Source of the DNA: Aminobacterium sp. MB27-C1
Lineage (GTDB): Bacteria; Synergistota; Synergistia; Synergistales; Aminobacteriaceae
Reading direction: 5' to 3'
Assembly (NCBI RefSeq): GCF_030908405.1
Contig: NZ_CP133089.1
Location: forward strand, 310,001 to 374,000
Length of the DNA: 64,000 nucleotides
The position numbers and the translations under genes are program-made. Every line of letters starts with the position of its first letter. The stretch's first letter is position 1. The notes beneath the pieces were generated by a model that saw only the letters and a list, made by a program, of their open reading frames with translations, searched no databases and was not told the origin of the DNA. Positions 1 through 64,000 of the stretch are shown in pieces.

Positions 1-1068
1 GATACGGGTATTTGTTGTACTGCTGAAAGCAACTAAGGAATGTTTTTGAAGGGATGATGCTTTTTTTTCAAGAACTGCAAGGTGTTCTGTGCTCGCAGCG
101 ACAGTTGTTGTTTGCTCTTGAATTGATGTGTTAATTGAAAAAAGTTTATTCGACTGATCAATTACTAGCTCTGTCGTCTGTCCAATAGCGTCAGAAACGT
201 TTTCTATTGATGCTACTTGTTCTTGAACAAAACAACTGGCACTTGACAGTTTTTGTAAAATTTCTGTTACTTCGTTAAGCATATGATCAAGACCATCTCG
301 ACTTTTTTGCGACTGCGTTTGAGCATCCTGAACAGCACTTTCTGCCGTGTTGATTTTGCTGTATCCGTCTTGTGCGGAATTTTGAATGGCCTGAGCTAAT
401 TTCCCTATTTGTGTAGCTGCTTTTGCAGATTCTTCTGCTAATTTTCTTACTTCATCTGCAACAACGGCAAAACCTCGGCCGGCTTCCCCAGCTCTTGCTG
501 CTTCTATAGCTGCGTTGAGGGCCAATAGATTGGTTTGATCTGCAACTCCTGAGATAGCTTTGACAATATTACCAATGTTTTCGCTAACGGAGAGCATTTG
601 TTTTATAGCTTCAGCTACAGAGGCAGTTGCATCAACTACGGCGAGTATTGTTGTTTCTGATCGAGAGGTGAGCGTTCTATTTTCTTCAGCGAGATGGCGT
701 ATCGTTTCCCCCTGGGTTGCCATATCAGTTATAAGGGTTGCTGTTTGACGAGATGCTTCTGTCATTTCTTTCAGTTGTTGGTCAGATTCCTGAGCTAGCG
801 CTCCCAGTTCTTTAGCTCCTTGGGCGAGTCCATTAGCATTTTCAGATATGACATCCATTGAAGCTGCGTTATCTGTAATAAGAAGATTCATGTCCTCTGC
901 AATAACATCGAGACTGGCTATTTCGTCCCTAGCTCTTTGTATAAATTCTTCTAAGAGGTCTTTTCGGTCCCTCTCTTGATGTGAAGAAGATTTGAGGGCC
1001 GGAAGGGAGTTGCCAGCTGTTTCGGTTTTCCAGAATCGCGAAAAGAAAGATTGGTGACCGGTAGACAT
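1..1068 (-). CDS. Methyl-accepting chemotaxis protein, cytosolic, C-terminus cut by window edge
   Basis: 356 codons are visible, reading off the left edge. The ATG at 1068 follows GGAGGG at good distance. The protein begins [14 protein letters not shown] and has no hydrophobic segment, so it should be a soluble receptor. The chemoreceptor signalling hairpin is clear: [20 protein letters not shown] and then [20 protein letters not shown], the most conserved MCP core that binds CheA and CheW. The roughly 100 residues before the core are helical with no recognisable sensor domain, so any ligand-binding module would lie beyond the window or be supplied by a partner. No che genes are nearby. The family assignment is certain; the signal sensed is unknown. 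Confidence 0.93.
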
Positions 1069-1124
1069 GCCTTTTCCCTCCAAAATAAATTAAGTACACA
1101 ATTAATCATTATATCATAGACCAA

Positions 1125-1154
1125 TAAAAAAAGGAGAACCCCAAGGATTCTCCT
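1125..1154 (-). terminator. Intrinsic terminator after the ferredoxin gene
   Basis: On the minus strand AGGAGAA and TTCTCCT form a stem with a short loop, followed by a run of seven T. It lies about 40 bases after the ferredoxin stop and before the chemoreceptor start. Confidence 0.75.
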
Positions 1155-1196
1155 GTATCCTGCAACATTATAAATACGATACCGCAGGTTCCTTCT

Positions 1197-1370
1197 TTAC
1201 TGGGAAATGGCATTAACCGGGCAAACCGAAACACAGCTGCCACACTCAATGCATGTATCTGCATCGACTTCAGCTTTACCATCAACCATAGAAATAGCTT
1301 CTACAGGGCAAGTCCCTACACATGTTTCGCAACCAACGCATGCATCTTTATCTACGACTGCTTTTGCCAT
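1197..1370 (-). CDS. 2[4Fe-4S] clostridial-type ferredoxin
   Basis: A 57-residue electron carrier, MAKAVVDKDACVGC onward. Two classic cluster motifs are present: CVGCETCVGTCP near residues 11-22 and CIECGSCVSVCP near 40-51, each CxxCxxCxxxCP, so two [4Fe-4S] clusters in the usual small bacterial ferredoxin fold. The start is the ATG at 1370 (another ATG lies directly upstream at 1373) behind AGAGGGGG; the in-frame extension to 1436 has no ribosome site. It is a cytosolic low-potential carrier that would serve oxidoreductases of anaerobic amino-acid fermentation. It is a single-gene unit with its own terminator, and its partner enzymes cannot be named from position. Confidence 0.95.
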   Translation of the reverse strand: MAKAVVDKDACVGCETCVGTCPVEAISMVDGKAEVDADTCIECGSCVSVCPVNAISQ

Positions 1371-1453
1371 CATGTATACCCCCTCTGTATTGAGATAAAC
1401 CTCACAAGGCGGATTATATAATACTTTAATTGACAAGGCAACTTGTGCCCATT

Positions 1454-2464
1454 TTATGACCAGAAAATAGCTGGTGGATACTCTGGCTTAGGATCACGAG
1501 TGAGAAGATTTTCAAGTTCGTCTCGTGGAGAGGTTCCTTCATAGAGTAAACGGTATATTGCTTCAGCAATAGGGAGTTCAACATGATGCTCTTTGGCCAA
1601 ATCAATAACGGCCCGGACAGTAAAAGCTCCTTCTGCGACTTGACCGAGGATTTGTTTAGCTTCATCAAGGGATTTGCCCTCTCCTAACAGCTTGCCGAGT
1701 CTGAAATTTCGAGAATGGAAGCTATAGCACGTAACTACCAAGTCACCGATACCGGCAAGTCCGGCCAATGTAAGTGGGTGGGCTCCCAATTTTGCTCCGA
1801 GTCTCATTATTTCCGCGAGCCCTCGACTGACAAGTGCCGCTGTGGCATTATCTCCAAGATTCATTGCTTTTCCTATTCCTGATGCAATTGCTATTACATT
1901 TTTTACAGCTCCTCCGATTTCTACTCCTGCTACATCATTGCCAGTATACACTCTAAAGCAAGGGGCATTAAATAAATTTTGCCAAGATTGTGCTGTTTCA
2001 AAAGAAGAAGAGGCTACAATTGTTGCAGTAGGGAGTCCTTTGATAACTTCTTCTGCGTGACTTGGACCGGAGAGTACAGCGTAAAGTGCATCTGGATAGA
2101 ATTCTTTTACGATCTCACTAATAGGTTTAAGAGTTTTTATTTCTATCCCTTTTGCTACATTACATACTGAATATGGAGTGTTAAAATTTTTTAGGGATGA
2201 AAGTATTTCCCGTACTGATTGTGTCGGAATGGCCATGATCCAAAAAGATGATCGTGTGGCGGCTTCTTCCATATCCCATGTAGCATGAATATTCTGAGCC
2301 AAAGGTATATCTTTTAGATAGTCGGGGTTCATTTTATTTGTATTGATATATTCAGCTTGCTCCCGTCGTCGACACCATAAACAAATGTCATGTCCATTGT
2401 TGGCCAAGACATTGGCGAGGGCTGTTCCCCAGCTCCCAGCGCCGAAAAGAGATAGAGTTGCCAC
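1454..2464 (-). CDS. gpsA: NAD(P)-dependent glycerol-3-phosphate dehydrogenase
   Basis: 336 residues, the normal family length. It reduces dihydroxyacetone phosphate to sn-glycerol 3-phosphate, the backbone for phospholipids, in the cytosol. The N-terminal dinucleotide motif is LFGAGSWGTALANVLANNG; the catalytic lysine lies in GGAVKNVIAIASGIGKAM, followed by the conserved NATAALVSRGL and GLAGIGDLVVTC segments. The start is a GTG at 2464, eight bases after GGAGG; no better ATG exists. The gene is divergent from the diguanylate cyclase gene, with about 110 bases between them. It lacks close functional neighbours, as is common for this housekeeping gene. Confidence 0.97.
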   Translation of the reverse strand: MATLSLFGAGSWGTALANVLANNGHDICLWCRRREQAEYINTNKMNPDYLKDIPLAQNIHATWDMEEAATRSSFWIMAIPTQSVREILSSLKNFNTPYSVCNVAKGIEIKTLKPISEIVKEFYPDALYAVLSGPSHAEEVIKGLPTATIVASSSFETAQSWQNLFNAPCFRVYTGNDVAGVEIGGAVKNVIAIASGIGKAMNLGDNATAALVSRGLAEIMRLGAKLGAHPLTLAGLAGIGDLVVTCYSFHSRNFRLGKLLGEGKSLDEAKQILGQVAEGAFTVRAVIDLAKEHHVELPIAEAIYRLLYEGTSPRDELENLLTRDPKPEYPPAIFWS

Positions 2465-2574
2465 GCTGCATTCCTCCTTACTAAAATTTAAATTTTACTT
2501 AACGATCTTTTCTGTAGTAATGTTAGAATATAAAGTATAAACTGAAATAAAATAACCACCTTGGAGGTAGTCTT

Positions 2575-4959
2575 TTGCAAGATTGGTGGGGCGGAATCCT
2601 TTTTCTTCTAGCTTCAGCTGCAGGTCTTTTTTTAGGGAAAGGAACTTTGTATTCTTTATGTCTTTTCCCAGCAGTCCTCCTTCTTTTATTCCCTGCTGTT
2701 TCTATATACGGGACAAAAAGAGCAGCTGGGATAATGTTTCTGTTTGCTTCTATATCACTCCCTGCTTATGTTGTTTTAGACGTTTTCCCTTTACAAGCAG
2801 CTCTTCCATTATATGCCATGATTTTTTCTATGTACGGCATTACAGAATATCTGAAACGGAAATTATCGAGAAAAGCTTCTGTCTTTCTTGATTGCATAAA
2901 GCAGGTTGGTTCCACTTCATCTGTAGAAGAGGCGTGTGTTCCTGCCCTGCAACTAGTTCGCCGTCTTCTGCCTGATTGTGCTCCTGCTATTGCTCTTTAC
3001 GATGAAAAAAATAAGTTTTTTCGATTAATGAGTGGGCATGATGAGTACACAGGAGAAGGGGTTGATCCCAATGGAACTCTTCCCCTTGGAGACAATATTT
3101 GTTCCAGAGTGTTTTTGTCAAGTAAACCGATAGTTGTAGATGATGTAAGGGTAAATCCACTTTATAAGGAAGGATTACCTGGTGCTCGTTCAGAATTGAC
3201 TGTACCTATTGTTTGGCGAGGTGAAAAAAATGGCGTTATTAATGTGGAATCACGAAAGTTAGGGCGGTTTTCTTCTAGCGATGTAAATAACTTACAATTT
3301 TTTGCAGCCATTTTAGGAGAAATTTTCTCGCATTTAATGGCGGAGCAGAAACTGGAGAATAACATTAAAGAGCTCGAGCAAACGAATAGAGCATATCTTT
3401 CTGCGCAGAAAGCTTTATCTTGCGCTCTTGATGTAACACGTGAGCAGAAGACGAATCTAGAGCTTTTGATTAAGAAATTTCGGGATCTTTTCGATATAGT
3501 ACAAGGGATGTCATATTGTCACTCCGTTGAAGAATTATTTCCTTTTGTCTCACAGCAACTTTCGCAGAGATTGGGATATAAAAATGTATATGTATTTTCT
3601 CGTCGAAGCTTTTCTAAAGAAATGTCCCTTCAGTCGTGGGTTGGGAAACTTCCTGAAGAATGTAAAAATATAAAAGGTCTTAAACGGGGTATTTTAACTT
3701 ACGTTTTAGAAACAGGGAAACCTTATCTGGCGACAGATGTTTCTAAAGACGCTCTTTACGTTAATCTCGATAATGATGTTCGCTCAGAACTTATTATCCC
3801 TGTGCTTTCTAGCAATGGAACCTGGGGAGCAATTGCTGTCGATGATGACAAAATTGGTGGAATTACCCATCAAGACCAGGAGTTTTTAGGTGTTATAGCT
3901 ACTCATTTAGCACTTGAGTTGGAAAATATAGAATCTTTCAGATGTCTTAATCTTGAAGTTAATCGTTTAAAGGCTCTTCTTGATATAGTTCAGTCTCTTT
4001 CCAATGAAAAGGCAAGTTTTAAACAAGTTTCTAATCATGTCATGAGAATGTTGACTTCTGTTTTTAGTTATGAGAAAGTAACAATTTTTGCTGTAGAAAA
4101 GAAAGAGGTAGAGCCTCCGTTCCTTAGGGCTTTAGCCTCTAATTTTGTGGGCATGTCTGATCTAGACCATTTTTCAGAAAGGCTTCATGATATTGGAGGT
4201 GGTCAGGTTGCTCGATGTGTAGAGCTAGAGCAGATTATTAATACACCGGATCTTAAAAAGTCTCCTTATTACGTTAATCTTTCTTCTAAAAATACGACAT
4301 CCCAACTTGACGTTCCTATTATATTCGGAGGGGAAGTCTACGCTGTTATTTCAATAGAGAGGAATAGCCCCTTTGAAAAAAGCGATGAAGACTTTTTTAT
4401 GATTCTTTCTCGTCATTTGGGAGCTCTTTTAGCTTTGCAGAAAATTTTCGAAGATATGAAAAGAAAGGCACTTGTTGATGATTTAACTCAACTTTGGAAT
4501 CGTCGTTTCCTTTCGATGCGCCTTGCAGAAGAGCAATCTCGGTACGAACGAAATGGTGAAGTGGTTAGTGTGGTTATGGTTGATATGGTTGATTTTAAGA
4601 AGATCAACGATACGTATGGTCATATTGCTGGAGATAAAGTTTTAAAAGTTTTTGCTTCTCTCTTGGGTGATTCTATTCGAGCTGGTGATATAGCTGGTAG
4701 ATTTGGTGGAGACGAGTTCCTCTTGATATTACCAGGAACCAGCAAAGAACAGGCAATCTATCTTATAAAACGTTTGCAACGTAATCTTACACTACTTAGT
4801 ATAAAAGGTGTTGAGAGTGAGATTTCTGCTGATTTTGGTATAGCAACTGTTCCGGAAGACTCTTTCTCTCTTCATGAAGCGTTGAAGATTGCTGATAACA
4901 GAATGTATGAAAGCAAGGAAGAGCGAAGACGTCTGAAGACAGACCGAAAGGAAGAATGA
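2575..4959 (+). CDS. Membrane-anchored triple-GAF diguanylate cyclase
   Basis: 794 residues. About four hydrophobic segments occupy residues 5-90, followed by three GAF-like sensor modules (roughly 100-255, 310-460 and 465-625, with a helical linker near 258-310) and a C-terminal GGDEF domain (roughly 630-790). The catalytic motif is RFGGDEF, and an RAGD inhibitory-site motif precedes it by the usual five residues, so the enzyme should make cyclic di-GMP and be product-inhibited. The start is TTG at 2575, seven bases after GGAGG. Seven bases separate it from the histidine kinase gene, so the two are probably co-transcribed. The ligands of the GAF modules are unknown. No EAL or HD-GYP partner is in the window. 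Confidence 0.93.
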   Translation: MQDWWGGILFLLASAAGLFLGKGTLYSLCLFPAVLLLLFPAVSIYGTKRAAGIMFLFASISLPAYVVLDVFPLQAALPLYAMIFSMYGITEYLKRKLSRKASVFLDCIKQVGSTSSVEEACVPALQLVRRLLPDCAPAIALYDEKNKFFRLMSGHDEYTGEGVDPNGTLPLGDNICSRVFLSSKPIVVDDVRVNPLYKEGLPGARSELTVPIVWRGEKNGVINVESRKLGRFSSSDVNNLQFFAAILGEIFSHLMAEQKLENNIKELEQTNRAYLSAQKALSCALDVTREQKTNLELLIKKFRDLFDIVQGMSYCHSVEELFPFVSQQLSQRLGYKNVYVFSRRSFSKEMSLQSWVGKLPEECKNIKGLKRGILTYVLETGKPYLATDVSKDALYVNLDNDVRSELIIPVLSSNGTWGAIAVDDDKIGGITHQDQEFLGVIATHLALELENIESFRCLNLEVNRLKALLDIVQSLSNEKASFKQVSNHVMRMLTSVFSYEKVTIFAVEKKEVEPPFLRALASNFVGMSDLDHFSERLHDIGGGQVARCVELEQIINTPDLKKSPYYVNLSSKNTTSQLDVPIIFGGEVYAVISIERNSPFEKSDEDFFMILSRHLGALLALQKIFEDMKRKALVDDLTQLWNRRFLSMRLAEEQSRYERNGEVVSVVMVDMVDFKKINDTYGHIAGDKVLKVFASLLGDSIRAGDIAGRFGGDEFLLILPGTSKEQAIYLIKRLQRNLTLLSIKGVESEISADFGIATVPEDSFSLHEALKIADNRMYESKEERRRLKTDRKEE

Positions 4960-4966
4960 AACATTT

Positions 4967-6112
4967 ATGGAAAATGGACGTTTACCAGTGAAATTACAAA
5001 AAGTACAAGAGAAGGTAAGTGAAACCCTTACGGAGAGTCTTGATTTCATAGCTTCACTTCGTGAAGATGAATTAGAGCACCTGCATGAAGTGAGGATGAA
5101 ACGTGCCAGCTTGCAGAAAGAGTTAGAGGATGTCATTATTGCCTCTCAAAATGCTGAAGAAGAATATAGAAAATCAAGAATGGAGCTGATGGAAGCTTCC
5201 AGGTCCAACAATAAGCAGTGTGAGCAGGATGCTTATAATAGAGCAGCTCATCTTATGAAAATTAGAGGGGCTTTTGAAGAAAGAGAAAAAAGCCTTTGTC
5301 GGATGCGAGACGATCTTGATAGAGAAGAACGAAGAACTGAGAATTTCCTTGAACGTAGTGAACATGTTGCTAACCGCTTCAGGGTAGCTCTGGAATTTAT
5401 TTCATCTAATATTGACGAAGCGTTGGGGGCAAGTGAAAATTACGATTTGAATAGTATGAAGATGGCATGTCAGTTAGCTGAAAGAGAGAGTCGGGCCTTG
5501 GCACGAGATTTGCATGATGGTCCAGTACAACGGTTTTCAAGTGCCGTATTACAACTAGAGACAGCCCAAGAGTATATTAAGGGTGGGGATATTAACGAGG
5601 CTGTTTCTGAGTTGGAAAAAACAAGAAATCAGATTCAGGAAGCTTTAGGTGATATTCGCGCTCTTCTTTTTCAACTTAACCCGACAGGGCTTTCAGAAGG
5701 CCTGGATTCAGCTCTTGATCGTTTGGCAAAACAGGTTTGGAGTTCCGGAGGACCAGAGGTTTGTGTTCGTATTGAGGGAGATCAACGTAAAGTTCCCCTT
5801 TCATTTAGAAGGCCTATTTTCAAAATTATCCATCAAGCTGTTGCTAATGCGTTTCTTCACGGAAAAGCCAGAGAGGTTTCTGTTCGAATCGATATATTAA
5901 ATGATGTTATGAGGGTTCGTATTTCAGATGATGGTAGAGGCTTTGATGTAAAAAAAGAACGAATGCAAGCTGCTGAAAGAGGTTCATATGGTCTTATTAG
6001 CATGGAAGAAAGGGCAATGATGATCGGAGGAAATTTAAGAATTGAAAGTGAACCTGGTCGCGGAACGGCTATCCATTTAAGTGTTCCCCTTTCAATTTTT
6101 TCAGAGAAATAG
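4967..6112 (+). CDS. DegS/NarX-family sensor histidine kinase, soluble, orphan
   Basis: 381 residues. The N-terminal 170 residues are a highly charged, probably coiled-coil region without membrane segments. The phosphoacceptor is His183 in ARDLHDGPVQ, the HisKA_3 motif typical of DegS, NarX and LiaS kinases. The ATPase domain shows the N box (HQAVANAFLHG), the G1 box (DDGRGFD) and a GSYGLISMEERA segment that follows the usual family pattern. Such kinases normally phosphorylate a NarL-type response regulator encoded next door, but none is in this window. The gene follows the diguanylate cyclase gene by seven bases and ends at a strong terminator, which suggests a two-gene signalling unit whose GAF protein may share its input. 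Confidence 0.92.
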   Translation: MENGRLPVKLQKVQEKVSETLTESLDFIASLREDELEHLHEVRMKRASLQKELEDVIIASQNAEEEYRKSRMELMEASRSNNKQCEQDAYNRAAHLMKIRGAFEEREKSLCRMRDDLDREERRTENFLERSEHVANRFRVALEFISSNIDEALGASENYDLNSMKMACQLAERESRALARDLHDGPVQRFSSAVLQLETAQEYIKGGDINEAVSELEKTRNQIQEALGDIRALLFQLNPTGLSEGLDSALDRLAKQVWSSGGPEVCVRIEGDQRKVPLSFRRPIFKIIHQAVANAFLHGKAREVSVRIDILNDVMRVRISDDGRGFDVKKERMQAAERGSYGLISMEERAMMIGGNLRIESEPGRGTAIHLSVPLSIFSEK

Positions 6113-6119
6113 TAAAGAA

Positions 6120-6156
6120 AAAACCCCGTTTGGGATATTTTCCCAAACGGGGTTTT
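6120..6156. terminator. Bidirectional terminator between kinase and typA
   Basis: AAAACCCCGTTTGGGA pairs with TCCCAAACGGGGTTTT around a five-base loop, with T runs on both strands. It serves two convergent genes. Confidence 0.9.
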
Positions 6157-6188
6157 ATTTTACGTTAATATCAGCGAGGCATATAATT

Positions 6189-8054
6189 TTAGCTAGCTTT
6201 TTTTGAAGCTTTTTTTCGCTCTTGAGAATCAAGAATAGCTTTTCGTATTCTGATTGATTTAGGTGTTACTTCAACAAGTTCTTCATCAGCAATCCATTCC
6301 ATGGCTTTTTCAAGAGACATTTTACGCGGTACATCAAGCTTAATTGTCATATCTTTTGTAGCCGAGCGATGGTTTGTCGCTTGTTTCTTTTTAGTCGGAT
6401 TACACGGAAGATCCCCTGGTCTTGAGTTTTCCCCGACGATCATTCCCTCATATACAGGATCGCCAGGTTCTATAAAGAGAGTCCCTCGTTCTTGAAGGTT
6501 TTCAAGCTGGTAACTTGTAGCTTCTCCTGTATCAAGACTGACCATACTTCCACGATTGCGTGGTGAAATTTCTCCAGCCCATTCGCCATATCCAGTAAAA
6601 ATGGTATTCATGATTCCCAGCCCTCTCGTATCCGTCAAAAATTCTCCTCGGTATCCGATAAGACCTCGAGTAGGAATTTGGAATACGAGACGTATAAGAC
6701 CTGTTCGCGTATTTTCCATAGAAAGAAGTCTGGCTTTTCTTCTAGAGAGTTTTTCAAAAACAACTCCCTGATACTCTTCAGGAACGTCAATAGTAAGTTC
6801 TTCCATAGGTTCCAACAGGCGATCATTTTCATTTCGTGTAATTACTTCTGGTTTCGATACACAGAATTCCATTCCTTCCCGTCTCATTTCCTCTATGAGA
6901 ATAGAAAGATGTAGCTCACCTCGTCCAGAAACCTTAAGACCGTCAGGACGTCCTATATCCTCTACGCGGAGAGCTACATTGACATGCATCTCTCTTTCAA
7001 GTCTTGCTTTTAATTGTCTGAGTGTAATGGGTTGTCCTTCTCGTCCTGAAAAGGGTCCGTTATTTATAAGGAAAAACATGGAAACAGTTGGTTCTTCTAT
7101 AGCCAATGGCTGAAGAGTTTTGCCTTCAATCTCTGGCGAACAGAACGTATCTCCAATGTTGATTTCCTGTGGACCAGATATCCAGACAATGTCACCAGCA
7201 GATATCTCTTCAACTTCTTGGCGGTCAAGACCGCGAGTAATCCACATTTTGACGGATCGAGTCTCTTCTTTCCCGCAGACTTCCCATTCGCCACTTTTAT
7301 TGGCGACATCTTTCCATTTTGTTGAGTAACGAATGAAGTCTTCTCCCTTTCGAAGCGTTCCTTGAAGAACTTTTCCACACCCAATACGGCCTGTATATTC
7401 ATTCCATGCTAAGGTGCTAACCTGCATCAGAAAAGGGGAATGAGGATCGACATGCGGTGCAGGTACATAGTCAATTATTGTTTCGAAGAGAGCATTCATC
7501 CCTTCGTGAGGATCTTTTTCAAGATCTCTTACTGCCCAGCCATCAAGGCCGGAACCGTAAAGAATAGGGAAATCAACCTGTTCTTCTGTCGCTCCGAGTT
7601 CAATAAACAGATCAAATGTCTGATTTAATACAACTGTTGGATTCGCATTAGGCCGATCTATTTTGTTTATGAAAACTATGGGGCGAAGTCCCATAGCCAG
7701 AGCCCTCATAAGAACATAACGTGTTTGTGGCATTGGGCCTTCATTGGCATCTACTAATAAAAGGACAGAGTCAACCGTTGAAAGAATACGTTCCACTTCT
7801 CCTGAGAAATCGGCGTGGCCTGGGGTGTCGATAATATTTATAAGGTAATCTTTCCATTCTACGGTGCAGTGTTTGGCCCTTATGGTAATGCCTCGTTCCC
7901 TCTCTATTTCATTGCTATCCATTACTCTTTCTTCTACGTGTGCCCCTTTTCGGAATACTTGAGCGGATTTAAATATAGAGTCGATAAGTGTCGTTTTGCC
8001 ATGATCGATATGTGCGATAATAGCGAGATTTCTAATCTTTTCTGCTTGAACCAT
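6189..8054 (-). CDS. typA: Ribosome-associated GTPase TypA/BipA
   Basis: 621 residues, full length for the family. This translational GTPase acts on the ribosome in subunit assembly and stress adaptation. The G domain shows the P-loop [10 protein letters not shown], the switch region [16 protein letters not shown] and NKIDRP. These are followed by EF-G-like domains and the TypA C-terminal region ([18 protein letters not shown]). The ATG at 8054 lies nine bases after GGGAG. It is a single gene flanked by a terminator downstream, with no sign of an operon. The identification rests on the whole-length match to the family pattern. Confidence 0.97.
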
Positions 8055-8227
8055 TCATAACAACTCCCTGGAATATGCAGTTTCCTAAAAATAGCTTGAG
8101 ACAAACGAACATAATACTCTAATTTCCAAAGAGTAGCAAGTCCAAGCTCTATGTTCTCTTTTGGTTAACAGCAAAAGAAGGTTATAAAAATACCTGTAGA
8201 TAGAACCACGGAGTGAATTTAGAAAAC

Positions 8228-8569
8228 TTAACGGTTATTTTTTAACTTTGATTCAAGAATTGAATGAATTTGTTCCCACGTAGGAATTCCTTCATAAATT
8301 TTTTCTCCTTCGAGTATCCATGCGGGAACATTTCCTTTAATATTATAGCGGACATTGTCGATAAGAGATAAGATGTTACGTGGATCGACCATCGTTATTT
8401 CTATTTCAGCTCTATAGTGTTCTTTAATTCGTGTAAGAAGAGGCCCTAAGGTTTCATATTGTCGTTCTTGTGGCGATGTAGCTTTTTCATCTTCACCGTA
8501 AGGTGTTCCGCCACAACAACCCACGGCAAATCGCCTTTGCTGTATTATGATTTTTAAGGTTTTAACCAT
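8228..8569 (-). CDS. Small thioredoxin-fold protein of unknown role
   Basis: 113 residues. I do not recognise a named family. The layout looks like a thioredoxin fold: a first strand (KIIIQQRRFAV), a GCCGG turn where an active-site loop would be, then a helix, a second strand ending in MVDPRN, and a VPAWILEGEKIYEGIPT stretch that matches the cis-proline strand and turn of thioredoxins. The cysteine pair is adjacent (CC), not CxxC, so classical disulfide exchange is doubtful; metal or persulfide binding is possible. The ATG at 8569 is seven bases after GAGGGGG. It is divergent from the next gene and has no operon partner. Confidence 0.7.
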   Translation of the reverse strand: MVKTLKIIIQQRRFAVGCCGGTPYGEDEKATSPQERQYETLGPLLTRIKEHYRAEIEITMVDPRNILSLIDNVRYNIKGNVPAWILEGEKIYEGIPTWEQIHSILESKLKNNR

Positions 8570-8660
8570 TTAAATACCCCCTCTCTGTACATTTATTACA
8601 TCATATCACTTTGATTATAAATGTGATAGAGGGCAAAATGTATGAAAAGGAAGGTCGTAA

Positions 8661-9812
8661 ATGAAGGAACAAGCAATTCTTCAATCTATAGACGTCGATG
8701 ATCATTTAGGCTTGCAACTTTGGTCCCGAGGAGCAGTCCCTCGTCTTGTTATATATAATAAAGGGAAAGATAGTGGCAAGACAGTGCGTTTCTCTTGGCT
8801 GGAAGGAGAGAATAAATCTATATCTCTCAAAAGAAAAGACGGGAAAATCGAAAAATATTCCCTTGCCCAGCTCTTGCCAGTTATTCAAGAGCTTCTCTCT
8901 ACTGAAGCAGCAATAGTTCCTTTTAAAATGTTAGTTTGGAAAACAGCTCTCCTTTTCTCTGATTATCTTCATGAACCCAAAGTGCTCATATCTCGAGAAG
9001 ATCGTGCCCTTTTATCTGAAGAAAAACGTCAAAGTCTCTGGCTTGCTGATATGGAGGAACAAATTTTTTCTCCCTCTTTTCCTCTTGCGAAAGAAGAGGC
9101 GCATCTTGAAGAAAAAATAGAAGGTATACATATAGGTGATGATCGCTCCGTTGTGGCTCTTCGGGCAAAGGGAATAACGAGACAGTTAGCTTCTTGCAAT
9201 CCTGAACGCTGGTATCGCCATCTTTATTTTTCAGCAGTTGCGTTGCTTTTAGGTTTCTCTCTTTCAGAAGAAGTAGCGTCAGAACTTTCAGACCACCTTT
9301 GGCAGAGACCAACAACTACAGATGTCGATGTTTGGGGAAGTCTTCGTCAGCCTGCTCTTATAGCAAAAGAGATGAGTTCGCCCCTTTTGTCTTTTCAACA
9401 GAAAATAAAAGCTTTTACTCGTCATTGGGAGGTTGTTCAAGATATAACCAGAGAGGAAAATTACGATAGCGTTGATTTCCTTTTGAAGCAGGGGTATAAG
9501 CGAAAGAGAAGAGTTGATTTCCCCCAAAAGGCGTTAGGAGACGTCCCTTACACGGTCACAATATGTGAAAATGTTGAAGATGATTTAATTGCCTTTTGTC
9601 TCAAACCATTAATGGCAACAGCACGTCATAAAGAAGAGCGTATGTATAAAGTGAGTTTGAGCAACTTTGAAAAGGCCCTGGGTCATGATTCTGCTGGAAG
9701 TTCTCAAGACGAATTTTTTACTATAGCTTCCTTGGTAAAAGCTACAGATTTTAGCTTTTGGCTTAAGAATGTAAGACAAATTGTAGAGCCGGTGCTCTCT
9801 TCTCCGTTATAA
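8661..9812 (+). CDS. Hypothetical protein, 383 residues
   Basis: I do not recognise this protein. It has a good ribosome site (GGAAGG, six bases before the ATG), normal codon use and no close overlap with other genes, so it is very likely real. It is soluble by eye, with one mildly hydrophobic helix (about residues 190-205) and no signal peptide. The sequence is rich in charged helices and has no cysteine cluster or nucleotide-binding loop that I can see. The N-terminal 80 residues read as beta-rich (LVIYNKGKDSGKTVRFSWLE). It lies upstream of the selenoperoxiredoxin gene with a 72-base gap containing a separate ribosome site; co-transcription is possible but unproven. Confidence 0.75.
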   Translation: MKEQAILQSIDVDDHLGLQLWSRGAVPRLVIYNKGKDSGKTVRFSWLEGENKSISLKRKDGKIEKYSLAQLLPVIQELLSTEAAIVPFKMLVWKTALLFSDYLHEPKVLISREDRALLSEEKRQSLWLADMEEQIFSPSFPLAKEEAHLEEKIEGIHIGDDRSVVALRAKGITRQLASCNPERWYRHLYFSAVALLLGFSLSEEVASELSDHLWQRPTTTDVDVWGSLRQPALIAKEMSSPLLSFQQKIKAFTRHWEVVQDITREENYDSVDFLLKQGYKRKRRVDFPQKALGDVPYTVTICENVEDDLIAFCLKPLMATARHKEERMYKVSLSNFEKALGHDSAGSSQDEFFTIASLVKATDFSFWLKNVRQIVEPVLSSPL

Positions 9813-9884
9813 GTTTTATAAATCAAACAGCCATGGCTTTTTTGTGGTACGATCAACTATTAACTCTTAGGAGGTGAAGAGTGA

Positions 9885-10607
9885 ATGGTGGAGAAAAAGA
9901 GTGGTTGTGTTGTTCCTGCTGCTGTAACTGAGGAACATGAACACGAAAAAGATGCAGGCAAAGATTTAGCCATTGCAAAGGAGGAGAGCTCAATGACAAT
10001 TATGGTTGGCAGAAAAGCTCCTGATTTTACTGCTCCAGCGTATCATAATGGAACATTTACATCCGTTAAATTGTCGGATTTTGCCGGGAAATGGGTTTTG
10101 CTTTGTTTCTATCCTGGAGATTTTACCTTTGTGTGAGCTACAGAAGTGTCAGCAGTTGCTGACAGATATGAGGAATTTAAAGAGTTGGGTGTTGAAGTTA
10201 TTTCGATTAGTGTGGACAGTCAATTTGTACATAAAGTATGGAATGATACGGAGCTTTCAAAAATGGTAGATGGCGGAGTTCCGTTCCATATGGCTTCAGA
10301 TGGTGGAGGAAATATAGGAAGAGCTTATGGGGTGTATGATCCAGATGCTGGAGTAAATGTACGAGGCCGTTTTATTATAGATCCAGACGGTGTCATTCAG
10401 GCGATGGAAGTGCTTACTCCGCCTGTAGGACGTAATGTTGATGAAACAATACGACAGATTAAGGCTTTTCAATTGGTGAGAAAAACTGGTGGATCTCAGG
10501 TTACACCTTCTGGGTGGCAGCCTGGTGGAAAAGTTCTTGAGCCTGGAATTGATCTTGTTTCTAAGGTTTGGGAGAAATGGAATCCGCGAGACGTCTATAA
10601 AAAATAA
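9885..10607 (+). CDS. Selenocysteine-containing peroxiredoxin (AhpC/Prx1-like), UGA read through
   Basis: Read through the in-frame UGA at 10134-10136, this is a 240-residue peroxiredoxin. The UGA falls exactly at the peroxidatic position: PGDFTFV-U-ATEVSA, where relatives have cysteine. Sequence on both sides is uninterrupted family sequence ([12 protein letters not shown] before, [18 protein letters not shown] after). A perfect hairpin lies 11 bases downstream (10147-10164). The enzyme would reduce hydrogen peroxide or organic peroxides in the cytosol. The usual resolving-cysteine motif VCP is replaced by VTPSGW, so it may act as a one-selenol enzyme. Two starts are possible: ATG 9885 behind AGGAGG, adding a 36-residue charged extension, or ATG 9993 behind AAGGAGG, giving a standard N-terminus; in the second numbering selenocysteine is residue 48. 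Confidence 0.93.
10147..10164 (+). promoter_or_regulatory. Candidate bacterial SECIS hairpin of the peroxiredoxin
   Basis: TGTCAGCA, GT, TGCTGACA is a perfect eight-base-pair inverted repeat inside the coding region. Its apex lies about 17-22 bases after the UGA and contains a G, as expected of SelB-binding hairpins in bacteria. Confidence 0.8.
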
Positions 10608-10617
10608 TATTATATAT

Positions 10618-10665
10618 AGACTAAGAAAGGGATGGGGAAAATTTTCCCCATCCCTTTCTTAGTCT
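10618..10665. terminator. Perfect 48-base inverted-repeat bidirectional terminator
   Basis: The 24-base arm starting AGACTAAGAAAGGGATGGGG is followed directly by its exact complement. Both flanks are T-rich in the direction of transcription. It separates the convergent peroxiredoxin and binding-protein genes. Confidence 0.9.
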
Positions 10666-10668
10666 TTC

Positions 10669-11424
10669 TTAATTTTTAAACCATTTTTCATAAAGTTCTT
10701 TTCGATTTTCAACAACAACTTTATCAAGAACGATCTTTAAATCTTGTGCCCCTTGGGGTAAAGCTATAGCATATTTTTCTGTAGTTAGCATATCTCCCAA
10801 TAGCGTAAGCATGTTATTCTCTTTTATTGCATTAAGAACAATGACGCCATCTGTTAAAACAGCATCAACCTCTCTGTTAAGAAGTGCTAGTACTGCTTTA
10901 TCTGGAGTGGGGTAAGAAATGGTGTGGGCTGCAAGTTCTTTTTTTGCTGTGTCGTAGCTTGTAGAGCCAGCTACAACTCCTATCTTTTGTCCAGTGAGAT
11001 CCAAAATATGACTGTAGTTGTCCTCTTTTCGAACGAGAAGTCTTTCTCCTGTGTAGAAGTACCACTCAGAAAAATTACATACTTGTGCGCGGGTTTCCTT
11101 TACTGTTATTGATGCAATCGCAATATCAAATTTTGTCCATGGATAATCAGAGTACCAGGAAAGGGCGATAAGACCATCCCAAGAAGCTCTGATAAATTGC
11201 ACTTTTACTCCTAATTCATTTGCTATACGTTTTCCCAGATCAATGTCAAACCCTTTAAATTCTCCATCCTCTTCAAAGGAGAAGGGGTAGTAGTCGAAAT
11301 CGGGAATAGCGATAATAATTTTTTCCCGTTGCATAATTTGGTCCATTTGTGTGCTCCCCCATGCCAGAGAACTCATCAAAAGAACTAAAAAGACGAGTGG
11401 AAAACTTAAAAATCTTTTTCTCAT
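10669..11424 (-). CDS. Family 3 amino-acid-binding periplasmic protein
   Basis: 251 residues. The N-terminus MRKRFLSFPLVFLVLLMSSLAWG is a signal peptide (a lipobox cysteine is absent, so it should be a free periplasmic protein). The mature part follows the SBP_bac_3 pattern: IIAIPDFDYYPFSFEEDGEFKG, then GFDIDLGKRIANELG and DIAIASITVKETRA, with a conserved arginine for the ligand carboxylate. A polar or charged amino acid is the likely ligand. The ATG at 11424 is used because AAGGGGGTG precedes it at proper distance. It lies 21 bases after the Na+ symporter gene on the same strand; no ABC permease or ATPase is adjacent. Confidence 0.88.
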   Translation of the reverse strand: MRKRFLSFPLVFLVLLMSSLAWGSTQMDQIMQREKIIIAIPDFDYYPFSFEEDGEFKGFDIDLGKRIANELGVKVQFIRASWDGLIALSWYSDYPWTKFDIAIASITVKETRAQVCNFSEWYFYTGERLLVRKEDNYSHILDLTGQKIGVVAGSTSYDTAKKELAAHTISYPTPDKAVLALLNREVDAVLTDGVIVLNAIKENNMLTLLGDMLTTEKYAIALPQGAQDLKIVLDKVVVENRKELYEKWFKN

Positions 11425-11445
11425 GTCGAACACCCCCTTATCAAA

Positions 11446-12786
11446 TTAACTTCTTAGTCCTGAAATAAATATTATGGCGATACAGATAGGTGCAATGTAC
11501 TGGAGAATAAAAAGCCATGTTTTGGTAAGTGGAAAAGAGTTTTCTGACAGATTATTGATTTCCTCTTTTGCAATATTATGTATTTTCCAGCCTAGGAAAA
11601 GAGAGATGAAGAACCCACCTAAAGGCATGAGAAGATTTGAGGCAAAAAAATCTGCGGCGTCAAGAAAAGATTTTCCGAAGAGATTAATGGGGACCGCTCC
11701 TTGTGAAAGGGCTGAAGGAATGCCTGCAATAGTAATGATAATTCCGAGAACAAGAGTGGCGCGCGACCTTTTCCAGCCAAAGTTGTCTATAAAATAAGAT
11801 GCAACTACTTCTAAAAGAGATACGGAAGAGGTGAGGGCCGCAAAAAAGAAGAGAACAAAGAATAAAGCAGACCATAAAAATCCAGCTGGCATTTTTGCAA
11901 AAACAACAGGTAAAGTTATAAAGGTTAAACCTGCTCCCGCCGCAGGTTCCATGTTAAAAGCAAATAGAGAAGGGAAAATAATAAGGCCGGCCATAATTGA
12001 AATAAGAAGAGTGAGAAAGCATATTTGAGCACTTGATGAAGGAATATTCGAATCTTCTGGTAGATAACTTCCGTATATGATCATTGCTCCTATCCCCAGA
12101 GATAAAGAGAAGAATGCCTGCCCAAGAGCAGCAAGAAGAACTTCTCCTGTTATTTTTGTAAAGTCGGGCTTGAGGAAAAAAGAAAGTCCCTTTGAGGCTC
12201 CTGGAAGGGTGACAGATCGTAGAATAAGAATTAACATAAGAATGAAAAGTGCAGGCATGCAGATTTTACAAAGACGTTCAATACCACCGCCAACGCCGTT
12301 ATACACGACAAAAATCGTTGCCGCCATAAAAAGTACCTGATAAAAAATGACAGACCCAGCATTTGATACAAAAATTTCGAATGTCTTAGCGATTTGGCCA
12401 CTGCTACTGTGAGATGTTAAACCGGTGAAAGATTTTATGAAGTAAGCTATAGTCCAGCCGCCGATTACACCATAATACGAAAGTATAATAAATGCGGCTA
12501 TAACGCCGAGCCAGCCAACAATAGACCATGCTCCTCCTCCTAAGGCCTTAAATGATCCTACAGCGTTGAGTTTCCCGCGGCGGCCTATAACTATTTCTGC
12601 CATCATGAGAGAAATTCCGATAGAAAAGACAAGGAGAGTATAGACTAGCACAAATGCGGCTCCACCGTATTGCCCCGTTATGTAGGGGAAACGCCAAATA
12701 CTTCCGAGACCAATGGCAGAACCAGCTGCTGCTAAGATAAAACCCAGCTTGCTACCCCATTGTTCTCGTTCCGATATTTCTGGCAT
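11446..12786 (-). CDS. Sodium- and neurotransmitter-symporter (SNF/NSS) family transporter
   Basis: 446 residues with about 11-12 membrane spans. The family signature is in the first helix: FILAAAGSAIGLGSIWRFPY, the Na1/Na2 and substrate-binding segment seen in LeuT-like transporters. It should import an amino acid with Na+ across the inner membrane. The ATG at 12786 is chosen because AAGGAGG lies eight bases upstream and the family N-terminus (MPEISEREQWGSKLGF) starts there; the upstream in-frame extension is AT-rich and lacks a ribosome site. It is the first gene of a probable two-gene operon with the periplasmic binding protein, an unusual pairing. The substrate is unknown. Confidence 0.94.
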   Translation of the reverse strand: MPEISEREQWGSKLGFILAAAGSAIGLGSIWRFPYITGQYGGAAFVLVYTLLVFSIGISLMMAEIVIGRRGKLNAVGSFKALGGGAWSIVGWLGVIAAFIILSYYGVIGGWTIAYFIKSFTGLTSHSSSGQIAKTFEIFVSNAGSVIFYQVLFMAATIFVVYNGVGGGIERLCKICMPALFILMLILILRSVTLPGASKGLSFFLKPDFTKITGEVLLAALGQAFFSLSLGIGAMIIYGSYLPEDSNIPSSSAQICFLTLLISIMAGLIIFPSLFAFNMEPAAGAGLTFITLPVVFAKMPAGFLWSALFFVLFFFAALTSSVSLLEVVASYFIDNFGWKRSRATLVLGIIITIAGIPSALSQGAVPINLFGKSFLDAADFFASNLLMPLGGFFISLFLGWKIHNIAKEEINNLSENSFPLTKTWLFILQYIAPICIAIIFISGLRS

Positions 12787-12919
12787 TATGCAACCTCCTT
12801 TTTTGAATTGTATATTTAAGTGTGTTAATTTTATTATTATAATATATAAAATATATTTGTATCTATAAAAAGTAAATATATACAAAAAAGATAAAATTGT
12901 TTGTTGCGGGGGATTGTCA

Positions 12920-13864
12920 ATGGAAAAACTGCACGTAGGAACATGCTCGTGGAGTGATCGTTCTCTTTTAGAGAGTGGTTGGTACCCTCATTTTGTTTCA
13001 AATTCAGAAAATCGTCTCCGTTTTTATTCGGAAAGGTTTTCAACTGTTGAAGTAGATAGTACTTTTTATGCTCTTCCTCATGAATCATCTGTATATCGAT
13101 GGGTTGTACAAACACCGCCAGGTTTTATTTTTAACATAAAGGCGTATGGCCTTTTTACATATCACAAGGTTTCATACAATAGTTTGCCCCAATGGATTCG
13201 TAACGAATTACCCCAACCTGTGCATGGTCAGCGAATACAGCATCAAAATGTTCCTTTCCCCCTTCGTCGTGCTTTATGGAAACAATTTGTTACTCTTGTA
13301 ACGCCACTTCATCAGATGGGAAGGTTGGGGTACATCCTTTTTCAACTTCCACCATGGTTTAAATATTCTCGCCCAGCTTTAAAATATTTTGAGCGTTTGG
13401 CGGAGATAACTCCTCCTTTCAAAGTAGCAATAGAGGTTCGTCACCGAAGTTGGTTTAATAAGGGGCGAAATGATTTAGAAATCCTTTTGAGAGATAGTAA
13501 TATGGCTTATGTTATCGTAGATGAGCCGCAGCTTTCATGGACGGTTCCCGCTGAAAGGCTTGTTACTGCGACGTGGGGAAGCGTCATACGTTTTCATGGC
13601 AGAAATGCAGAAATGTGGCAGAAGAAGGGAGCATCAGTACAAGAACGTTTTAGTTATCTTTATACAAACGAAGAGTTAACAGAATGGAAGGGATCTATAG
13701 AAAACATATCGCAAGATGTAGCTGTAACTTTTATAATGTTTAATAATTGTTATAAAGATTACGCTGTGCAAAATGCTTTGGAGATGCAACGTGTGCTTGG
13801 ATTACGTTCATTTGTTCCCACTGCTGTCCAAAAAAAGCTAGATTTTAATGATGAAGATAAATAG
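12920..13864 (+). CDS. DUF72 (YecE-like) family protein
   Basis: 314 residues. The N-terminus LHVGTCSWSDRSLLESGWYP and the run LRFYSERFSTVEVDSTFYALP are the DUF72 hallmarks, followed by the barrel-like region with GYILFQLPPWF and VAIEVRHRSWF. The family adopts a TIM-barrel fold and its biochemical role is not established. The ATG at 12920 is seven bases after GGGGG; a TTG two codons earlier is less likely. It is a single gene, divergent from the Na+ symporter. This DUF72 member has no obvious missing segment. Confidence 0.9.
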   Translation: MEKLHVGTCSWSDRSLLESGWYPHFVSNSENRLRFYSERFSTVEVDSTFYALPHESSVYRWVVQTPPGFIFNIKAYGLFTYHKVSYNSLPQWIRNELPQPVHGQRIQHQNVPFPLRRALWKQFVTLVTPLHQMGRLGYILFQLPPWFKYSRPALKYFERLAEITPPFKVAIEVRHRSWFNKGRNDLEILLRDSNMAYVIVDEPQLSWTVPAERLVTATWGSVIRFHGRNAEMWQKKGASVQERFSYLYTNEELTEWKGSIENISQDVAVTFIMFNNCYKDYAVQNALEMQRVLGLRSFVPTAVQKKLDFNDEDK

Positions 13865-14058
13865 ACATGTAGAACAAGCGGGATTTTTCAAAAATATGCA
13901 ATAACAGTAGAAAATGACTTGTTTTGCCCTTAAATAGTTCTTCAGAACCTTCCAGTGCCTGAGATGGGACTGTGAGGCTTTTGCGCTTTGCTAAAAACGA
14001 ATATAGAATATAAATGTAATAAAAGGTCGTCGAAGGAGGGGATGGGAAAATAAGTGTA

Positions 14059-14172
14059 ATGGAACCTTCTACGCACGAACAACTGAATAGCAATAAATCA
14101 CAGGAAGAAATTCCTGTAATAATCCCACTAGGGAAAAGAGTCCGGCGAGCAATCCGGAACAAAAGAAAATGA
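14059..14172 (+). CDS. Possible small basic protein, 37 residues
   Basis: This is a tentative gene in an otherwise empty 354-base gap (13865-14218). The reading frame starts MEPSTHEQLNSNKSQEE and ends GKRVRRAIRNKRK, acidic then strongly basic. A good ribosome-site sequence (AAGGAGGGG, 14033-14041) lies 17 bases upstream, which is too far for ideal use. A plausible promoter (TTTGCT, 16 bases, TATAAA) lies just before it, and the stop codon abuts a hairpin with a T tail. The same hairpin could instead terminate the flanking convergent genes. No family is recognised. The rest of the gap, 13865-13980, shows nothing I can interpret. Confidence 0.35.
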   Translation: MEPSTHEQLNSNKSQEEIPVIIPLGKRVRRAIRNKRK

Positions 14173-14214
14173 AGAGGGGCATAGCGAAAAGGTATGTCCC
14201 TCTTACATTTTTTG
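14172..14214. terminator. Terminator between the small ORF and ccdA-like gene
   Basis: AAGAGGGGCATA pairs with TATGTCCCTCTT (one G-U pair), then ACATTTTTT on the plus strand. The minus strand downstream is also T-rich, so it may work in both directions. Confidence 0.7.
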
Positions 14215-14218
14215 TATT

Positions 14219-14923
14219 TTAGAGTGGAGCTGTATAGATAAAGTAAAGACCTGCAATAAGAATAAGAACACCGCAAATATAATTGACTCGTGTCAATGCC
14301 TTGGATTTTTCGTCCCATTTTAAAAACTTAGAAACAAAGTCTGTTGATGTTCCGGCTATGACAATAACTGAGCAGTGTCCAATAGCGTAAAAGGAGACAA
14401 GTAGAAGAGCAAATGGCAGATTTGTCGTTGCTGTTTTTATTGTTAGGGCCAAAAGCGGAGCAACGTATGCAAAACTACACGGCCCAAGGGCCAGTCCGGA
14501 AAGGACTCCAAGTATAAGTGCCCCCAGAAGTCCCTTGTTTTTGTTCGCTTTGATCTCTTTTTGCCCGAACCATGGAAGGGTAATAACATTTAAAAGATGG
14601 AGCCCTATGAGAAAGAAAACTCCAGCAACAAAGTAATTCGTATACAAACTAATGTCTGTCATTAAAATTCCGGTAGATGTGAGTACCATTCCGATAAGCG
14701 CCAAATTAACAAAAATCCCTGCTGAAAAAGCTAAAGAAATAGCAAAAGCACTCGCTCTTTTTGCAGTTCGTGTGCTTTCGATATACCCCACAACAAGAGG
14801 TATAGTAACAAGATTGCAAGGGCTCAGCAAAATGCTGAAAATGCCCCAAATAAAGGCGGCCATTAAAGCAAGCCCGCTTGATGCATGGAGGGTGCTGTAA
14901 ATTGATTCAAATAGATGCAGCAT
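14219..14923 (-). CDS. CcdA/DsbD-type transmembrane thiol-electron transporter
   Basis: 234 residues with six hydrophobic spans. The two redox cysteines of the family are visible in pseudo-repeats: LLSPCNLVTIPLV (span 1) and ALGPCSFAYVAPLL (span 4). The protein should carry reducing equivalents from cytosolic thioredoxin across the inner membrane to an extracytoplasmic acceptor. The gene lies 16 bases after the membrane-anchored selenothioredoxin gene and has its own site AAGGAG, so the two form an operon and the selenoprotein is the obvious electron acceptor. A classical role in cytochrome c maturation is possible for the family but nothing nearby supports it here. Confidence 0.9.
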   Translation of the reverse strand: MLHLFESIYSTLHASSGLALMAAFIWGIFSILLSPCNLVTIPLVVGYIESTRTAKRASAFAISLAFSAGIFVNLALIGMVLTSTGILMTDISLYTNYFVAGVFFLIGLHLLNVITLPWFGQKEIKANKNKGLLGALILGVLSGLALGPCSFAYVAPLLALTIKTATTNLPFALLLVSFYAIGHCSVIVIAGTSTDFVSKFLKWDEKSKALTRVNYICGVLILIAGLYFIYTAPL

Positions 14924-14939
14924 TTTATTCTCCTTCTTG

Positions 14940-15344
14940 TTACTTCTTCTTTATTTGGATACCATATTCTTCTAACTTCTTAAGAATATCCTCTAAAGGC
15001 ATAAAACCCACTTCTTTTCCTAAAATATTACCTTGTCCATCTTCAAAAACGAGAGTGGGGACGTATCGTACTTCATATTTTTTTGCCAATTCCGTATTTT
15101 GCATAACATTAATCTTCTTGACCTGAACGTATTCTCCGTATTGCAGTGTGAAATCGTCCAAAACCTTGGACATCTGAACACAGGCTGGTCACCCTGCTGC
15201 ACTTATATCTATAATTAAAGGAAGAGTAGCAGGTACTTTTGCTATAGTCTCAGTCTGCACTTTCTCCACCTTTGTTCCGCGTAAATAAAATATTCCTGCT
15301 ATTGCTAGAAGAAGTAAGGTAATGATTGTTATCTTACGTAACAT
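14940..15344 (-). CDS. Membrane-anchored thioredoxin-like selenoprotein with UPAC active site
   Basis: Reading through the in-frame UGA at 15191-15189 gives a 134-residue protein that begins MLRKITIITLLLLAIAGIFY, a signal anchor, at an ATG with AGGAGG upstream. The UGA replaces the first cysteine of a thioredoxin motif: IDISAAG-U-PACVQM, that is U-x-x-C at residues 52-55. After it come the normal thioredoxin helix, a strand (VQVKKINVM), the cis-proline segment VRYVPTLVF and a GKEVGF turn. A hairpin with loop GGTT follows the UGA by 17 bases (15171-15156). The domain should face the periplasm and exchange electrons with the CcdA-like protein encoded next. The residues before the UGA are in frame for 51 codons with no other stop, which argues against a pseudogene. 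Confidence 0.9.
15156..15171 (-). promoter_or_regulatory. Candidate bacterial SECIS hairpin of the selenothioredoxin
   Basis: On the minus strand GTCCAA, GGTT, TTGGAC forms a perfect six-pair stem. The loop begins about 24 bases after the UGA and holds two G residues, fitting known bacterial SECIS geometry. Confidence 0.75.
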
Positions 15345-15491
15345 AGAAAATAACACCTCCTTTTATGATGTCGATTATACGGGACTTTGGGTACCCGTCA
15401 AGAGTATGTTCGCAGAATAAAAGAAACGGAAGCGTGTAAAATTTGGTATGATACTTTAGAAAATTTTTTTGTAATGCATGGAGGCCTAACT

Positions 15492-16670
15492 ATGAATTCA
15501 GAAAATCTCTATCTTTTAGCTCAAGAGAGGAAAGAACATCTTGTTGCCTTGAGACGAAATATCCACAAGCATCCAGAATTGGATTTTAACTGTGAAAATA
15601 CGGCCCAGCTCGTGGAAAAAGAACTTGATGCTCTTGGAATCGAACACTATAGAGCTGCGAAAACAGGTGTTGTTGGAATTCTCCGAGGGCAAAAAAAGGG
15701 TAAAACTATTGCCTTCCGCGCTGATATGGATGCCTTACCTGTTTCTGAAAAAAATGAGGCTTCTTATGTTTCTGAAATTGAAGGGTGTATGCATGCATGT
15801 GGACATGACGTACATACAGCTTCTCTTCTTGGGGCGGCGTCTTTATTGACAGATTTTCGTGATAATTTGTCGGGAACTGTAAAATTCTTTTTTCAACCTG
15901 CTGAAGAGACAGATGGCGGAGCTTTGCCCATGATTGAAGAAAATGTAATGGACTCACCGAAGGTTGATGCCGTATTCGGACTTCATTGTGATCCCCAATT
16001 AGAAGCTGGAACTGTTGGCGTTGGGTATGGAAAATTCAGGGCTGCTTCTGATATGTTTCATATTATCATTCATGGAACGGGTAGTCATGGTGCTCAACCT
16101 CATCGTGGAATAGATGCAGTGGCCATTGGTTCCGAGATGGTTGCGTCTCTTCAGCAAGTTGTGAGCAGACGTTCTTCTCCTTTTGATCCAGTCGTTATTA
16201 CCGTTGGTTCTTTTCATGCAGGTACAGCAGGTAATATTATTGCCGATAGAGCTGAAATGCGGGGTATTATTCGCACAATGGATCCTGACACACGCATATT
16301 TACCAGAGCCTTGGTTCGACGTATTGTACAGAATATTCCAGATGCTTTGGGAGCAATAGGTGAAATTAACTTTACTGAAGGTTATCCGAGTCTTATCAAT
16401 GATGAAGAGATGACAAACCTCGTGGCAGAGTGTGGTCGTCAGCTACTTGGTGCGGCAAATGTCCAGGTTATGAAAGAACCTGAAATGGGTGTCGACGATT
16501 TTGCATATTTTCTTCAAAAAGCACCAGGAGCCTACTTCCTTTTAGGAACGGGAAATAAAGAGAAAGGGTTTACTCATCCGCTTCATAGCCCATACTTTGA
16601 TGTCGATGAAAAATGTCTTCCAATAGGTGCTGCCATTTTGGCTGTAGTCGCTCTTCAATTCCTTAACTAA
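15492..16670 (+). CDS. M20-family amidohydrolase (hippurate/N-acyl amino acid hydrolase type)
   Basis: 392 residues. It should hydrolyse an N-acyl or peptide bond of amino-acid conjugates in the cytosol with two metal ions. Metal-site motifs are visible: FRADMDALPVSEKNE, then CMHACGHDVHTASLL, a catalytic glutamate in FQPAEETDGGALPMIE, and a C-terminal histidine in LHSPYF. The dimerisation domain lies between about residues 180 and 290 (HGTGSHGAQPHRGIDAV). The ATG at 15492 is seven bases after GGAGG; an upstream frame extension is not preceded by a ribosome site. It is transcribed away from the selenothioredoxin operon. The exact substrate is undetermined. Confidence 0.92.
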   Translation: MNSENLYLLAQERKEHLVALRRNIHKHPELDFNCENTAQLVEKELDALGIEHYRAAKTGVVGILRGQKKGKTIAFRADMDALPVSEKNEASYVSEIEGCMHACGHDVHTASLLGAASLLTDFRDNLSGTVKFFFQPAEETDGGALPMIEENVMDSPKVDAVFGLHCDPQLEAGTVGVGYGKFRAASDMFHIIIHGTGSHGAQPHRGIDAVAIGSEMVASLQQVVSRRSSPFDPVVITVGSFHAGTAGNIIADRAEMRGIIRTMDPDTRIFTRALVRRIVQNIPDALGAIGEINFTEGYPSLINDEEMTNLVAECGRQLLGAANVQVMKEPEMGVDDFAYFLQKAPGAYFLLGTGNKEKGFTHPLHSPYFDVDEKCLPIGAAILAVVALQFLN

Positions 16671-16693
16671 AAATAGAGGAGCGACTATAGTTG

Positions 16694-17914
16694 TCACCAA
16701 AAGAAATCAAAGAGCATGCCGATAGGGAATCCATAGAGTTTCTTATTGGCATATCTGCTATATAATTTTCGTTTAGCTTCATCCAAAGCTTGTGATGTTA
16801 TTCCTGTCCGCATAGAAAGAGAGGCTTCCACAAAAGCAGACAATTTATCACATACCTCGATAATCTTTCCATCGACAGGATTAAATTCATTTTTGTTTAG
16901 AGAGTTTTCCATCTCCTCTGACAGAAATATTTGAGGTGAAGGTTGGTCGTTAGGCCAGATGCGATTGGAGAATTCGTTTTCAGTAAAATAACGAATTTCT
17001 CGTCTCCACCCAGAGGGAAGCAGCGGGTAAATTTTTTCTTCCATAGCTTGCTGCTCATATTCTTTAATGAGATCATCTAAACCTTCAACGGAGTTTTTTA
17101 CAGGAGAAATAATGTCTCGTGTAAGTACTTCCGGAAGATCGTGAAAAAGGCCTCCGTAAAAGTTGTTATATTGTCTACGGGGGCATGCGCCTATTTCAAT
17201 AGCGATAAAATATGAAAGTATGGCAACAATGAGAAGATGCCCCAGAACGGATGTTTGAGGAATTCTGGGAGTTTGAGCCCATCTCTTTTGAAAGCGGAGT
17301 TGTCCCACAAGAGCGGTGAAACCGTATATCCCTTTTTGTGTGTCCGGAAGCTCTCTATTCATTAGCATTGTCTGTACGGCCCTGAGATCGTTATGTTCTT
17401 CTATCTGTCTGTTTATTTCATCTCTTGTTGCATCTATGCCGTATAGTGGTTTGCTCCATTCATAAATGTAATCGAATTCCCACTTTGTTGCGAGATAGTG
17501 AGCAGCGCGAAGAATCTTGCGCTCTTTGTTTGATTCAGGATTATCTAAAAGATAGTGTTGAAAACGGTTAAAAAAGTCCGTAGAGAGGGCTTCTATGTCA
17601 CTTCGTAGACGTTCTACCACCCATGAATTCAGCTTATATCTTTCACTTCTATGGGCCATGAGTTTATGAAAAACAGGAGGTTTAATATCCGTAAGAATAA
17701 CACGATGTAGAAATTCAAAAATACCTCCTTCAATCAAAGTATGCCAGTCTATAGATGTTCCGTGATCTTCCTCTTCTCGGGCAATAACATAGGCAATGAT
17801 CATTTTATGTGCTTGTTTGGCCAACTCTGTAAACTGCACCGGCCTTGGATGGTCATTCCATCTTTCGATACTTGCTGCGGAAAAAACTTTTTCGATTAAT
17901 GAACGACTAATCAT
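16694..17914 (-). CDS. HD-domain metal-dependent phosphohydrolase
   Basis: 406 residues. A histidine (SVLGHLLIVAILSYF) followed by FHDLPEVLTRDIISP gives the H...HD metal-binding pattern of HD-superfamily hydrolases, with an aspartate further on (EVCDKLSAFVEAS). YfbR-type nucleotidases and related HD proteins share this layout. The N-terminal half is helical and has a second histidine cluster (FHKLMAHRSERY). No signal peptide or membrane span is seen, so it should be cytosolic. The ATG at 17914 has GGGAGG about 13 bases upstream, a rather long spacing. The substrate (nucleotide, ppGpp-like or other) cannot be told from sequence; it is convergent with the M20 gene. Confidence 0.8.
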   Translation of the reverse strand: MISRSLIEKVFSAASIERWNDHPRPVQFTELAKQAHKMIIAYVIAREEEDHGTSIDWHTLIEGGIFEFLHRVILTDIKPPVFHKLMAHRSERYKLNSWVVERLRSDIEALSTDFFNRFQHYLLDNPESNKERKILRAAHYLATKWEFDYIYEWSKPLYGIDATRDEINRQIEEHNDLRAVQTMLMNRELPDTQKGIYGFTALVGQLRFQKRWAQTPRIPQTSVLGHLLIVAILSYFIAIEIGACPRRQYNNFYGGLFHDLPEVLTRDIISPVKNSVEGLDDLIKEYEQQAMEEKIYPLLPSGWRREIRYFTENEFSNRIWPNDQPSPQIFLSEEMENSLNKNEFNPVDGKIIEVCDKLSAFVEASLSMRTGITSQALDEAKRKLYSRYANKKLYGFPIGMLFDFFW

Positions 17915-18044
17915 GCCGAATCTTATTCCTCCCGTCTAAATCATGATTGGCATACTATTAAGAATTATAACACCTCTTGAGAGAAGCTTAGAGCAAAGGT
18001 ACAATTCTGTTGTATGCACGAGTTTTTATACAGGAGGGACTTTT

Positions 18045-19202
18045 ATGAAAGCAATAATTCATGCCACTATTGAAACTATGACTGGTAAGCCCATTGAAAA
18101 TGGAACTGTTCTTTTTAATGAATCAGAAATTGTAAGCGTAGGAGAAAGTTTGACTCTTCCTTCAGACGTTGAAATTATTGATGGAACAGGAATGTACGTT
18201 ACTCCTGGGCTTATTGATGCACATACCCATCTTGGTGCTTTTATACAAGGTTATCCGGAGAGTATGTCAGATGGGAACGAAATGACAAATCCTCTTACGC
18301 CTCAATTGCGGATTCTTGATGCCATTTATCAGGATGATCCTGGTTTCAGCGAGGCTCTCTCTGGAGGAGTAACATGTGTTCAAATTTTACCTGGAAGCGC
18401 CAATGTTATTGGAGGAGAAGGAGCAATTGTCAAAACATGTGCAGATGTTGTTGATAGAATGGTTGTTCGCGCTCCTTCTGGGATGAAGGCTGCTCTTGGT
18501 GAAAACCCAGTGCGTGTGTATGGCGGAAAAACGAATATGCCTATGACACGTATGGCTAACGCTTCTTTAATGCGTCAGGCACTTAACGATGCTCATAATT
18601 ATCAGGGGAAAAAAGAGCAAGCTGAAAAAAAGGGAGAATTTTTTGAAAAGAATCTTGGTATGGAAGCATTACTCCCAGTAATTAACAGAGAATTGCCTCT
18701 GCGCATACATTGCCATCGTTCTGATGATATTGCTACTGCAATTCGAATTGCAGAGGAATTTAATATTCTTTACACAATCGAACATTGTACAGAGGGGCAT
18801 CTTATAGCATCTTATTTAGCTGAAAAAAATATTATGGCAGCAATTGGCCCCACTCTTACCGGTAAACCCAAGCTTGAGTTAAAGAATGCATCATGGCAGA
18901 CTTTGACAACTTTATATAATGCTGGAGTCCATTTTTGCATCATAACAGACCATCCTGTAATTCCTATTGATCAGTTCTATGTATGTGCAGCTCTCGCTTT
19001 TAAAGCAGGGTTACCTCGAGATATTGCCTTGAAGGCTATTACTATTTTTGCAGCAGAACATTTAGGTATTGCAGACAAAGTAGGTACCCTCGAAAAAGGC
19101 AAAGATGCAGATATCGTTTTATGGGATGGAGATCCCCTTGATGTACGGTCTCATGTACTTAGAACGTTTATAGAGGGAAGAGAAGTTTATTCAAAAGAGT
19201 AA
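18045..19202 (+). CDS. Amidohydrolase of the imidazolonepropionase-like group
   Basis: 385 residues. The metal-dependent hydrolase signature is complete: YVTPGLIDAHTHLG, an IHCHRSDDIATA segment, IEHCTEGHL and the acid/base aspartate in IITDHPVIP, ending with GKDADIVLWDGDP. The family covers imidazolonepropionases, dipeptidases and similar C-N hydrolases; no more precise function can be fixed, but a role in amino-acid or cyclic amide breakdown would suit the neighbourhood. The ATG at 18045 is six bases after AGGAGGG, while the upstream frame extension lacks a site. It is followed by a strong terminator shared with larB. Confidence 0.9.
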   Translation: MKAIIHATIETMTGKPIENGTVLFNESEIVSVGESLTLPSDVEIIDGTGMYVTPGLIDAHTHLGAFIQGYPESMSDGNEMTNPLTPQLRILDAIYQDDPGFSEALSGGVTCVQILPGSANVIGGEGAIVKTCADVVDRMVVRAPSGMKAALGENPVRVYGGKTNMPMTRMANASLMRQALNDAHNYQGKKEQAEKKGEFFEKNLGMEALLPVINRELPLRIHCHRSDDIATAIRIAEEFNILYTIEHCTEGHLIASYLAEKNIMAAIGPTLTGKPKLELKNASWQTLTTLYNAGVHFCIITDHPVIPIDQFYVCAALAFKAGLPRDIALKAITIFAAEHLGIADKVGTLEKGKDADIVLWDGDPLDVRSHVLRTFIEGREVYSKE

Positions 19203-19250
19203 ATAAAGATGAGGGCAGAAAAAATTATTTTTGCCCTCATCTTTATTTTA
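19202..19250. terminator. Bidirectional terminator between amidohydrolase and larB
   Basis: AATAAAGATGAGGGCA pairs with TGCCCTCATCTTTATT, a 16-pair stem with A-rich and T-rich flanks. It begins just upstream of the amidohydrolase stop. Confidence 0.9.
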
Positions 19251-19997
19251 GGCTGATTGTAAGACTATCTTCCCAGCAAAGAATCCGGCGCCAAGACCGT
19301 TATCAATATTCATAACGGCAACGCCGGAAGCGCATGAATTTAACATTGTTAGAAGAGGGGCCATGCCTGCTAAATTAGCTCCATACCCTGTGCTTGTGGG
19401 AACTCCGACGACAGGACATGATACAAGACCTGCGAGAACACTAGGGAGAGCACCTTCCATACCGGCTACAGCAACAATAGCTTTTGCTGACTGGAGGGTT
19501 TCTACATGGGCAAGAAGTCTGTGAAGACCTGCTATTCCCACATCGTAGAGTCGTTTCGGAACACATCCCATATATTCAGCCGTAACTGCTGCTTCTTCAG
19601 CAACAGGAACATCACTACTACCGGCAGTTACGACTACAAGCCCTGGCTTTTTTCCCATATCTCGACGTCTTATTCCAATCATACGAGCTTTTTCATGATA
19701 TTGAGCATCCTCAAGAAGAGATTTTACAATGTCGAATTGATGTGTTGTTGCTCGTGAAAAAAGAACGTTTTCTTGTGTTTCCGAAAGAGCCTTAGCTATT
19801 TGTTGAAGTTGTTCGTCACTTTTGCCGGGACAGTAGACGATCTCAGCAAAGCCTTTACGCAGGGCTCTGTGTGTATCAAGTTTAACTTCTCCTAGATCTT
19901 GAAAGGGAAGGCTTTTTATTCTTTGAATAAATAGATTCTGATCTATGGCTCCATCCATGAGTTGACGTGTAAGGTTTCTAAGATCTCCGTCATTCAT
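19248..19997 (-). CDS. larB: LarB-type carboxylase/hydrolase (nickel-pincer nucleotide synthesis family)
   Basis: 249 residues. The family features are LDTHRALRKGFAEIVYCPGKSDEQ, an N5-CAIR-mutase-like domain with VVTAGSSDVPVAEEAAVTAE and GVAGM-like loops, and GVPTSTGYGANLAGMAPLLTMLNSC near the end. LarB carboxylates and hydrolyses nicotinic acid adenine dinucleotide as the first step of the nickel-pincer cofactor of lactate racemase and relatives. LarC, LarE and LarA are not in this window, so the pathway must be completed elsewhere or LarB has another role. The ATG at 19997 is preferred over a TTG four codons earlier; the ribosome site (GGTGA) is weak. Confidence 0.85.
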   Translation of the reverse strand: MNDGDLRNLTRQLMDGAIDQNLFIQRIKSLPFQDLGEVKLDTHRALRKGFAEIVYCPGKSDEQLQQIAKALSETQENVLFSRATTHQFDIVKSLLEDAQYHEKARMIGIRRRDMGKKPGLVVVTAGSSDVPVAEEAAVTAEYMGCVPKRLYDVGIAGLHRLLAHVETLQSAKAIVAVAGMEGALPSVLAGLVSCPVVGVPTSTGYGANLAGMAPLLTMLNSCASGVAVMNIDNGLGAGFFAGKIVLQSA

Positions 19998-20074
19998 ATT
20001 AATCACCAAAACTTTCTGTTAGGATGTAGAAATTGTACTTTATCAATAGAGGATAAAACAAGGAGGCGTATTAT

Positions 20075-20485
20075 ATGTCAGAGAAGGTATATCGTGCCTT
20101 TTCTTTTTTTCCGGAACATAATGGCAAAAAAGACCTGATGGTAGTTTGGGTTCCTCTTCGAGCTGAACGAATACGAGTTGCTCCTTATTCCATTTTACTT
20201 GATGATTATGATCATATCCCCAGAAACGTTCTTTCGCTTGCCAAGGGGTATTGCGATGAATTTTTTGGACTTGACGAACTTAATCTTTTTAAAATTTTTA
20301 TGAAGGAAAAACGGGAGATAACAGTATTATACGATGAGTATGACCTCCCTCTTCAATGGCAAGATGGAGAGGGTAATCCTTCTTGTCCAATAAGATACTC
20401 GCCAAATTGGCAAAAAGTTTTTTCGGTAAAAGGAAATGAAGTTATAGATCTTCCTTTTGAAGTCGATGGATACAGTAAGAAATAA
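20075..20485 (+). CDS. Hypothetical protein, 136 residues
   Basis: I do not recognise this protein. The ATG at 20075 has AAGGAGG nine bases upstream and codon use like its neighbours, so it is probably expressed. It has no signal peptide, membrane span or cysteine pair; one cysteine lies at CDEFFG and another at PSCPIRY. It looks like a small soluble alpha/beta protein with an acidic centre (LDDYDHIPRNVLSLAKGY). It is divergent from larB and followed by its own terminator. Nothing in the context gives a function. Confidence 0.7.
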   Translation: MSEKVYRAFSFFPEHNGKKDLMVVWVPLRAERIRVAPYSILLDDYDHIPRNVLSLAKGYCDEFFGLDELNLFKIFMKEKREITVLYDEYDLPLQWQDGEGNPSCPIRYSPNWQKVFSVKGNEVIDLPFEVDGYSKK

Positions 20486-20504
20486 AATGTTTTAAAACAG
20501 GGGG

Positions 20505-20533
20505 AACCGGGGAGAGGGTGGTCTCCCCGGTTT
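20505..20533. terminator. Bidirectional terminator between the 136-residue gene and Fe-ADH
   Basis: AACCGGGGAGA pairs with TCTCCCCGGTT around a six-base loop. Flanking T runs are short, so it may be a weak terminator or RNA-end stabiliser. Confidence 0.6.
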
Positions 20534-20581
20534 CGTTGTTGGAGGACGGTTGGGGATGCCGCCCTCTCTATGCGTAATATC

Positions 20582-21799
20582 TTACTTGGTGGAGTAAGGC
20601 TTCATTGAGTCTTTATAAATGGTTCGAATAACTTCTTTTGATGCTGGTACAGGTGCAATCGCGAGCAACCCATCAAGGGACGGTGTTGTCATGGCCAATT
20701 CGGTGAGACGATCAAGGTCGTTCTCTGTATATCCTTCATCGGCAAGTTTAGATGTTACTCCCAGAGAGTAGAGCCATTTTTCTACGGAGAGGGCTACCTT
20801 TTCACCCTCTGCCGGAATTCCTTTTAATCCATCGACAACAGGGGCAAAAAGAGCGGCAAGTACTTCTGGCTGTGCCGGATAGATTTGTTTTAAAACGGCT
20901 GGAAGAAGCATAGCTAACCCCAAGCCGTGAGCTAAATCTGGTTTTACAGCAGAAAGAGGATGCTCAAGAGCATGAGTGAAATGAAGAAGCCCATTATCAA
21001 AACTTACACCTGCAATTAGAGATGCGTAGAGCAGGAAATAGCGGGCAGTTAAGTCTTCAGGATGTTGTAATGCCTGAGGAAGATATGTTGCAACAAGACG
21101 TACTGTTTCTTGAGCTAAAAGTATGGAGTAGGGGCTTGCTGCTGCCGATGTCGCTGCTTCCACAACGTGGTTGACTGCATCGATAGAGACGTAACGAGTC
21201 TGGTCTGGAGATAGACCAGTCATGAGAGCTGGATCATCAATAGCATACAACGGATAGATGCAATCGTAAGCAATCGCTGGCTTATATTCTTTTTCAGGAA
21301 TACTCACTACGGCAAATCGGTCAACTTCTGTACCTGTTCCGTGGGTGAGGTTTATAGCAATAACAGGAGCGGCTTTTGTTGGCGCAAATTTCAACTCATA
21401 TAAAGAACGAGCATTTTCTTGGGGATATTCCAGAAGTATAGCTGCGCTTTTACCTGCATCTATGGGGCTTCCACCGCCTATAGCTATAACTGCCTGTGCT
21501 CCAAAATCGCGTGCTATCTGTGTTGCTTCGTCTACAGCATCTGCTGTTGGGTTCGGTGTTATCTTATCGTAAAGTACATGTTCGATGCCATGCTTATTAA
21601 AAGCGTCGCTGACATAATTCCAGGCACCTGTTTTTTTATATGATCCGCGTCCTGTAACGCAGAGAACCTTTTTTATTCCCTGAGCAGAAAGAATTCCCAT
21701 AATGTCATCAATTTTTCTAATAGCTCCAACGCCAAAATAGGCAGTTGTTTTTGTTCTAATCTCTCTAATCTCATTAATTGATATTTTATGATCCCACAT
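20582..21799 (-). CDS. Iron-containing (group III) alcohol dehydrogenase
   Basis: 405 residues, the usual family length. It interconverts an alcohol and its aldehyde or ketone with NAD(P)H in the cytosol. Visible features are the nucleotide-binding GGGSPIDAGKSAAILLEY and the metal ligands in a His-rich stretch, LLHFTHALEHPLSAVKPDLAHGLGLAM, of which the histidines are the ligands. The metal-ligand aspartate lies near DAVNHVVEAA. The ATG at 21799 lies behind GGAGG (CAAGGAGGCGCTACC). It is a single gene. The physiological substrate is not apparent; related enzymes use 1,2-propanediol, butanol or 4-hydroxybutyrate. Confidence 0.93.
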   Translation of the reverse strand: MWDHKISINEIREIRTKTTAYFGVGAIRKIDDIMGILSAQGIKKVLCVTGRGSYKKTGAWNYVSDAFNKHGIEHVLYDKITPNPTADAVDEATQIARDFGAQAVIAIGGGSPIDAGKSAAILLEYPQENARSLYELKFAPTKAAPVIAINLTHGTGTEVDRFAVVSIPEKEYKPAIAYDCIYPLYAIDDPALMTGLSPDQTRYVSIDAVNHVVEAATSAAASPYSILLAQETVRLVATYLPQALQHPEDLTARYFLLYASLIAGVSFDNGLLHFTHALEHPLSAVKPDLAHGLGLAMLLPAVLKQIYPAQPEVLAALFAPVVDGLKGIPAEGEKVALSVEKWLYSLGVTSKLADEGYTENDLDRLTELAMTTPSLDGLLAIAPVPASKEVIRTIYKDSMKPYSTK

Positions 21800-21929
21800 G
21801 GTAGCGCCTCCTTGAGAATGTTATCTCAATCACTATCTCTTGAAAAAGAGCTTATCACTAGCAAAAATGGCTGTCAATGGGACCTAGGGCATATTTGGTA
21901 TAAAAAATACATTATTCTCATGATAGGGA

Positions 21930-21965
21930 AAAGAGGGGCAGTTCGCATAAATACGAATGCCCCTT
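21930..21965 (-). terminator. Terminator after the M20 gene
   Basis: On the minus strand AGGGGCATTCG pairs with CGAACTGCCCCT (one bulged base), followed by CTTTTCCC. It follows the M20 hydrolase stop. Confidence 0.65.
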
Positions 21966-21971
21966 AATGTG

Positions 21972-23144
21972 TTAACGATATGAATTAAATTCTTTTTTGA
22001 TTTCTTCTTGAAGTGTAGTATTAAGGATGAAACGCAAAGTTCCCTTTGCAAGAATTTCAGCTCCGGTTTTTAATGCTTGTTTGGCTTGTGGTGTTGTGAC
22101 AGCTTTAGCAAAAGATCTCGTATGATGTGGTGTCGATACATCTGTAATTGCAAGGAGTGGTTGAAGAGCCGCACAGTGTTGGCTTACATTACCCATATCG
22201 CTGGATCCGCCTGGGCCAGGTGAGTTTATCGTGGCGACACCGCACTCTGTAAAAATCTCTCCCAGCATTTTTTCTGCTGCTTTATTGGGGCGCATCTCGT
22301 CAAAGCTGAACTCTACATTTCGCCAGTGTACAGTCGTTTCTGTTGCCAAAGCAGCTCCCTTGGCACAATTAAAGATCTTTTCTAAAACAACATTGAGATA
22401 CTTCCTTTCAGGAGCTCTAAAATAAAATTTGGCACTGGCTTTGTCTGGAACAATATTAGGAGCATCTCCGCCGTGAGAAACGATTCCATGCATTCTTACA
22501 CTTGGTTTGACATGTTGTCTGAGCATATCGATAGCATGGAAAAACAGTTGCACTCCATTAAGAGCATTGCGTCCCTCCCATGGAGCTCCTGCTGCATGAG
22601 CAGTTTGGCCGTCAAAGGTGAATTCGATGGCATCCATTGCTAATGATCGGTAATCTACGTAACTAGTAACATCGTTGCAGTGAATCATCATAGCCAAGTC
22701 AATAGAGTCAAAAACTCCTTCTTTTGCCAACGTTACCTTTGCTCCGTTTGTTTCTTCTGCAGGTGTACCAATAACAAAAACTTTTCCTGGCACATGGTCA
22801 AGAACAGGAGAAAGGGCAAGTCCGGCAAGTAATGACATACTTCCATGAAGGCAATGTCCACACGCATGACCTATTTCCGGCAAAGCATCATATTCAGCTA
22901 AAAGAGCTACTGAGGGGCCAGTATCTCCTTTTTCCGCACAGAAGGAAGTGGGAATATCGCAGTAGGGAAGCGTTGTTTTGTATCCACTTCCTTGAAGAAA
23001 ATCGTGCATTCTTTTACTGGCTTCTACTTCTTGTTCTCCCAACTCTGGATGAGAGGCCATATAGAGGTTTAGCTCCCAGATAGAGTCGATGTATTTATCT
23101 ATTGTGGTGTCGATGAGATTGAGATAATCAGTGTAGTTTTTCAA
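21972..23144 (-). CDS. M20-family peptidase/aminobenzoyl-glutamate-type amidohydrolase
   Basis: 390 residues. Metal-site motifs are ALLAEYDALPEIGHACGHCLHG and GTPAEETNGAKVTL, with a C-terminal histidine segment (TPHHTRSFAK). The dimerisation domain is recognisable by FDGQTAHAAGAPWEGRNA. The group includes AbgA/AbgB-like amidohydrolases and other N-acyl amino-acid hydrolases, all cytosolic metalloenzymes. Its substrate cannot be fixed. The ATG at 23144 has AGGAGG seven or more bases upstream. It is divergent from the acyl-CoA synthetase gene. It is a paralogue in fold of the M20 gene at 15492-16670 but not close in sequence, so it is not a recent duplicate. Confidence 0.92.
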   Translation of the reverse strand: MKNYTDYLNLIDTTIDKYIDSIWELNLYMASHPELGEQEVEASKRMHDFLQGSGYKTTLPYCDIPTSFCAEKGDTGPSVALLAEYDALPEIGHACGHCLHGSMSLLAGLALSPVLDHVPGKVFVIGTPAEETNGAKVTLAKEGVFDSIDLAMMIHCNDVTSYVDYRSLAMDAIEFTFDGQTAHAAGAPWEGRNALNGVQLFFHAIDMLRQHVKPSVRMHGIVSHGGDAPNIVPDKASAKFYFRAPERKYLNVVLEKIFNCAKGAALATETTVHWRNVEFSFDEMRPNKAAEKMLGEIFTECGVATINSPGPGGSSDMGNVSQHCAALQPLLAITDVSTPHHTRSFAKAVTTPQAKQALKTGAEILAKGTLRFILNTTLQEEIKKEFNSYR

Positions 23145-23287
23145 AAGAAAACCTCCTTTTTATTGTAACGAAATCCTATCACATATTTGCTCTATATTCT
23201 CCTTTTGATCTTCTCCCTATTTCACAGTAAAATTGTCACCGGCCAGTGATATTTTGTAAACTGGACACTCTTTATCTGGAGGCTAGT

Positions 23288-24787
23288 ATGACGGAAATGG
23301 TGTTTCGGCTCGAAAATAGGATTATGAACAGGCTTCAAAAAGATTGGAATCAGCCTGTTCTCTGGTGGAATGATGAATGGTGGACTGGACGGAAATTAGC
23401 TGATCTCGCAGCTGTTTGTAAAGATAATCTCGAAAAGGGTGGATTTGGTAAAGGGCATAGATTGGCGGTAATGATGCCAAATTCACCGATGGTTTTAGCC
23501 TTATCGCTAGCTGTGTGGTCTTTAGGCGGAGCTATTGTTCCGATAAATACAAGAGCTGGGGTTCCTACATCTATGGGAATTCTCAAACTTGTAGATCCCT
23601 TTGCTGTCATTCTTGGCACCGAGATGGATGATTTGCAACAAGCTCTTACTGATAATGGTTTCCCTTGGTATATATCTCCTCTCGACTCATCTTTGGGTTC
23701 TTTGGAAGGTCGACCTTCTCAAAGAGGAGATGAAGAATTAGCCGTTATATTTGCTACTTCTGGAACGACAGGTCTTCCTAAAGCAGTTCCTCTCTCTCAT
23801 AAAAACCTTCTTCACAATGCCCTTACGGTTTTCAAGGAGTTAACAGAGTTGAGGGAAGGGGATATTTTTCTTAATGTTTTGCCTAATTTTCACTCTTTTG
23901 GTTTTACCGTCGCTGGTCTTATGCCTCTTTTGTGCGGAATGCTACAGACGATATTACCTTCTTTTCTACCGCCCCATAGGACGCTTGAGGCCATTAGCCA
24001 TTCAAAAACAAATGTCCTCTTAGTTGTTCCGACCATGCTTACATTTCTTCTTTCTTCTATCGATCATGGTGCTCCCAAACCTGAAGGTTTAAAAGTTGTT
24101 ATAAGTGGTGGAGATAGATTGAATGTGCAACTAGATTCACGAGTGAAAGAATACTTGGGAGTTGAGGTTCTTGAAGGGTACGGTCTTACTGAATGTTCGC
24201 CAGTTGTTTGTGTAAATCGCTCTTATGAAGAACGAAAGTTAGGAACGGTTGGTCCCTTCATTTCTGGTTATCAATGGCGCCTGATAAATGAATCAGGAGA
24301 AGACGTAACTTCTGCCGGTGAAGGTGTGCTTTGGGTTAAGGGAAATTCTGTAACTTCTCAATATTTCAGAGATCCTGACAAGTCTGCAGATCGCTTCCAA
24401 GAGGGGTGGTTTAACACGGGAGATTATGTACGTGTTGATTCTGATGGGTATGTTCAGATTCTTGACCGCGTAACAGATATTATTATTGTTGGTGGTTTTA
24501 ATGTGTATCCTCAGGAAGTAGAAGCTATTTTGCAGACCCATCCAGCTATAGAACAGGCGATTGTTGTAGGAATTCCTCACCAAGTGAACGGAGAGGTTCC
24601 TAAGGCCTATGTGAAGAAAAAACAGGGAGAATCCTTGACCCCTCGTGAAGTTATAGATTTTTGTAAAAAACATCTAGCTCATTACAAAGTTCCGCGAAGT
24701 GTAGAGTTTATAGATGCTTTCCCTCTGTCAAGTACAGGGAAAGTTTTGCGTCGTATGTTAAAAAAAGAGGCAGCATCTAACGTATAA
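23288..24787 (+). CDS. Acyl-CoA synthetase (AMP-forming, ANL superfamily)
   Basis: 499 residues. It adenylates a carboxylic acid and transfers it to CoA in the cytosol. The signatures are complete: the P-loop-like FATSGTTGLPKAVPLSHKNL, the A5 motif GYGLTECSP, the A7 aspartate in GWFNTGDYVRVDSDG, the hinge region DRVTDIIIVGGFNVYPQEVE and the catalytic lysine in LSSTGKVLRRML. It is most like medium- or long-chain fatty acyl or aryl-CoA ligases; the chain preference cannot be read from sequence. The ATG at 23288 follows GGAGG by five bases, in preference to an upstream ATG without a site. It is followed by its own terminator. Confidence 0.93.
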   Translation: MTEMVFRLENRIMNRLQKDWNQPVLWWNDEWWTGRKLADLAAVCKDNLEKGGFGKGHRLAVMMPNSPMVLALSLAVWSLGGAIVPINTRAGVPTSMGILKLVDPFAVILGTEMDDLQQALTDNGFPWYISPLDSSLGSLEGRPSQRGDEELAVIFATSGTTGLPKAVPLSHKNLLHNALTVFKELTELREGDIFLNVLPNFHSFGFTVAGLMPLLCGMLQTILPSFLPPHRTLEAISHSKTNVLLVVPTMLTFLLSSIDHGAPKPEGLKVVISGGDRLNVQLDSRVKEYLGVEVLEGYGLTECSPVVCVNRSYEERKLGTVGPFISGYQWRLINESGEDVTSAGEGVLWVKGNSVTSQYFRDPDKSADRFQEGWFNTGDYVRVDSDGYVQILDRVTDIIIVGGFNVYPQEVEAILQTHPAIEQAIVVGIPHQVNGEVPKAYVKKKQGESLTPREVIDFCKKHLAHYKVPRSVEFIDAFPLSSTGKVLRRMLKKEAASNV

Positions 24788-24821
24788 GCAGGTGCAAATA
24801 CGTTTACATTGAATAAAGAAG

Positions 24822-24856
24822 AAAAGGGAAACTTTCAACAAGAAAGTTTCCCTTTT
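24822..24856. terminator. Bidirectional terminator
   Basis: AAAAGGGAAACTTTC and GAAAGTTTCCCTTTT form a perfect 15-pair stem around a five-base loop. It serves the convergent acyl-CoA synthetase and ferritin-like genes. Confidence 0.85.
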
Positions 24857-24894
24857 CCCTTTTATGTCGTTTACTTTTGTGTCTGTGATGTTCT

Positions 24895-25368
24895 TTAAAA
24901 AGCTCTGAATCCTACAACATCTTCACGAATCTTCATATAGCGTTTTTTGGTAATATCCATATGTCCTTTTTCCATATCTTTAAGCTTGTTAAACATAACA
25001 GCGGACTCTCCGCTGCTCTCTTTGGCGAGGCGTTCATAAAATTCCATCGCTCTCATTTCTGACAGATATGCAGCTCCAGCAATTCTGAGAAGAGATGTTA
25101 CCTCACCAAAATCTTTTGTTTGAACTTTTAGTTCTGGGGAAACGACCATTTCTGGATCAATAGGACATTCTTCCCCATACATCTTAAAGTAAAGTTTCTT
25201 TAAATCTTCCTCGTGGCTATTTTCCCATTCTGCAAGTTCTAATAATTCCTTTTTTAAATGCTCTTCTGTGACATTATCGGCCCAAAGAGAGTAAAAGTTT
25301 TTCGCTTCGATTTCGGCGTGAATTCCATATTTGAGGGCATCTTTCATTTCAAAACATTCAGATGACAT
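24895..25368 (-). CDS. Ferritin-like (rubrerythrin-type) diiron protein without rubredoxin domain
   Basis: 157 residues, a single four-helix bundle. The diiron ligands are visible in pairs: HAEIEAKNFY and EWENSHEEDL in the first half, EMRAMEFYERLA and DMEKGHMDITKKRY in the second (the E...ExxH pattern twice). The rubrerythrin C-terminal rubredoxin domain (CxxC repeats) is absent, so it may be a 'rubrerythrin-like' or reverse rubrerythrin fragment acting in peroxide or iron handling. It begins at ATG 25368 behind GGAGGG. In this anaerobic setting it fits oxidative defence together with the selenoperoxiredoxin, but it is not adjacent to it. Confidence 0.88.
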   Translation of the reverse strand: MSSECFEMKDALKYGIHAEIEAKNFYSLWADNVTEEHLKKELLELAEWENSHEEDLKKLYFKMYGEECPIDPEMVVSPELKVQTKDFGEVTSLLRIAGAAYLSEMRAMEFYERLAKESSGESAVMFNKLKDMEKGHMDITKKRYMKIREDVVGFRAF

Positions 25369-25515
25369 CTATATCCCTCCTGACACAGTCGAAATATTAT
25401 AATTTAAGTAAATTATACACTTATCGCATAGGTTCTACAATATAAGAGAAAGAGTCGACAATAGTGTATGATACAAATACCTGTATCAAGTATATGTGTA
25501 AAGGGAGGTTGCACT

Positions 25516-26535
25516 ATGAAAAAAGAGTTGAGTTCTGTTGTCGTGACTAGTTCCATAGAAGCTGGAATTCGTAAGCGGATTGAAGCTCCCCTTCAAGATG
25601 TAGCTGAGGTTGTTTACCTTGAAGATTCAGATAGAGAGAGTCGGCGCGTCATTTTGAGAGATGCAGATGTACTTCTTTCTTTCTTTTTTAATAAAGAGAT
25701 TGAGAAAGGAGAGTATTCGCTTTTAGAAAATCTTCGACTTTTGCAGACGATCTCAACAGGTGTTGATTATCTTCCTTTTACTGATATTCCTCGGCATGTT
25801 GCTATTGCATGCAATGCAGGCGGATGGGCATATCAAATTGCTGAGCACGTTTTGTCTATGACCATGGCTTTGGCTCGACATCTGGTTCCTTTACATATGA
25901 AGCTTGCTTCTGGAGAATTTGATCAACGATCATTGTTTTTGAGAAATCTAAAGGGACTTACAGCAGGAATTATCGGATATGGCGGCATAGGCAGGCATAC
26001 GGCTCATTTATTTAAAGCGTTAGGAATGAAAATTATGGCTATTAACACGAGTGGGAAGACGACAGATTCTGTTGATTATGTTGGTACATTACATTCTCTT
26101 CCTCATGTATTAGAGAATGCCGATGTTGTTGTCTTGACCCTCCCTCTTACGAAACAGACGAAAAATTTAATAGGTCGTGAGCAACTGTTAATAATGAAAA
26201 AAGATGCTATCCTTATTAATGTAGCAAGAGCTCCTCTCGTAGTTGAAAAGGATTTGTATGAACATTTGAAGCTTTTCCCAGAGTTTCAGGCCGGACTTGA
26301 TGTCTGGTGGAACGAACCTACATGGGGGAGAGGTACATTTGAGATAAACTATCCTTTTTTCGACCTTCCTAATTTTCTAGGGTCTCCTCATAATTCAAAT
26401 AATGTTATTGGTGCTATGGCCGATGCATGCCAGGTTGCGGCTGAGAATGTAGCTCTTTTCCTCAAGGGGGAATTGTGGCATGGTCAAATTAACCGCGCAG
26501 ATTACGTTGATATGGAGTCGTTGACCGATATGTAG
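25516..26535 (+). CDS. D-isomer-specific 2-hydroxyacid dehydrogenase
   Basis: 339 residues. The NAD-binding motif GYGGIGRHTAHLFKALGMKI is near residue 150, the catalytic Arg is in NVARAPLVVEK, and the catalytic His in GSPHNSNN. It should oxidise or reduce a 2-hydroxy/2-oxo acid stereospecifically in the cytosol. The SGGW-type substrate loop is present as CNAGGWAYQIAEH. The ATG at 25516 is placed by AAGGGAGG; an upstream frame extension is not used. It is followed 14 bases later by an EamA exporter gene with a GTG start, so the two may be one operon. The substrate is not known. Confidence 0.92.
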   Translation: MKKELSSVVVTSSIEAGIRKRIEAPLQDVAEVVYLEDSDRESRRVILRDADVLLSFFFNKEIEKGEYSLLENLRLLQTISTGVDYLPFTDIPRHVAIACNAGGWAYQIAEHVLSMTMALARHLVPLHMKLASGEFDQRSLFLRNLKGLTAGIIGYGGIGRHTAHLFKALGMKIMAINTSGKTTDSVDYVGTLHSLPHVLENADVVVLTLPLTKQTKNLIGREQLLIMKKDAILINVARAPLVVEKDLYEHLKLFPEFQAGLDVWWNEPTWGRGTFEINYPFFDLPNFLGSPHNSNNVIGAMADACQVAAENVALFLKGELWHGQINRADYVDMESLTDM

Positions 26536-26549
26536 AAAGAGGCGATTTC

Positions 26550-27434
26550 GTGAGAAAAATAGTCAGCAGCCAGAATATTATTGGTTCCGTTCTGGTTCTT
26601 CTGGCTGGTGTTTTCTGGGGAACTTCGGGAACTGCTCAGGCCTTTGCACCTCTCGGAGCTTCCCCTTTCACAGTAGGAACAATACGAATTGCTGTGGGAG
26701 GCGGAATCCTTTTTTTGCTTTTGTTGCTGAGAAGAGGAATTTCTTGGATTAAAGGACCGTGGCTTCCGAAGCATATTTTACCTGCTGCTTTAGGTATGGC
26801 TGGTTTCCAGTTTTTTTTCTTCGCTGCAGTGAAACTCACCGGAGTTTCCGTAGGAACGATGGTTGCTATTGGGAGTGCCCCTTTATGGGCAGGTTTACTC
26901 GGCTATTTTGTCTATAAAGAACCACCGGAAAAGATGTGGTATTTCTCAACAATATTAGCGGTTGTCGGATGCTTCTTTTTAAGTATGGAAGGGGTGTCTT
27001 TTCAGGCCGAAGCCAGTTTTTTAGGCATTTTTATGGCCTTAGGCGCAGCTTTTTCTTATGCCGTGTGTGGTATTGGGCTCAAAGGTCTGAGGCTTTCTCA
27101 CGGGCCTGTTGAAAGTGCTGCAATTACTCTTTGTGGCGGAGCTCTTTTTCTTATACCTCTTCTTTTCCTTTTTAATATTTCATGGCTTTCCGAATGGAAG
27201 GGGGTGGGGGTAGCTCTTCATCTTGGAATAGTTGCTACAGCTTTGCCATATGTTCTTTTCTCTATTGGTATTGCCTGGATACCAGTAGCGAAAGTTTACA
27301 CACTTTCGCTAACAGAACCTTTGACAGCATGTTTATTGGGAGTTTTTCTTTTAGGAGAGCGGCTTTCAATGCTTTCTTTTTTTGGTATTTTCCTCATTTT
27401 TATTGGATTAGCTTTATTGTCACGTAAAAAATAA
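26550..27434 (+). CDS. EamA/DMT-family inner-membrane transporter
   Basis: 294 residues with ten predicted hydrophobic spans in two repeated halves. It begins with a GTG at 26550, seven bases after GAGG, and continues MRKIVSSQNIIGSVLVLLAG. It carries the conserved GTSGTAQAF- and SLTEPLTACLLGVFLLGE-type EamA segments. Such proteins usually export amino acids or other metabolites. It lies 14 bases after the hydroxyacid dehydrogenase gene and 27 bases before a chemoreceptor gene. The combination suggests a small metabolite-handling operon; the substrate cannot be fixed. Confidence 0.9.
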   Translation: MRKIVSSQNIIGSVLVLLAGVFWGTSGTAQAFAPLGASPFTVGTIRIAVGGGILFLLLLLRRGISWIKGPWLPKHILPAALGMAGFQFFFFAAVKLTGVSVGTMVAIGSAPLWAGLLGYFVYKEPPEKMWYFSTILAVVGCFFLSMEGVSFQAEASFLGIFMALGAAFSYAVCGIGLKGLRLSHGPVESAAITLCGGALFLIPLLFLFNISWLSEWKGVGVALHLGIVATALPYVLFSIGIAWIPVAKVYTLSLTEPLTACLLGVFLLGERLSMLSFFGIFLIFIGLALLSRKK

Positions 27435-27461
27435 GTCTAATATTATTTGGAGGGATAGCCT

Positions 27462-29552
27462 ATGAAATATGGAAGTATATCGCGCAAGATTGCGATAACT
27501 TTCATGCTGTTGATTTTTCTGATGGTACTTGTTGGATGGCTTAGTTTCCGATCACTCAATCAGTCGTCAGATGGACTGTACCAATATCAGTATTTAGCGA
27601 CTATTAGCGATGAAAGTGCGCGCATACAACGAGATTTGATGGTTATGGCCACAACTGCGAATCGATATATAGAGTTTAGACGCATTGACGATCAAATTCA
27701 GTATAGAAATATTCAGTCTGAACTGCAAACTTCCCTTCCATTGTTAAAAGATAAACTCCAGTCGGAGGAGTTAAAACAGAAAACATCACAACTTTTATCC
27801 TATCTTTCTTCTTACGATGAAGCGTTTCAAACCGCCGTACAACTCAACGATGATCTTGACATACTTTCTCAGACAGGTTTTATCAGCCCCAGTGAAACAA
27901 TGGAACAAGAGTTGACAGCAATGATGGTGGCTGCAGAAAAAAATCAGAACGCAAGTCTTTCTTATTATGCAGGGCTGGGGATTCGCAGCTTATTGCTTGC
28001 CAAGTCGGAAGGAGTTCGTTTTCTTCAGACGGGCGATCTTTCCTATATTGATAATCTCAAAAAAGAAATGGTCAATTTATCTGGATACCTTCCCCTTTTC
28101 GATATGATGGCCCTTGACGAGGAGTCTCGAAGCCATTTCGAAAATTTTGTGGAAGCACAAAAATTACTTGAAGAATCGATTTCGCCTCTTGTCAAAGTAG
28201 ATGAGGAAAGGCGGTCAATCCGTTCAGAAAAAATGGAAAGTATTAGTTCTGAAATGAATGGAGCAATTTCTTCTCTTCGAGCACGTATTGAGAGTTTACA
28301 AAATGAGCTTGGTCCTCTTATTGCAGTAAAGAACAGTTCTGCACTTCGTTTTATTCTCATAACATCTTTATGTATGGTTATAGGAAGTCTTTTCGCTGGT
28401 TGGAAGCTTTCTTCGTCAATAACATCACCTTTAAAAAATGTTGTTTCTCTGGCTGAGTTAGGGGCCAATAAAAACTTTTCCTTTTCCAGGGAGGATTTTG
28501 CAATAAAAAGCCGTGATGAATTTGGACAGATGGCAGATGCGCTATCAGCGATGGTGGATTCTCTTCGTCAGGCTTTAACCGAAATTTGGGAAAATACAGA
28601 TAACGCTACTCAAAGAGCAGAAAATTTAGCTGCCCTTTCTCAAGAGAGCACAGCATCAATGGAAGAAATTAAAAGTACTATAGAAGAGCTTACCTCTCTT
28701 TCTGAGGAGAGCGGTGTTGCTTTATCACAGGCGGAGCAGGCTGTGAAGAGCGTAGCAAGTAGCGCTGAAGAGTCAGCTCGTTCTTCTTTGGAAGCTGCTA
28801 AAACGTCGGAAGTCGCGTCAACTCTTTCCTCTGAAGCTGCAAGCAAAGTGGAAGAAGTTATTCTTTCTATTCAATCTGTAGGGGAAAATATGAAAAGCAC
28901 AGAGCAGCAAATAGCAAAACTTGGTGTTTCCATTGAGGGAATATCAAATTTTGTTGGTGTGATAACAGGAATTGCAGATCAGACGAATCTTCTTTCTTTA
29001 AATGCGGCTATTGAAGCTGCACGTGCAGGAGAGGCGGGGCGAGGTTTTGCCGTTGTCGCAGATGAAGTTAGAAAATTGGCAGAGGAATCGGCAACTGCTG
29101 CACGGAATGTTGAGAGTCAGATTAAGCACCTTCAAAAGGATGCATCTTTATCAGTTCAATCTATTCAAGAGACAGGAGAAATAATGGCAGAAACGGTAAA
29201 AAGAGCTCGACATGCAAGAGAGGGTCTCACAGAAGCCTTGGGAGAAACTTCAAAAATTAATACTATAATTCAGTCTCTGGCCTCTTTGGCTGAAAATCAG
29301 GCGGTTTCAGGAGAAGAAATGAAAGAGTCTGTTGAGCAGGTTCTTTCCTCGGCTCTTCGTATCAGAGAAATGATTTCAACCATTCGTCAGGCTTCGGAAG
29401 AGACAGTTTCTGCTTCAGAAAGTGTTGCAAAGGAAGCCGAAGGTGTAAGCTGTGGTGCCGAATCAATTTCTGAGCTTCTTACTACTTTTGTTCTTGAATC
29501 GGATGAGAAACAAAGAGCTCTTCCTGAGAATGTGACTGTTCTGGAAGAGTAA
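27462..29552 (+). CDS. Transmembrane methyl-accepting chemotaxis protein
   Basis: 696 residues. TM1 is at about residues 10-30 ([17 protein letters not shown]), followed by a periplasmic sensor of about 250 residues rich in helices, then TM2 near 290-310 ([18 protein letters not shown]). A HAMP domain ([18 protein letters not shown]) and the receptor signalling domain follow, with [20 protein letters not shown] and [20 protein letters not shown]. The sensor module looks like a helical-bundle type; its ligand is unknown. The ATG at 27462 has GGAGGG upstream. The 3' end overlaps the convergent K+ channel gene by 71 bases. It follows the hydroxyacid dehydrogenase/exporter pair, so the receptor may sense a related metabolite. 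Confidence 0.96.
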
Positions 29553-30558
29553 TATCATGCCGAAGCTTCGCAATTTGTTTTCGTTGCCCAAAGACTATAA
29601 GGTGATCATTGGTCTCAAGTTGAAGATTGCCGCTTGGATTATATATGATTTTTCCGCCTTCTCTAATAACGGCGATAACATTTGCTTCGTAAATTGAACG
29701 CAAAGGTGCTTCAGAGAGAGTCATTCCAGTCATGAAACTTCCTGAAGTGATATGCACTGTTCCAAAATCAAGATCAAGCTTTCTTGAAATATTGACCAGT
29801 TCGAGAAAATCTTCTACAGATGGCTGGAGAGAAGCTCGTACCATTGAAGCGGCGCCAGCCAAAACAGGGTTAATAACTTTGTCGGCGCCGGATCTATAGA
29901 GGACATTTACTGATCCGGCGTCATTTGCTCGCACTACAATTCGTATATTTGAGGCTAATGAACGAGCCGTAAGAACGGTGTAGACACTATCGGCATCGTC
30001 TCCGAGGGCAACAATCATTCCTTTGGAAACGGCGATTCCGGCTTTGTTCAAACACTCTTCATTTCTTGCATCGCCGTGAAGAACAAGCCATCCCTGTTCG
30101 CGTCCAGCCGATACTTTTTCTTCTTCTATCTCCAGCGCAACAAAGGTAATGTTGTCAGCTGAAAGAAAATGAGCAACTTCTGAGCCATAACGTCCTAATC
30201 CGCAAATAATCCAGTGATCTGAAAGTCGAGCCACTCGTCTGTCCCCTCCCTTACCTAAAAGAGCTACGATTTTTTCGCTCACTAAAAGCTGTGCCATATT
30301 CCCAAGTACATATCCTACAATTCCCATGCCAAGTAAAATTAAAGTGACAATAAATATTTTTTCTGCTCCAGAGAGACTTTCAGGAGCGCCGTATCCGACT
30401 GTAGAAAGTGTAATTATGGTGTAATAGAGAGAATCTATCCACGAAAGGTTTACTATAAAGTGCATACCTATAATGCCAAATACGATGATAAAACTAGTAA
30501 TAAGGAGCATCGTAAAAACCTTTTTCCCTAAAGAATCCGACCAGAAATTCTTCTTCAT
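29482..30558 (-). CDS. Two-TM potassium channel with RCK/TrkA domain
   Basis: 358 residues. The N-terminus has TM1, a pore helix with the selectivity filter TVGYG ([13 protein letters not shown]) and TM2, giving a two-TM Kir/KcsA-like pore. The cytosolic part is an RCK domain: the nucleotide-binding [19 protein letters not shown], then [16 protein letters not shown], and a C-terminal TrkA_C module ([13 protein letters not shown]). It should be a ligand-gated K+ channel in the inner membrane. The protein's C-terminal residues overlap the convergent chemoreceptor gene by 71 bases. The start codon at 30558 is weakly supported because no clear ribosome site is visible. Confidence 0.92.
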
Positions 30559-30628
30559 TGTTATCCAACACTCCTCATTCCCGAGATTGTGTAAAATAGA
30601 AGCATATTACGAGAAGGCGGTGGATATT

Positions 30629-31414
30629 ATGGCCTTATTGAAGGTTGCAACTTTTAACGTTAATTCAGTTCGAAGCAGAATGCATGTATTGACTAAGTGG
30701 CTTCATGATAACAGAGTGGATGTGCTATGTCTGCAAGAAACTAAAACTGAGGATCAGTTTTTCCCCGCTTCAGATTTTGAGAGTATAGGATATAACGCCT
30801 CTTTCAGAGGAGAAAAAGCCTATAACGGCGTTGCTCTTTTGAGCACCCATCCGATAGAAAATGCCCACTTTGGTTTTGAAGACGGCGAATCTCCCGATCC
30901 TGAAAGTCGTATAGTTCGAGGAACGATTTGCGGTGTCCATATTATCAATACGTATGTACCGCAGGGCAAAGCTATAGATCACCCTGATTATCTCTATAAG
31001 ATGCGTTTTTTTGATCGCCTGAAAGCTCTCTTCGAGAGAGAATATTCTACTGATGAGAAAGTAGTTTGGCTTGGTGATATGAATGTTGCCCCTACAGATA
31101 TTGATGTGACAAGTCCGGAGCGGAAGAGAGACCACGTTTGCTTTCATGAGGATATTAAGAAAAAGTTTGAAGAAGTAAAAGATTGGGGTTTCGTCGATAT
31201 CTTTAGAAAATATAGGCCTGAAGAAGGGGAATTTTCATTTTTTGATTATCGGGTAAAAAATGCCCTTGAACGAAATATCGGATGGAGAATAGATCATATT
31301 CTTGCTACATCCTCCCTCGCTGATTGCTCTACAGATTGTTATGTAGACCGAGAGCCACGAGGTTGGGAAAAACCATCAGATCATACGCCTGTTGTAAGTG
31401 TTTTCGATATATAA
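30629..31414 (+). CDS. xth: Exodeoxyribonuclease III
   Basis: 261 residues, typical for this AP endonuclease/3'-5' exonuclease of base-excision repair. The catalytic set is visible: NVNSVRSR, the metal glutamate in LQETKT, GDMNVAPTDIDV, RIDHILATSSL and the C-terminal SDHTPV histidine. The ATG at 30629 follows a site (AAGGCGGTGG) and starts the conserved MALLKVATFNVNS; an in-frame upstream extension overlaps the divergent channel gene and is not used. It is followed 27 bases later by a hydrolase gene with its own GAGAGG site, so co-transcription is possible. Confidence 0.95.
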   Translation: MALLKVATFNVNSVRSRMHVLTKWLHDNRVDVLCLQETKTEDQFFPASDFESIGYNASFRGEKAYNGVALLSTHPIENAHFGFEDGESPDPESRIVRGTICGVHIINTYVPQGKAIDHPDYLYKMRFFDRLKALFEREYSTDEKVVWLGDMNVAPTDIDVTSPERKRDHVCFHEDIKKKFEEVKDWGFVDIFRKYRPEEGEFSFFDYRVKNALERNIGWRIDHILATSSLADCSTDCYVDREPRGWEKPSDHTPVVSVFDI

Positions 31415-31441
31415 ACGAAGAAAACGAGAGGTGATCTCTTT

Positions 31442-32281
31442 ATGTATCGTCCCTGCATCGGTATCGATCCTGAAACTGTAGATTGGCGTTTTCCTCCTTC
31501 CGTAGAGGCTATCGATTTTATTTCGGAAGGATGTCATCTTTATGGTGTCATCTATATTGCCCAGGGTGTGCCGCCTCACCCTACGATTTTGCTTCTTCAC
31601 GGTTTTCCTGGAACGGAAAAAAACCTTGACCTTGCACAAATTTTAAGACGAGCAGGATTCAATACGATGGTCTTCTCTTATAGAGGCTGTTGGGGAAGTC
31701 AGGGTACCTATTCTTTTTCTCATGTTGTTGCCGATTCGGTTCATGCCGTTCGTTTTTTGCAGAGTGATTTCGCACAGAAGAACTATGGTGTAGACCCCGA
31801 ACGGATTATTGTTTTCGGTCATAGTATGGGCGGCTTTGCTATGGCAAAAGTTGCTGATTTTATTTCTGATATTCGTGATTTTTGCTTTATTTCAGGCTGG
31901 AATCCAGGGTTAGATGCTAGAAACAGTCTAAATGATCCTGAAAGTCAGAAGAAATTGGATCTATTGCTTCAAGTATGTACCCCACCTCTTCAGGGGACAA
32001 ACGAAGATATGTTATTGAAAGAGTTGCGTAATCATTTGCATGAATGGGATATTGTCAACTCTGCTCCTCATTTTAAGAAGCGTAATATTCTTGTGATAGG
32101 AGCAAAAAAGGATAATATTACCCCTTTGAGAACAAATCATCTTCCTTTTGTAGAAGCCTTGAAACGAACTACTCCGCAAGGTCTAAAGGAAATAATTATG
32201 GATACTGATCATGCTTACTCAGATAGTCGTGTTGCATTAGCTCGACATATTCTTGACTGGCTCGAATCTTTGGAATATTAG
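31442..32281 (+). CDS. Alpha/beta-hydrolase (serine hydrolase, acylaminoacyl-like)
   Basis: 279 residues. The oxyanion segment is LLLHGFPGTEKN, the nucleophile is in GHSMGGFAMAK (GxSxG), and the acid and histidine are probably in GAKKDN and DTDHAYSD near the C-terminus. No signal peptide is present, so it is cytosolic. The family covers esterases, peptidases and lipases and the substrate cannot be told. The ATG at 31442 has GAGAGG upstream. A strong hairpin terminator follows, before the IclR regulator. Confidence 0.9.
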   Translation: MYRPCIGIDPETVDWRFPPSVEAIDFISEGCHLYGVIYIAQGVPPHPTILLLHGFPGTEKNLDLAQILRRAGFNTMVFSYRGCWGSQGTYSFSHVVADSVHAVRFLQSDFAQKNYGVDPERIIVFGHSMGGFAMAKVADFISDIRDFCFISGWNPGLDARNSLNDPESQKKLDLLLQVCTPPLQGTNEDMLLKELRNHLHEWDIVNSAPHFKKRNILVIGAKKDNITPLRTNHLPFVEALKRTTPQGLKEIIMDTDHAYSDSRVALARHILDWLESLEY

Positions 32282-32291
32282 GGATACTAAT

Positions 32292-32327
32292 AAACAAAAG
32301 AGACACTTAAAAGTATCTCTTTTGTTT
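32292..32327. terminator. Intrinsic terminator after the hydrolase gene
   Basis: AAACAAAAGAGACACTT pairs with AAGTATCTCTTTTGTTT (one mismatch) around a two-base gap. It ends the xth-hydrolase unit. Confidence 0.8.
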
Positions 32328-32373
32328 GTATATAAAAATATTCAATAGAAAAGATATTCAAAATATGATACAA

Positions 32374-32409
32374 TCTCATATTATGGGAAATAATTCTTAT
32401 TATATGAGA
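32374..32409. promoter_or_regulatory. Inverted repeat and promoter-like region of the IclR gene
   Basis: TCTCATAT at 32374-32381 is repeated in reverse as ATATGAGA at 32402-32409. It lies just after a -10-like TATGAT (32364) and before the ribosome site of the IclR gene, so it is a candidate autoregulatory operator. This is inference from symmetry and position. Confidence 0.45.
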
Positions 32410-32425
32410 CGAGGTGGAAGATTTA

Positions 32426-33196
32426 ATGAAAGGAAAAGCTTCCCCTTCTTTTAAAAGTCTTGATCGGGCTCTTGCTATTCTTTCCTCATTTTCTTTTTCT
32501 CATCCACAACGAACAGCGTCGGAAATTGCTTTATGTACTTCTATCCCCAAATCGACAGTTCATCGCTTTCTTAAAGTTTTTGTAGAGCATGGTTTCTTGA
32601 AGGAAACAACATCTCCTGGCTACTTTGCGCCTGGCTTAAAACTTTTAGAGCTTGGAAGCATTGTCCATCATAGTTTGGATATTCGTCTCTGTGCGCAACC
32701 TATAATGGCTGCTCTTGCGAAAAAGGTGCATATAACGGTTCATTTAGTTATTCGAGATCGGGATGAAGGTGTATATGTTGAAAAAGTAGAACCTGAAGGT
32801 CAACATATTCATTATTCACATATTGGCAAAAGGATACCTCTATATTGCACTGCAGCCGGAAAAGTTCTTCTTTCTGAGTTGCCTGATTCTAAAATCTTAG
32901 AAATCATTGCCTTCCCTCTAATTTCCCTTACGCCATATACGATAAAAACAAAAGAAAAGTTTCTTCAAGAGATTGATAACGTAAGAAAAAGAGGGTGGGC
33001 CGAGGATAATCAAGAGCTTGAACTGGGATTGTGCTGTGTGGCGGTTCCTGTAAAAGATCATCTGGGAAAAATTGTGGCAGCAATGAGTTCCTCAGGGGTG
33101 GAGGGAGCTTTCACTTCTGAAGCAAAAAAAAGACTAGTTGAGGGGCTGCGTATAGCTTCTTTAGATGTTTCAAAACGACTTGGTTATCGAGAATAA
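32426..33196 (+). CDS. IclR-family transcriptional regulator
   Basis: 256 residues. The N-terminal winged helix-turn-helix (KSLDRALAILSSFS to STVHRFLKVFVEHGF) is followed by the IclR effector domain, recognisable by FAPGLKLLELGS and the ligand-domain run GKRIPLYCTAAGKVLLSEL. The C-terminal segment LCCVAVPVKDHLGKIVAAMS completes the family. It probably regulates a nearby catabolic operon in response to a small organic acid. The ATG at 32426 is used, with GAGG about 11 bases upstream. The inverted repeat at 32374-32409 is its likely operator. The target genes cannot be named; panB follows but is a biosynthetic gene. Confidence 0.92.
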   Translation: MKGKASPSFKSLDRALAILSSFSFSHPQRTASEIALCTSIPKSTVHRFLKVFVEHGFLKETTSPGYFAPGLKLLELGSIVHHSLDIRLCAQPIMAALAKKVHITVHLVIRDRDEGVYVEKVEPEGQHIHYSHIGKRIPLYCTAAGKVLLSELPDSKILEIIAFPLISLTPYTIKTKEKFLQEIDNVRKRGWAEDNQELELGLCCVAVPVKDHLGKIVAAMSSSGVEGAFTSEAKKRLVEGLRIASLDVSKRLGYRE

Positions 33197-33228
33197 AGTA
33201 TATAAATAGCTAGAGGAGGCGGTTGATA

Positions 33229-34083
33229 GTGGCAAAGAAGAAAGGGCGACTGGATTTTGTAAAAATGAAAGCCAGTGGAGAAAAAGTGGCTTGGGTTACA
33301 GCCTATGATTTTCCGACAGCATCTTTTGTTGAACAGGCAGGAATGGATATGATTCTTGTGGGCGATTCTCTTGGTATGGTTGTTCTTGGATATGAAGGAA
33401 CTATTCCTGTGACCATGGATGATTGTATTCGTCATTGTCAGGCTGTTCGTCGTGGAGCTCCACATACTTTTTGTATCGGAGACATGCCTTTTTTGTCGTA
33501 TCAGATTTCCGATGAGGATGCTGTTAGGAATGCTGGACGCTTCTTAAAAGAAGCGGATATGGATGCTGTAAAACTTGAGGGCGGACGACGAGTTTTGAGC
33601 CGAATAAAAGCTATAGCTGATGCTGGTATTTTAGTAATGGGGCACATTGGATTAACTCCACAAAGTTCTGGACAGCTTGGTGGGTTTAAGGCACAGGGAC
33701 GAGATCCTGAAAGTGCTCGGGAGCTTATCAAAGATGCATTGGCTATACAAGAAGCTGGAGCTTACGCTCTCTTACTTGAGGCTGTTCCCCCAGAGCTGAC
33801 GGCCTTTATAACGAAGAAACTTACCATTCCCGTCTATTCTATTGGAGCTGGATTGCCTTGCGATGGTCAACTTTTGATTTGCGGCGATATGTTAGGGTTG
33901 TTTGAGGCATTCACGCCAAAATTTGTAAAGAAGTATGCTAATGTAGCGGCAGAGGAGATCAGAGCCTTTAAAGAATATGTTGAAGATGTGAAAACGGAGA
34001 AATTCCCGACAGACGATCATGTTTATCACATACTGTCTGGGAAAGAAGAAGAATTTAAGGTTATGCTTAAAGAATTTGAATAA
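33229..34083 (+). CDS. panB: 3-Methyl-2-oxobutanoate hydroxymethyltransferase
   Basis: 284 residues, full length. It transfers a hydroxymethyl group from methylenetetrahydrofolate to 2-oxoisovalerate in coenzyme A biosynthesis. Family motifs are MKASGEKVAWVTAYDFPTAS, the metal-binding DMILVGDSLGMVVLGYEGT and IGLTPQSSGQLGGFKAQGR, with IGAGLPCDGQLLICGDMLGL near the end. The GTG at 33229 is preferred over a TTG two codons upstream, as AGGAGG is at better distance. No panC or panD is adjacent. The gene ends about 50 bases before the pyr promoter region. Confidence 0.96.
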   Translation: MAKKKGRLDFVKMKASGEKVAWVTAYDFPTASFVEQAGMDMILVGDSLGMVVLGYEGTIPVTMDDCIRHCQAVRRGAPHTFCIGDMPFLSYQISDEDAVRNAGRFLKEADMDAVKLEGGRRVLSRIKAIADAGILVMGHIGLTPQSSGQLGGFKAQGRDPESARELIKDALAIQEAGAYALLLEAVPPELTAFITKKLTIPVYSIGAGLPCDGQLLICGDMLGLFEAFTPKFVKKYANVAAEEIRAFKEYVEDVKTEKFPTDDHVYHILSGKEEEFKVMLKEFE

Positions 34084-34102
34084 AAATTAATTGTGCAACC
34101 GC

Positions 34103-34131
34103 TTGCATTAAGACTTTTTTCCTGATACACT
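34103..34131 (+). promoter_or_regulatory. Candidate promoter of the pyr operon
   Basis: TTGCAT and TACACT are separated by 17 bases, just upstream of the PyrR-binding hairpin. The match to the consensus is moderate and the transcription start is not known. Confidence 0.5.
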
Positions 34132-34160
34132 TTCTCAGAACATCAGGGAGGTTCTGAGAA
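34132..34160 (+). promoter_or_regulatory. PyrR-binding (anti-antiterminator) hairpin
   Basis: TTCTCAGAAC at 34132 pairs with GTTCTGAGAA at 34151 around the loop ATCAGGGAG. The loop and its flanks match the family recognition sequence ATCCAGAGAGGTT seen in Bacillus PyrR targets. UMP-bound PyrR would stabilise this hairpin and allow the downstream terminator to form. Confidence 0.85.
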
Positions 34161-34205
34161 ATGGTAAAAAGAGATGGTGTTATTTTGGGAAGAATAAAGA
34201 ATCGT

Positions 34206-34250
34206 AACAAGGCCATGGGCCGTGAAAACGGCTTATGGCCTTGTTTTTTT
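34206..34250 (+). terminator. Attenuator terminator of the pyr operon
   Basis: ACAAGGCCATGGGCCGT, GAAA, ACGGCTTATGGCCTTGT forms a 17-pair stem (two G-U) capped by a GNRA-type GAAA loop and followed by seven T. It lies 27 bases before the pyrR start and stops transcription when PyrR is bound upstream. Confidence 0.92.
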
Positions 34251-34276
34251 GCTCTGTAAGGAAAAGGAGGATGGGG

Positions 34277-34834
34277 ATGAATCTTATTGAAAAAGCGGTT
34301 GTCATGACAGAAGGAGATATGGAGCGAATTCTTCGGCGAATTGCCGTAGAAATTGTTGAGCGAAACAAAGGGCTTGAAGATGTTGTCCTTCTGGGGATTC
34401 AGCGACGAGGTGTATATTTGGCGGCACGTCTTCGAAGTATTCTTAAGGAAACAGAGGGAGTTAAGGTCCCAACTGGAGAACTTGACATAACGCTCTATCG
34501 TGATGACATTACAACTTTACAAGAACAACCCATCGTACATAGTACATCTATACCAATTGATATTGCAGGAAAGAAACTCATTCTTGTCGATGATGTTCTT
34601 TATACGGGAAGAACTATACGTGCAGCTCTGGATGCTCTCATGGATTTAGGGCGTCCGGATCGCGTTCAACTGGTTATTCTTGTGGATCGTGGACATCGTG
34701 AACTTCCTATACAGGCTGATTATACAGGTCGAACTGTTCCTACCTCTAAAACAGAGACAGTAGAAGTTCGAGTTAAAGAGTTTGATGGCGAAGATAAAGT
34801 AGTGATTTGTGAACGAAATGGGGGAGTAGAGTGA
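34277..34834 (+). CDS. pyrR: Pyrimidine operon attenuation protein / uracil phosphoribosyltransferase
   Basis: 185 residues. It binds UMP and the pyr leader RNA, and also has uracil phosphoribosyltransferase activity. The PRPP loop VLVDDVLYTGRTIRAALDAL is clear, and the protein ends in the usual VEVRVKEFDGEDKVVICE stretch. The ATG at 34277 is preferred because AAGGAGG lies six bases upstream; an ATG at 34271 is too close. It is the first gene of a seven-gene operon and overlaps pyrB by one base (TGATG). Its target is the hairpin and terminator just upstream, making it an autoregulatory switch for the whole operon. Confidence 0.96.
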   Translation: MNLIEKAVVMTEGDMERILRRIAVEIVERNKGLEDVVLLGIQRRGVYLAARLRSILKETEGVKVPTGELDITLYRDDITTLQEQPIVHSTSIPIDIAGKKLILVDDVLYTGRTIRAALDALMDLGRPDRVQLVILVDRGHRELPIQADYTGRTVPTSKTETVEVRVKEFDGEDKVVICERNGGVE

Positions 34835-35763
34835 TGCAGTGGAGACATCGGCATCTTATCTCGCTGGAGGATTGGACCAGAGAAGAGCTCGAGTTTTTCC
34901 TTGAACAGGCAGATTATATGGAAGAACTCATGAATCGTCCTATTAAAAAAGTTCCGGCGTTGCGTGGAAAACTGATTGTCAATTTCTTTTTTGAAAACTC
35001 GACGCGAACACGCGTATCTTTTGAACTTGCAGAAAAGATGCTTTCGGCTGATGTTGTCAATTGGTCGGCCTCTGGTTCAAGTGTCAGTAAAGGCGAGACT
35101 ATGAGAGATACAGCCTGGACTCTTGAAGCTATGGGAGCAGATGCTGTAGTTATGCGCCATTCGGCAGTAGGAGCAGCAGATTATCTGGCACGCAAACTTC
35201 ATAGGGCATCTGTCTTTAATGCAGGAGACGGAACAAATGGACATCCAACTCAGGCCCTTCTCGATCTCCACGCTGCCAGACAGCATCTTGGAAAATTGGA
35301 AGGCAGGAAAATGGCTATAGTTGGGGATGTGCTTCATAGCCGAGTTGCGCGAAGCGACATTCAGGCTTTCCGCAAAATGGGAGTTGAAGTTGTTCTTGCA
35401 GGACCAAGAACGTTAATGCCCCTGTGCCATGAAGAGCTCGGTGTTGCCTACGAGGCTGATCCGAAAAAAGCCGTATCAGGGTCTGATATGGTTTACCTCC
35501 TTAGAATACAAAAAGAACGCCAGGAAGAAGGGTTGATTCCTTCCATTGACGAATACCACAGACGATATGGAGCGACAGAAAAACTTATGGATTTAGCAAA
35601 ACCTGATGCTATAGTAATGCATCCTGGCCCCATAAACAGAGAAGTTGAAATTGCTTCTTCCGTTGCTGATGGAGAGAAGAGCATTATTTTGAAACAGGTA
35701 CGAAGCGGTGTGGCTGTTCGAATGGCCTTGCTTTACCTTTGCCTGGGAGGTGTACGCAATTGA
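34834..35763 (+). CDS. pyrB: Aspartate carbamoyltransferase catalytic subunit
   Basis: 309 residues. It condenses aspartate with carbamoyl phosphate, the second step of UMP synthesis. The carbamoyl-phosphate motif ENSTRTRVSFE and the HPGPINREVE segment are present, along with GDVLHSRVARSD. No regulatory chain (pyrI) is seen in the operon. The ATG at 34834 overlaps the pyrR stop. Carbamoyl-phosphate synthase (carA, carB) is not in this window. The stop codon overlaps the start of pyrC by four bases. Confidence 0.97.
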   Translation: MQWRHRHLISLEDWTREELEFFLEQADYMEELMNRPIKKVPALRGKLIVNFFFENSTRTRVSFELAEKMLSADVVNWSASGSSVSKGETMRDTAWTLEAMGADAVVMRHSAVGAADYLARKLHRASVFNAGDGTNGHPTQALLDLHAARQHLGKLEGRKMAIVGDVLHSRVARSDIQAFRKMGVEVVLAGPRTLMPLCHEELGVAYEADPKKAVSGSDMVYLLRIQKERQEEGLIPSIDEYHRRYGATEKLMDLAKPDAIVMHPGPINREVEIASSVADGEKSIILKQVRSGVAVRMALLYLCLGGVRN

Positions 35764-37076
35764 TTCTGTTTAAAAATGCCCGGATTTTCGATGGGAAAGA
35801 ATTGCGAGAAGAGGTCTCCGATGTTTTAGTAGCGGGGAAAAAGATAGAAAAAATAGCAGAGACTATAGATGTAACTGATGATATGAAGGTTATTGACCTG
35901 GAGGGGAAAGTTCTTGCTCCAGGATTCATAGATTTACATGTACATTTTAGAGATCCAGGCTTCGAGTGGCGAGAAGATATAGAAAGCGGTTCTAAAGCCG
36001 CAGCAGCTGGAGGCTATACGACTGTTGTTACCATGCCTAATACTGATCCTGTAATTGATATTCCATCCCTTGTAGAATATATTGCTGAAAAGGGTCGTCG
36101 TGCCGGAGGCGCGAGAGTCTTGCCAGGAGCGTGTATAAGCCACAAGAGAAAAGGTGAGTATTTGGCAGAGCTAGGATTGCTTCGTGAGGCAGGAGCCGTT
36201 CTTTTCACAGACGATGGGGCTCCTGTCAAAACATCCAAACTTTTACGAACCGCCCTTCTCTATAGCCAGGATGTTGGTGCTATTATTATGGAGCATCCGG
36301 AAGAAGCTTCCTTAACGGAAAAAGGCCAGGTTAACGAAGGTAGAATCTCTGCCCTGAGCGGCCTAAAAGGATTTCCTCATTCTGCCGAATATATCGATAT
36401 TGAACGGGGAATAGCTCTGTGCCGAGAAACAGGCGCTCCCATTCACTTCACTCATGTAAGTACGGCTCTTGCCTTTAAAGCTATCGCAGCGGCTAAAAAG
36501 GAAGGATTGCCTGTTACATGCGATGTTACACCTCATCATCTTTCTCTTGATGAAAACAACGTAATTGTCAGCCGATACCATGCTGTGTATAAAGTCAATC
36601 CTCCTCTTCGTAGTCGGGAAGACGTGAAAGCCGCTTGGGCTGCCATAGCTGATGGAACTATTGACGCTATTGTTACCGACCATGCTCCCTGGCACGAAAA
36701 TGAGAAAGATCTTCCTTTTCAGGAAGCTCCTTTTGGCATAGCATCTCTTGAATGTTCAGTTGCCGTTGTTCTTGATACATGGTTGAAAATGGGGCAGCCA
36801 GTTTCTTTAGCAAGGGTTCTTGAACTCTTTACTTCTGGGCCGGCAGCCATACTTCCAGAAGAATGGCAAAAACTTGGACATATAGCAGAAGGTTTAATTG
36901 CAGATTTGACTGTTATCGATCTTGATGAATCGAAAGTTGTAGATGTTTCTACATGGAAAAGTAAAGCACGGATGACTCCATGGAATGGAGAAGTTTTAAC
37001 AGGCTGGCCAGTTATGACCATTCTTGAGGGAAAAATTTTTGACAAAGGAGAAGATAATGGATCGAATAGATCATAA
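35760..37076 (+). CDS. pyrC: Dihydroorotase
   Basis: 438 residues, class I dihydroorotase. It cyclises carbamoyl aspartate to dihydroorotate. Zinc motifs are visible: HVHFRDPGFEWRED near residue 60, then LEHP-like IIMEHPEEASLTEKG, HFTHVSTALAFKAIAAAKKE, and VTDHAPWHENEKD. The start is a TTG at 35760, overlapping the pyrB stop by four bases, with GGGAGG nine bases upstream. The C-terminus overlaps pyrK by 20 bases. The class I type and the metal ligands make assignment safe. Confidence 0.96.
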   Translation: MILFKNARIFDGKELREEVSDVLVAGKKIEKIAETIDVTDDMKVIDLEGKVLAPGFIDLHVHFRDPGFEWREDIESGSKAAAAGGYTTVVTMPNTDPVIDIPSLVEYIAEKGRRAGGARVLPGACISHKRKGEYLAELGLLREAGAVLFTDDGAPVKTSKLLRTALLYSQDVGAIIMEHPEEASLTEKGQVNEGRISALSGLKGFPHSAEYIDIERGIALCRETGAPIHFTHVSTALAFKAIAAAKKEGLPVTCDVTPHHLSLDENNVIVSRYHAVYKVNPPLRSREDVKAAWAAIADGTIDAIVTDHAPWHENEKDLPFQEAPFGIASLECSVAVVLDTWLKMGQPVSLARVLELFTSGPAAILPEEWQKLGHIAEGLIADLTVIDLDESKVVDVSTWKSKARMTPWNGEVLTGWPVMTILEGKIFDKGEDNGSNRS

Positions 37077-37830
37077 TGCAACGGTTTTAAAAGTCAGTTC
37101 TGTAAGTTCCGAAGTTGCAGAAGTGGTTTTTCACTGTTCTTCCGTGGCTTCTTCAGCGAAACCAGGGCAGTTTGTCATGGTTCGTTTGCCAGGAATTCTC
37201 GATCCCTTATTAGGCCGTCCTTTTGCAATAGCCGCTACTGAAGCTGATACGATTACGGTACTCTTTCAGATAGTGGGAAAATTTACGAATCTTCTAGCTA
37301 CTCTTCCTCCAGGAACAAAAGCGACATTGCGAGGGCCAATAGGGAATGGATATCTAGAGAAGCCTTCAGGAAAGAAGATTCTTTTTGTAGCTGGTACATT
37401 AGGAGCTGCACCTCTCCTTTTTGCACTGCAGTGTTTTCCTGAACTTAAAAGCCATGAGTTTGTACTTGGAATTCCCGGCGAAGGCTGGGAGGGATTTGCA
37501 AGGTATGTAAAGGAAAAGACCTCTAATCTGAAAGTATGTTCCGATGATGGAACAATAGGTCTCAAAGGAAATGTCCTTGTCGCTTTGCCAGATAGACTCG
37601 AAAGAGATCAAGAAATATGGACATGTGGTCCATTTCCCATGTTGAAAGCCATTGCACAAAAATATAACGACCAGGGCGATCAGGTTAGAGTAAGCCTTGA
37701 TATGAAGATGGCTTGTGGCATTGGGGGATGTTTAGGGTGTGTAATTACCACTGCAAAGGGACCTAAACGAGTATGTGTAGATGGTCCGTTTTTCTTGGCG
37801 GGGGAGGTTGACTGGAATGACGTGGAATAG
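37057..37830 (+). CDS. pyrK: Dihydroorotate dehydrogenase electron-transfer subunit
   Basis: 257 residues. It binds FAD and a [2Fe-2S] cluster, and passes electrons from dihydroorotate dehydrogenase B (PyrD) to NAD+. The FAD/NAD half shows GQFVMVRLPGILDPLLGRPFAI, and the cluster cysteines are in CGIGGCLGCVITTAKGPKRVC followed by DGPFF. The ATG at 37057 follows AAAGGAG. The gene overlaps pyrC and pyrD, so translational coupling is likely. The pairing of pyrK with pyrD fixes the enzyme as the class 1B heterotetramer that uses NAD+. Confidence 0.96.
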   Translation: MDRIDHNATVLKVSSVSSEVAEVVFHCSSVASSAKPGQFVMVRLPGILDPLLGRPFAIAATEADTITVLFQIVGKFTNLLATLPPGTKATLRGPIGNGYLEKPSGKKILFVAGTLGAAPLLFALQCFPELKSHEFVLGIPGEGWEGFARYVKEKTSNLKVCSDDGTIGLKGNVLVALPDRLERDQEIWTCGPFPMLKAIAQKYNDQGDQVRVSLDMKMACGIGGCLGCVITTAKGPKRVCVDGPFFLAGEVDWNDVE

Positions 37831-38752
37831 ATTAGCAGATACTCTGGCCGGCATAAATATAGAAACTCCAATCATTATTGCCTCAGGTGTCTGGCCGTAT
37901 GACCCCCCTCTCTGGAGTCGTAAAAATCTCGATGGTGTGGGAGCTCTTTGCACAAAAGCTGTAAGTTATGAAGCCCGTCGTGGCAATAAAGGAATGCGGG
38001 TATGGGAAACATCGTGCGGTATGCTCAATAGCATAGGTCTTCAAAATACTGGAGTTTCTTCTTTCCTGAATGATTCTCTTCCCATGATTCACGAAGGCGG
38101 TATGCCTTTTTTAGTCAACGTCGTTATGGAAAATATAGAGGATACGCAAAAAACGTTATTAGCTCTTGCTGAAAGAAGTGACATTGTAAAGGGTGTGGAA
38201 TTAAATATCTCGTGTCCTAATGTGGATGGCGATGGTATGGCTTGGGGCGTCCATCCTGAAAGTACTGCCGAAGCAGTAGCTGCAGCCAGATCGGTCTGGC
38301 CGGGTTCGCTGTTTGTTAAACTTACGCCTCAGGCTCACGATCCACAAAAAGTAGCGAGAGCTGCTGAAGATGCAGGGGCAGATGCCCTTGTCGTAGCGAA
38401 TACGTGGCTTGGAATGGCTATAGATATTAATCGGCGGCAACCTGTCTTTAACAGAACCTTCGCCGGTTTTTCCGGGCCGGCTGTTTTTCCTCTTGCGCTG
38501 CGCTTGGTTTGGCAGGTTTGTGAAGCCGTTTCCATTCCTGTTATTGGGTGTGGTGGTGTTACTACGTGGCAAGACGCTTTATCTATGGTTCTTGCAGGAG
38601 CGAGCGCTGTAGAACTTGGAACGGCAATGTTCGTTCACTCTGATATCCCGTCCCTTATATGTAAAGGGCTGAATACCTATTTAATTGAACATGAGGTCAA
38701 ACATCTTCGTGACCTTAAGGGGCAAGCCCGCGCTCAGAAAGGAGTTTTTTAG
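37817..38752 (+). CDS. pyrD: Dihydroorotate dehydrogenase, class 1B catalytic subunit
   Basis: 311 residues. FMN enzyme that oxidises dihydroorotate to orotate. The catalytic cysteine of class 1B is in LNISCPNVDGDGMAWG, and substrate and FMN contacts are in CGMLNSIGLQNTG and KLTPQAHDPQKVARAAED. The PIIGCGGVTTWQDALSMVLAGASA region, of class 1 type, is present. The ATG at 37817 overlaps pyrK by 14 bases, nine bases after GAGG. It works with PyrK, whose presence next door confirms the class. No feature suggests the quinone-dependent class 2 enzyme. Confidence 0.97.
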   Translation: MTWNRLADTLAGINIETPIIIASGVWPYDPPLWSRKNLDGVGALCTKAVSYEARRGNKGMRVWETSCGMLNSIGLQNTGVSSFLNDSLPMIHEGGMPFLVNVVMENIEDTQKTLLALAERSDIVKGVELNISCPNVDGDGMAWGVHPESTAEAVAAARSVWPGSLFVKLTPQAHDPQKVARAAEDAGADALVVANTWLGMAIDINRRQPVFNRTFAGFSGPAVFPLALRLVWQVCEAVSIPVIGCGGVTTWQDALSMVLAGASAVELGTAMFVHSDIPSLICKGLNTYLIEHEVKHLRDLKGQARAQKGVF

Positions 38753-39475
38753 ATGATAAACGAAGCCCAAAACAAGTTGATACTTGCTTTGGATGTAGAG
38801 AACCTAACTGAATGCCGTCAACTGCTTTCCGAGTTACAGGGAGAGCTAAAACACGTTAAAATCGGTCACCAGCTCTATGCAAAAGGCGGAATTCCTTTTT
38901 TAAAAGAGATAATGACTATGGACTATAAGGTCTTTCTCGACTTGAAACTTCATGATATCCCTAATACTGTTCGTATGGCTGTTGAAGCTTTAGCCGGAGA
39001 GGGAATATGGGCTTTGACTCTTCATGGTGCAGGTGGCAGAGCTATGCTGGAAGATGCTAAGGCTGGTAGAGACAAGGTCGGCGGTGAAATGAATCTTTTG
39101 GGAGTTACAGTTTTGACAAGTATGAATAACGAACTTTGGGAGGAAGTTACCCCTGGTTGCGCGATGTCTGATGCTCTGAAGGCCCGAGCTACAGTTTGCG
39201 CTGATGCAGAGATTGATGGCCTCGTCTGTTCTCCCCTTGACTTGCCCATCATAAATGAAACGAAAGGCAAAAATTTAATAAAAGTTGTTCCTGGCATTCG
39301 TCCTTCAGCAGGAGGGGATGATCAGGCTCGTACTGCAAATCCTAAAGGAGCCATTATGGCTGGGGCTGATTTTCTTGTTGTTGGCCGCCCAATTTTAAAA
39401 GCTCCTGATCGTTTGGCGGCGCTGCATACTATTGTGAATGAAATAAAGGAGGGGTTGCAATGGAAAGAGGATTAG
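38753..39475 (+). CDS. pyrF: Orotidine-5'-phosphate decarboxylase
   Basis: 240 residues. It decarboxylates OMP to UMP, the last step of the pathway. The catalytic Lys/Asp array is in DLKLHDIPNTV, and the phosphate loop GIRPSAGGDDQARTANP and VVGRPI are visible. The start is an ATG at 38753, directly after the pyrD stop, with AGAAAGGAG upstream inside pyrD. It overlaps pyrE by 16 bases. Confidence 0.97.
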   Translation: MINEAQNKLILALDVENLTECRQLLSELQGELKHVKIGHQLYAKGGIPFLKEIMTMDYKVFLDLKLHDIPNTVRMAVEALAGEGIWALTLHGAGGRAMLEDAKAGRDKVGGEMNLLGVTVLTSMNNELWEEVTPGCAMSDALKARATVCADAEIDGLVCSPLDLPIINETKGKNLIKVVPGIRPSAGGDDQARTANPKGAIMAGADFLVVGRPILKAPDRLAALHTIVNEIKEGLQWKED

Positions 39476-40038
39476 TAGAAGAACGAATTCAAGAGATGAT
39501 GAGAGATAGTGGAGCTCTTCTAGAAGGACATTTTCTCCTGACTTCAGGGTTACATAGTGCCAACTATATGCAATGCGCTCTCCTTTTACGTTTTCCTGCC
39601 TATGCAGCTTTTGCAGGTAAAGAGATAGCCCGATTGGTGGAAAAATTTCAGCCGACAGTAGTAATTTCACCAGCTATTGGAGGACTCATTATTGGTCATG
39701 AAGTGGCCAGGGCATTGGATGTTCCCTTCCTTTTCTGTGAGAGGGAAGAGGGGAAAATGAGCCTGAGGCGCTTTCCTTTTCCTGAAAAGGCAAAAGTGGT
39801 TGTCGTAGAAGATGTTATAACAACAGGTGGATCAGTGAAAGAAGTTGGAGAACTTATGGAGGAACACGGATCTCAATGGGTAGCAACAGCTTGTATTGTT
39901 GATAGAAGTGGTGGAAAACATATTCTTCCCCATGAACCTCTCTCTCTTTGGAATGTTTCTTTTCCTGTATATAGACCAGACGAATGTCCTATGTGTGCTA
40001 AAGAGATTCCTTTTAAGAAACCTGGGAGTCGGAAATAG
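39460..40038 (+). CDS. pyrE: Orotate phosphoribosyltransferase
   Basis: 192 residues. It joins orotate with PRPP to give OMP. The PRPP-binding motif is VVVVEDVITTGGSVKEV, with FCEREEGKMSLRR ahead of it and a C-terminal CPMC pair (DECPMCAKEIPF). It starts at ATG 39460 behind AAAGGAGG, inside the end of pyrF. It is the last gene of the operon; a hairpin terminator follows at 40061. The C-terminal CxxC is an uncommon addition that could bind metal. Confidence 0.96.
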   Translation: MERGLVEERIQEMMRDSGALLEGHFLLTSGLHSANYMQCALLLRFPAYAAFAGKEIARLVEKFQPTVVISPAIGGLIIGHEVARALDVPFLFCEREEGKMSLRRFPFPEKAKVVVVEDVITTGGSVKEVGELMEEHGSQWVATACIVDRSGGKHILPHEPLSLWNVSFPVYRPDECPMCAKEIPFKKPGSRK

Positions 40039-40060
40039 AAAGATACCAGTTTGTTTGTTC

Positions 40061-40084
40061 AGCCCCTATAAAAGGGGCTTTTTC
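40061..40084 (+). terminator. Terminator of the pyr operon
   Basis: AGCCCCT, ATAAA, AGGGGCT forms a short strong stem followed by TTTTTC and a long T run. Confidence 0.9.
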
Positions 40085-40140
40085 TTTTTTTTGATACTCG
40101 TTACAATAAAAAAATATTGAGTCAAAGGAAGATGTCAGTA

Positions 40141-40515
40141 ATGAAAAAAAAGGTACTCATTATTTTGGTTTGTTTTGTAGGCATTTTTTTGTCGTTCATG
40201 TACTTTGTAGAGAAGAAGGAAGAAACTCTTTCTTTGTCTTCCGGCCCTGCTGGATCTGAGATACTGATGTCTCGTGTAGATAAAGCTCTAACCTTAGCGG
40301 ATATAGTCATATCAGCGGGGGAATCTAACTTGAGTTCTCTTGATGATGAAGCTCGCCAAGATGTACAATCAATAATTAAGGAAGTGCAAAAAAAACGTCA
40401 GGAGCTTTTAGATGTGCGCATAAAAATATCTCCAGATTCCAACAATGAAATACTTCAAAAATTAGAGGAAAAGGTAGGTGCTCTTGAAACAGAACTGGAA
40501 CCGCTTGTTCGTTGA
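40141..40515 (+). CDS. Hypothetical membrane-anchored protein, 124 residues
   Basis: I do not recognise it. It begins MKKKVLIILVCFVGIFLSFMYF, a single hydrophobic segment (signal anchor), followed by a periplasmic or cytosolic helical part with a short coiled coil (VQKKRQELLDVRIKI, KLEEKVGALETELEPL). AAAGGAAG lies nine bases before the chosen ATG, and an alternative ATG at 40132 is three codons upstream. The stop overlaps the next frame by a few bases, so it is probably co-transcribed with the 149-residue gene. No cysteine or catalytic motif is seen. Confidence 0.7.
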   Translation: MKKKVLIILVCFVGIFLSFMYFVEKKEETLSLSSGPAGSEILMSRVDKALTLADIVISAGESNLSSLDDEARQDVQSIIKEVQKKRQELLDVRIKISPDSNNEILQKLEEKVGALETELEPLVR

Positions 40516-40538
40516 CTTTTGAAAAGGAGGTATTGGAT

Positions 40539-40988
40539 TTGGAGCAAAAAATACTTGAAATTGCTCAAAGGACAAATGCAGTTTTGAAACAATATATGGC
40601 TATTCAAAATGAGCTCTTTAAACCTTCCCTTCGGAAAATGATCCGCCTTCCAGGAATTTATAAACCCATTGATTATTCCGGCAACTGTCAAAAACTTGAA
40701 GAAATCATATCTGAACTTGAGTGTATTAAAACATCTATACGGGATATTTCTCCAGACAATAAAACTGAAGATGGAAATTTTCTTATTCTTCAAAGAGCAT
40801 ATATAACAGGAATGCTTAAAGCTGTTGTCTGTGTCAAAGAGATTGCTGAAAAGCTTTATCAAAGAAGTACTGGTCATAAGGATTACACCCAGAAAGATTA
40901 CAAGGAAGATATTGAAGTTTTTAAAAAGGCAGAACTTGAGTTTTTAGAAATAGGGTTGAAATTGAATGAAATGATTTATAAAAAATAG
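40539..40988 (+). CDS. Hypothetical helical protein, 149 residues
   Basis: I do not recognise it. A TTG at 40539 is the likely start, eight bases after AAGGAGG; a TTG at 40512, overlapping the previous stop, would add nine residues. It is wholly helical by eye with no membrane span, and carries LEQKILEIAQRTNAVLKQYM and a conserved-looking NCQKLEEIISELECIKTS segment. Three cysteines occur (NCQ, ECI, VCVK). It is the second gene of the pair with the anchored protein, and the next gene downstream is the GntR regulator with its own promoter. Confidence 0.7.
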   Translation: MEQKILEIAQRTNAVLKQYMAIQNELFKPSLRKMIRLPGIYKPIDYSGNCQKLEEIISELECIKTSIRDISPDNKTEDGNFLILQRAYITGMLKAVVCVKEIAEKLYQRSTGHKDYTQKDYKEDIEVFKKAELEFLEIGLKLNEMIYKK

Positions 40989-41036
40989 TTTAATGCATTC
41001 CAATTTTAAGTATATTGTATATTTCTAAGTTTTGTC

Positions 41037-41065
41037 TTGACACGAAATTAGCTTCTCTATATCCT
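41037..41065 (+). promoter_or_regulatory. Promoter of the GntR-type regulator gene
   Basis: TTGACA is a perfect -35 box, 17 bases before TATCCT. The candidate start region (about 41072) overlaps GTGTACAG and TTGTATGCAA, motifs resembling those ahead of the E1 alpha gene, which suggests autorepression. Confidence 0.7.
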
Positions 41066-41130
41066 TTTAGGTGTACAGGTTGTATATAACTTGTATGCAA
41101 GCTTTTTAAAACCATTGAGGGGGAAATCTC

Positions 41131-41760
41131 ATGGTAAGGATGAAAAAAAAGGATATAGCGTATGAAGAAATAAAAAAGTTGATTCTCGATAAAGAGTATA
41201 TGAAGTCCTATGATATTTCTGAAAACTCCCTTGCTGAAAAATTGAACATGAGTCGTACTCCTATCAGAGAAGCGTTACAACGCCTTCAGATGGAAGGTTT
41301 CATAGAAATTTTCCCTAACAGGGGCATTGTATTGCGAGATGTGACTCTTCTTGAAGCTAACGAAATATTTGATTTGCGTATGGCCATAGAAGAATTTGTC
41401 ATAAAAAATGTTTTTCCTCTTTTAACAGATGAACATTTCAAGGAAATTGATCGAAATTTGTCATATCAGAAACTGGCAATGGAAAAAGACGACGTGGCAG
41501 AATATCTTAACTATGATCGTGATTTCCATGATTACTTCTTACATGTTTATTCCAACTCACTTATTATTTCTACCTCAAAACGAGTGCAAGATCGGTTTTT
41601 TTCTGTAGGTGTAAATGTTTTAAAAGGTCCAGGAACAGTTGAACGCTCATTTCGCCAACATTGCGATATTGTAGATGCCCTTCGCAAAAATGATCCGGTA
41701 ATGGCGGCAGAAGCAATGCATTTACATATGCTTACAGGTAAAAAAAATTTGATGTCATAA
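41131..41760 (+). CDS. GntR-family (FCD/FadR subfamily) transcriptional regulator
   Basis: 209 residues. The winged helix is in YEEIKKLILDKEYM to SRTPIREALQRLQMEGF, followed by the helical FCD effector domain (EIFDLRMAIEEFV, with conserved DRDFHDYFLHVYSNS and REQ-like HCDIVDALRKND metal-site histidines). Such regulators respond to small carboxylic or amino-acid metabolites. The ATG at 41131 follows GAGGGGG. It lies just upstream of the dehydrogenase/TRAP operon and is the obvious candidate to control it. TGTAC-type palindromes occur both before this gene and before the operon. Confidence 0.93.
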   Translation: MVRMKKKDIAYEEIKKLILDKEYMKSYDISENSLAEKLNMSRTPIREALQRLQMEGFIEIFPNRGIVLRDVTLLEANEIFDLRMAIEEFVIKNVFPLLTDEHFKEIDRNLSYQKLAMEKDDVAEYLNYDRDFHDYFLHVYSNSLIISTSKRVQDRFFSVGVNVLKGPGTVERSFRQHCDIVDALRKNDPVMAAEAMHLHMLTGKKNLMS

Positions 41761-41807
41761 CCTCCTTATCTTTAGTTCCTTTATTTTTTACTGAAGCTCA
41801 CACTCTC

Positions 41808-41848
41808 TTTGTACAAATATAAGGTATACATTTCAAGATATGTACATA
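41808..41848. promoter_or_regulatory. Paired TGTAC palindromes, candidate GntR operators
   Basis: TTTGTACAAA (41808-41817) and TATGTACATA (41839-41848) are perfect ten-base palindromes with centres 31 bases apart. Between them lies GTATAC. They precede the E1 alpha gene and a TATAAT (41883) and resemble the sequence before the GntR gene. Function is inferred. Confidence 0.5.
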
Positions 41849-41924
41849 AAAAACAAAAGACAGTATGTTTTTACTAAATTAATATAATCAGTTTAATTTG
41901 TAAAAGTTAAGAGGAGGGTTCCGT

Positions 41925-42929
41925 ATGTGTGCAAAAGCGGTTCGGAGAGAACCTACTATTCCCATCGGTGACTTTGACAAAGAGACCCTTCATTTTTTCT
42001 TCGAAACGATGGTAAAAATCCGTCACTTTGAGGAAAAAGTTGAAGAGTTCTTTTTTGCAGGAGAGATACCAGGTTTTGTACATTTGTATATCGGAGAAGA
42101 GGCCGTTGCTACTGGGGTTATGGCTAATCTTAGAAAAACGGATTACATTCAAAGCACCCATAGAGGCCATGGACATACAATAGCCAAAGGTGCCGACCTG
42201 AATCGAATGATGGCTGAGATTTTTGGTAAAAAAACAGGTTATTGCAAAGGTAAGGGCGGTTCTATGCATATTGCAGATTTCAGTGTGGGTATGCTTGGCG
42301 CAAATGGCATTGTAGGTGGCGGTTTTACTCTTGCGACAGGTGCAGCTTTAGCTCAAAAAATGCAAAAAACAGATGGTGTTTCAGTTGTCTTTTTTGGAGA
42401 TGGAGCATCGAACCGGGGGACATTCCACGAAGCAGCCAATATGGCGGCAGTCTGGAAGCTCCCGGTTCTTTTTGTCTGTGAAAATAACCAATGGGCCTCG
42501 ACAACACCTTATAGAACGACTACTTCAGTTGAAGATATTGCTGATCGTGCACAAGGATACGATATGCCTGGAATTATTGTTGATGGCAACGATGTCTTTG
42601 CTGTATATGAAGCAGCTAAAGAACTTATAGAAAGAGCCCGCAAAGGAGAGGGGCCTGCCTTGCTTGAAGCAAAAACTTATCGCATCAAAGGTCACTTTGT
42701 TGGGGATCCTGAAAAGTATAGAACCAAAGAAGAGGTTCAGAAAGTTTTTGATGAAACAGATCCCATCCCTTGTTTTAAGGGAAAAGCAATTAAAGCTGGA
42801 GTCATGTCCGAAGAAGATTTTATTTCTCTTGAAGAAGCTGTTAAACAGGCAATCGAGGAAGCAGTTGATTTTGCTCGAAAATCCCCAGAGCCAGATGCTT
42901 CTGAACTTTTCGAAGATCTATATGTATAA
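41925..42929 (+). CDS. 2-Oxoacid/acetoin dehydrogenase E1 component, alpha subunit
   Basis: 334 residues. It is a thiamine-diphosphate enzyme subunit that starts decarboxylation of a 2-oxo acid or acetoin. The TPP motif runs GDGASNRGTFHEAANMAAV to CENNQWA (GDG...NN). The activity-loop region TYRIKGHFVGDPEKYR carries the conserved histidine and arginine. The start is ATG 41925 behind AGAGGAGGG. It is the first gene of the operon E1 alpha, E1 beta, PPC, TRAP P-Q-M, E2, E3. AcoA-like and pyruvate-type enzymes are equally possible. Confidence 0.92.
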   Translation: MCAKAVRREPTIPIGDFDKETLHFFFETMVKIRHFEEKVEEFFFAGEIPGFVHLYIGEEAVATGVMANLRKTDYIQSTHRGHGHTIAKGADLNRMMAEIFGKKTGYCKGKGGSMHIADFSVGMLGANGIVGGGFTLATGAALAQKMQKTDGVSVVFFGDGASNRGTFHEAANMAAVWKLPVLFVCENNQWASTTPYRTTTSVEDIADRAQGYDMPGIIVDGNDVFAVYEAAKELIERARKGEGPALLEAKTYRIKGHFVGDPEKYRTKEEVQKVFDETDPIPCFKGKAIKAGVMSEEDFISLEEAVKQAIEEAVDFARKSPEPDASELFEDLYV

Positions 42930-42943
42930 GGCGGTGGATGACA

Positions 42944-43915
42944 ATGAAAAACATTAGTTTTTCTCAAGCAACTTTGGAAGCTATGGATGAGGAAATGACC
43001 CGCGATGAAACCGTCTTTGTCATGGGCGAAGATATTGTCAGACAAGGGGGTATTTTTGGTCAGTTTAAAGGACTCCCTGCCAAGTTCGGTGCGGATCGTG
43101 TAAGAGATACTCCCATAACCGAAACAGCCATTGTTGGTGCTGCTGTAGGAGCCGCTCTTGCCGGCATGAGACCGATAGCAGACATGCACTTTGCAGACTT
43201 TATTGGCGTGTGTATGGATGAGGTCTTTAATCAGATGGCCAAGGTTCACTATATGTTTGGCGGCCAAAAGACCCTTCCAATGGTTCTTCGTGCACCAGAC
43301 GGCTTAATAAACCAGGCGGCAGCTCAGCATTCGCAGAGTGTTGAGGCGTGGTTTCAGCATATTCCCGGACTAAAGGTTGTTATTCCATCTAATCCAGCTG
43401 ACGCCAAGGGACTTTTGAAGTCTGCCATACGTGATGATAATCCTGTTATTTATTTTGAGCATAAGGCTCTTTTCAGTATGAAAGGAGACGTTCCTGAAGA
43501 GGAATATTTTACTCCTATCGGGAAAGCTAAAGTTGTAAAAGAGGGGACCGATGTGACTCTCGTTTCATATTCCTTAACAATGAATCTGGCTATTCAAGCG
43601 GCTTCGAAACTTGAGAAGGAAGGAATAAGCGTAGAGTTGATTGATCTTAGAACTATTTCACCTATAGATAAAGATACCATTTTGAATTCAGTAGCAAAAA
43701 CCAGTCGTCTTGCCATAGCTCATGAGGCTGTAAAGCAGGGAGGAGTAGGGGGAGAAATTGCAGCTATTGTCGCGGAGGAAGGTATTGATTATCTTGATGC
43801 TCCAATAGTTCGTATTGGTGCTCCCTTTACGCCAATTGCTTTTGCTCGTCCATTGGAACAGGCTTACCGAATTACAGCAGACAAAATATGCGAAGCTGTT
43901 AAGAGAATGATGTAA
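42944..43915 (+). CDS. 2-Oxoacid/acetoin dehydrogenase E1 component, beta subunit
   Basis: 323 residues. It pairs with the alpha subunit to form the TPP-dependent E1 heterotetramer. It carries ETAIVGAAVGAALAGMRPI, and in the catalytic core MVLRAPDGLINQAAAQHSQS, then ARFGPE-like AIVRIGAPFTPI-type segments near the C-terminus. The ATG at 42944 is preferred, six bases after GGTGG; an ATG two codons earlier is too close. It lies 14 bases after the alpha gene and 11 before the PPC gene, so they are translationally close. Confidence 0.93.
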   Translation: MKNISFSQATLEAMDEEMTRDETVFVMGEDIVRQGGIFGQFKGLPAKFGADRVRDTPITETAIVGAAVGAALAGMRPIADMHFADFIGVCMDEVFNQMAKVHYMFGGQKTLPMVLRAPDGLINQAAAQHSQSVEAWFQHIPGLKVVIPSNPADAKGLLKSAIRDDNPVIYFEHKALFSMKGDVPEEEYFTPIGKAKVVKEGTDVTLVSYSLTMNLAIQAASKLEKEGISVELIDLRTISPIDKDTILNSVAKTSRLAIAHEAVKQGGVGGEIAAIVAEEGIDYLDAPIVRIGAPFTPIAFARPLEQAYRITADKICEAVKRMM

Positions 43916-43926
43916 GGAGAAGTATT

Positions 43927-44403
43927 GTGCAAGCTCTTTCTACAGGTTTATCTCAAATGATAGTGGCTCGTTTTGGTCCGGAGGAAGATATCTTTGAATC
44001 TTTGGAAGCCCTTTGCCGTGAAAAGAATATCGAATCAGGAAGTATTTGCACCATGATTGGCAGTCTTGAGAGTGCCACATTAGTTTGTGTAACAGAAGAT
44101 TCCCCAGGGGGACAGGCTCATTACCTTGATCCGGTAGAAATTATTGGTCCTCTTGAATTTGTAGGTGCACAGGGAATTATTGGGAAAAACGAAGAGGGAG
44201 AATTGTCTATTCATCTACATGGAGTAGTGGCGGGTGAAGATATGCACCCCCTGGCGGGGCATATTGTTGATTCTGGACATAATAAGGTTTTAGCTACAGT
44301 TGAAGTTGTGATCAATGTTTTTTCCGATGTACAGATGTTGCGTTCTTTCGATGAGGAAACGAGATTTACTCTTTTTAAAGTTACTTCAAAGAACAATAAG
44401 TGA
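43927..44403 (+). CDS. PPC/DUF296-domain protein
   Basis: 158 residues, essentially one PPC domain (plant and prokaryote conserved). The characteristic region is LSIHLHGVVAGEDMHPLAGH, followed by TVEVVINVFSD, with a histidine cluster that often binds metal in this family. The protein is cytosolic and small. Its function is not established in bacteria, where PPC proteins are sometimes nucleoid-linked, sometimes enzymatic. The start is GTG 43927 with AAGGAG upstream. Its place between E1 beta and the TRAP genes is unusual and suggests a role in the dehydrogenase/transport operon. Confidence 0.85.
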   Translation: MQALSTGLSQMIVARFGPEEDIFESLEALCREKNIESGSICTMIGSLESATLVCVTEDSPGGQAHYLDPVEIIGPLEFVGAQGIIGKNEEGELSIHLHGVVAGEDMHPLAGHIVDSGHNKVLATVEVVINVFSDVQMLRSFDEETRFTLFKVTSKNNK

Positions 44404-44538
44404 TTGTTGTACTAGAAACAATAAGGCTAACTAGATATTAGCAGGGGGTGAAATAACCGAAAAAGGGGAAAAATGTGGTAGCGGTACAGGTTACAGAATT
44501 GAGGAATACCCATTACATCTCTAACAGGAGGGAAAAGA

Positions 44539-45612
44539 ATGCGTAAACTGATTGCTGTTGTAACCTTGGTGGTTTTGATTTGTGGGCTTTCCATTCCTGC
44601 TCTTGCAGCTTATAAAGACGAATACAAAATGAGTGTTAACGTAGCAGCACAGAGTGCCTGGGGAAAGGGCGCAGGAAAATTTGCCGATCTCGTTGCTGAG
44701 AAATCAGGTGGAAAGATCAATGTTAAGGTTTACTATTCTGCACAGCTTATGGCTGGGAAACAGACTTCTGAGTTTATGATTGTTCGAAATGGAGCAGCTG
44801 ATTTTGCTCTCTCTTCTACAATTAACTGGTCGCCTCAGGCAACAGAGTTAAACTTGTTTGCTCTTCCTTTCTTTATTTCAAGTCAGCCCGATCCCTATAA
44901 AGCTCTTGATGCAATAGAGGCGGGAAAAGCAGGTAAGATAATTTCTGATGCTCTTCAGAAAAAAGGAGTTACTGTTCTTGGATGGGGAGAAAATGGTTTC
45001 CGGGAGCTTACAAATGGCATTAAACCTATCGTAACCCCTGATGATATGGCTGGAATGAAAATACGCGTAGTAGGAAGCCCTCTCTATCTCGATATTTTCA
45101 AGGCTCTGGGTGCTAACCCCATCAATATGAACTGGGGAGAAGCAGTAACAGCATTCCAGCAGGGCGTTGTCGATGGTCAGGAGAACCCCGTTAACTCAGT
45201 TATCCTTCCTTATAAAGTATTTGAATTTCATAAATACCTTACAGATTGGCACTATGTTGTCGACCCACTTATGTACGCTGTAAACAATAAGATATGGTCA
45301 TCTTTTAGCCCCGAAGATCAGAAAATGCTTATGGAGTGTGTTGAAGAGGCTTCCAAATATCAAAAGGCCCTTGCTCGGGTTGGTCTTGACGATGGCTCTT
45401 CAATAGCTTATCTCAAAGAAACGGGTGAACTTCCAGAGGTTACCGAACCATATAAATACCTTGAAGAGCAAGGTATGACTATAACGAAGTTAAGTGCCGA
45501 TCAGGTTAATGTCTTTGTTGAGAAGACAAAATCTGTTTTCGATACATGGAAAGATAAGATTGGTAAAGATTTGGTAGAAGCCGCTGAACAGGATATGGCA
45601 ACTGTAAAGTAA
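44539..45612 (+). CDS. dctP: TRAP transporter periplasmic solute-binding protein (DctP type)
   Basis: 357 residues. A signal peptide (MRKLIAVVTLVVLICGLSIPALA) leads to the mature protein, which carries the family arginine in GMKIRVVGSPLYLDIFKALG and the GVVDGQENPVNSV segment. It captures a carboxylate in the periplasm for the TRAP permease. A 135-base gap separates it from the PPC gene. ATG 44539 lies behind AGGAGGG. A terminator-like hairpin (45641) follows, so it may be expressed more than the permease. The ligand is unknown; being in a 2-oxoacid or acetoin dehydrogenase operon, a substrate of that enzyme is a likely ligand (inference). Confidence 0.92.
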   Translation: MRKLIAVVTLVVLICGLSIPALAAYKDEYKMSVNVAAQSAWGKGAGKFADLVAEKSGGKINVKVYYSAQLMAGKQTSEFMIVRNGAADFALSSTINWSPQATELNLFALPFFISSQPDPYKALDAIEAGKAGKIISDALQKKGVTVLGWGENGFRELTNGIKPIVTPDDMAGMKIRVVGSPLYLDIFKALGANPINMNWGEAVTAFQQGVVDGQENPVNSVILPYKVFEFHKYLTDWHYVVDPLMYAVNNKIWSSFSPEDQKMLMECVEEASKYQKALARVGLDDGSSIAYLKETGELPEVTEPYKYLEEQGMTITKLSADQVNVFVEKTKSVFDTWKDKIGKDLVEAAEQDMATVK

Positions 45613-45640
45613 CTGCTACGGTTTCAGAGTGAAAATGGCG

Positions 45641-45670
45641 GAGGAGGAAGACCCTTTTCCTCCTCTTTTT
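45641..45670 (+). terminator. Partial terminator between dctP and dctQ
   Basis: GAGGAGGAA, GACCCTT, TTCCTCCTC forms a nine-pair stem followed by five T. It is positioned to reduce transcription into the permease genes while leaving abundant binding-protein mRNA. Confidence 0.7.
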
Positions 45671-45696
45671 CGAAAAAGGAAGGGATTGTTGGCCTT

Positions 45697-46167
45697 ATGC
45701 TGAAAAAAGTATGGAATCACTTTGAAGAGCTCGTTGGAGCGGCAATGTTGATGATTATGGTCAGCATAGCTTTTATCAATGTTGTCACTCGCTATTTTAT
45801 AAAATACCCCCTCTCTTTTACTGAGGAAATTGAAGTCAACCTCTTTGTATGGCTTGTTATGTTGGGAACGTCTATGGCCTTTAAACAAGGAGCCAATTTA
45901 AGCATGACCTTCATATACGAAAGGTTGGCTCCAAAAGCGCGAAAAGTTTGTTTTATATGCTCCACAGCAGCAACCATTATGTTTTTCGCAGTTCTGGCTT
46001 ATTACGGATATATTGAAGTTTTGGATGAGATTGCACTGGACGTAACCACAGAATCACTGGATATACCAGTCTGGATATATACCATAGCTACACCAATTTT
46101 TTCTGTGCTTATTATTGTACGTCTTTTACAGCATTCCATTCAAACATTCAGAAATCATCAGGTTTAA
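45697..46167 (+). CDS. dctQ: TRAP transporter small permease subunit (DctQ type)
   Basis: 156 residues with four hydrophobic segments: a first near residues 12-32 (LVGAAMLMIMVSIAFINVV), one at 45-65, one near 85-105 and one near 120-140. The family FTEEIEVNLFVWLVMLG stretch is present. It partners with the large DctM subunit in the inner membrane. The ATG at 45697 has GGAAGGG about 12 bases upstream. It is followed by dctM 12 bases later. Confidence 0.9.
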   Translation: MLKKVWNHFEELVGAAMLMIMVSIAFINVVTRYFIKYPLSFTEEIEVNLFVWLVMLGTSMAFKQGANLSMTFIYERLAPKARKVCFICSTAATIMFFAVLAYYGYIEVLDEIALDVTTESLDIPVWIYTIATPIFSVLIIVRLLQHSIQTFRNHQV

Positions 46168-46179
46168 GGGGGACTTATC

Positions 46180-47478
46180 ATGTCTGAAATATTTAAAGAC
46201 CCCGCATTATGGGCACTTATCATTTTTATAATACCTCTTTTATTGAGATTCCCTATAGCTGTTGCTCTTGGAGGGGCAGCTCTCTTCGTTTCATGGTTCT
46301 GGGGATTAGGGCATCAAATGATTTCCTACAATTTTTATGCAGGTATTGCAAAGTTCCCTCTTTTGGCTATTCCCTTCTTTATATTGGCAGGCGTCATTAT
46401 GGAGAAAGCAGGGATTGCCGGACGAATAATTAATCTCATTAAGGAATTGGTCGGTTCTGTTACAGGCGGACTCGCCATTGCAACGGTTGGCGTTGCTACT
46501 TTCTGGGGGGCGGTAAGCGGTTCTGGTCCGGCAACAGTGGCAGCTCTTGGTCTGATTCTTATCCCAGGTATGGCTGCAGCCGGATATGATAAAGCATTTT
46601 CAGCTGCTGTTGTGTCAGTTTCTTCTGGTTTAGCTATAGTTATTCCACCGAGCATAGCATTTATTGTATATGGCGTTGTTACAGAGACATCTGTAAGTGC
46701 TCTTTTTGCCGCAGGAGTTTTCCCGGGAATTGTCGTTGCTCTGTTTATGATGCTTTTTGTCTACTTAATCAGTAAAAAACATGGCTATCGTGGTGAGGCA
46801 AGAGGAGGCAGAAAAGCTCTTGTGAGAGCATTTAAAGAATCACTATGGGGATTGTTGACTCCTGTAATTATTCTCGGCGGTATTTATGGGGGTATCTTTA
46901 CTCCTACAGAAGCTGCTGCAGTGGCTGTCTTTTACGGTCTTTTTGTGGGAGTGTTCATTTATAAAACCATAACTCGTCGGGTTATGTACGATATTCTTGT
47001 CTCAAGTGTAATTTCAACAGCTGTTGTTATGATTGTTGTAACATGTGCAGGGTTATTTTCATGGGTTGGCGCCACTGTTGGTCTTATAGATAAAGCTGCC
47101 AATTTTCTCTTGACCCTTTCTGATAATCCACTGGTTATATTACTTCTCATCAACGTTATTTTGCTTTTAGCCGGAATGGTACTTGACGCTATTTCTATTT
47201 ACTACGTTTTTTTGCCCATACTTATTCCTATTATGAGCCACTTCGGCTGGGACCCTATATGGTTTGGTGTTGTTATGACTGTCAATCTGGCTATTGGACA
47301 GGTTACTCCTCCTGTTGCCGTTAACCTGTACGTGGGAGCTAATATAAGTAATCTCACTATAGAAGAAATAAGCAAGCCGGCTATGCCCCTTGTCTTCGCC
47401 TCTATATTGGCCCTTATCGTCATTATGCTTTTCCCGTCACTTTCTACGTTCTTACCTAAGGCTTTTAATCTTTATTAA
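46180..47478 (+). CDS. dctM: TRAP transporter large permease subunit (DctM type)
   Basis: 432 residues, about 11-12 spans, the usual size. Recognisable features are AIPFFILAGVIMEKAGI, GAVSGSGPATVAALGLILIPGM and VTPPVAVNLYVGANISN. It is the Na+-driven translocation subunit of the tripartite transporter. The ATG at 46180 has AAGGGGG upstream. It is followed 22 bases later by the E2 gene with its own GGAGG. It completes the P-Q-M set embedded in the dehydrogenase operon. Confidence 0.94.
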   Translation: MSEIFKDPALWALIIFIIPLLLRFPIAVALGGAALFVSWFWGLGHQMISYNFYAGIAKFPLLAIPFFILAGVIMEKAGIAGRIINLIKELVGSVTGGLAIATVGVATFWGAVSGSGPATVAALGLILIPGMAAAGYDKAFSAAVVSVSSGLAIVIPPSIAFIVYGVVTETSVSALFAAGVFPGIVVALFMMLFVYLISKKHGYRGEARGGRKALVRAFKESLWGLLTPVIILGGIYGGIFTPTEAAAVAVFYGLFVGVFIYKTITRRVMYDILVSSVISTAVVMIVVTCAGLFSWVGATVGLIDKAANFLLTLSDNPLVILLLINVILLLAGMVLDAISIYYVFLPILIPIMSHFGWDPIWFGVVMTVNLAIGQVTPPVAVNLYVGANISNLTIEEISKPAMPLVFASILALIVIMLFPSLSTFLPKAFNLY

Positions 47479-47500
47479 ATAAGTTGGAAGGAGGTTTATT

Positions 47501-48847
47501 ATGGCTACATTGGTTACAATGCCTAAATTGGGACTCACTATGAACAGTGGCTCTGTATCAGAATGGAAGAAGAAGGAAGGAGACGCTGTTGGTAAAGGTG
47601 AGATTCTGTTTGTAGCAGCAACAGATAAACTGACATTTGATGTAGAAGCTCCAGAAGAAGGCGTTTTATTGGCAACTCTTGTGGCACTAAATGAAGATGT
47701 AAAAGTGGGAGCGCCCTTGGCTGTGATTGGCGAAGAGGGAGAAGATTATATGTCTCTTCTCGGTGAAGTAGAGTCACAAAAGCCTCAGGAGACTCGGCAA
47801 GAAAATTCTTCCTCTTTTGATGTACATGCTGAGCAGGAAAAAAAGAGCGAGACAAAAGGTTTTATCAAAGCATCTCCTCTGGCGAAAAAAACGGCAAAAG
47901 ATTTTGGAGTGGATATTTCTCTTGTAGAAGGAACCGGTCCGGAAGGTCGTATCGTTAAAAAAGACGTTATTGCCTTTGTTCAAAGTGTGTCTGTTTCTTC
48001 AAAAGTAAAGGCATCTCCTGTTGCAGAGCGTATGGCTGCCGATTTGGGAGTCAACCTTATCGACATAGAGAAGCAGGGACGTATTATGAAAGAAGATGTT
48101 ATTTTTGCTTCTCAAGGCAAAACCGCAGCTTCTACTCCTGCTCGCTATGTTTTTCCCGCTGAAGATCGCCGTATTCCTTTAACAAATATGAGGAAGGTTA
48201 TTGGAGAGAGAATGCTTCTTTCTACTACAACCATACCTACAGTGACCTACAACATGGAAGTGGATTTTTCTGCTCTTATTTCTTTAAGAAAGAATATAAA
48301 AGAAGCAGCTTTAAAACAAGATGTAAAAATTTCCTACAATCATATTTTAATGAAAATATGTGCCCAGGTCCTCACCGAATATCCTATGGCGAATGCGAGT
48401 CTTGATGACCAGGAAATTATTCTACATGGCAATGTCAATATAGGTTTGGCAGTTGCTGTAGAGGGCGGTCTTGTCGTTCCCAACGTGAAGGCTGTTCAGG
48501 CAAAGTCTCTGTTGCAAATTGCTTCCGAAACAGATGATATGGTAGCTCGAACTCGAGAAAATCAGCTGGAACTTGAAGAGATGCAAGGTGGAACCTTTAC
48601 TATTTCGAATTTGGGAATGTTCGGAATGCATAGCTTTACGCCAATTGTAAATCCTCCAGAGGCATGCATTTTGGCTGTGAATGCTATTGTTGATCGACCA
48701 ATGGTGATAGACGGAGAAATTCAGGTTCGTCCTATTTCTATGTTATGTCTTACAGCTGATCATCGTCTCGTAGATGGTGCAGATGCAGCTAAATTTTTGG
48801 TCAGAGTTAAAGAACTTATAGAAAATCCCTACCTGCTGCTTTTGTAG
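47501..48847 (+). CDS. Dihydrolipoyl acyltransferase E2 with one lipoyl and two E3-binding domains
   Basis: 448 residues. The N-terminal lipoyl domain carries the lipoyl lysine in ATDKLTFDVEAPEEG (near residue 45). Two peripheral-subunit-binding-like modules follow: IKASPLAKKTAKDFGVDISL and VKASPVAERMAADLGVNLID, each with a GR(I)xKxDV end. The C-terminal catalytic domain shows DHRLVDGADAAKF with the active-site histidine. It transfers the acyl group from lipoyl to CoA and anchors E1 and E3. The ATG at 47501 follows GAAGGAGG. Tandem E3-binding domains are less usual than a single one. Confidence 0.93.
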   Translation: MATLVTMPKLGLTMNSGSVSEWKKKEGDAVGKGEILFVAATDKLTFDVEAPEEGVLLATLVALNEDVKVGAPLAVIGEEGEDYMSLLGEVESQKPQETRQENSSSFDVHAEQEKKSETKGFIKASPLAKKTAKDFGVDISLVEGTGPEGRIVKKDVIAFVQSVSVSSKVKASPVAERMAADLGVNLIDIEKQGRIMKEDVIFASQGKTAASTPARYVFPAEDRRIPLTNMRKVIGERMLLSTTTIPTVTYNMEVDFSALISLRKNIKEAALKQDVKISYNHILMKICAQVLTEYPMANASLDDQEIILHGNVNIGLAVAVEGGLVVPNVKAVQAKSLLQIASETDDMVARTRENQLELEEMQGGTFTISNLGMFGMHSFTPIVNPPEACILAVNAIVDRPMVIDGEIQVRPISMLCLTADHRLVDGADAAKFLVRVKELIENPYLLLL

Positions 48848-48874
48848 GTACCAAGAGGAGGTTTGCAGCAGATT

Positions 48875-50335
48875 ATGGCACATACAATAACAATGCCGAA
48901 ACTGGGCTTAACGATGAATGAAGGAACAATTTCTGACGGGAAAAAACGTATAGTTGTTATAGGGGGTGGCCCGGGGGGCTATGTAGCCGCTATACGAGCT
49001 GCGCAATTGGGAGCTCATGTTACTGTTATTGAAAAAAAACGCCTTGGCGGAGTATGCCTAAATATTGGGTGTATTCCCACCAAAGTTTTGTTGCACACCG
49101 TTGAGCTATATACGGCCATTAAGGCAGGAGCTTCGTTGGGACTCATAGCTGACAATGTATCTGTTGATTGGAATACTTTGATGAAACGAAAAGAAGATGT
49201 AGTGAAGCAATTGACAGGCGGAGTTGGCATACTTCTGAAATCCAATGGAGTAGATGTAGTGGAAGGCGAGGCTGCTTTTGTTTCTCCAAGTGCAGTCCGT
49301 GTACAGTTAAATGCAGGTGGGGAAATGGTTGTGGAGGGTGATAATTTTATAGTGGCGACTGGTTCCGAACCTGTTATTCCGCCAATACCAGGTTTTGATC
49401 TTCCTGGTGTTATTACAAGCAATGAAGCGCTGAGTCTCGATGAGATTCCAACATCTATGGTCATTGTGGGGGGCGGAGTTATTGGCATGGAATTCGCTTC
49501 TATTTTTGCCTCTTTAGGTACAAAAGTGACTGTTGTGGAAATGTTACCTGACGTTCTTCCAAATATTGATGAAGAGCTGGCTCCGATAATAAAAGGGGTT
49601 TTAGGGCGTTTAGGTGTGGAATTCTATACATCTTCCAAGGTAACGAAAGTATGGTCAAGCAGTGATAGCCTTTCTGTTAGTGTAGAAAATATTGATGGCT
49701 CGTTAACGATTGAAGCAGCCAAAGTCCTCGTTTCTGTGGGTCGCCGCCCCGTAACGGGAAGTCTTGAGCTTGAAAAAGCGGGGGTAAAGACTGAGCGAGG
49801 TAGAATTTTAGTAGATAGCCACCTTTGCACAAGTGTAAGTCACATTTATGCAATCGGAGATTGTGCTTCTCCGATTATGCTTGCTCATGTTGCAACTCAT
49901 GAAGGTCTAGTCGCCGCCGAAAATATAATGGGCGAAACAGTTATCATGAACTACAAAACAGTTCCAAGTGCTATTTACACATCTCCTGAGATTGCATCTG
50001 TTGGGCTTACAGAAAAACAAGCTATCGAGAAAGGGTACAAGATAAAAGTAGGACGTTTCCCATTGGTGAATAATGGAAAGTGCGTCATAATGAATGATAT
50101 CGATGGCTTGGTGAAGTATGTTATAGATGAAAAATACAATGAAATACTCGGGGTTCATATTATAGGTCCGAGAGCGACGGATCTTATTGTGGAAGGCGCA
50201 TTAGCTCTTCGACTGGAAGCAACAGCAGAAGAAATTATTTCAACGATTCATGCTCATCCCACAGTAGGAGAAGCTTTGGGAGAAGGAGCTTTAGCAGCTC
50301 TTAACAGGGCTCTTCATCTTCCTGCTAAAAAATAG
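48875..50335 (+). CDS. Dihydrolipoamide dehydrogenase E3 with a vestigial lipoyl-domain N-terminus
   Basis: 486 residues. FAD disulfide oxidoreductase that re-oxidises dihydrolipoyl groups: the FAD motif is IVVIGGGPGGYVAAI, the redox pair CLNIGCIPTK, the NAD motif VIVGGGVIGMEFASI and the C-terminal HAHPTVGEALGE. Ahead of the FAD motif lie 21 residues, MPKLGLTMNEGTISD-type, that align with the start of the E2 lipoyl domain (MPKLGLTMNSGSVSE) but stop before the lipoyl lysine. This looks like a deletion remnant. The ATG at 48875 is 13 bases after AGGAGG; a TTG at 48863 is closer than ideal. It ends the operon at a strong terminator. Confidence 0.93.
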   Translation: MAHTITMPKLGLTMNEGTISDGKKRIVVIGGGPGGYVAAIRAAQLGAHVTVIEKKRLGGVCLNIGCIPTKVLLHTVELYTAIKAGASLGLIADNVSVDWNTLMKRKEDVVKQLTGGVGILLKSNGVDVVEGEAAFVSPSAVRVQLNAGGEMVVEGDNFIVATGSEPVIPPIPGFDLPGVITSNEALSLDEIPTSMVIVGGGVIGMEFASIFASLGTKVTVVEMLPDVLPNIDEELAPIIKGVLGRLGVEFYTSSKVTKVWSSSDSLSVSVENIDGSLTIEAAKVLVSVGRRPVTGSLELEKAGVKTERGRILVDSHLCTSVSHIYAIGDCASPIMLAHVATHEGLVAAENIMGETVIMNYKTVPSAIYTSPEIASVGLTEKQAIEKGYKIKVGRFPLVNNGKCVIMNDIDGLVKYVIDEKYNEILGVHIIGPRATDLIVEGALALRLEATAEEIISTIHAHPTVGEALGEGALAALNRALHLPAKK

Positions 50336-50350
50336 CAGAAAAGAAAGAAA

Positions 50351-50388
50351 AGAGCCGGAGGTAAAGATACATTCTCCGGCTCTTTTTA
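50351..50388. terminator. Bidirectional terminator between the two E3 genes
   Basis: AGAGCCGGAG pairs with CTCCGGCTCT around a 13-base loop, with T runs on both sides. The operons converge here. Confidence 0.9.
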
Positions 50389-50407
50389 TTGTGTTTTGCT
50401 CTAATTT

Positions 50408-51760
50408 TTATTCTTCTTCCAGGCGGAAGAGAGCATCTTTAAAGCATTCTGTTAAAGTGGGATGGGGGTGAATTGTTCTAGCGACTTCTTTCGCCTTCAT
50501 CCCTTGAGCTACAGCAAGGGCTGCTTCACCTATGAGAGAAGATGCTTCTGGGCCCATAATATGAACTCCAAGTAAGCGATCATCATCTTTAGATGCTATT
50601 ACCTTGACAAAACCGTCAGTATGATTCAGAGCTTGTGCCATACCGTTACCCAAGAAATAGGCTCTGGCGACTTTTATGGGAATATTTCGAGCTTCAGCCT
50701 CATCTTCGGTTATGCCGGCCACAGCAATTTCGGGATCGCAAAAAACACACCATGGAATATGATCGGGGTTGATAACATACTCTCGACCCAGAATATGTTC
50801 CACTGCGCTCAACGCGTGGTATTCAGCAAGATGAGCAAGCATCATTCCACCAGTGACATCTCCTATGGCGTATATTCCAGGAATATTAGTTTGCATATTT
50901 TTATCTACCCTGATGCCTTTCCTAGAGTATTCTATAGCGGTTTTTTCTAGCCCGAAACCATCGAGAATAGGAATCATGCTTGACGCCAGAATAAGACGAT
51001 CACACTGGATATCAACAGGACCTTTAGGTGTAGAGCCATGAAGCTTAATGGATGTTTCTTCCTGAGTTGCCTTTTCCGGCGTAAAATAGTCGATCATCGT
51101 AATCTTCATTTTTTTAAGAGATTGGATAAGTTTCTTTTTTATGTCCTTATCAGATCGACGAAGAACCTGGTCGGAATGTTTGAGAATCGTAACGTTTTTC
51201 CCCATACGTTTCAGAAGAACTGCAAGCTCAACAGCTATGACGCCGGCTCCTACAACGGCTACGGATTCTACTTCATTGCATTCGGGATATTTCCACAGCT
51301 CGGGATAAGTAACAGCGTAATCTCCGGTAATGATGCCGGGAAGCGCCGATCCTTCAAAGTCCATAGAAAGGGAACGTGCTCCTGTTGCTATAATAAAATT
51401 TTTCCCTTCGATTTGCCGCAGGCCATCCTTAGTTTCTATAGAAATAATTTTAGTTTCGCCAGTGCTGGTGATTTCACCTGTTCCGCGTATAATTTCGACT
51501 CCTGACATTTTCATGAGAGTCGATATGCCATCGTGTAATTTTTCTACAATACGTTCCTTGTAATCCCACATCTCTTCAATGGAACCATGACCGCCCACTA
51601 TTCTGGCAAAGTAGGCTTTCGTAGGAATACAACCACGATTCAGACAGGTACCGCCAAGACGGCTTTTTTCAATCATTACAACTTTCAGACCACTTTTAGC
51701 AGCTAATTCTGCGGCTTTGTTTCCTCCGGGCCCTCCACCTAAAACGATAACATCGTACAT
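50408..51760 (-). CDS. lpd: Dihydrolipoamide dehydrogenase (L-protein of glycine cleavage)
   Basis: 450 residues. FAD motif at the start (VIVLGGGPGGNKAAELA), redox disulfide GGTCLNRGCIPTK, NAD motif VAVVGAGVIAVELAVLL and a C-terminal histidine in IHPHPTLTECFKDA. It re-oxidises GcvH dihydrolipoyl groups. It is the last gene of the gcv operon, starting 17 bases after gcvPB. It differs from the E3 at 48875-50335 and lacks any N-terminal lipoyl-type sequence. Its position and operon make the glycine cleavage role the most likely. Confidence 0.94.
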   Translation of the reverse strand: MYDVIVLGGGPGGNKAAELAAKSGLKVVMIEKSRLGGTCLNRGCIPTKAYFARIVGGHGSIEEMWDYKERIVEKLHDGISTLMKMSGVEIIRGTGEITSTGETKIISIETKDGLRQIEGKNFIIATGARSLSMDFEGSALPGIITGDYAVTYPELWKYPECNEVESVAVVGAGVIAVELAVLLKRMGKNVTILKHSDQVLRRSDKDIKKKLIQSLKKMKITMIDYFTPEKATQEETSIKLHGSTPKGPVDIQCDRLILASSMIPILDGFGLEKTAIEYSRKGIRVDKNMQTNIPGIYAIGDVTGGMMLAHLAEYHALSAVEHILGREYVINPDHIPWCVFCDPEIAVAGITEDEAEARNIPIKVARAYFLGNGMAQALNHTDGFVKVIASKDDDRLLGVHIMGPEASSLIGEAALAVAQGMKAKEVARTIHPHPTLTECFKDALFRLEEE

Positions 51761-51776
51761 GCATCCACCTCCAATG

Positions 51777-53243
51777 TTACTCCTCTTCTGGAGTCCAACG
51801 TAAGACGGGTTTTCGAGCAGCTAGTGTTTCGTCAAGTCGAGAAACCACCGTTTTATAAGGAGCATCTTTAAAGGTTTCCGGATGTTCTTCAGCTTCATTT
51901 GCTACGGAAATCATAGCCTGTGTAAAAGCGTCTAGCTCCTCTTTGCTTTCACTCTCTGGAGGCTCTATCATAAGAGCTTCTTCGACAATGAGAGGGAAGT
52001 AGACTGTGGGTGGATGGAATCCGTAGTCGATAAGACGTTTAGCTATATCTAAAGTAGAGACTCCGTATTGGTTATGCTGTTTTTTGCCTGAGAGTACGAA
52101 TTCGTGTTTGCAAATACGATCAAAATCAAGTATGTAGTGCTTTTTCAACAGGGCCTGCACATAGTTTGCGTTAAGAACTGCATTTTCTGCCGCAGATCGA
52201 AGACCTTCCGGTCCCATGGTGCGAATGTACGTATATGCCCGTACGAGAACGCCAAAGTTTCCGTAGAAAGAGCGTACTTTACCGATAGATAGCGGACGAT
52301 CATAATCGAATTCGTATGTATCATCTTTCTTGATAATAAGTGGAGCGGGCAGGAAGGGGACGAGTTTTTCGCACACTCCTACAGGGCCTGCACCAGGGCC
52401 GCCACCTCCATGGGGAGTACTGAAGGATTTATGCAGATTAAGGTGAATTACATCAAATCCCATATCACCGGGACGTGTTTTTCCGAGAATGGCATTAGCG
52501 TTAGCCCCATCGTAGTACAAAAGTCCGCCGGCGTTATGAATGACATTGGCTATTTCAAGAATCTCTTCCTCAAATAGGCCAAGGGTGTTTGGATTTGTGA
52601 GCATAATGCCAGCAATTTCGTCTGACATGAGAGCCTTCAAAGCTTCAAGATCCACATTGCCTCGTTCATTGGATTTTACTTCTACAACTTCAAAGCCAGC
52701 AACAGATGAAGATGCTGGGTTTGTACCGTGGGCTGTGTCAGGCACGATCATTTTAGTTCGTTTCGTATCGCTTCTGTTCTCATGATATGCCTTAATGATC
52801 ATTATTCCGGTGAGCTCTCCATGAGCTCCTGCTGCCGGTTGAAGCGATACTGCTTTCATTCCGGTTATTTCCGCCAGCATTTCAGAGAGTTCATACATGA
52901 GAGCCAAAGCTCCTTGAACTGTTGTCGGATCTTGCAATGGATGGATTCCTGTAAATCCAGCCAGCTTTGCCATATCCTCGTTTAATTTCGGGTTATATTT
53001 CATCGTGCATGAACCGAGAGGATAGAGGCCTTCATCTACAGCGAAGTTCAGTTGAGAGAGACGAGTAAAGTGACGAACAACATCTACTTCACTTACTTCT
53101 GGCAATTCAGCTTTATCTTTTCTGAGCATGCCTTCAGGAATCAGACTCTCCAGCTTCTCGCAAGGCACATCTATTTCAGGAAGAGAGTATCCTTTTCTTC
53201 CTGGTACGCTTGTTTCAAAAATAGGAGGCACAAGTCGAATCAT
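51777..53243 (-). CDS. gcvPB: Glycine dehydrogenase (decarboxylating) subunit 2
   Basis: 488 residues. One of the two subunits of the P-protein, which decarboxylates glycine with PLP. The PLP-lysine is in [22 protein letters not shown], and glycine-binding segments such as [14 protein letters not shown] and AHGTNPASS are present. It overlaps the gcvPA stop by four bases (ATGA). The split two-subunit form is typical of many bacteria and of Firmicutes-like and archaeal lineages. It is translated from the ATG at 53243. Confidence 0.96.
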
Positions 53244-54586
53244 GCCTGATCCCCCCTTGCTATTTTGACAAAACGTTGAATCTCTTCCTGCGTACGTTTC
53301 TCTGTAACAGCAACGAGCCAGCCATTTTTCAGATCTGGATAGTGACAGGAGAGATCGAAACCGCCGATGATCCCCTCTTTGAAAAGTCGTTTATTTAATA
53401 ACGTGGGGTCTTCTTCTGATGTGACAACAAATTCTCTGAAGAAGGGGGTATCAAAGGTAGCTTTGAATTTACTCGTCTTAGTAAGAAGTTTTTTCGTGTA
53501 GAACGCTTTCTGAAGAGATGTTTCGGCAACCTCTCGCAATCCTTCTTTTCCCATGAGAGTCATATAAATTGTCGCCATAACAAGATTAAGGTTTTGGTTA
53601 GAACAGATATTTGATGTTGCTTTCTCACGTCGAATATGTTGTTCTCGTGCCTGAAGTGTGAGGACGTAACCAGTATTGCCATTTCTGTCTACAGTTTGTC
53701 CCACAATTCTTCCCGGCATTTTTCGCATGTATTTTTTGGTTACGGCGAAGAATCCAAATCCAGGGCCGCCAAAATTCATAGTATTACCCATAGGTTGCCC
53801 GTCACCAATAACTATATCTGCACCATATTTTACTGGAGGTTCCAAAATGGCCAGAGCCATGAGGTCTGTAGCAACAACAAAAAGAGCTCCGGCATTTTTT
53901 GTAATTTCTCCTATTGTTTCAAGATCTTCTAGTGTTCCAAAGAAGTTTGGATTTTGAACGATGACAGCCGCTGTTTCTGATGAGAGTTCTTGTTTCAATT
54001 CGTCTATGTCGAGGCGTCCGTCTTTAAAACCTATTTCTTTAACAGTTAAATGTTGATAGGGTGCATAGCTTTCGAGAACGATTCTGCTTTCAGGGTGAAC
54101 AGAACGGGCAACGAGAATTTCATTTCTTTTGGTGGCAGTGCCAGCCATGAATGCAGCTTCTGCCATAGCAGATGCCCCATCGTACATAGAAGCATTCGAT
54201 ACGTCCATACCAGTTAGTTCACATATCATTGTCTGGTATTCGAAAATAGTCTGAAGGGTTCCCTGGCTTACTTCAGGCTGGTAGGGTGTGTAACTTGTTA
54301 CAAATTCCTGCCGGCTTGCAAGATGATTAACGACAGTAGGAATAAAATGGTCGTATATGCCTGCCCCTAAGAAGAAGGTATATTTATCAGCACTGGCATT
54401 TCTGGCAGCCATGGAAGAAATTTCTTTGCTTAGTTCCATCTCGGAAAGAGCAGCAGGAATGTGCAAATCTCGTGACAACAGTATAGACTCCGGAATATCG
54501 GCAAAAAGATCTTTAATTGAAGATAGACCGATAGTCTGGAGCATTTCCTTTTGCTGTTTCTCAGTGTTCGGAATATAACGTGCCAT
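53240..54586 (-). CDS. gcvPA: Glycine dehydrogenase (decarboxylating) subunit 1
   Basis: 448 residues. Partner of GcvPB; this subunit has the PLP-fold but not the lysine. It begins [20 protein letters not shown], the usual family start, at ATG 54586 with GAGGGGG nine bases upstream. The frame upstream runs through gcvH and is not used. The segment [20 protein letters not shown] and [20 protein letters not shown] are present. The gene begins four bases after the gcvH stop and overlaps gcvPB by four bases, so it is co-translated. Confidence 0.95.
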
Positions 54587-54590
54587 GAGT

Positions 54591-54992
54591 TTATGCCCCC
54601 TCTTTTGTTTCGAGGCTGTCACACAGCTTCTCATAAGCCTCCCAGTCAAGTAAATTATCAAGTTCTGATGTATCGGACATTTCAATAATGGTAATCCAGT
54701 TGGTGTATGCATCTTCATTAAGGAGTTCAGGAGAATCTTCCAGCTCTGTATTGTTTTCGGTTACAGTACCACTTATGGGAGCGTAGACATCATTGGCTCC
54801 TTTTACTGACTCGACAACGCAAAGATCGCTACCTGCAGAATAATCAGAACCTTCTTCTGGAAGCTCAACGTAAACAATATCGCCCATAGCATGCTGGGCA
54901 TAGTCGGTTATACCAATACGAGCTTTTCCGTTTTCTACTTTCACCCATTCGTGACTTTCTGTGTACTTAATATCTTTCAATACCTTTGCCAT
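54591..54992 (-). CDS. gcvH: Glycine cleavage system H protein
   Basis: 133 residues. Lipoyl carrier protein of the complex; the lipoylated lysine is in CVVESVKGANDVYAPISG, and the GDIVYVELPEEG stretch is conserved. It passes the aminomethyl group from P to T protein and electrons to L protein. It starts at ATG 54992 with AAGGAGG upstream. The lplA gene upstream in the same operon would attach lipoate to this lysine. It is slightly longer than the usual 125-130 residues at its C-terminus. Confidence 0.97.
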   Translation of the reverse strand: MAKVLKDIKYTESHEWVKVENGKARIGITDYAQHAMGDIVYVELPEEGSDYSAGSDLCVVESVKGANDVYAPISGTVTENNTELEDSPELLNEDAYTNWITIIEMSDTSELDNLLDWEAYEKLCDSLETKEGA

Positions 54993-55016
54993 AATTAATT
55001 ACCTCCTTTTCTCTTT

Positions 55017-56108
55017 TTAACGTTTGTAATGTTTTTGATAGAAGGGTCTTTTTACTTTTTTAGCTTTCTTTTCTTTCCCGTGAATAACAATAATCATTTC
55101 CTCTTCGTTGACGAATGGAGCCTCTACAAGAGCGGATGCAATGCTCTTATCAAGACTTGGAGAGAAGCCTCCAGTTGTTACTCTTCCCACAGTTCTACCC
55201 TGAGCTTTCACTTCGTATTGCTCTCTCGGGATTCCTTTATCAATCATTTCAAGGCCAATAATTTTTCGAGGTACGCCATTTTCCTTAAGAGCGGCAAGAG
55301 CATTTCGACCGATAAATTGTTTATCCAGCTTTACAAAGAATCCCAGCCCCGCTTCAAGTGGGGTAATATGGGCGGCTAATTCATGACCGTAGAGGGGAAG
55401 CCCCGCTTCGAATCTAAGACTGTCTCTGCATCCCAAACCAGCAGGTAAAATTCCAAAATCTTGGCCTGCTTCCATAATGGCATCCCAAACCTTCGCGCCT
55501 TCATCCCAAGGAATATAGATTTCGAATCCATCTTCTCCTGTGTATCCAGTTCGTGAAACAAGTGCATTTACACCAGCTACATTGACATTCTCTACAAATC
55601 TAAAGAAACCCAGGCTTGCAACATCAAAGTTTGTAATTTTCGTCAGGATTTCTTCTGCTTTAGGTCCCTGCAGAGCCAATTCACTGTATTGGGGAGATAA
55701 GTTTTCAACATGCACCCCTTCCGAGACGTGATCATGAAGCCAAAGAACATCTTTTTCAGTATTGGATGCGTTGATCACAAGAAAATAATTTTCTGTAGAA
55801 ACTTTGTAGACGAGAAGGTCGTCAACTACTCCTCCATTGGGGTAGCACATGAATGTATAAATGACCTGTCCTTCCTCCATGATTGTGATATCGTTGCTCA
55901 TCATGTTTTGAAGCCAGGCTTCTGCCTTAGGTCCAGTAACTAGTACCTCGCCCATGTGAGAGACGTCAAAAAGGCCGGCTGCAGATCTGACCCTCTTATG
56001 TTCTTCGACAATACCTGCTTCATAATGCACAGGTAACTCCCAGCCGCCAAAATCGACCATTTTTCCGCTATGCGCAATATGTTTCTCATAAAATGCTGTT
56101 TTCCTCAC
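55017..56108 (-). CDS. gcvT: Aminomethyltransferase (glycine cleavage T protein)
   Basis: 363 residues, full length. It moves the aminomethyl carbon from lipoyl GcvH to tetrahydrofolate, releasing ammonia. Visible features include VDFGGWELPVHYEAGIVEEH and the folate-site aspartate in FDVSHMGEVLVTG, then VSRTGYTGEDGFEIYIP and ARDSLRFEAGLPLYGHEL-type segments. The ATG at 56108 has GGAGG upstream. It is between lplA and gcvH, with short gaps. Confidence 0.97.
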   Translation of the reverse strand: MRKTAFYEKHIAHSGKMVDFGGWELPVHYEAGIVEEHKRVRSAAGLFDVSHMGEVLVTGPKAEAWLQNMMSNDITIMEEGQVIYTFMCYPNGGVVDDLLVYKVSTENYFLVINASNTEKDVLWLHDHVSEGVHVENLSPQYSELALQGPKAEEILTKITNFDVASLGFFRFVENVNVAGVNALVSRTGYTGEDGFEIYIPWDEGAKVWDAIMEAGQDFGILPAGLGCRDSLRFEAGLPLYGHELAAHITPLEAGLGFFVKLDKQFIGRNALAALKENGVPRKIIGLEMIDKGIPREQYEVKAQGRTVGRVTTGGFSPSLDKSIASALVEAPFVNEEEMIIVIHGKEKKAKKVKRPFYQKHYKR

Positions 56109-56129
56109 AATCTCACCTCCGTTTTATGC

Positions 56130-57137
56130 TTAAAACATGTTTGTCCAGTTATGTTCAAACCAGAATGCTATATCGTGAGCTTCCTGGGGGATAGAATGAG
56201 GGAAGCTATTTCGTAATCTTTCTGCAAGAGCCTGTCCATTTAGGGGGACCTCGTGCAGAAGGGGCGCTATGCTTGCAATAAGGTCACCGTCCATAGCATC
56301 AGAATAGAGTTGACAGTGAGAGATCATTCCTTCTTTAACGTGGAAACCGAAATCTACGTGTCCCCAATCAAAATGATGTTCCAATTGCACGTCAAAATCA
56401 GGAGAATTCCCATAAATCCATTGTTGACTGCTATATTTTTTATAAATTTTTTGAACGTTATCTTTCAGAGCAAGATCTTTCAGAGAAATAGGAGATCCTT
56501 CTCCTCCGTATTCTTTTAGAAATGAGGTAAAAATTGCTTTTTTTATTACATCAATGGAAAGAGATTCATTAAATTCTTTGAGGTTCGCAACACGAGATTT
56601 TACGGAGTCTATTCCTTTAGCCTTCAGTTTAGCAGCAGGTGGCTGTAAATATCGAACCATTTTTTCTAAGTCAACGTCAACTAAGATTGTGCCGTGATGA
56701 TATCGACCGAGTTTACCTTGATAGAAAGCATTCCCTGAAATTTTTCTGCCATGTACTAGAATGTCGTTTCTACCACTGAAAGAGGCGGGGATTCCAATAG
56801 ATCTGAAGGCGTCAACAAGAACTTTGATATGTCGAATGAAATCGTAACTGAGATGAGAAGCAAGAAATGTAAAGTTTAAATTTCCTAAGTCGTGGTAAAC
56901 CGCTCCGCCACCAGATAATCGACGAGCTAAAGTCCCTTTTTCTTTTTCCAGAAGGCTAGTACGGCATTCCTTCCATGCATTTTGATTTCGGCCAATAACG
57001 ACAGTGTGTTCATTTTGCCAGAGGTATAAAATTACATCATGACGAGAGAGCAACGAGAGAAGATGTTCCTCGAAAGCCAAGTTGATCCATGGATCGAAAA
57101 AAGGAGATTCTGCGAAAAATGTCTTAACTTTGAGCAT
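56130..57137 (-). CDS. lplA: Lipoate-protein ligase A, operonic with the gcv genes
   Basis: 335 residues. ATP-dependent ligase that attaches scavenged lipoate to carrier lysines. Motifs: GRNQNAW, RRLSGGGAVYHDLGNLNFTF and the catalytic lysine in GRKISGNAFYQ. The start is ATG 57137, where GGGAGG is at proper distance; the frame continues upstream to 57371 through the leader RNA, but that part shows no protein-like sequence and no ribosome site. As first gene of the gcv operon it is expected to lipoylate GcvH. A second, only moderately similar ligase is encoded at 61341-62330. Confidence 0.93.
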   Translation of the reverse strand: MLKVKTFFAESPFFDPWINLAFEEHLLSLLSRHDVILYLWQNEHTVVIGRNQNAWKECRTSLLEKEKGTLARRLSGGGAVYHDLGNLNFTFLASHLSYDFIRHIKVLVDAFRSIGIPASFSGRNDILVHGRKISGNAFYQGKLGRYHHGTILVDVDLEKMVRYLQPPAAKLKAKGIDSVKSRVANLKEFNESLSIDVIKKAIFTSFLKEYGGEGSPISLKDLALKDNVQKIYKKYSSQQWIYGNSPDFDVQLEHHFDWGHVDFGFHVKEGMISHCQLYSDAMDGDLIASIAPLLHEVPLNGQALAERLRNSFPHSIPQEAHDIAFWFEHNWTNMF

Positions 57138-57152
57138 GGTGGCACCTCCCGA

Positions 57153-57194
57153 AATAAAAAGCCTACAATAGACATAAATATGTCCATTGCAGGC
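57153..57194 (-). terminator. Leader terminator ahead of the lplA-gcv operon
   Basis: On the minus strand GCCTGCAATGGACATA, TTTA, TATGTCTATTGTAGGC is a 16-pair stem (with G-U pairs) followed by TTTTTATTT. It sits only 16 bases before the lplA ATG, so it must be regulated, as the end of a riboswitch-like leader. Confidence 0.9.
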
Positions 57195-57346
57195 TCCGAT
57201 CCCCTCTAGAGACAATTCATAATAATCATCTTGAAGCCTGGCCGTTGTCCAGATGACTTGTATAATGTCCCTTCGGCGCCTCATTGAGTCTTTTGTGCAT
57301 ATAGAAATAGACTCAACTCGCTTATATTCATTTTGTACCCTACAGT
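57195..57346 (-). ncRNA. Structured leader, possible glycine-riboswitch-type regulator of the gcv operon
   Basis: The roughly 150-base transcript ahead of the terminator has two strong hairpins: TTGAGTCT/AGACTCAA (57316-57284) and TCATCT.../AGATGA (57256-57226). A conserved-looking core, GGCGCCGAAGG (57280-57270), lies between them, resembling the CCGAAGG core of glycine aptamers, and CTCTAGAGGGGATCGGAG follows, comparable to the CUCUCAGGnAAAAGGACnGAG end. The GGAGAG strand typical of the family is not obvious, so the match is partial. The 5' TGTAGG could pair with the terminator's CCTGCA, giving a switch. Function in the glycine cleavage operon makes glycine the natural ligand; the identity needs a covariance search. 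Confidence 0.5.
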
Positions 57347-57371
57347 CTATCGAATATTGTTGCAAAGTCAA
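57344..57371 (-). promoter_or_regulatory. Candidate promoter of the lplA-gcv operon
   Basis: On the minus strand TTGACT, 16 bases, TAGACT lies just upstream of the structured leader. A start near 57340 would place the leader at the 5' end. The match is moderate. The rest of the gap to 57483 holds the unassigned upstream region of the divergent ABC gene, including AT-rich stretches. Confidence 0.4.
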
Positions 57372-57483
57372 TGGTACAATTTCTAGTAGAAAAATTCAGA
57401 AAAAAGAAAAGAGATCGTTCTGTGCTATATTGAATTACAAAACTGTAGAAGTATTTTAGATACCGGCTAAAGGAGGGAGTTTC

Positions 57484-58494
57484 ATGAAACGTAAATTTTT
57501 AAGTTTTACATTTCTTGGTATTGCGATTATTGCATTATGCCTATCGCCTCTTCATGCTTTTGCCGCAGATCTTATTATTTATTCAAGTGTTGACGAAGAG
57601 AATGCCCGCCATATTTTAGAGACTTTTACAAAAGACACAGGCATAAAGACACAGATGGTATTCTTATCTTCAGGCCCGGCATTAAGCCGTCTTGAAGCGG
57701 AAAAGGCAAATCCACAAGCTGACGTATGGTTTGGTGCGCCGAGTGAAAATCATATTGTAGCTAAGGAAAGAGGTCTTACAGAACCCTATCTTTCTCCCCA
57801 AGCTACTGACCTTGCTGATAATTTTAAGGATACAGAAGGTTTTTGGCATGCTTTCTATATGAATCCTATTGGTATAGGTGTTCTTCCAGATGCCTTGAAA
57901 TCTGAAAATCTCCCAATGCCAGAATCCTGGGAAGACTTAAAACACGAAGGGTTCAAGGGGACGATTCAAATGCCATCACCTCAATCTTCAGGAACAGCTT
58001 TTGCTATTATGATGACCTTAATAAGTATTTATGGAGAAGATGAGGCTTTTGCCTATATGAAAGCTCTTAATCCCAATATCCAGACATATACACAGAGCGG
58101 AACGGGCCCGAGTAAAAATTTAGCCATTAAAGAAGCAAAAGTGGCCATTCAGTTTACTCCTGCATTTCTCAAGCTTGTTGATGAAGGTTTCCCAGCAAAG
58201 GTTATTTTCCCCAAAGAGGGAGTAGGGTATGAAGCTGCAGCCTTATCAATTATCAAAGGAGCTAAAAATAAAGAAGGCGCACATAAACTCATTGACTGGA
58301 TATTATCTAGAAAAGGACAACAATCTCTCAGCGAAAATAAAACATACTTTTTCCCTGTACGAAGTGATGTTACTGCGGGAGAAGGGCTTCCCTCTCTTTC
58401 TGAAATAAAACTTATTGATTATGACAGAGAAAAAGCAGCCCAGGAGAAGGGACGTCTTATTGATCGTTGGGTTACAGAGGTTTTAGGACAGTAA
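57484..58494 (+). CDS. Fbp/AfuA-type periplasmic binding protein of ABC transporter
   Basis: 336 residues. A signal peptide ends near AFAADLIIYSS. The mature protein follows the family of ferric-ion and organophosphate binding proteins: VDEENARHILETFTKDTGIKT, ADVWFGAPSENHIVAKERG and the conserved KEGVGYEAAALSIIKGAKNKEGA. The adjacent tyrosine pair that holds ferric ions in classical FbpA is not seen, so iron cannot be assumed; other oxyanions or small ligands are possible. The ATG at 57484 has GGAGGG seven bases upstream. It is the first gene of a three-gene transporter, ending in a hairpin. Confidence 0.9.
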   Translation: MKRKFLSFTFLGIAIIALCLSPLHAFAADLIIYSSVDEENARHILETFTKDTGIKTQMVFLSSGPALSRLEAEKANPQADVWFGAPSENHIVAKERGLTEPYLSPQATDLADNFKDTEGFWHAFYMNPIGIGVLPDALKSENLPMPESWEDLKHEGFKGTIQMPSPQSSGTAFAIMMTLISIYGEDEAFAYMKALNPNIQTYTQSGTGPSKNLAIKEAKVAIQFTPAFLKLVDEGFPAKVIFPKEGVGYEAAALSIIKGAKNKEGAHKLIDWILSRKGQQSLSENKTYFFPVRSDVTAGEGLPSLSEIKLIDYDREKAAQEKGRLIDRWVTEVLGQ

Positions 58495-58530
58495 ACAAAA
58501 GGGGCTGGTTCTCCTCAGCCCCCTTTTGTT
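58495..58530 (+). terminator. Hairpin between binding-protein and permease genes
   Basis: ACAAAAGGGGCTG pairs with CAGCCCCCTTTTGT (one bulge) around an eight-base loop, with a short T tail. It probably attenuates or stabilises the binding-protein mRNA. Confidence 0.6.
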
Positions 58531-58542
58531 TAGGAGGATTGT

Positions 58543-60237
58543 ATGTCGTATTTACGTAGAGCAAAGAGAGAACTGCGACTCCTATGGCGTGATCCCCTTC
58601 TTGCCCTGTTAGTTGGAGGGGTTGCCTTATCACTTATTCTTTTTGTTCTTTATCCCCTTATTTCAGTGTTGATCAAAAGTTTTCAATCTCAGGAAGGACT
58701 TTATTCTTTACAAAACTACCATCGTTTCTTTACTTTTCGCTATTTGCGAAATGCATTAAAAAATAGTCTTCTTGTGGGGACCGCAACAGGATGTGTTGGT
58801 GTTTTTATAGGTTATATAGCTGCTTTTACTGTTACCAGAACGACAATTCCAGCGAAGAAATTTTTACACGTGCTCTTCATTTTGCCTATAATTTCGCCTC
58901 CTTTTACAAGTTCCCTTGCTATCTTGATGCTCTTCGGAGCAAACGGTCTTATCACCAAGGGTGTTTTAGGTTTAAAAAATTTCAGCATATATGGTTTTAA
59001 AGGTGTACTTCTTTCGCAGATTTTTACATTCGCTCCAGTTGCGTATCTAACGTTAAGGGGGGTATTGGAGTCGTTGAATCCAACGTTGGAGGATGCAGCT
59101 ATGAATGTTGGAGCATCTCGTATGCAAACATTTTGGAAGGTAACGTTACCTCTGAGTCTTCCTGGAATAGCCAGTGCCTTTCTTGTTGTTTTTATTGAAT
59201 CTCTCGCTGATTTTGGAAATCCTCTCGTTTTGGCAGGGAGCCGTTTCCCCATGCTTTCTACACAGGCATATCTGGAAATTACGGGGTCATTTAACCTTCC
59301 TTTGGGAGCGGCGTTGGCGGTAGTCTTGCTTCTTCCGTCTATTACAGCTTTTGCAATACAGCGCTATTACCTTGAAAAACGACAATATACGACAATAACA
59401 GGTAAACCTGTAGCTTCATCGTCAAAGCTTGTTAGCCGAGGTGCTCGAAAAGTTTTGCAATCCTTTGTTGTTGCATTTGCCCTCTTCGTACTCCTTTTTT
59501 ATGGCACAATCTTTGTTGGCGCAATGATAAATGTGTGGGGATATGACTTTTCTTTGACTGCTAAACATTTTCTCTATGCTTTGAGTGTTGGATTCGAAAC
59601 GATAAAAGATACGTTGATTGTTGCCCTCTTATCTACACCTATTTCAGGACTTCTCGGTATGCTTATTGCCTTCCTTGTTGTTCGACAGCGTTTCCCTGGA
59701 AAGGGTACGATTGAATTTGTTTCTATTTTAAATTTTGCTGTGCCGGGAACAGTTGTGGGTATTGGGTATATTTTGGCCTTCAACAAACCGCCTCTTCTTC
59801 TTATCGGAACATTGGCCATTCTCGTGCTTAACTTTATTTTCCGTTATATCCCTGTGGGTATTCAATCAGGAATAGCTGTATTGCGACAGATTGATCCAGC
59901 CATAGAGGAGGCTGCTCAGAATCTGGGGGCAGATGGAGTAACTACCTTTAGGAAGATAACTTTGCCTCTTATTGCGCCAGCCTTTTTTTCCGCGCTTGTT
60001 TTTGCTTTTGTTCGTGCCATGACAGCTATTAGTTCTGCAATCTTCCTTGTTTCTGCACGATGGAACTTGCTTACAGTTCAGATTCTTAACGAGGTTGGGT
60101 CGGGGCGTTTAGGTGTAGCGGCCGCTTTTAGTGTGATTCTTGTCGTAATTGTTCTTTGCGCAATTGTTATTATAAGCCGTCTTGTTTCAGGCAGAGCGGG
60201 TGGGATGAAAGCCATAGAGATTTCAAAGGAGCTGTAA
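58543..60237 (+). CDS. Fused two-domain ABC transporter permease (FbpB/AfuB type)
   Basis: 564 residues with about 12 spans, two binding-protein-dependent permease domains in one chain. Each half carries an EAA loop: LEDAAMNVGASRMQTFWKVTLPLSLPGIA and IEEAAQNLGADGVTTFRKITLPLI (each quoted here only in part). The duplicated form is typical of Fbp/Afu ferric-ion permeases. The ATG at 58543 follows AGGAGG by six bases. It sits 48 bases after the binding-protein gene and 4 before the ATPase gene, so it is a single operon. Confidence 0.93.
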   Translation: MSYLRRAKRELRLLWRDPLLALLVGGVALSLILFVLYPLISVLIKSFQSQEGLYSLQNYHRFFTFRYLRNALKNSLLVGTATGCVGVFIGYIAAFTVTRTTIPAKKFLHVLFILPIISPPFTSSLAILMLFGANGLITKGVLGLKNFSIYGFKGVLLSQIFTFAPVAYLTLRGVLESLNPTLEDAAMNVGASRMQTFWKVTLPLSLPGIASAFLVVFIESLADFGNPLVLAGSRFPMLSTQAYLEITGSFNLPLGAALAVVLLLPSITAFAIQRYYLEKRQYTTITGKPVASSSKLVSRGARKVLQSFVVAFALFVLLFYGTIFVGAMINVWGYDFSLTAKHFLYALSVGFETIKDTLIVALLSTPISGLLGMLIAFLVVRQRFPGKGTIEFVSILNFAVPGTVVGIGYILAFNKPPLLLIGTLAILVLNFIFRYIPVGIQSGIAVLRQIDPAIEEAAQNLGADGVTTFRKITLPLIAPAFFSALVFAFVRAMTAISSAIFLVSARWNLLTVQILNEVGSGRLGVAAAFSVILVVIVLCAIVIISRLVSGRAGGMKAIEISKEL

Positions 60238-60241
60238 GTTC

Positions 60242-61354
60242 ATGGAACTTAATATAAATAATCTAGTTAAAGAATTTGGCAGTTTCGATGATCCATCAAA
60301 TAGAGTAGTTGCTGTCGATCACGTCAATCTTTCTGTTGGGGAGGGAGAGCTAGTAACTCTATTAGGACCTAGCGGTTGTGGTAAAACAACGTTACTTCGA
60401 ATGATTGCTGGTTTTGAGGATCCTACTTCTGGCGACGTCTTCTTTGGTGAAGAGAGAGTGAACAATGTGGCCCCCAATCAAAGGAATGCTACTATGGTCT
60501 TTCAATCCTATGCTATTTTCCCCCACCTTAACGTCTATGAGAATATTGCTTTTGGTCTTCGCCTTAAAAAGATAAAAGAAAAAGAGATAGAAGAGAAGAT
60601 GGAACAAGTTATTGATTTAGTGGGGTTAACAGGATTGGAATCTCGGCAACCGAGCCAACTTTCAGGAGGTCAGCAGCAACGGGTCGCTTTAGCACGAGCC
60701 ATAGTTATGGAACCCGCCCTTCTTCTTTTTGATGAACCTCTTTCTAACCTTGATGCAAAATTGAGAGAACAAATGCGCATAGAAATACGGAATTTGCAAA
60801 AAAGACTGGGAATTACAAGTGTGTATGTTACACACGATCAAGCAGAAGCCATGAGCATTTCAGACCGTATTGTCGTTATGAACAAAGGGCGAATAGTGCA
60901 GATTGGAACACCTTTTGATCTATATGCGAGGCCGGCAAACTCTTTTGTCGCTGCTTTTATTGGTAAGGTCAATTTTATGCCGGTTCGTATCAAAGACAAG
61001 GGGTGTGTACAGATAGGAGGAGCGACCTTACAGGTAACGGAAATGCCATCTGGATGTAGTGTTGATGATACTCTCATTGCAGCATTACGCCCCGAGTCTC
61101 TCATAATAGGCCATATCACTGAGGAGAGTAACATTTACGATAGGGGTAGAATTATCCGCAGAACGTTTTTAGGTACAATCATCGAATATGAAATAGAGGT
61201 TCACAACGAATATTTCAGTGAAAATCTCATTGTTCATACTGTGAACCCCATGACTCCAGATCTTTTTGAAATAGGCGAAACCGTGTTTATTCGGTGTAAA
61301 GAAGAAGCTATTCACATCTTATGTGAAACTCCTGACCTTTCTAACAGCAGATAA
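60242..61354 (+). CDS. ABC transporter ATP-binding subunit (FbpC/PotA type)
   Basis: 370 residues. Walker A is LLGPSGCGKTTLLRMIAG, the Q-loop VFQSYAIFPHLNV, the signature LSGGQQQRVALARAI, Walker B LLLFDEPLSNLDAKL and the switch histidine in VYVTHDQAEA. A C-terminal TOBE-like domain begins near residue 240 (FIGKVNFMPVRIKD). It powers import by the two-domain permease upstream. It starts at ATG 60242, four bases after the permease stop, and its end overlaps the convergent lplA gene by 14 bases. Confidence 0.95.
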   Translation: MELNINNLVKEFGSFDDPSNRVVAVDHVNLSVGEGELVTLLGPSGCGKTTLLRMIAGFEDPTSGDVFFGEERVNNVAPNQRNATMVFQSYAIFPHLNVYENIAFGLRLKKIKEKEIEEKMEQVIDLVGLTGLESRQPSQLSGGQQQRVALARAIVMEPALLLFDEPLSNLDAKLREQMRIEIRNLQKRLGITSVYVTHDQAEAMSISDRIVVMNKGRIVQIGTPFDLYARPANSFVAAFIGKVNFMPVRIKDKGCVQIGGATLQVTEMPSGCSVDDTLIAALRPESLIIGHITEESNIYDRGRIIRRTFLGTIIEYEIEVHNEYFSENLIVHTVNPMTPDLFEIGETVFIRCKEEAIHILCETPDLSNSR

Positions 61355-62330
61355 ACGAGACAATTTCCTCTTTTGGTATAGCTGCAAAATACTTTTCGAC
61401 AAGAACGGAAGATAGCCTCTCCTTCAGAGCGCTTTCTTCATAGGGACAGTTTAAAAGATGATTTTCCAAAACGTCAATGTTTTCGTCACCAAAGAAATCT
61501 CCGAAAAATTGGCAGCCAATGATTGTCCCTTCTTTGATGTTGAAGTAGGCTTCAACCTTCCCTGCATCAAAGCGATGGCTCTTTTTTTCTGTATATTCGG
61601 GGGATTTCCCCCAATTCCATTCCCATGTGTTGTATTTGTCTTCCATAAGTTTCTTTATTTTCTTATGATCATCTTGGGTGAGAGGATATGTTTTCACACC
61701 TTCTTTTTTATCCATTTGATCTAGAATTGCGTTTCGAAATGTTTCTATGGTTATTTTACGGGGAAGCCACGGAAGGATATTTGTCACACGGCTTCGAACA
61801 GATTTTGCAGCCTTAGAAATAAATTTGTCTTCTGAAACATTCAGCGCTTGAGAGAGAACATCAAGATCTGAGTTGAAAAGAAGTGTTCCATGATGGAGTA
61901 GTCTTTTTTTATCCATATGTTGTGCATTCCCTGAGAATTTTTTCCCGTCGATTGAGAGATCATTTCGGCTATTGAACTCAGCTTTTACGCCAAGGCTTTG
62001 CAATACATCAATAATTGGTTGCGTATGTTTTTGAAAATCAAAGGGATTCTCGGAATCGTTAGGAACGGCAAAAGTATAATTGAGGTTACCAAGATCATGA
62101 TACACAGCTCCACCTCCTGTAATACGTCGAACAATGTTAACATTATTCTCTTTTACAAAAGGAGCGTTTATTTCTCCTGCCGTGTTTTGGAATCGTCCTA
62201 CAATGATAGATGGCTCATTACGCCAAAGAAGAATAAATTTTTCTTGACATGTAGATAGTAGAGAATATACGTATTCTTCAAATGCTAAATTGTAACGGGG
62301 GTTGACACTATTATTCTCAATATAATACAT
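61341..62330 (-). CDS. lplA: Second lipoate-protein ligase A
   Basis: 329 residues. Motifs GRFQNTAGE, RRITGGGAVYHDLGNLNYTF and the catalytic lysine in GKKFSGNAQHMDK match lipoate ligases of the LplA type, and the length is full for a ligase with the C-terminal accessory domain. It is only moderately similar to the ligase at 56130-57137, so it is an old paralogue and could serve the E2 of the dehydrogenase complex. The ATG at 62330 is seven bases after GGAGG. It lies alone, overlapping the ABC ATPase gene end by 14 bases. Confidence 0.93.
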   Translation of the reverse strand: MYYIENNSVNPRYNLAFEEYVYSLLSTCQEKFILLWRNEPSIIVGRFQNTAGEINAPFVKENNVNIVRRITGGGAVYHDLGNLNYTFAVPNDSENPFDFQKHTQPIIDVLQSLGVKAEFNSRNDLSIDGKKFSGNAQHMDKKRLLHHGTLLFNSDLDVLSQALNVSEDKFISKAAKSVRSRVTNILPWLPRKITIETFRNAILDQMDKKEGVKTYPLTQDDHKKIKKLMEDKYNTWEWNWGKSPEYTEKKSHRFDAGKVEAYFNIKEGTIIGCQFFGDFFGDENIDVLENHLLNCPYEESALKERLSSVLVEKYFAAIPKEEIVSFICC

Positions 62331-62384
62331 TCCTATACCTCCATAGACTAATAAAGTGCTTATAAAGCCTGACCTTTATTGACT

Positions 62385-63176
62385 TTATTCGAGTGGGGCA
62401 TGAAGTGACGCATAGCGGTTGATAAGAGTCTGTAATTGAAATGAATATTCTGTGAGGTTGGCAATACGCGCGATTGCTTCTGCAAACTTAAGGCCCTGTA
62501 TAACAAAACAGTCAGGTTGAGTTGGAAAAGGCATGGTGTAGTGCTCTTCTTGTGGCTTAAAGTATTGATTCTTGTAAGCTTTAAATGAAACGAGTTCTGG
62601 TTCTGAACTCCACACGCGCATGAAAATTCCATACAGTTCGAGACAGTCACTAAGGGAGTAATGTCCCATCTCTGCCGGTATACTTTCTTCTATTTCTCTG
62701 ACGATAATTGGCGTTTTAAGTCGAGAAATAGTTTTCATCTTCGCTTCGTTTAAACGTGGCCATTTGTAAAGTTTTGCGTTGCGCGGATTAGGAATGGCGC
62801 ACCAAGTTGTAAGTCCCAACATAGAACACCACCATTTCCACATCTTTACTGCTTCTTTAGGGAGAAAAGAAGTATCGAAGGCCAAGTTATGAACAATAAT
62901 TCCAGATACATGCCATCTTTTCCAAAAGGAGAGAAGGGCGTTAATGTCTTCAAGAAAATAAAGAGGATAGGATTCTGCCTGCCTAAACCAATGAATTCTT
63001 TCCACAGTTAATCCATGAATTTTTTCTGTAGCCATGTCAGGAGTTTCGGTAGGAAAGTAGAATCGGTTGAAAATATCTCGAATATACCCTCTATCATCAA
63101 AAACTATGGAAGAGGCTGAAACAACAGAACTACCCTTTAACCCGTTTGTCTCAAGGTCGAATACTGCAAAGTTCAT
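62385..63176 (-). CDS. DnaQ-like 3'-5' exonuclease (DEDDh) family protein
   Basis: 263 residues. The exonuclease motifs are visible: FDLETNGLKG (motif I, D and E), HNLAFDTSFL (motif II, D) and HYSLSDCLELYGI (motif III, H and D), in the DEDDh arrangement. The substrate loop between them is longer than in small editing enzymes. It may be a proofreading subunit or an RNase T/exonuclease X-like enzyme in DNA or RNA maintenance. It starts at ATG 63176 behind AAAGGAG. The neighbours give no clue, and the C-terminal 60 residues are not recognised. Confidence 0.85.
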   Translation of the reverse strand: MNFAVFDLETNGLKGSSVVSASSIVFDDRGYIRDIFNRFYFPTETPDMATEKIHGLTVERIHWFRQAESYPLYFLEDINALLSFWKRWHVSGIIVHNLAFDTSFLPKEAVKMWKWWCSMLGLTTWCAIPNPRNAKLYKWPRLNEAKMKTISRLKTPIIVREIEESIPAEMGHYSLSDCLELYGIFMRVWSSEPELVSFKAYKNQYFKPQEEHYTMPFPTQPDCFVIQGLKFAEAIARIANLTEYSFQLQTLINRYASLHAPLE

Positions 63177-63314
63177 TTATCGATTCTCCTTTCTCCAATG
63201 TGGAAACTGATTTTAGCACGTATTCTTTTTTGATGTCAGTTCCTCTTTTGCATATAAAAAAGAAATAGTAGAATAAATAAAAATATTTAACTTTTCGAAG
63301 AGGAGGAACACCCC

Positions 63315-64000
63315 ATGTATATGAAAAGAAGGGTCCCCCGATTTTTTTTATCTCTTTTGTTTTTATCCGTTTTCCCCTTTGCGATTTTTGCATCTGATCA
63401 AGCAAGCAAATATTTTGCGACAGCGATGCGTTTTGCTGAGGCTGGGCAATATCAAAAGGCAGTTTTTACTTTTCAGAGAGCTATTGAAGCCCGTCAAGAT
63501 TATCCTGAAGCTTATTATAATATGGCTGTAGCTTTAGAAAAGCTTGATAGAACAGATGAGGCAATAGTAGCCTATCAGGAGACAATAAAGCTAAAACCAT
63601 CTTATTCTGGTGCTTATATAAATTTAGGGAATATATATCTTTTGAGAAAAGAAAATGATAAAGCTACAGACTTATATTCTCAGGGCTTAAAAATTGCTCC
63701 TGATTCTTTTGCTTTGACCTATGGTAAAGGGCGCGCTCTTTTTCAGGAAAAAAATATGAAAGAAGCAGAACAGTGGTTTAAAAAGACAACGGAACTTGCC
63801 CCCAAATGGGGAGAGGGGTTTTTTATGCTCGGAGTTACTTCTGGCAGACAAAAAAAGTATGATGCGGCATTTAAAGCATATGAAAAAGCTGTAGAACTTG
63901 CCCCTTCTCATGCTGAAGCTCATTTTAATCTGGGGGCTTTATGGGGACGAAAAGGGGATCGTGGAAAAGAAATAGCCTACTATCAGAAGGCGATAGAACT
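63315..64000 (+). CDS. Secreted or periplasmic tetratricopeptide-repeat protein, C-terminus cut
   Basis: 228 codons run to the window edge. MYMKRRVPRFFLSLLFLSVFPFAIFA is a signal peptide or anchor, and six or more TPR units follow, for example FAEAGQYQKAVFTFQRAIEA, PEAYYNMAVALEKLDRTDEA and PSYSGAYINLGNIYLLRK. TPR arrays form protein-binding scaffolds; the partner is unknown. The ATG at 63315 has AGGAGG eight bases upstream. The gene is divergent from the exonuclease gene and its end lies beyond the window. Confidence 0.93.
   Translation, partial: MYMKRRVPRFFLSLLFLSVFPFAIFASDQASKYFATAMRFAEAGQYQKAVFTFQRAIEARQDYPEAYYNMAVALEKLDRTDEAIVAYQETIKLKPSYSGAYINLGNIYLLRKENDKATDLYSQGLKIAPDSFALTYGKGRALFQEKNMKEAEQWFKKTTELAPKWGEGFFMLGVTSGRQKKYDAAFKAYEKAVELAPSHAEAHFNLGALWGRKGDRGKEIAYYQKAIE

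Follow-up and report, generated by a model that had tools for sequence, protein, structure and literature searches.

A CcdA-type membrane protein gene conserved beside a gene for a putative membrane-anchored selenothioredoxin in Synergistota

Within a 64-kb stretch of the Aminobacterium sp. MB27-C1 genome (64,000 nucleotides; hereafter the window), the gene for a CcdA-type membrane protein lies beside a thioredoxin-like reading frame with a single in-frame UGA, located where the first active-site cysteine would be encoded. The locus raises two questions: whether this UGA is read as selenocysteine (Sec), and what a selenothioredoxin would do next to CcdA. An earlier note, made from the DNA letters, had described a two-gene unit with a U-P-A-C active site, followed at SECIS distance by a perfect stem with a GGTT loop, and had proposed a transmembrane thiol-to-selenol electron relay. 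The coordinates of the two genes, the position of the UGA and the hairpin were all correct as described (Table 1). We favor, with a probability of roughly 0.84, the reading that the two genes form an operon and that their products make up an outward thiol-selenol relay, in which electrons pass from CcdA to the selenothioredoxin.

The thioredoxin gene has AAAGGAGGTG 5' of its start, and with UGA taken as Sec the ORF reads MLRKITIITLLLLAIAGIFYLRG...ISAAG-U-PACVQMSKVLDDF.... Both flanking genes, a peptidase-like gene upstream and a 13-kb DUF72-like ORF downstream (names assigned by reading), are on the opposite strand, and the unit is therefore limited to two genes; the short intergenic gap and its ribosome-binding site are consistent with a two-gene operon. 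The thioredoxin scored above the cut-off with both PF00085 (44.5 bits) and PF13098 (44.6 bits), its AF2 model has a pLDDT of >90 across most of residues 41 to 130, and a Foldseek search with that model gave thioredoxins as the best matches. With TIGR01068, the NCBIfam thioredoxin equivalog, it scored 50.5 bits, under the cut-off of 96.8, and it is therefore referred to as a thioredoxin-like protein and not as a canonical equivalog; a search of NCBIfam with this protein found no model above cut-off. The membrane protein matched PF02683 with 45.5 bits (cut-off, 27.1), and its sequence profile matched the solved CcdA structure 5vkv (E = 3e-7); the AF2 model of this protein has a low pLDDT, 63. 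Two cysteines, C36 (SPC) and C149 (GPC), are invariant in 11 relatives, and a profile search identified this CcdA as the only PF02683 protein in the genome.

Table 1. Features of the locus and of related loci. Positions refer to the window unless a locus (L) or residues are named.
Feature	Position	Strand	Basis or remark
Membrane-anchored thioredoxin-like selenoprotein (predicted), 134 aa, U52-P-A-C55	14940..15344	-	Translation with UGA as Sec
Thioredoxin, N-terminal helix	residues ~2-22		
Thioredoxin domain	residues ~40-130		
UGA codon 52 (putative Sec), in frame	15191..15189	-	Column of the nucleophilic CxxC Cys
SECIS-type hairpin	15156..15171	-	GUCCAA/UUGGAC stem, GGUU loop
Intergenic gap, 16 nt, with AAGGAG ribosome-binding site ahead of ccdA	14924..14939	-	Sequence
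CcdA/DsbD_TM-type membrane protein, 234 aa	14219..14923	-	PF02683
Nitroreductase after CcdA	L048 3722-4258	+	PF00881; also L020, L027, L015, L031, L025, L028, L041, L107, L110
Tandem degenerate thioredoxin paralogue	L114 1224-1502	-	
Tandem degenerate thioredoxin paralogue	L124 1538-1816	+	
Tandem degenerate thioredoxin paralogue	L119 1597-1878	-	

For the earlier note, an absence of genes for Sec synthesis would have refuted its reading. They are present: the genome encodes SelA (571 bits), a selB ORF directly after selA (identified by reading the adjacent ORF), selD, whose own ORF also has an in-frame UGA, and a tRNA-Sec with anticodon TCA that scored 73 bits, above the Rfam cut-off. Across the window, just three TGA triplets join open frames of at least 40 and at least 60 codons without overlapping another long ORF, and two of these, in the thioredoxin and in a peroxiredoxin gene, have a SECIS-like stem. 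Downstream of the UGA, the encoded residues are conserved among relatives, and third codon positions account for 40 of the 58 differences between two congeners (G000 and G001); third positions vary most in this region, which is therefore translated. The assignment of UGA codon 52 to Sec is, on this comparative evidence, strongly supported. The peroxiredoxin is a separate candidate selenoprotein, PrxU (9885-10607, plus strand), which scored 404 bits with NF040737 against a cut-off of 270; its UGA is at 10134-10136 (TFV-U-ATE), with a stem and AGUU loop 17 nt after it.

A search for homologues covered 151 Synergistota genomes, 129 of which gave matches, and the active-site codon was read in the fetched loci. 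The earlier note had proposed looking for such broken frames next to CcdA. TGA was found at exactly the U52 column in 30 homologous loci from 28 Synergistota genomes, a count that takes no account of how closely the genomes are related, and the remaining catalytic homologues with a codon read have Cys there. In the loci read, same-order relatives included, this codon is never UAA or UAG and never the site of a frameshift; UAA or UAG stops are listed for some relatives, and in the six such loci that were read they fall elsewhere than codon U52. All 28 Sec-form genomes contain selA (two as contig-end fragments only), compared with 41 of 60 Cys-form genomes, 19 lacking it (Fisher P = 5e-4, relatedness of the genomes being ignored, and the Cys state of many of the 60 being taken from search-table entries that show no stop and not from a codon read). 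CcdA directly follows the thioredoxin in 25 of the 30 Sec loci; some Synergistaceae have the thioredoxin, with Cys or Sec, without CcdA within about 1.2 kb, and the pairing is therefore not universal. Host-associated Synergistaceae have a paralogous thioredoxin gene in tandem with the catalytic copy, again with no CcdA nearby; in these paralogues either the first Cys of the active site is gone (SPEC, SSEC) or nothing of the motif is left (SGRE) (Table 1). Another Synergistota genome has a more distant thioredoxin-like gene with UPPC, its U encoded by UGA, away from CcdA (L120, 1156-1440, plus strand).

A tree was built from 103 thioredoxins after masking of the active-site residue; on it, nine changes between Sec and Cys are required, seven of them forced by strongly supported branches; the alignment is short and many forks in this tree are unresolved. 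Outside the phylum, a search that used CcdA as the query found the pair in the same order with Cys (mostly CIPC) in the loci read from Ignavibacteriota, Bipolaricaulota, Fermentibacterota, Geobacteraceae, Clostridia, and others. Geobacterales are a selenoprotein-using order, and the orthologue is present in 92 of 141 of their genomes, with no stop codon among the matches listed. Given Cys elsewhere and no UGA in Geobacterales, the Sec form seems, within the sequences searched, to have arisen in Synergistota. The idea that the "thiol:disulfide interchange" selenoprotein of Geobacter is the same gene is unsupported, the listed Geobacterales orthologues having no stop. No third gene beside the pair was found to be common to all lineages.

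According to the published bacterial SECIS model, the first two loop positions should include a G and lie 16 to 37 nt from the UGA (PMC13188914). The thioredoxin hairpin, with a loop that starts 23 nt 3' of the UGA, satisfies the model in both loop and spacing. Folded as a single sequence it gave a nonsignificant z score of -1.0, and the case for the hairpin therefore rests on comparative evidence. A scanner applying the SECIS constraints, the kind of check that the earlier note had called for, assigned the 31 Sec loci a median of -6.7 kcal/mol, against 0 for 85 Cys loci (rank test P = 2e-16, relatedness of the genomes being ignored). Because the MSKVLD peptide is itself conserved, a control with synonymous recoding was run, and the median P value was 0.023 for the Sec loci versus 1.0 for Synergistota-type Cys loci. 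Cys forms matched for amino acids largely lack the hairpin, and stem positions were paired at 89% in Sec sequences versus 62% in 13 such Cys sequences. Of the 19 Sec sequences that contain M[SA]KVL, 18 form the stem pair +19/+32, as U-A in 13 and G-C in 5, and the swap from U-A to G-C turns Ser/Asp into Ala/Ala jointly; four of the five G-C cases belong to one clade and the fifth (L114) to another. Families f3 and f8 have a different stem further downstream, with a GGA or GAA loop, and hairpins were weak or nonsignificant at three Sec loci (L115, L118, and L117). An Rfam scan of the window at the gathering threshold gave no match, which is unsurprising for bacterial SECIS elements, these being variable. 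One Cys homologue (CQAC; L132, 1198-1470, plus strand) retains a hairpin with an AGTC loop (-6.4 kcal/mol), possibly a fossil SECIS left after a change from Sec to Cys.

A stop codon is literally present in the thioredoxin ORF, and a 77-aa ORF begins at ATG 15173, so the locus could be read as a pseudogene or as encoding a separate small downstream protein that restarts at this ATG. Such a restart would drop both catalytic positions, U52 and C55. An ordinary stop also fits poorly with a TGA that recurs at one column in several families and is never replaced by UAA or UAG in the loci read, with the coding constraint 3' of it, and with a hairpin whose presence follows that of the UGA among homologues; we consider termination at this codon scarcely credible. 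A role for the pair in cytochrome c maturation, CcdA serving a ResA/CcmG-like thioredoxin, is suggested by the name of the PF02683 family and may apply to the pair in other phyla. In this genome, which is 99.95% complete, no protein matched PF01578 (CcsA/CcmC/CcmF), compared with 8 of 14 control genomes above the cut-off, and cytochrome c maturation is therefore excluded here at the profile level, making this role very improbable.

The top NCBIfam match of the membrane protein is ArsG, which would make the locus a detoxification module of an ArsG-type permease and an ArsE-like partner. The scores are far below the cut-offs (ArsG, 59.6 bits against 200; ArsE, 21.4 against 62), Pfam assigns the membrane protein to DsbD_TM, and the invariance of both CcdA-type cysteines also argues against ArsG, leaving this assignment a slim chance. 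More weight, if still little, attaches to a pathway of three components, the third being a flavin nitroreductase that would act as the cytoplasmic donor or as a linked reductase and that the source genome would either have lost or encode away from this locus. In about 10 Synergistota genomes from two families, a PF00881 nitroreductase gene on the same strand starts 22 to 43 nt after CcdA (Table 1). It is missing beside the pair in the source genome, its congeners, and the f3 family, however, and no mechanism is known by which a nitroreductase would act as such a donor; we regard this arrangement as unlikely.

The two-gene relay that we prefer would operate as follows. UGA codon 52 would be decoded as Sec by means of the SECIS hairpin, SelB, and tRNA-Sec, and the N-terminal helix would tether the thioredoxin domain to the cytoplasmic membrane on its outer face. 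CcdA would accept electrons from a cytoplasmic donor through the C36/C149 pair and then reduce the oxidized Sec52-Cys55 bond of the thioredoxin, the resulting selenothiol being predicted to reduce extracytoplasmic disulfides or other oxidized thiols. The Sec coding, the SECIS element, the pairing, and its conservation within the lineage are strongly supported by sequence comparison; we infer the extracytoplasmic location of the thioredoxin, the direction of electron flow, and the reduction of the selenothioredoxin by CcdA.

Delivery of electrons by CcdA to a surface thioredoxin is established for Cys proteins (PMC3914529, PMC7034828), and by analogy the relays of Streptococcus pneumoniae (CcdA-Etrx1/Etrx2) and Streptococcus gordonii (CcdA-SdbB) offer the best functional model. 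In both, as proposed here, CcdA lies next to a surface-anchored thioredoxin-like protein, and CcdA passes electrons to that partner and does not serve cytochrome c; the streptococcal thioredoxins, however, rely on Cys, are held by lipid anchors, and supply MsrAB, in contrast to the Sec and transmembrane anchor predicted here (PMC3914529, PMC7034828). By this analogy MsrA was considered as the extracytoplasmic substrate and rejected for now, the protein having no evident signal peptide. The one MsrA gene that PF01625 detected in the genome (L167, 1303-1929, minus strand) has an in-frame UGA (ALG-U-FWG), and its product is taken to be a selenoprotein. The E. coli DsbD protein likewise has a DsbD_TM core that sends electrons outward to a thioredoxin-like domain, but it is a single fused protein with Cys only, whereas two proteins are encoded here (30.5 bits against a cut-off of 330). 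A fusion also distinguishes TsoB (NF045694), a rhodanese/DsbD fusion-like selenoprotein of 572 positions that shares a transmembrane region of the DsbD type and, at its C terminus, a thioredoxin-like region; against its cut-off of 805, the thioredoxin scored 28.7 bits and CcdA 23.4 bits.

The earlier note had called the use of selenium in periplasmic redox chemistry uncommonly described, and this stands for the combination and not for its parts. Thioredoxin selenoproteins with UxxC are an established family (PMC9312934, PMC13188914). Both Trx UxxC (PF00085) and the "thiol:disulfide interchange protein" UxxC (PF13098) share with the present protein a thioredoxin domain, a nucleophilic Sec, and a SECIS element; the protein here differs in being membrane anchored (as predicted) and encoded upstream of CcdA, a coupling that the accessible text on the UxxC families leaves unmentioned (PMC9312934, PMC13188914, PMC1794560). 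A homology-based survey counted 13 known-family selenoprotein genes in the source genome (PMC12013277), and the selenothioredoxin gene is probably one of them, entered simply as thioredoxin. A search of the literature turned up no description of the conserved combination of CcdA and selenothioredoxin, and the selenoprotein reviews, in their available parts, are silent on CcdA. Each half being known, the phylum-restricted, conserved pairing appears to be undescribed.

Searches of the genome for DsbA (PF01323) and VKOR found neither, and with the selenothioredoxin as the query no second thioredoxin was found at E ≤ 1e-3, this not being a dedicated search for the donor. It is conceivable, though we hold it doubtful, that Synergistota evolved a dedicated outward selenol relay and rely on it mainly or entirely for transmembrane thiol transfer, in cells without cytochrome c assembly or recognizable DsbA/VKOR oxidases; this would be a selenium-powered reducing arm with no matching oxidizing arm, and its substrate may be new for CcdA systems.

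If the proposed relay is correct, selenium would have a part in moving thiol electrons outward across the membrane, Sec being located exactly where these electrons exit the membrane carrier. The many switches between Sec and Cys, placed on one tree and accompanied by amino-acid-matched hairpin controls, amount to a natural experiment on the retention versus loss of Sec, and the coupled Ser/Asp to Ala/Ala change would show an RNA element dictating protein sequence.

Follow-up and report, generated by a model that had tools for sequence, protein, structure and literature searches.

Upstream of lplA, the gene that opens the glycine cleavage operon of Aminobacterium sp. MB27-C1, lies a leader that a preliminary description read as a hairpin-rich RNA leading into a strong terminator, and possibly as a divergent glycine riboswitch. 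Two questions follow: whether this leader is a conserved regulatory RNA, and whether it belongs to the glycine riboswitch family. The stretch of DNA analyzed (the window) comprises 64,000 nucleotides (G000:C1:310001-374000, G000 being the genome of MB27-C1) from a contig of 2,427,830 bases, and was compared primarily with two further genomes of the genus, G030 (1,980,592 bases) and G031.

The operon and its leader

The order of elements on the minus strand is a promoter, ~180 transcribed bases, an intrinsic terminator, the ribosome site GGGAGG and lplA, with the leader RNA (57338-57156) located between the promoter and lplA (Table 1). Both promoter hexamers are conserved in G030 and G031, i.e. 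in all three species of the genus compared. The operon assignment holds: lplA heads the series lplA-gcvT-gcvH-gcvPA-gcvPB-lpdA, all on the minus strand, in which the first four genes are identified by NCBIfam/Pfam and gcvPB and the lpdA-like gene by translation. The link between a structured leader and a strong terminator before lplA is likewise confirmed, with one intrinsic terminator (18-pair stem and U's) and a leader conserved in G030. A 413-aa version of lplA that reads through the leader was rejected, given that the upstream open frame of 78 codons in G000 shrinks to only ~38 in G030.

Table 1. Leader elements and operon genes, in window coordinates
Feature	Position	Strand	Basis or detail
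Promoter	57344..57371	-	TTGACT 57371-57366, 16 nt spacer, TAGACT 57349-57344; 9/12 matches
P0 hairpin, UUGAGUCU/AGACUCAA	57284..57316	-	57316-57309 pairs with 57291-57284; two-species fold
P1 5' strand, UGAGGCGCCGA	57273..57283	-	includes the GCGCC of the preliminary description; partner 57199-57188; two-species fold
P2 long hairpin	57208..57272	-	lower stem 57272-57266/57214-57208, upper stem 57258-57251/57231-57224
Invariant apical-loop block, ACAACGGCCAGG	57237..57248	-	12 nt; G000/G030 alignment
Junction J2/1, AGAGGGGA	57200..57207	-	AGGGGA invariant; G000/G030 alignment
P1 3' strand, UCGGAGCCUGCA	57188..57199	-	common to the terminator 5' arm: switching sequence
Intrinsic terminator hairpin and U-run	57156..57197	-	18-pair stem 57197-57158, then U's
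Shine-Dalgarno GGGAGG	57145..57150	-	sequence
lplA, lipoate--protein ligase, first gene	56130..57137	-	ATG at 57137; TIGR00545, 350.9 bits
gcvT	56108-55017	-	NCBIfam/Pfam
gcvH	54992-54591	-	NCBIfam/Pfam
gcvPA	ends 53240	-	NCBIfam/Pfam
gcvPB	53243-51777	-	named from translation, without HMM scan
lpdA-like	51760-50408	-	named from translation, without HMM scan

The neighborhood contains further genes of potential relevance to lipoate. An ABC transporter (57484-62330) that resembles the 2-aminoethylphosphonate families PhnS2/PhnU2/PhnT2, below their cut-offs, is flanked by two lplA genes, of which the second occupies 62330-61341 on the minus strand; in G031, ORFs that match the transporter genes in size and order come after lplA. 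A role of this transporter in lipoate uptake is only a guess. On the plus strand, the genes at 47501-50335 look like one for a dihydrolipoamide acyltransferase and one for a dihydrolipoamide dehydrogenase whose N-terminus is lipoyl-like. They meet the gcv operon end to end, and the region thus forms a cluster of lipoate-dependent enzymes.

Conservation and distribution of the leader structure

Together with the terminator, the G000 leader folds better than shuffled sequences (z = -4.69). Without the terminator, the excess is modest (z = -1.88 in G000 and -1.34 in G030), so the hairpin-rich character noted earlier rests largely on the terminator. At the level of sequence, comparison between species is stronger evidence for structure than fold energy. 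The G030 leader is 75% identical to that of G000 and occupies the same position before its own lplA, and once the terminator 3' arm is left out, the two RNAs adopt the same P0-P1-P2 fold. All 33 base pairs of P0, P1 and P2 hold in both species, a count biased in favor of the fold because these two sequences also served to derive it; with the 3' partners slid by 1-3 columns, only 39-47% of the pairs hold. The columns that differ between the two species include 7 of the 66 paired and 29 of the 76 unpaired ones; all seven paired-column changes are transitions and leave the pairs intact, an outcome reached in 2.2% of trials in which such changes were placed at random.

Two-sided changes affect one pair in P0 (U-A in G000, C-G in G030) and one in the terminator, the stem of which still pairs in G030 (U-A to C-G and U-A to U-G). 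In P2, 15 pairs are kept, four of these via one-sided transitions. The P1 helix (UGAGGC.CCGA/UCGG.GCCUGCA) is invariant in both species, its 5' strand included, and accordingly lacks covariation support of its own. A covariation shuffle test returned 266/500, two sequences being too few for shuffles to judge covariation. For the covariation across Synergistota proposed earlier as a check, only two of 183 genomes can be compared; they show a preserved fold with a single compensatory pair in the core and another in the terminator.

A covariance model of the leader, run against these 183 Synergistota genomes, recovers G000 and G030 alone (166 bits each), with no convincing third member (next best 16.1 bits, E=0.65). 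In G031, the promoter and a U-rich terminator are kept upstream of lplA and the leader between them is shorter and largely unrelated; its fold is not unusual compared with shuffles (z = -0.9), and a P1-like helix that overlaps the terminator (CUUGAGCCCC/GGGAGCUUCAAAG, -11.1 kcal/mol) can be drawn. The lplA leader of G101 lacks a terminator upstream of the ribosome site and is not matched by the leader model. In the genome collection, an exact pattern search produced five matches, none of which is leader-like by sequence or matched by the leader covariance model, and two of which look like ferredoxin-type coding sequence; a match in a viral contig was rejected as GC-rich and coding-like. Our literature search found no paper that combines Aminobacterium and riboswitch and, in titles and abstracts, nothing that apparently describes a lipoate riboswitch. 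With its conserved structure, its place ahead of metabolic genes, its expression platform and the lack of a known ligand, this RNA resembles the narrow orphan riboswitch candidates (e.g. PMC6429828), but differs from these in having two representatives in one genus. The leader is a real, conserved, genus-restricted orphan RNA that probably acts as a transcription attenuator of lplA-gcv.

Relationship to the glycine riboswitch

The case for a glycine riboswitch starts from shared features. The leader is located before glycine catabolism genes, namely the lplA-gcv operon, which carries canonical riboswitches at this place in relatives; its expression platform is an intrinsic terminator; a hairpin precedes the GCGCCGA block, as it does in the Synergistota singleton form of the family; and GCGCCGAAGG is common to both in G000. 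This string (57279-57270, minus strand) is the sole copy in the window, with 0.02 expected in shuffles, and occurs three times in the 2.43-Mb genome, once each in the leader, the canonical glycine riboswitch and a helicase-like coding ORF.

The family-level tests point the other way. The covariance-model scan that had been suggested detects no RF00504 in the G000 leader at E<=10, no Rfam family matches the window at the gathering threshold, and the G030 locus has no RF00504 match at E<=5. A Synergistota-specific model, for which 27 glycine aptamers of the phylum were used, assigns 2.0 bits (E=1) to the leader, compared with 80.7 and 89.5 for two canonical members. The canonical GGAGAG strand was called unclear earlier; the invariant 5' GAGAG is absent, with GCGAG in G000 and GCGAU in G030 at the corresponding place. 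The 3' strand CUCUCAGG is missing as well (CUCUAGAGGGGA in G000 and CUCUCUAGGGGA in G030), and the supposedly aptamer-like end, CTCTAGAGGGGATCGGAG, is only loosely similar to the canonical CUCUCAGGCAAAAGGA strand. The aptamer-like core survives in G000 alone: CGCCGAAGG, invariant in the 27 aptamers, is present there and replaced by CGCCGAGGA in G030, where the CCGAAGG of the family becomes CCGAGGA, a change that suits P2 pairing instead. The architecture differs, too: the GGCAA/GAAAC internal loop of the glycine riboswitch corresponds to a helix in the leader, P1 of the leader is made by GCGCCGA itself, and the leader possesses an invariant apical loop, CAACGGCCAGG. Judged by the family features tested, the leader is not a member of the glycine riboswitch family.

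Both G000 and G030 encode one canonical glycine riboswitch elsewhere in the genome. In G000, it is found at G000:C1:594827-594942 (RF00504, 62.8 bits), before a glycine-reductase operon with genes that read as grdX, trxA, grdE and grdA; therefore, the two glycine-catabolic operons of this bacterium carry different leader RNAs.

Even with class membership set aside, a looser form of the glycine riboswitch idea, remote descent, may hold. Canonical glycine riboswitches are located directly before the lplA orthologs of G018, G019 and G040, and in the GcvT tree, G018 and G010 (the contig of which starts too late to include the leader) are sister to Aminobacterium plus G101 with support of 97/94. 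Since a member of this sister clade, which is the nearest to the Aminobacterium lineage, carries a canonical riboswitch before lplA, the leader may be a remodeled descendant or a replacement. Under the first of these possibilities, a canonical riboswitch would have lost the GAGAG strand and the GGCAA/GAAAC loop, with P1 moved, and would perhaps sense glycine or another ligand. The rarity of GCGCCGAAGG in the G000 genome is compatible with such descent, as is the parallel between P0-GCGCC-GA-AGG ... UCU-nn-AGG-GGA in the leader and P2-GCGCC-GA-AGG ... UCU-CA-GGC-n-GGA in the canonical riboswitch, an unscored, by-eye alignment made after the fact. Against these observations stand the lack of an RF00504 match, the 2.0 bits from the Synergistota model, the missing invariant strands and the G030 change that favors P2 pairing. 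Furthermore, the G031 and G101 leaders show no intermediate, and many gcv operons across the phylum have no riboswitch at the corresponding place, so that riboswitch loss appears to be common. On balance, we consider remodeling a tentative reading, appreciably less probable than attenuation by an RNA outside the family. The leader may descend from a glycine riboswitch, may have taken its place as an unrelated RNA, or may resemble it only by chance. A more specific proposal, namely a new riboswitch class confined to Aminobacterium that sits at the ancestral glycine riboswitch site, is possibly derived from a remodeled aptamer and senses another signal of glycine cleavage (e.g. lipoate or a folate one-carbon unit), seems improbable at present.

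A candidate terminator switch and its alternatives

The 3' strand of P1 is part of the 5' arm of the terminator in both G000 and G030, so P1 and the full terminator are mutually exclusive. When growing prefixes of the RNA are folded, P1 forms first and the minimum-energy fold shifts to the terminator only once its 3' arm is included. Imposing P1 on the full-length RNA carries a penalty of 5.5 kcal/mol in G000 and 1.8 kcal/mol in G030. These computed folds make an antiterminator/terminator switch composed of P1 and the terminator plausible. The preliminary description had instead paired the terminator with TGTAGG (57344-57339), which is located at the probable transcription start or ahead of it, immediately following the TAGACT -10 box, and lacks conservation in G030; in the folding model, P1 rather than TGTAGG is the actual competitor. 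An additional contact might involve CAGGCU in the apical loop and AGCCUG in the terminator 5' arm, a candidate pseudoknot (CAGGYU/AGCCUG) with computed energies of -14.2 and -8.5 kcal/mol, the six complementary bases alone being not significant. Mutually exclusive helices with a common terminator 5' arm are also characteristic of T-box and other terminator-antiterminator leaders; unlike those, the present leader has no match at E<=10 to T-box, tRNA-responsive or other such families in Rfam.

Stabilization of a core leading to read-through is the usual layout of transcription switches. Here, a signal would stabilize the core, consisting of P1, P2, the CAACGGCCAGG loop and the AGGGGA junction; the stabilized P1 would hold the terminator 5' arm, allowing the polymerase to read through into lplA-gcv. 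Without the signal, the terminator would form and lplA-gcv would be off, this direction of control being the presumed one. A metabolite of the glycine cleavage pathway (glycine, lipoate or a folate one-carbon unit) would be the natural guess for the signal.

A rival reading is an ordinary leader in which a partial terminator acts in a fixed way, without any regulated switch, and conservation protects only the terminator and P2. The narrow distribution of the leader, its modest z-score without the terminator and the very different leader of G031 fit this view, which we nevertheless regard as unlikely: the apical loop and the junction are conserved outside the helices, and P1 overlaps the terminator in both species. 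Less likely still, the conserved CAACGGCCAGG loop would be bound by a protein acting as antiterminator or attenuation factor, instead of a small molecule. The arrangement seen here, in which a terminator adjoins a long hairpin whose 12-nt apical loop is invariant, is common in protein-dependent antitermination, but no known RNA target family in Rfam matches the leader and no candidate regulator gene is found nearby. Leader-peptide attenuation via a 16-codon ORF (ATGAATATA...CAATGA) that spans P0 in the window sequence is highly improbable and largely contradicted by G030, where the frame is not kept (TTG start, TGA out of frame); the ORF also has no glycine-rich run.

With some confidence, we favor a reading in which transcription attenuation by a conserved 5'-leader RNA probably controls the lplA-gcv operon, this RNA falling outside the glycine riboswitch family as currently defined. 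If it is a working switch, the leader would add an unlisted regulatory RNA to the control of a core energy pathway in bacteria that ferment amino acids. A glycine riboswitch precedes the same gene in species of the sister clade and elsewhere in the phylum, and G000 keeps a canonical one for the competing glycine-reductase operon. The locus would thus present a testable case of a riboswitch that was lost, replaced or turned to another ligand.
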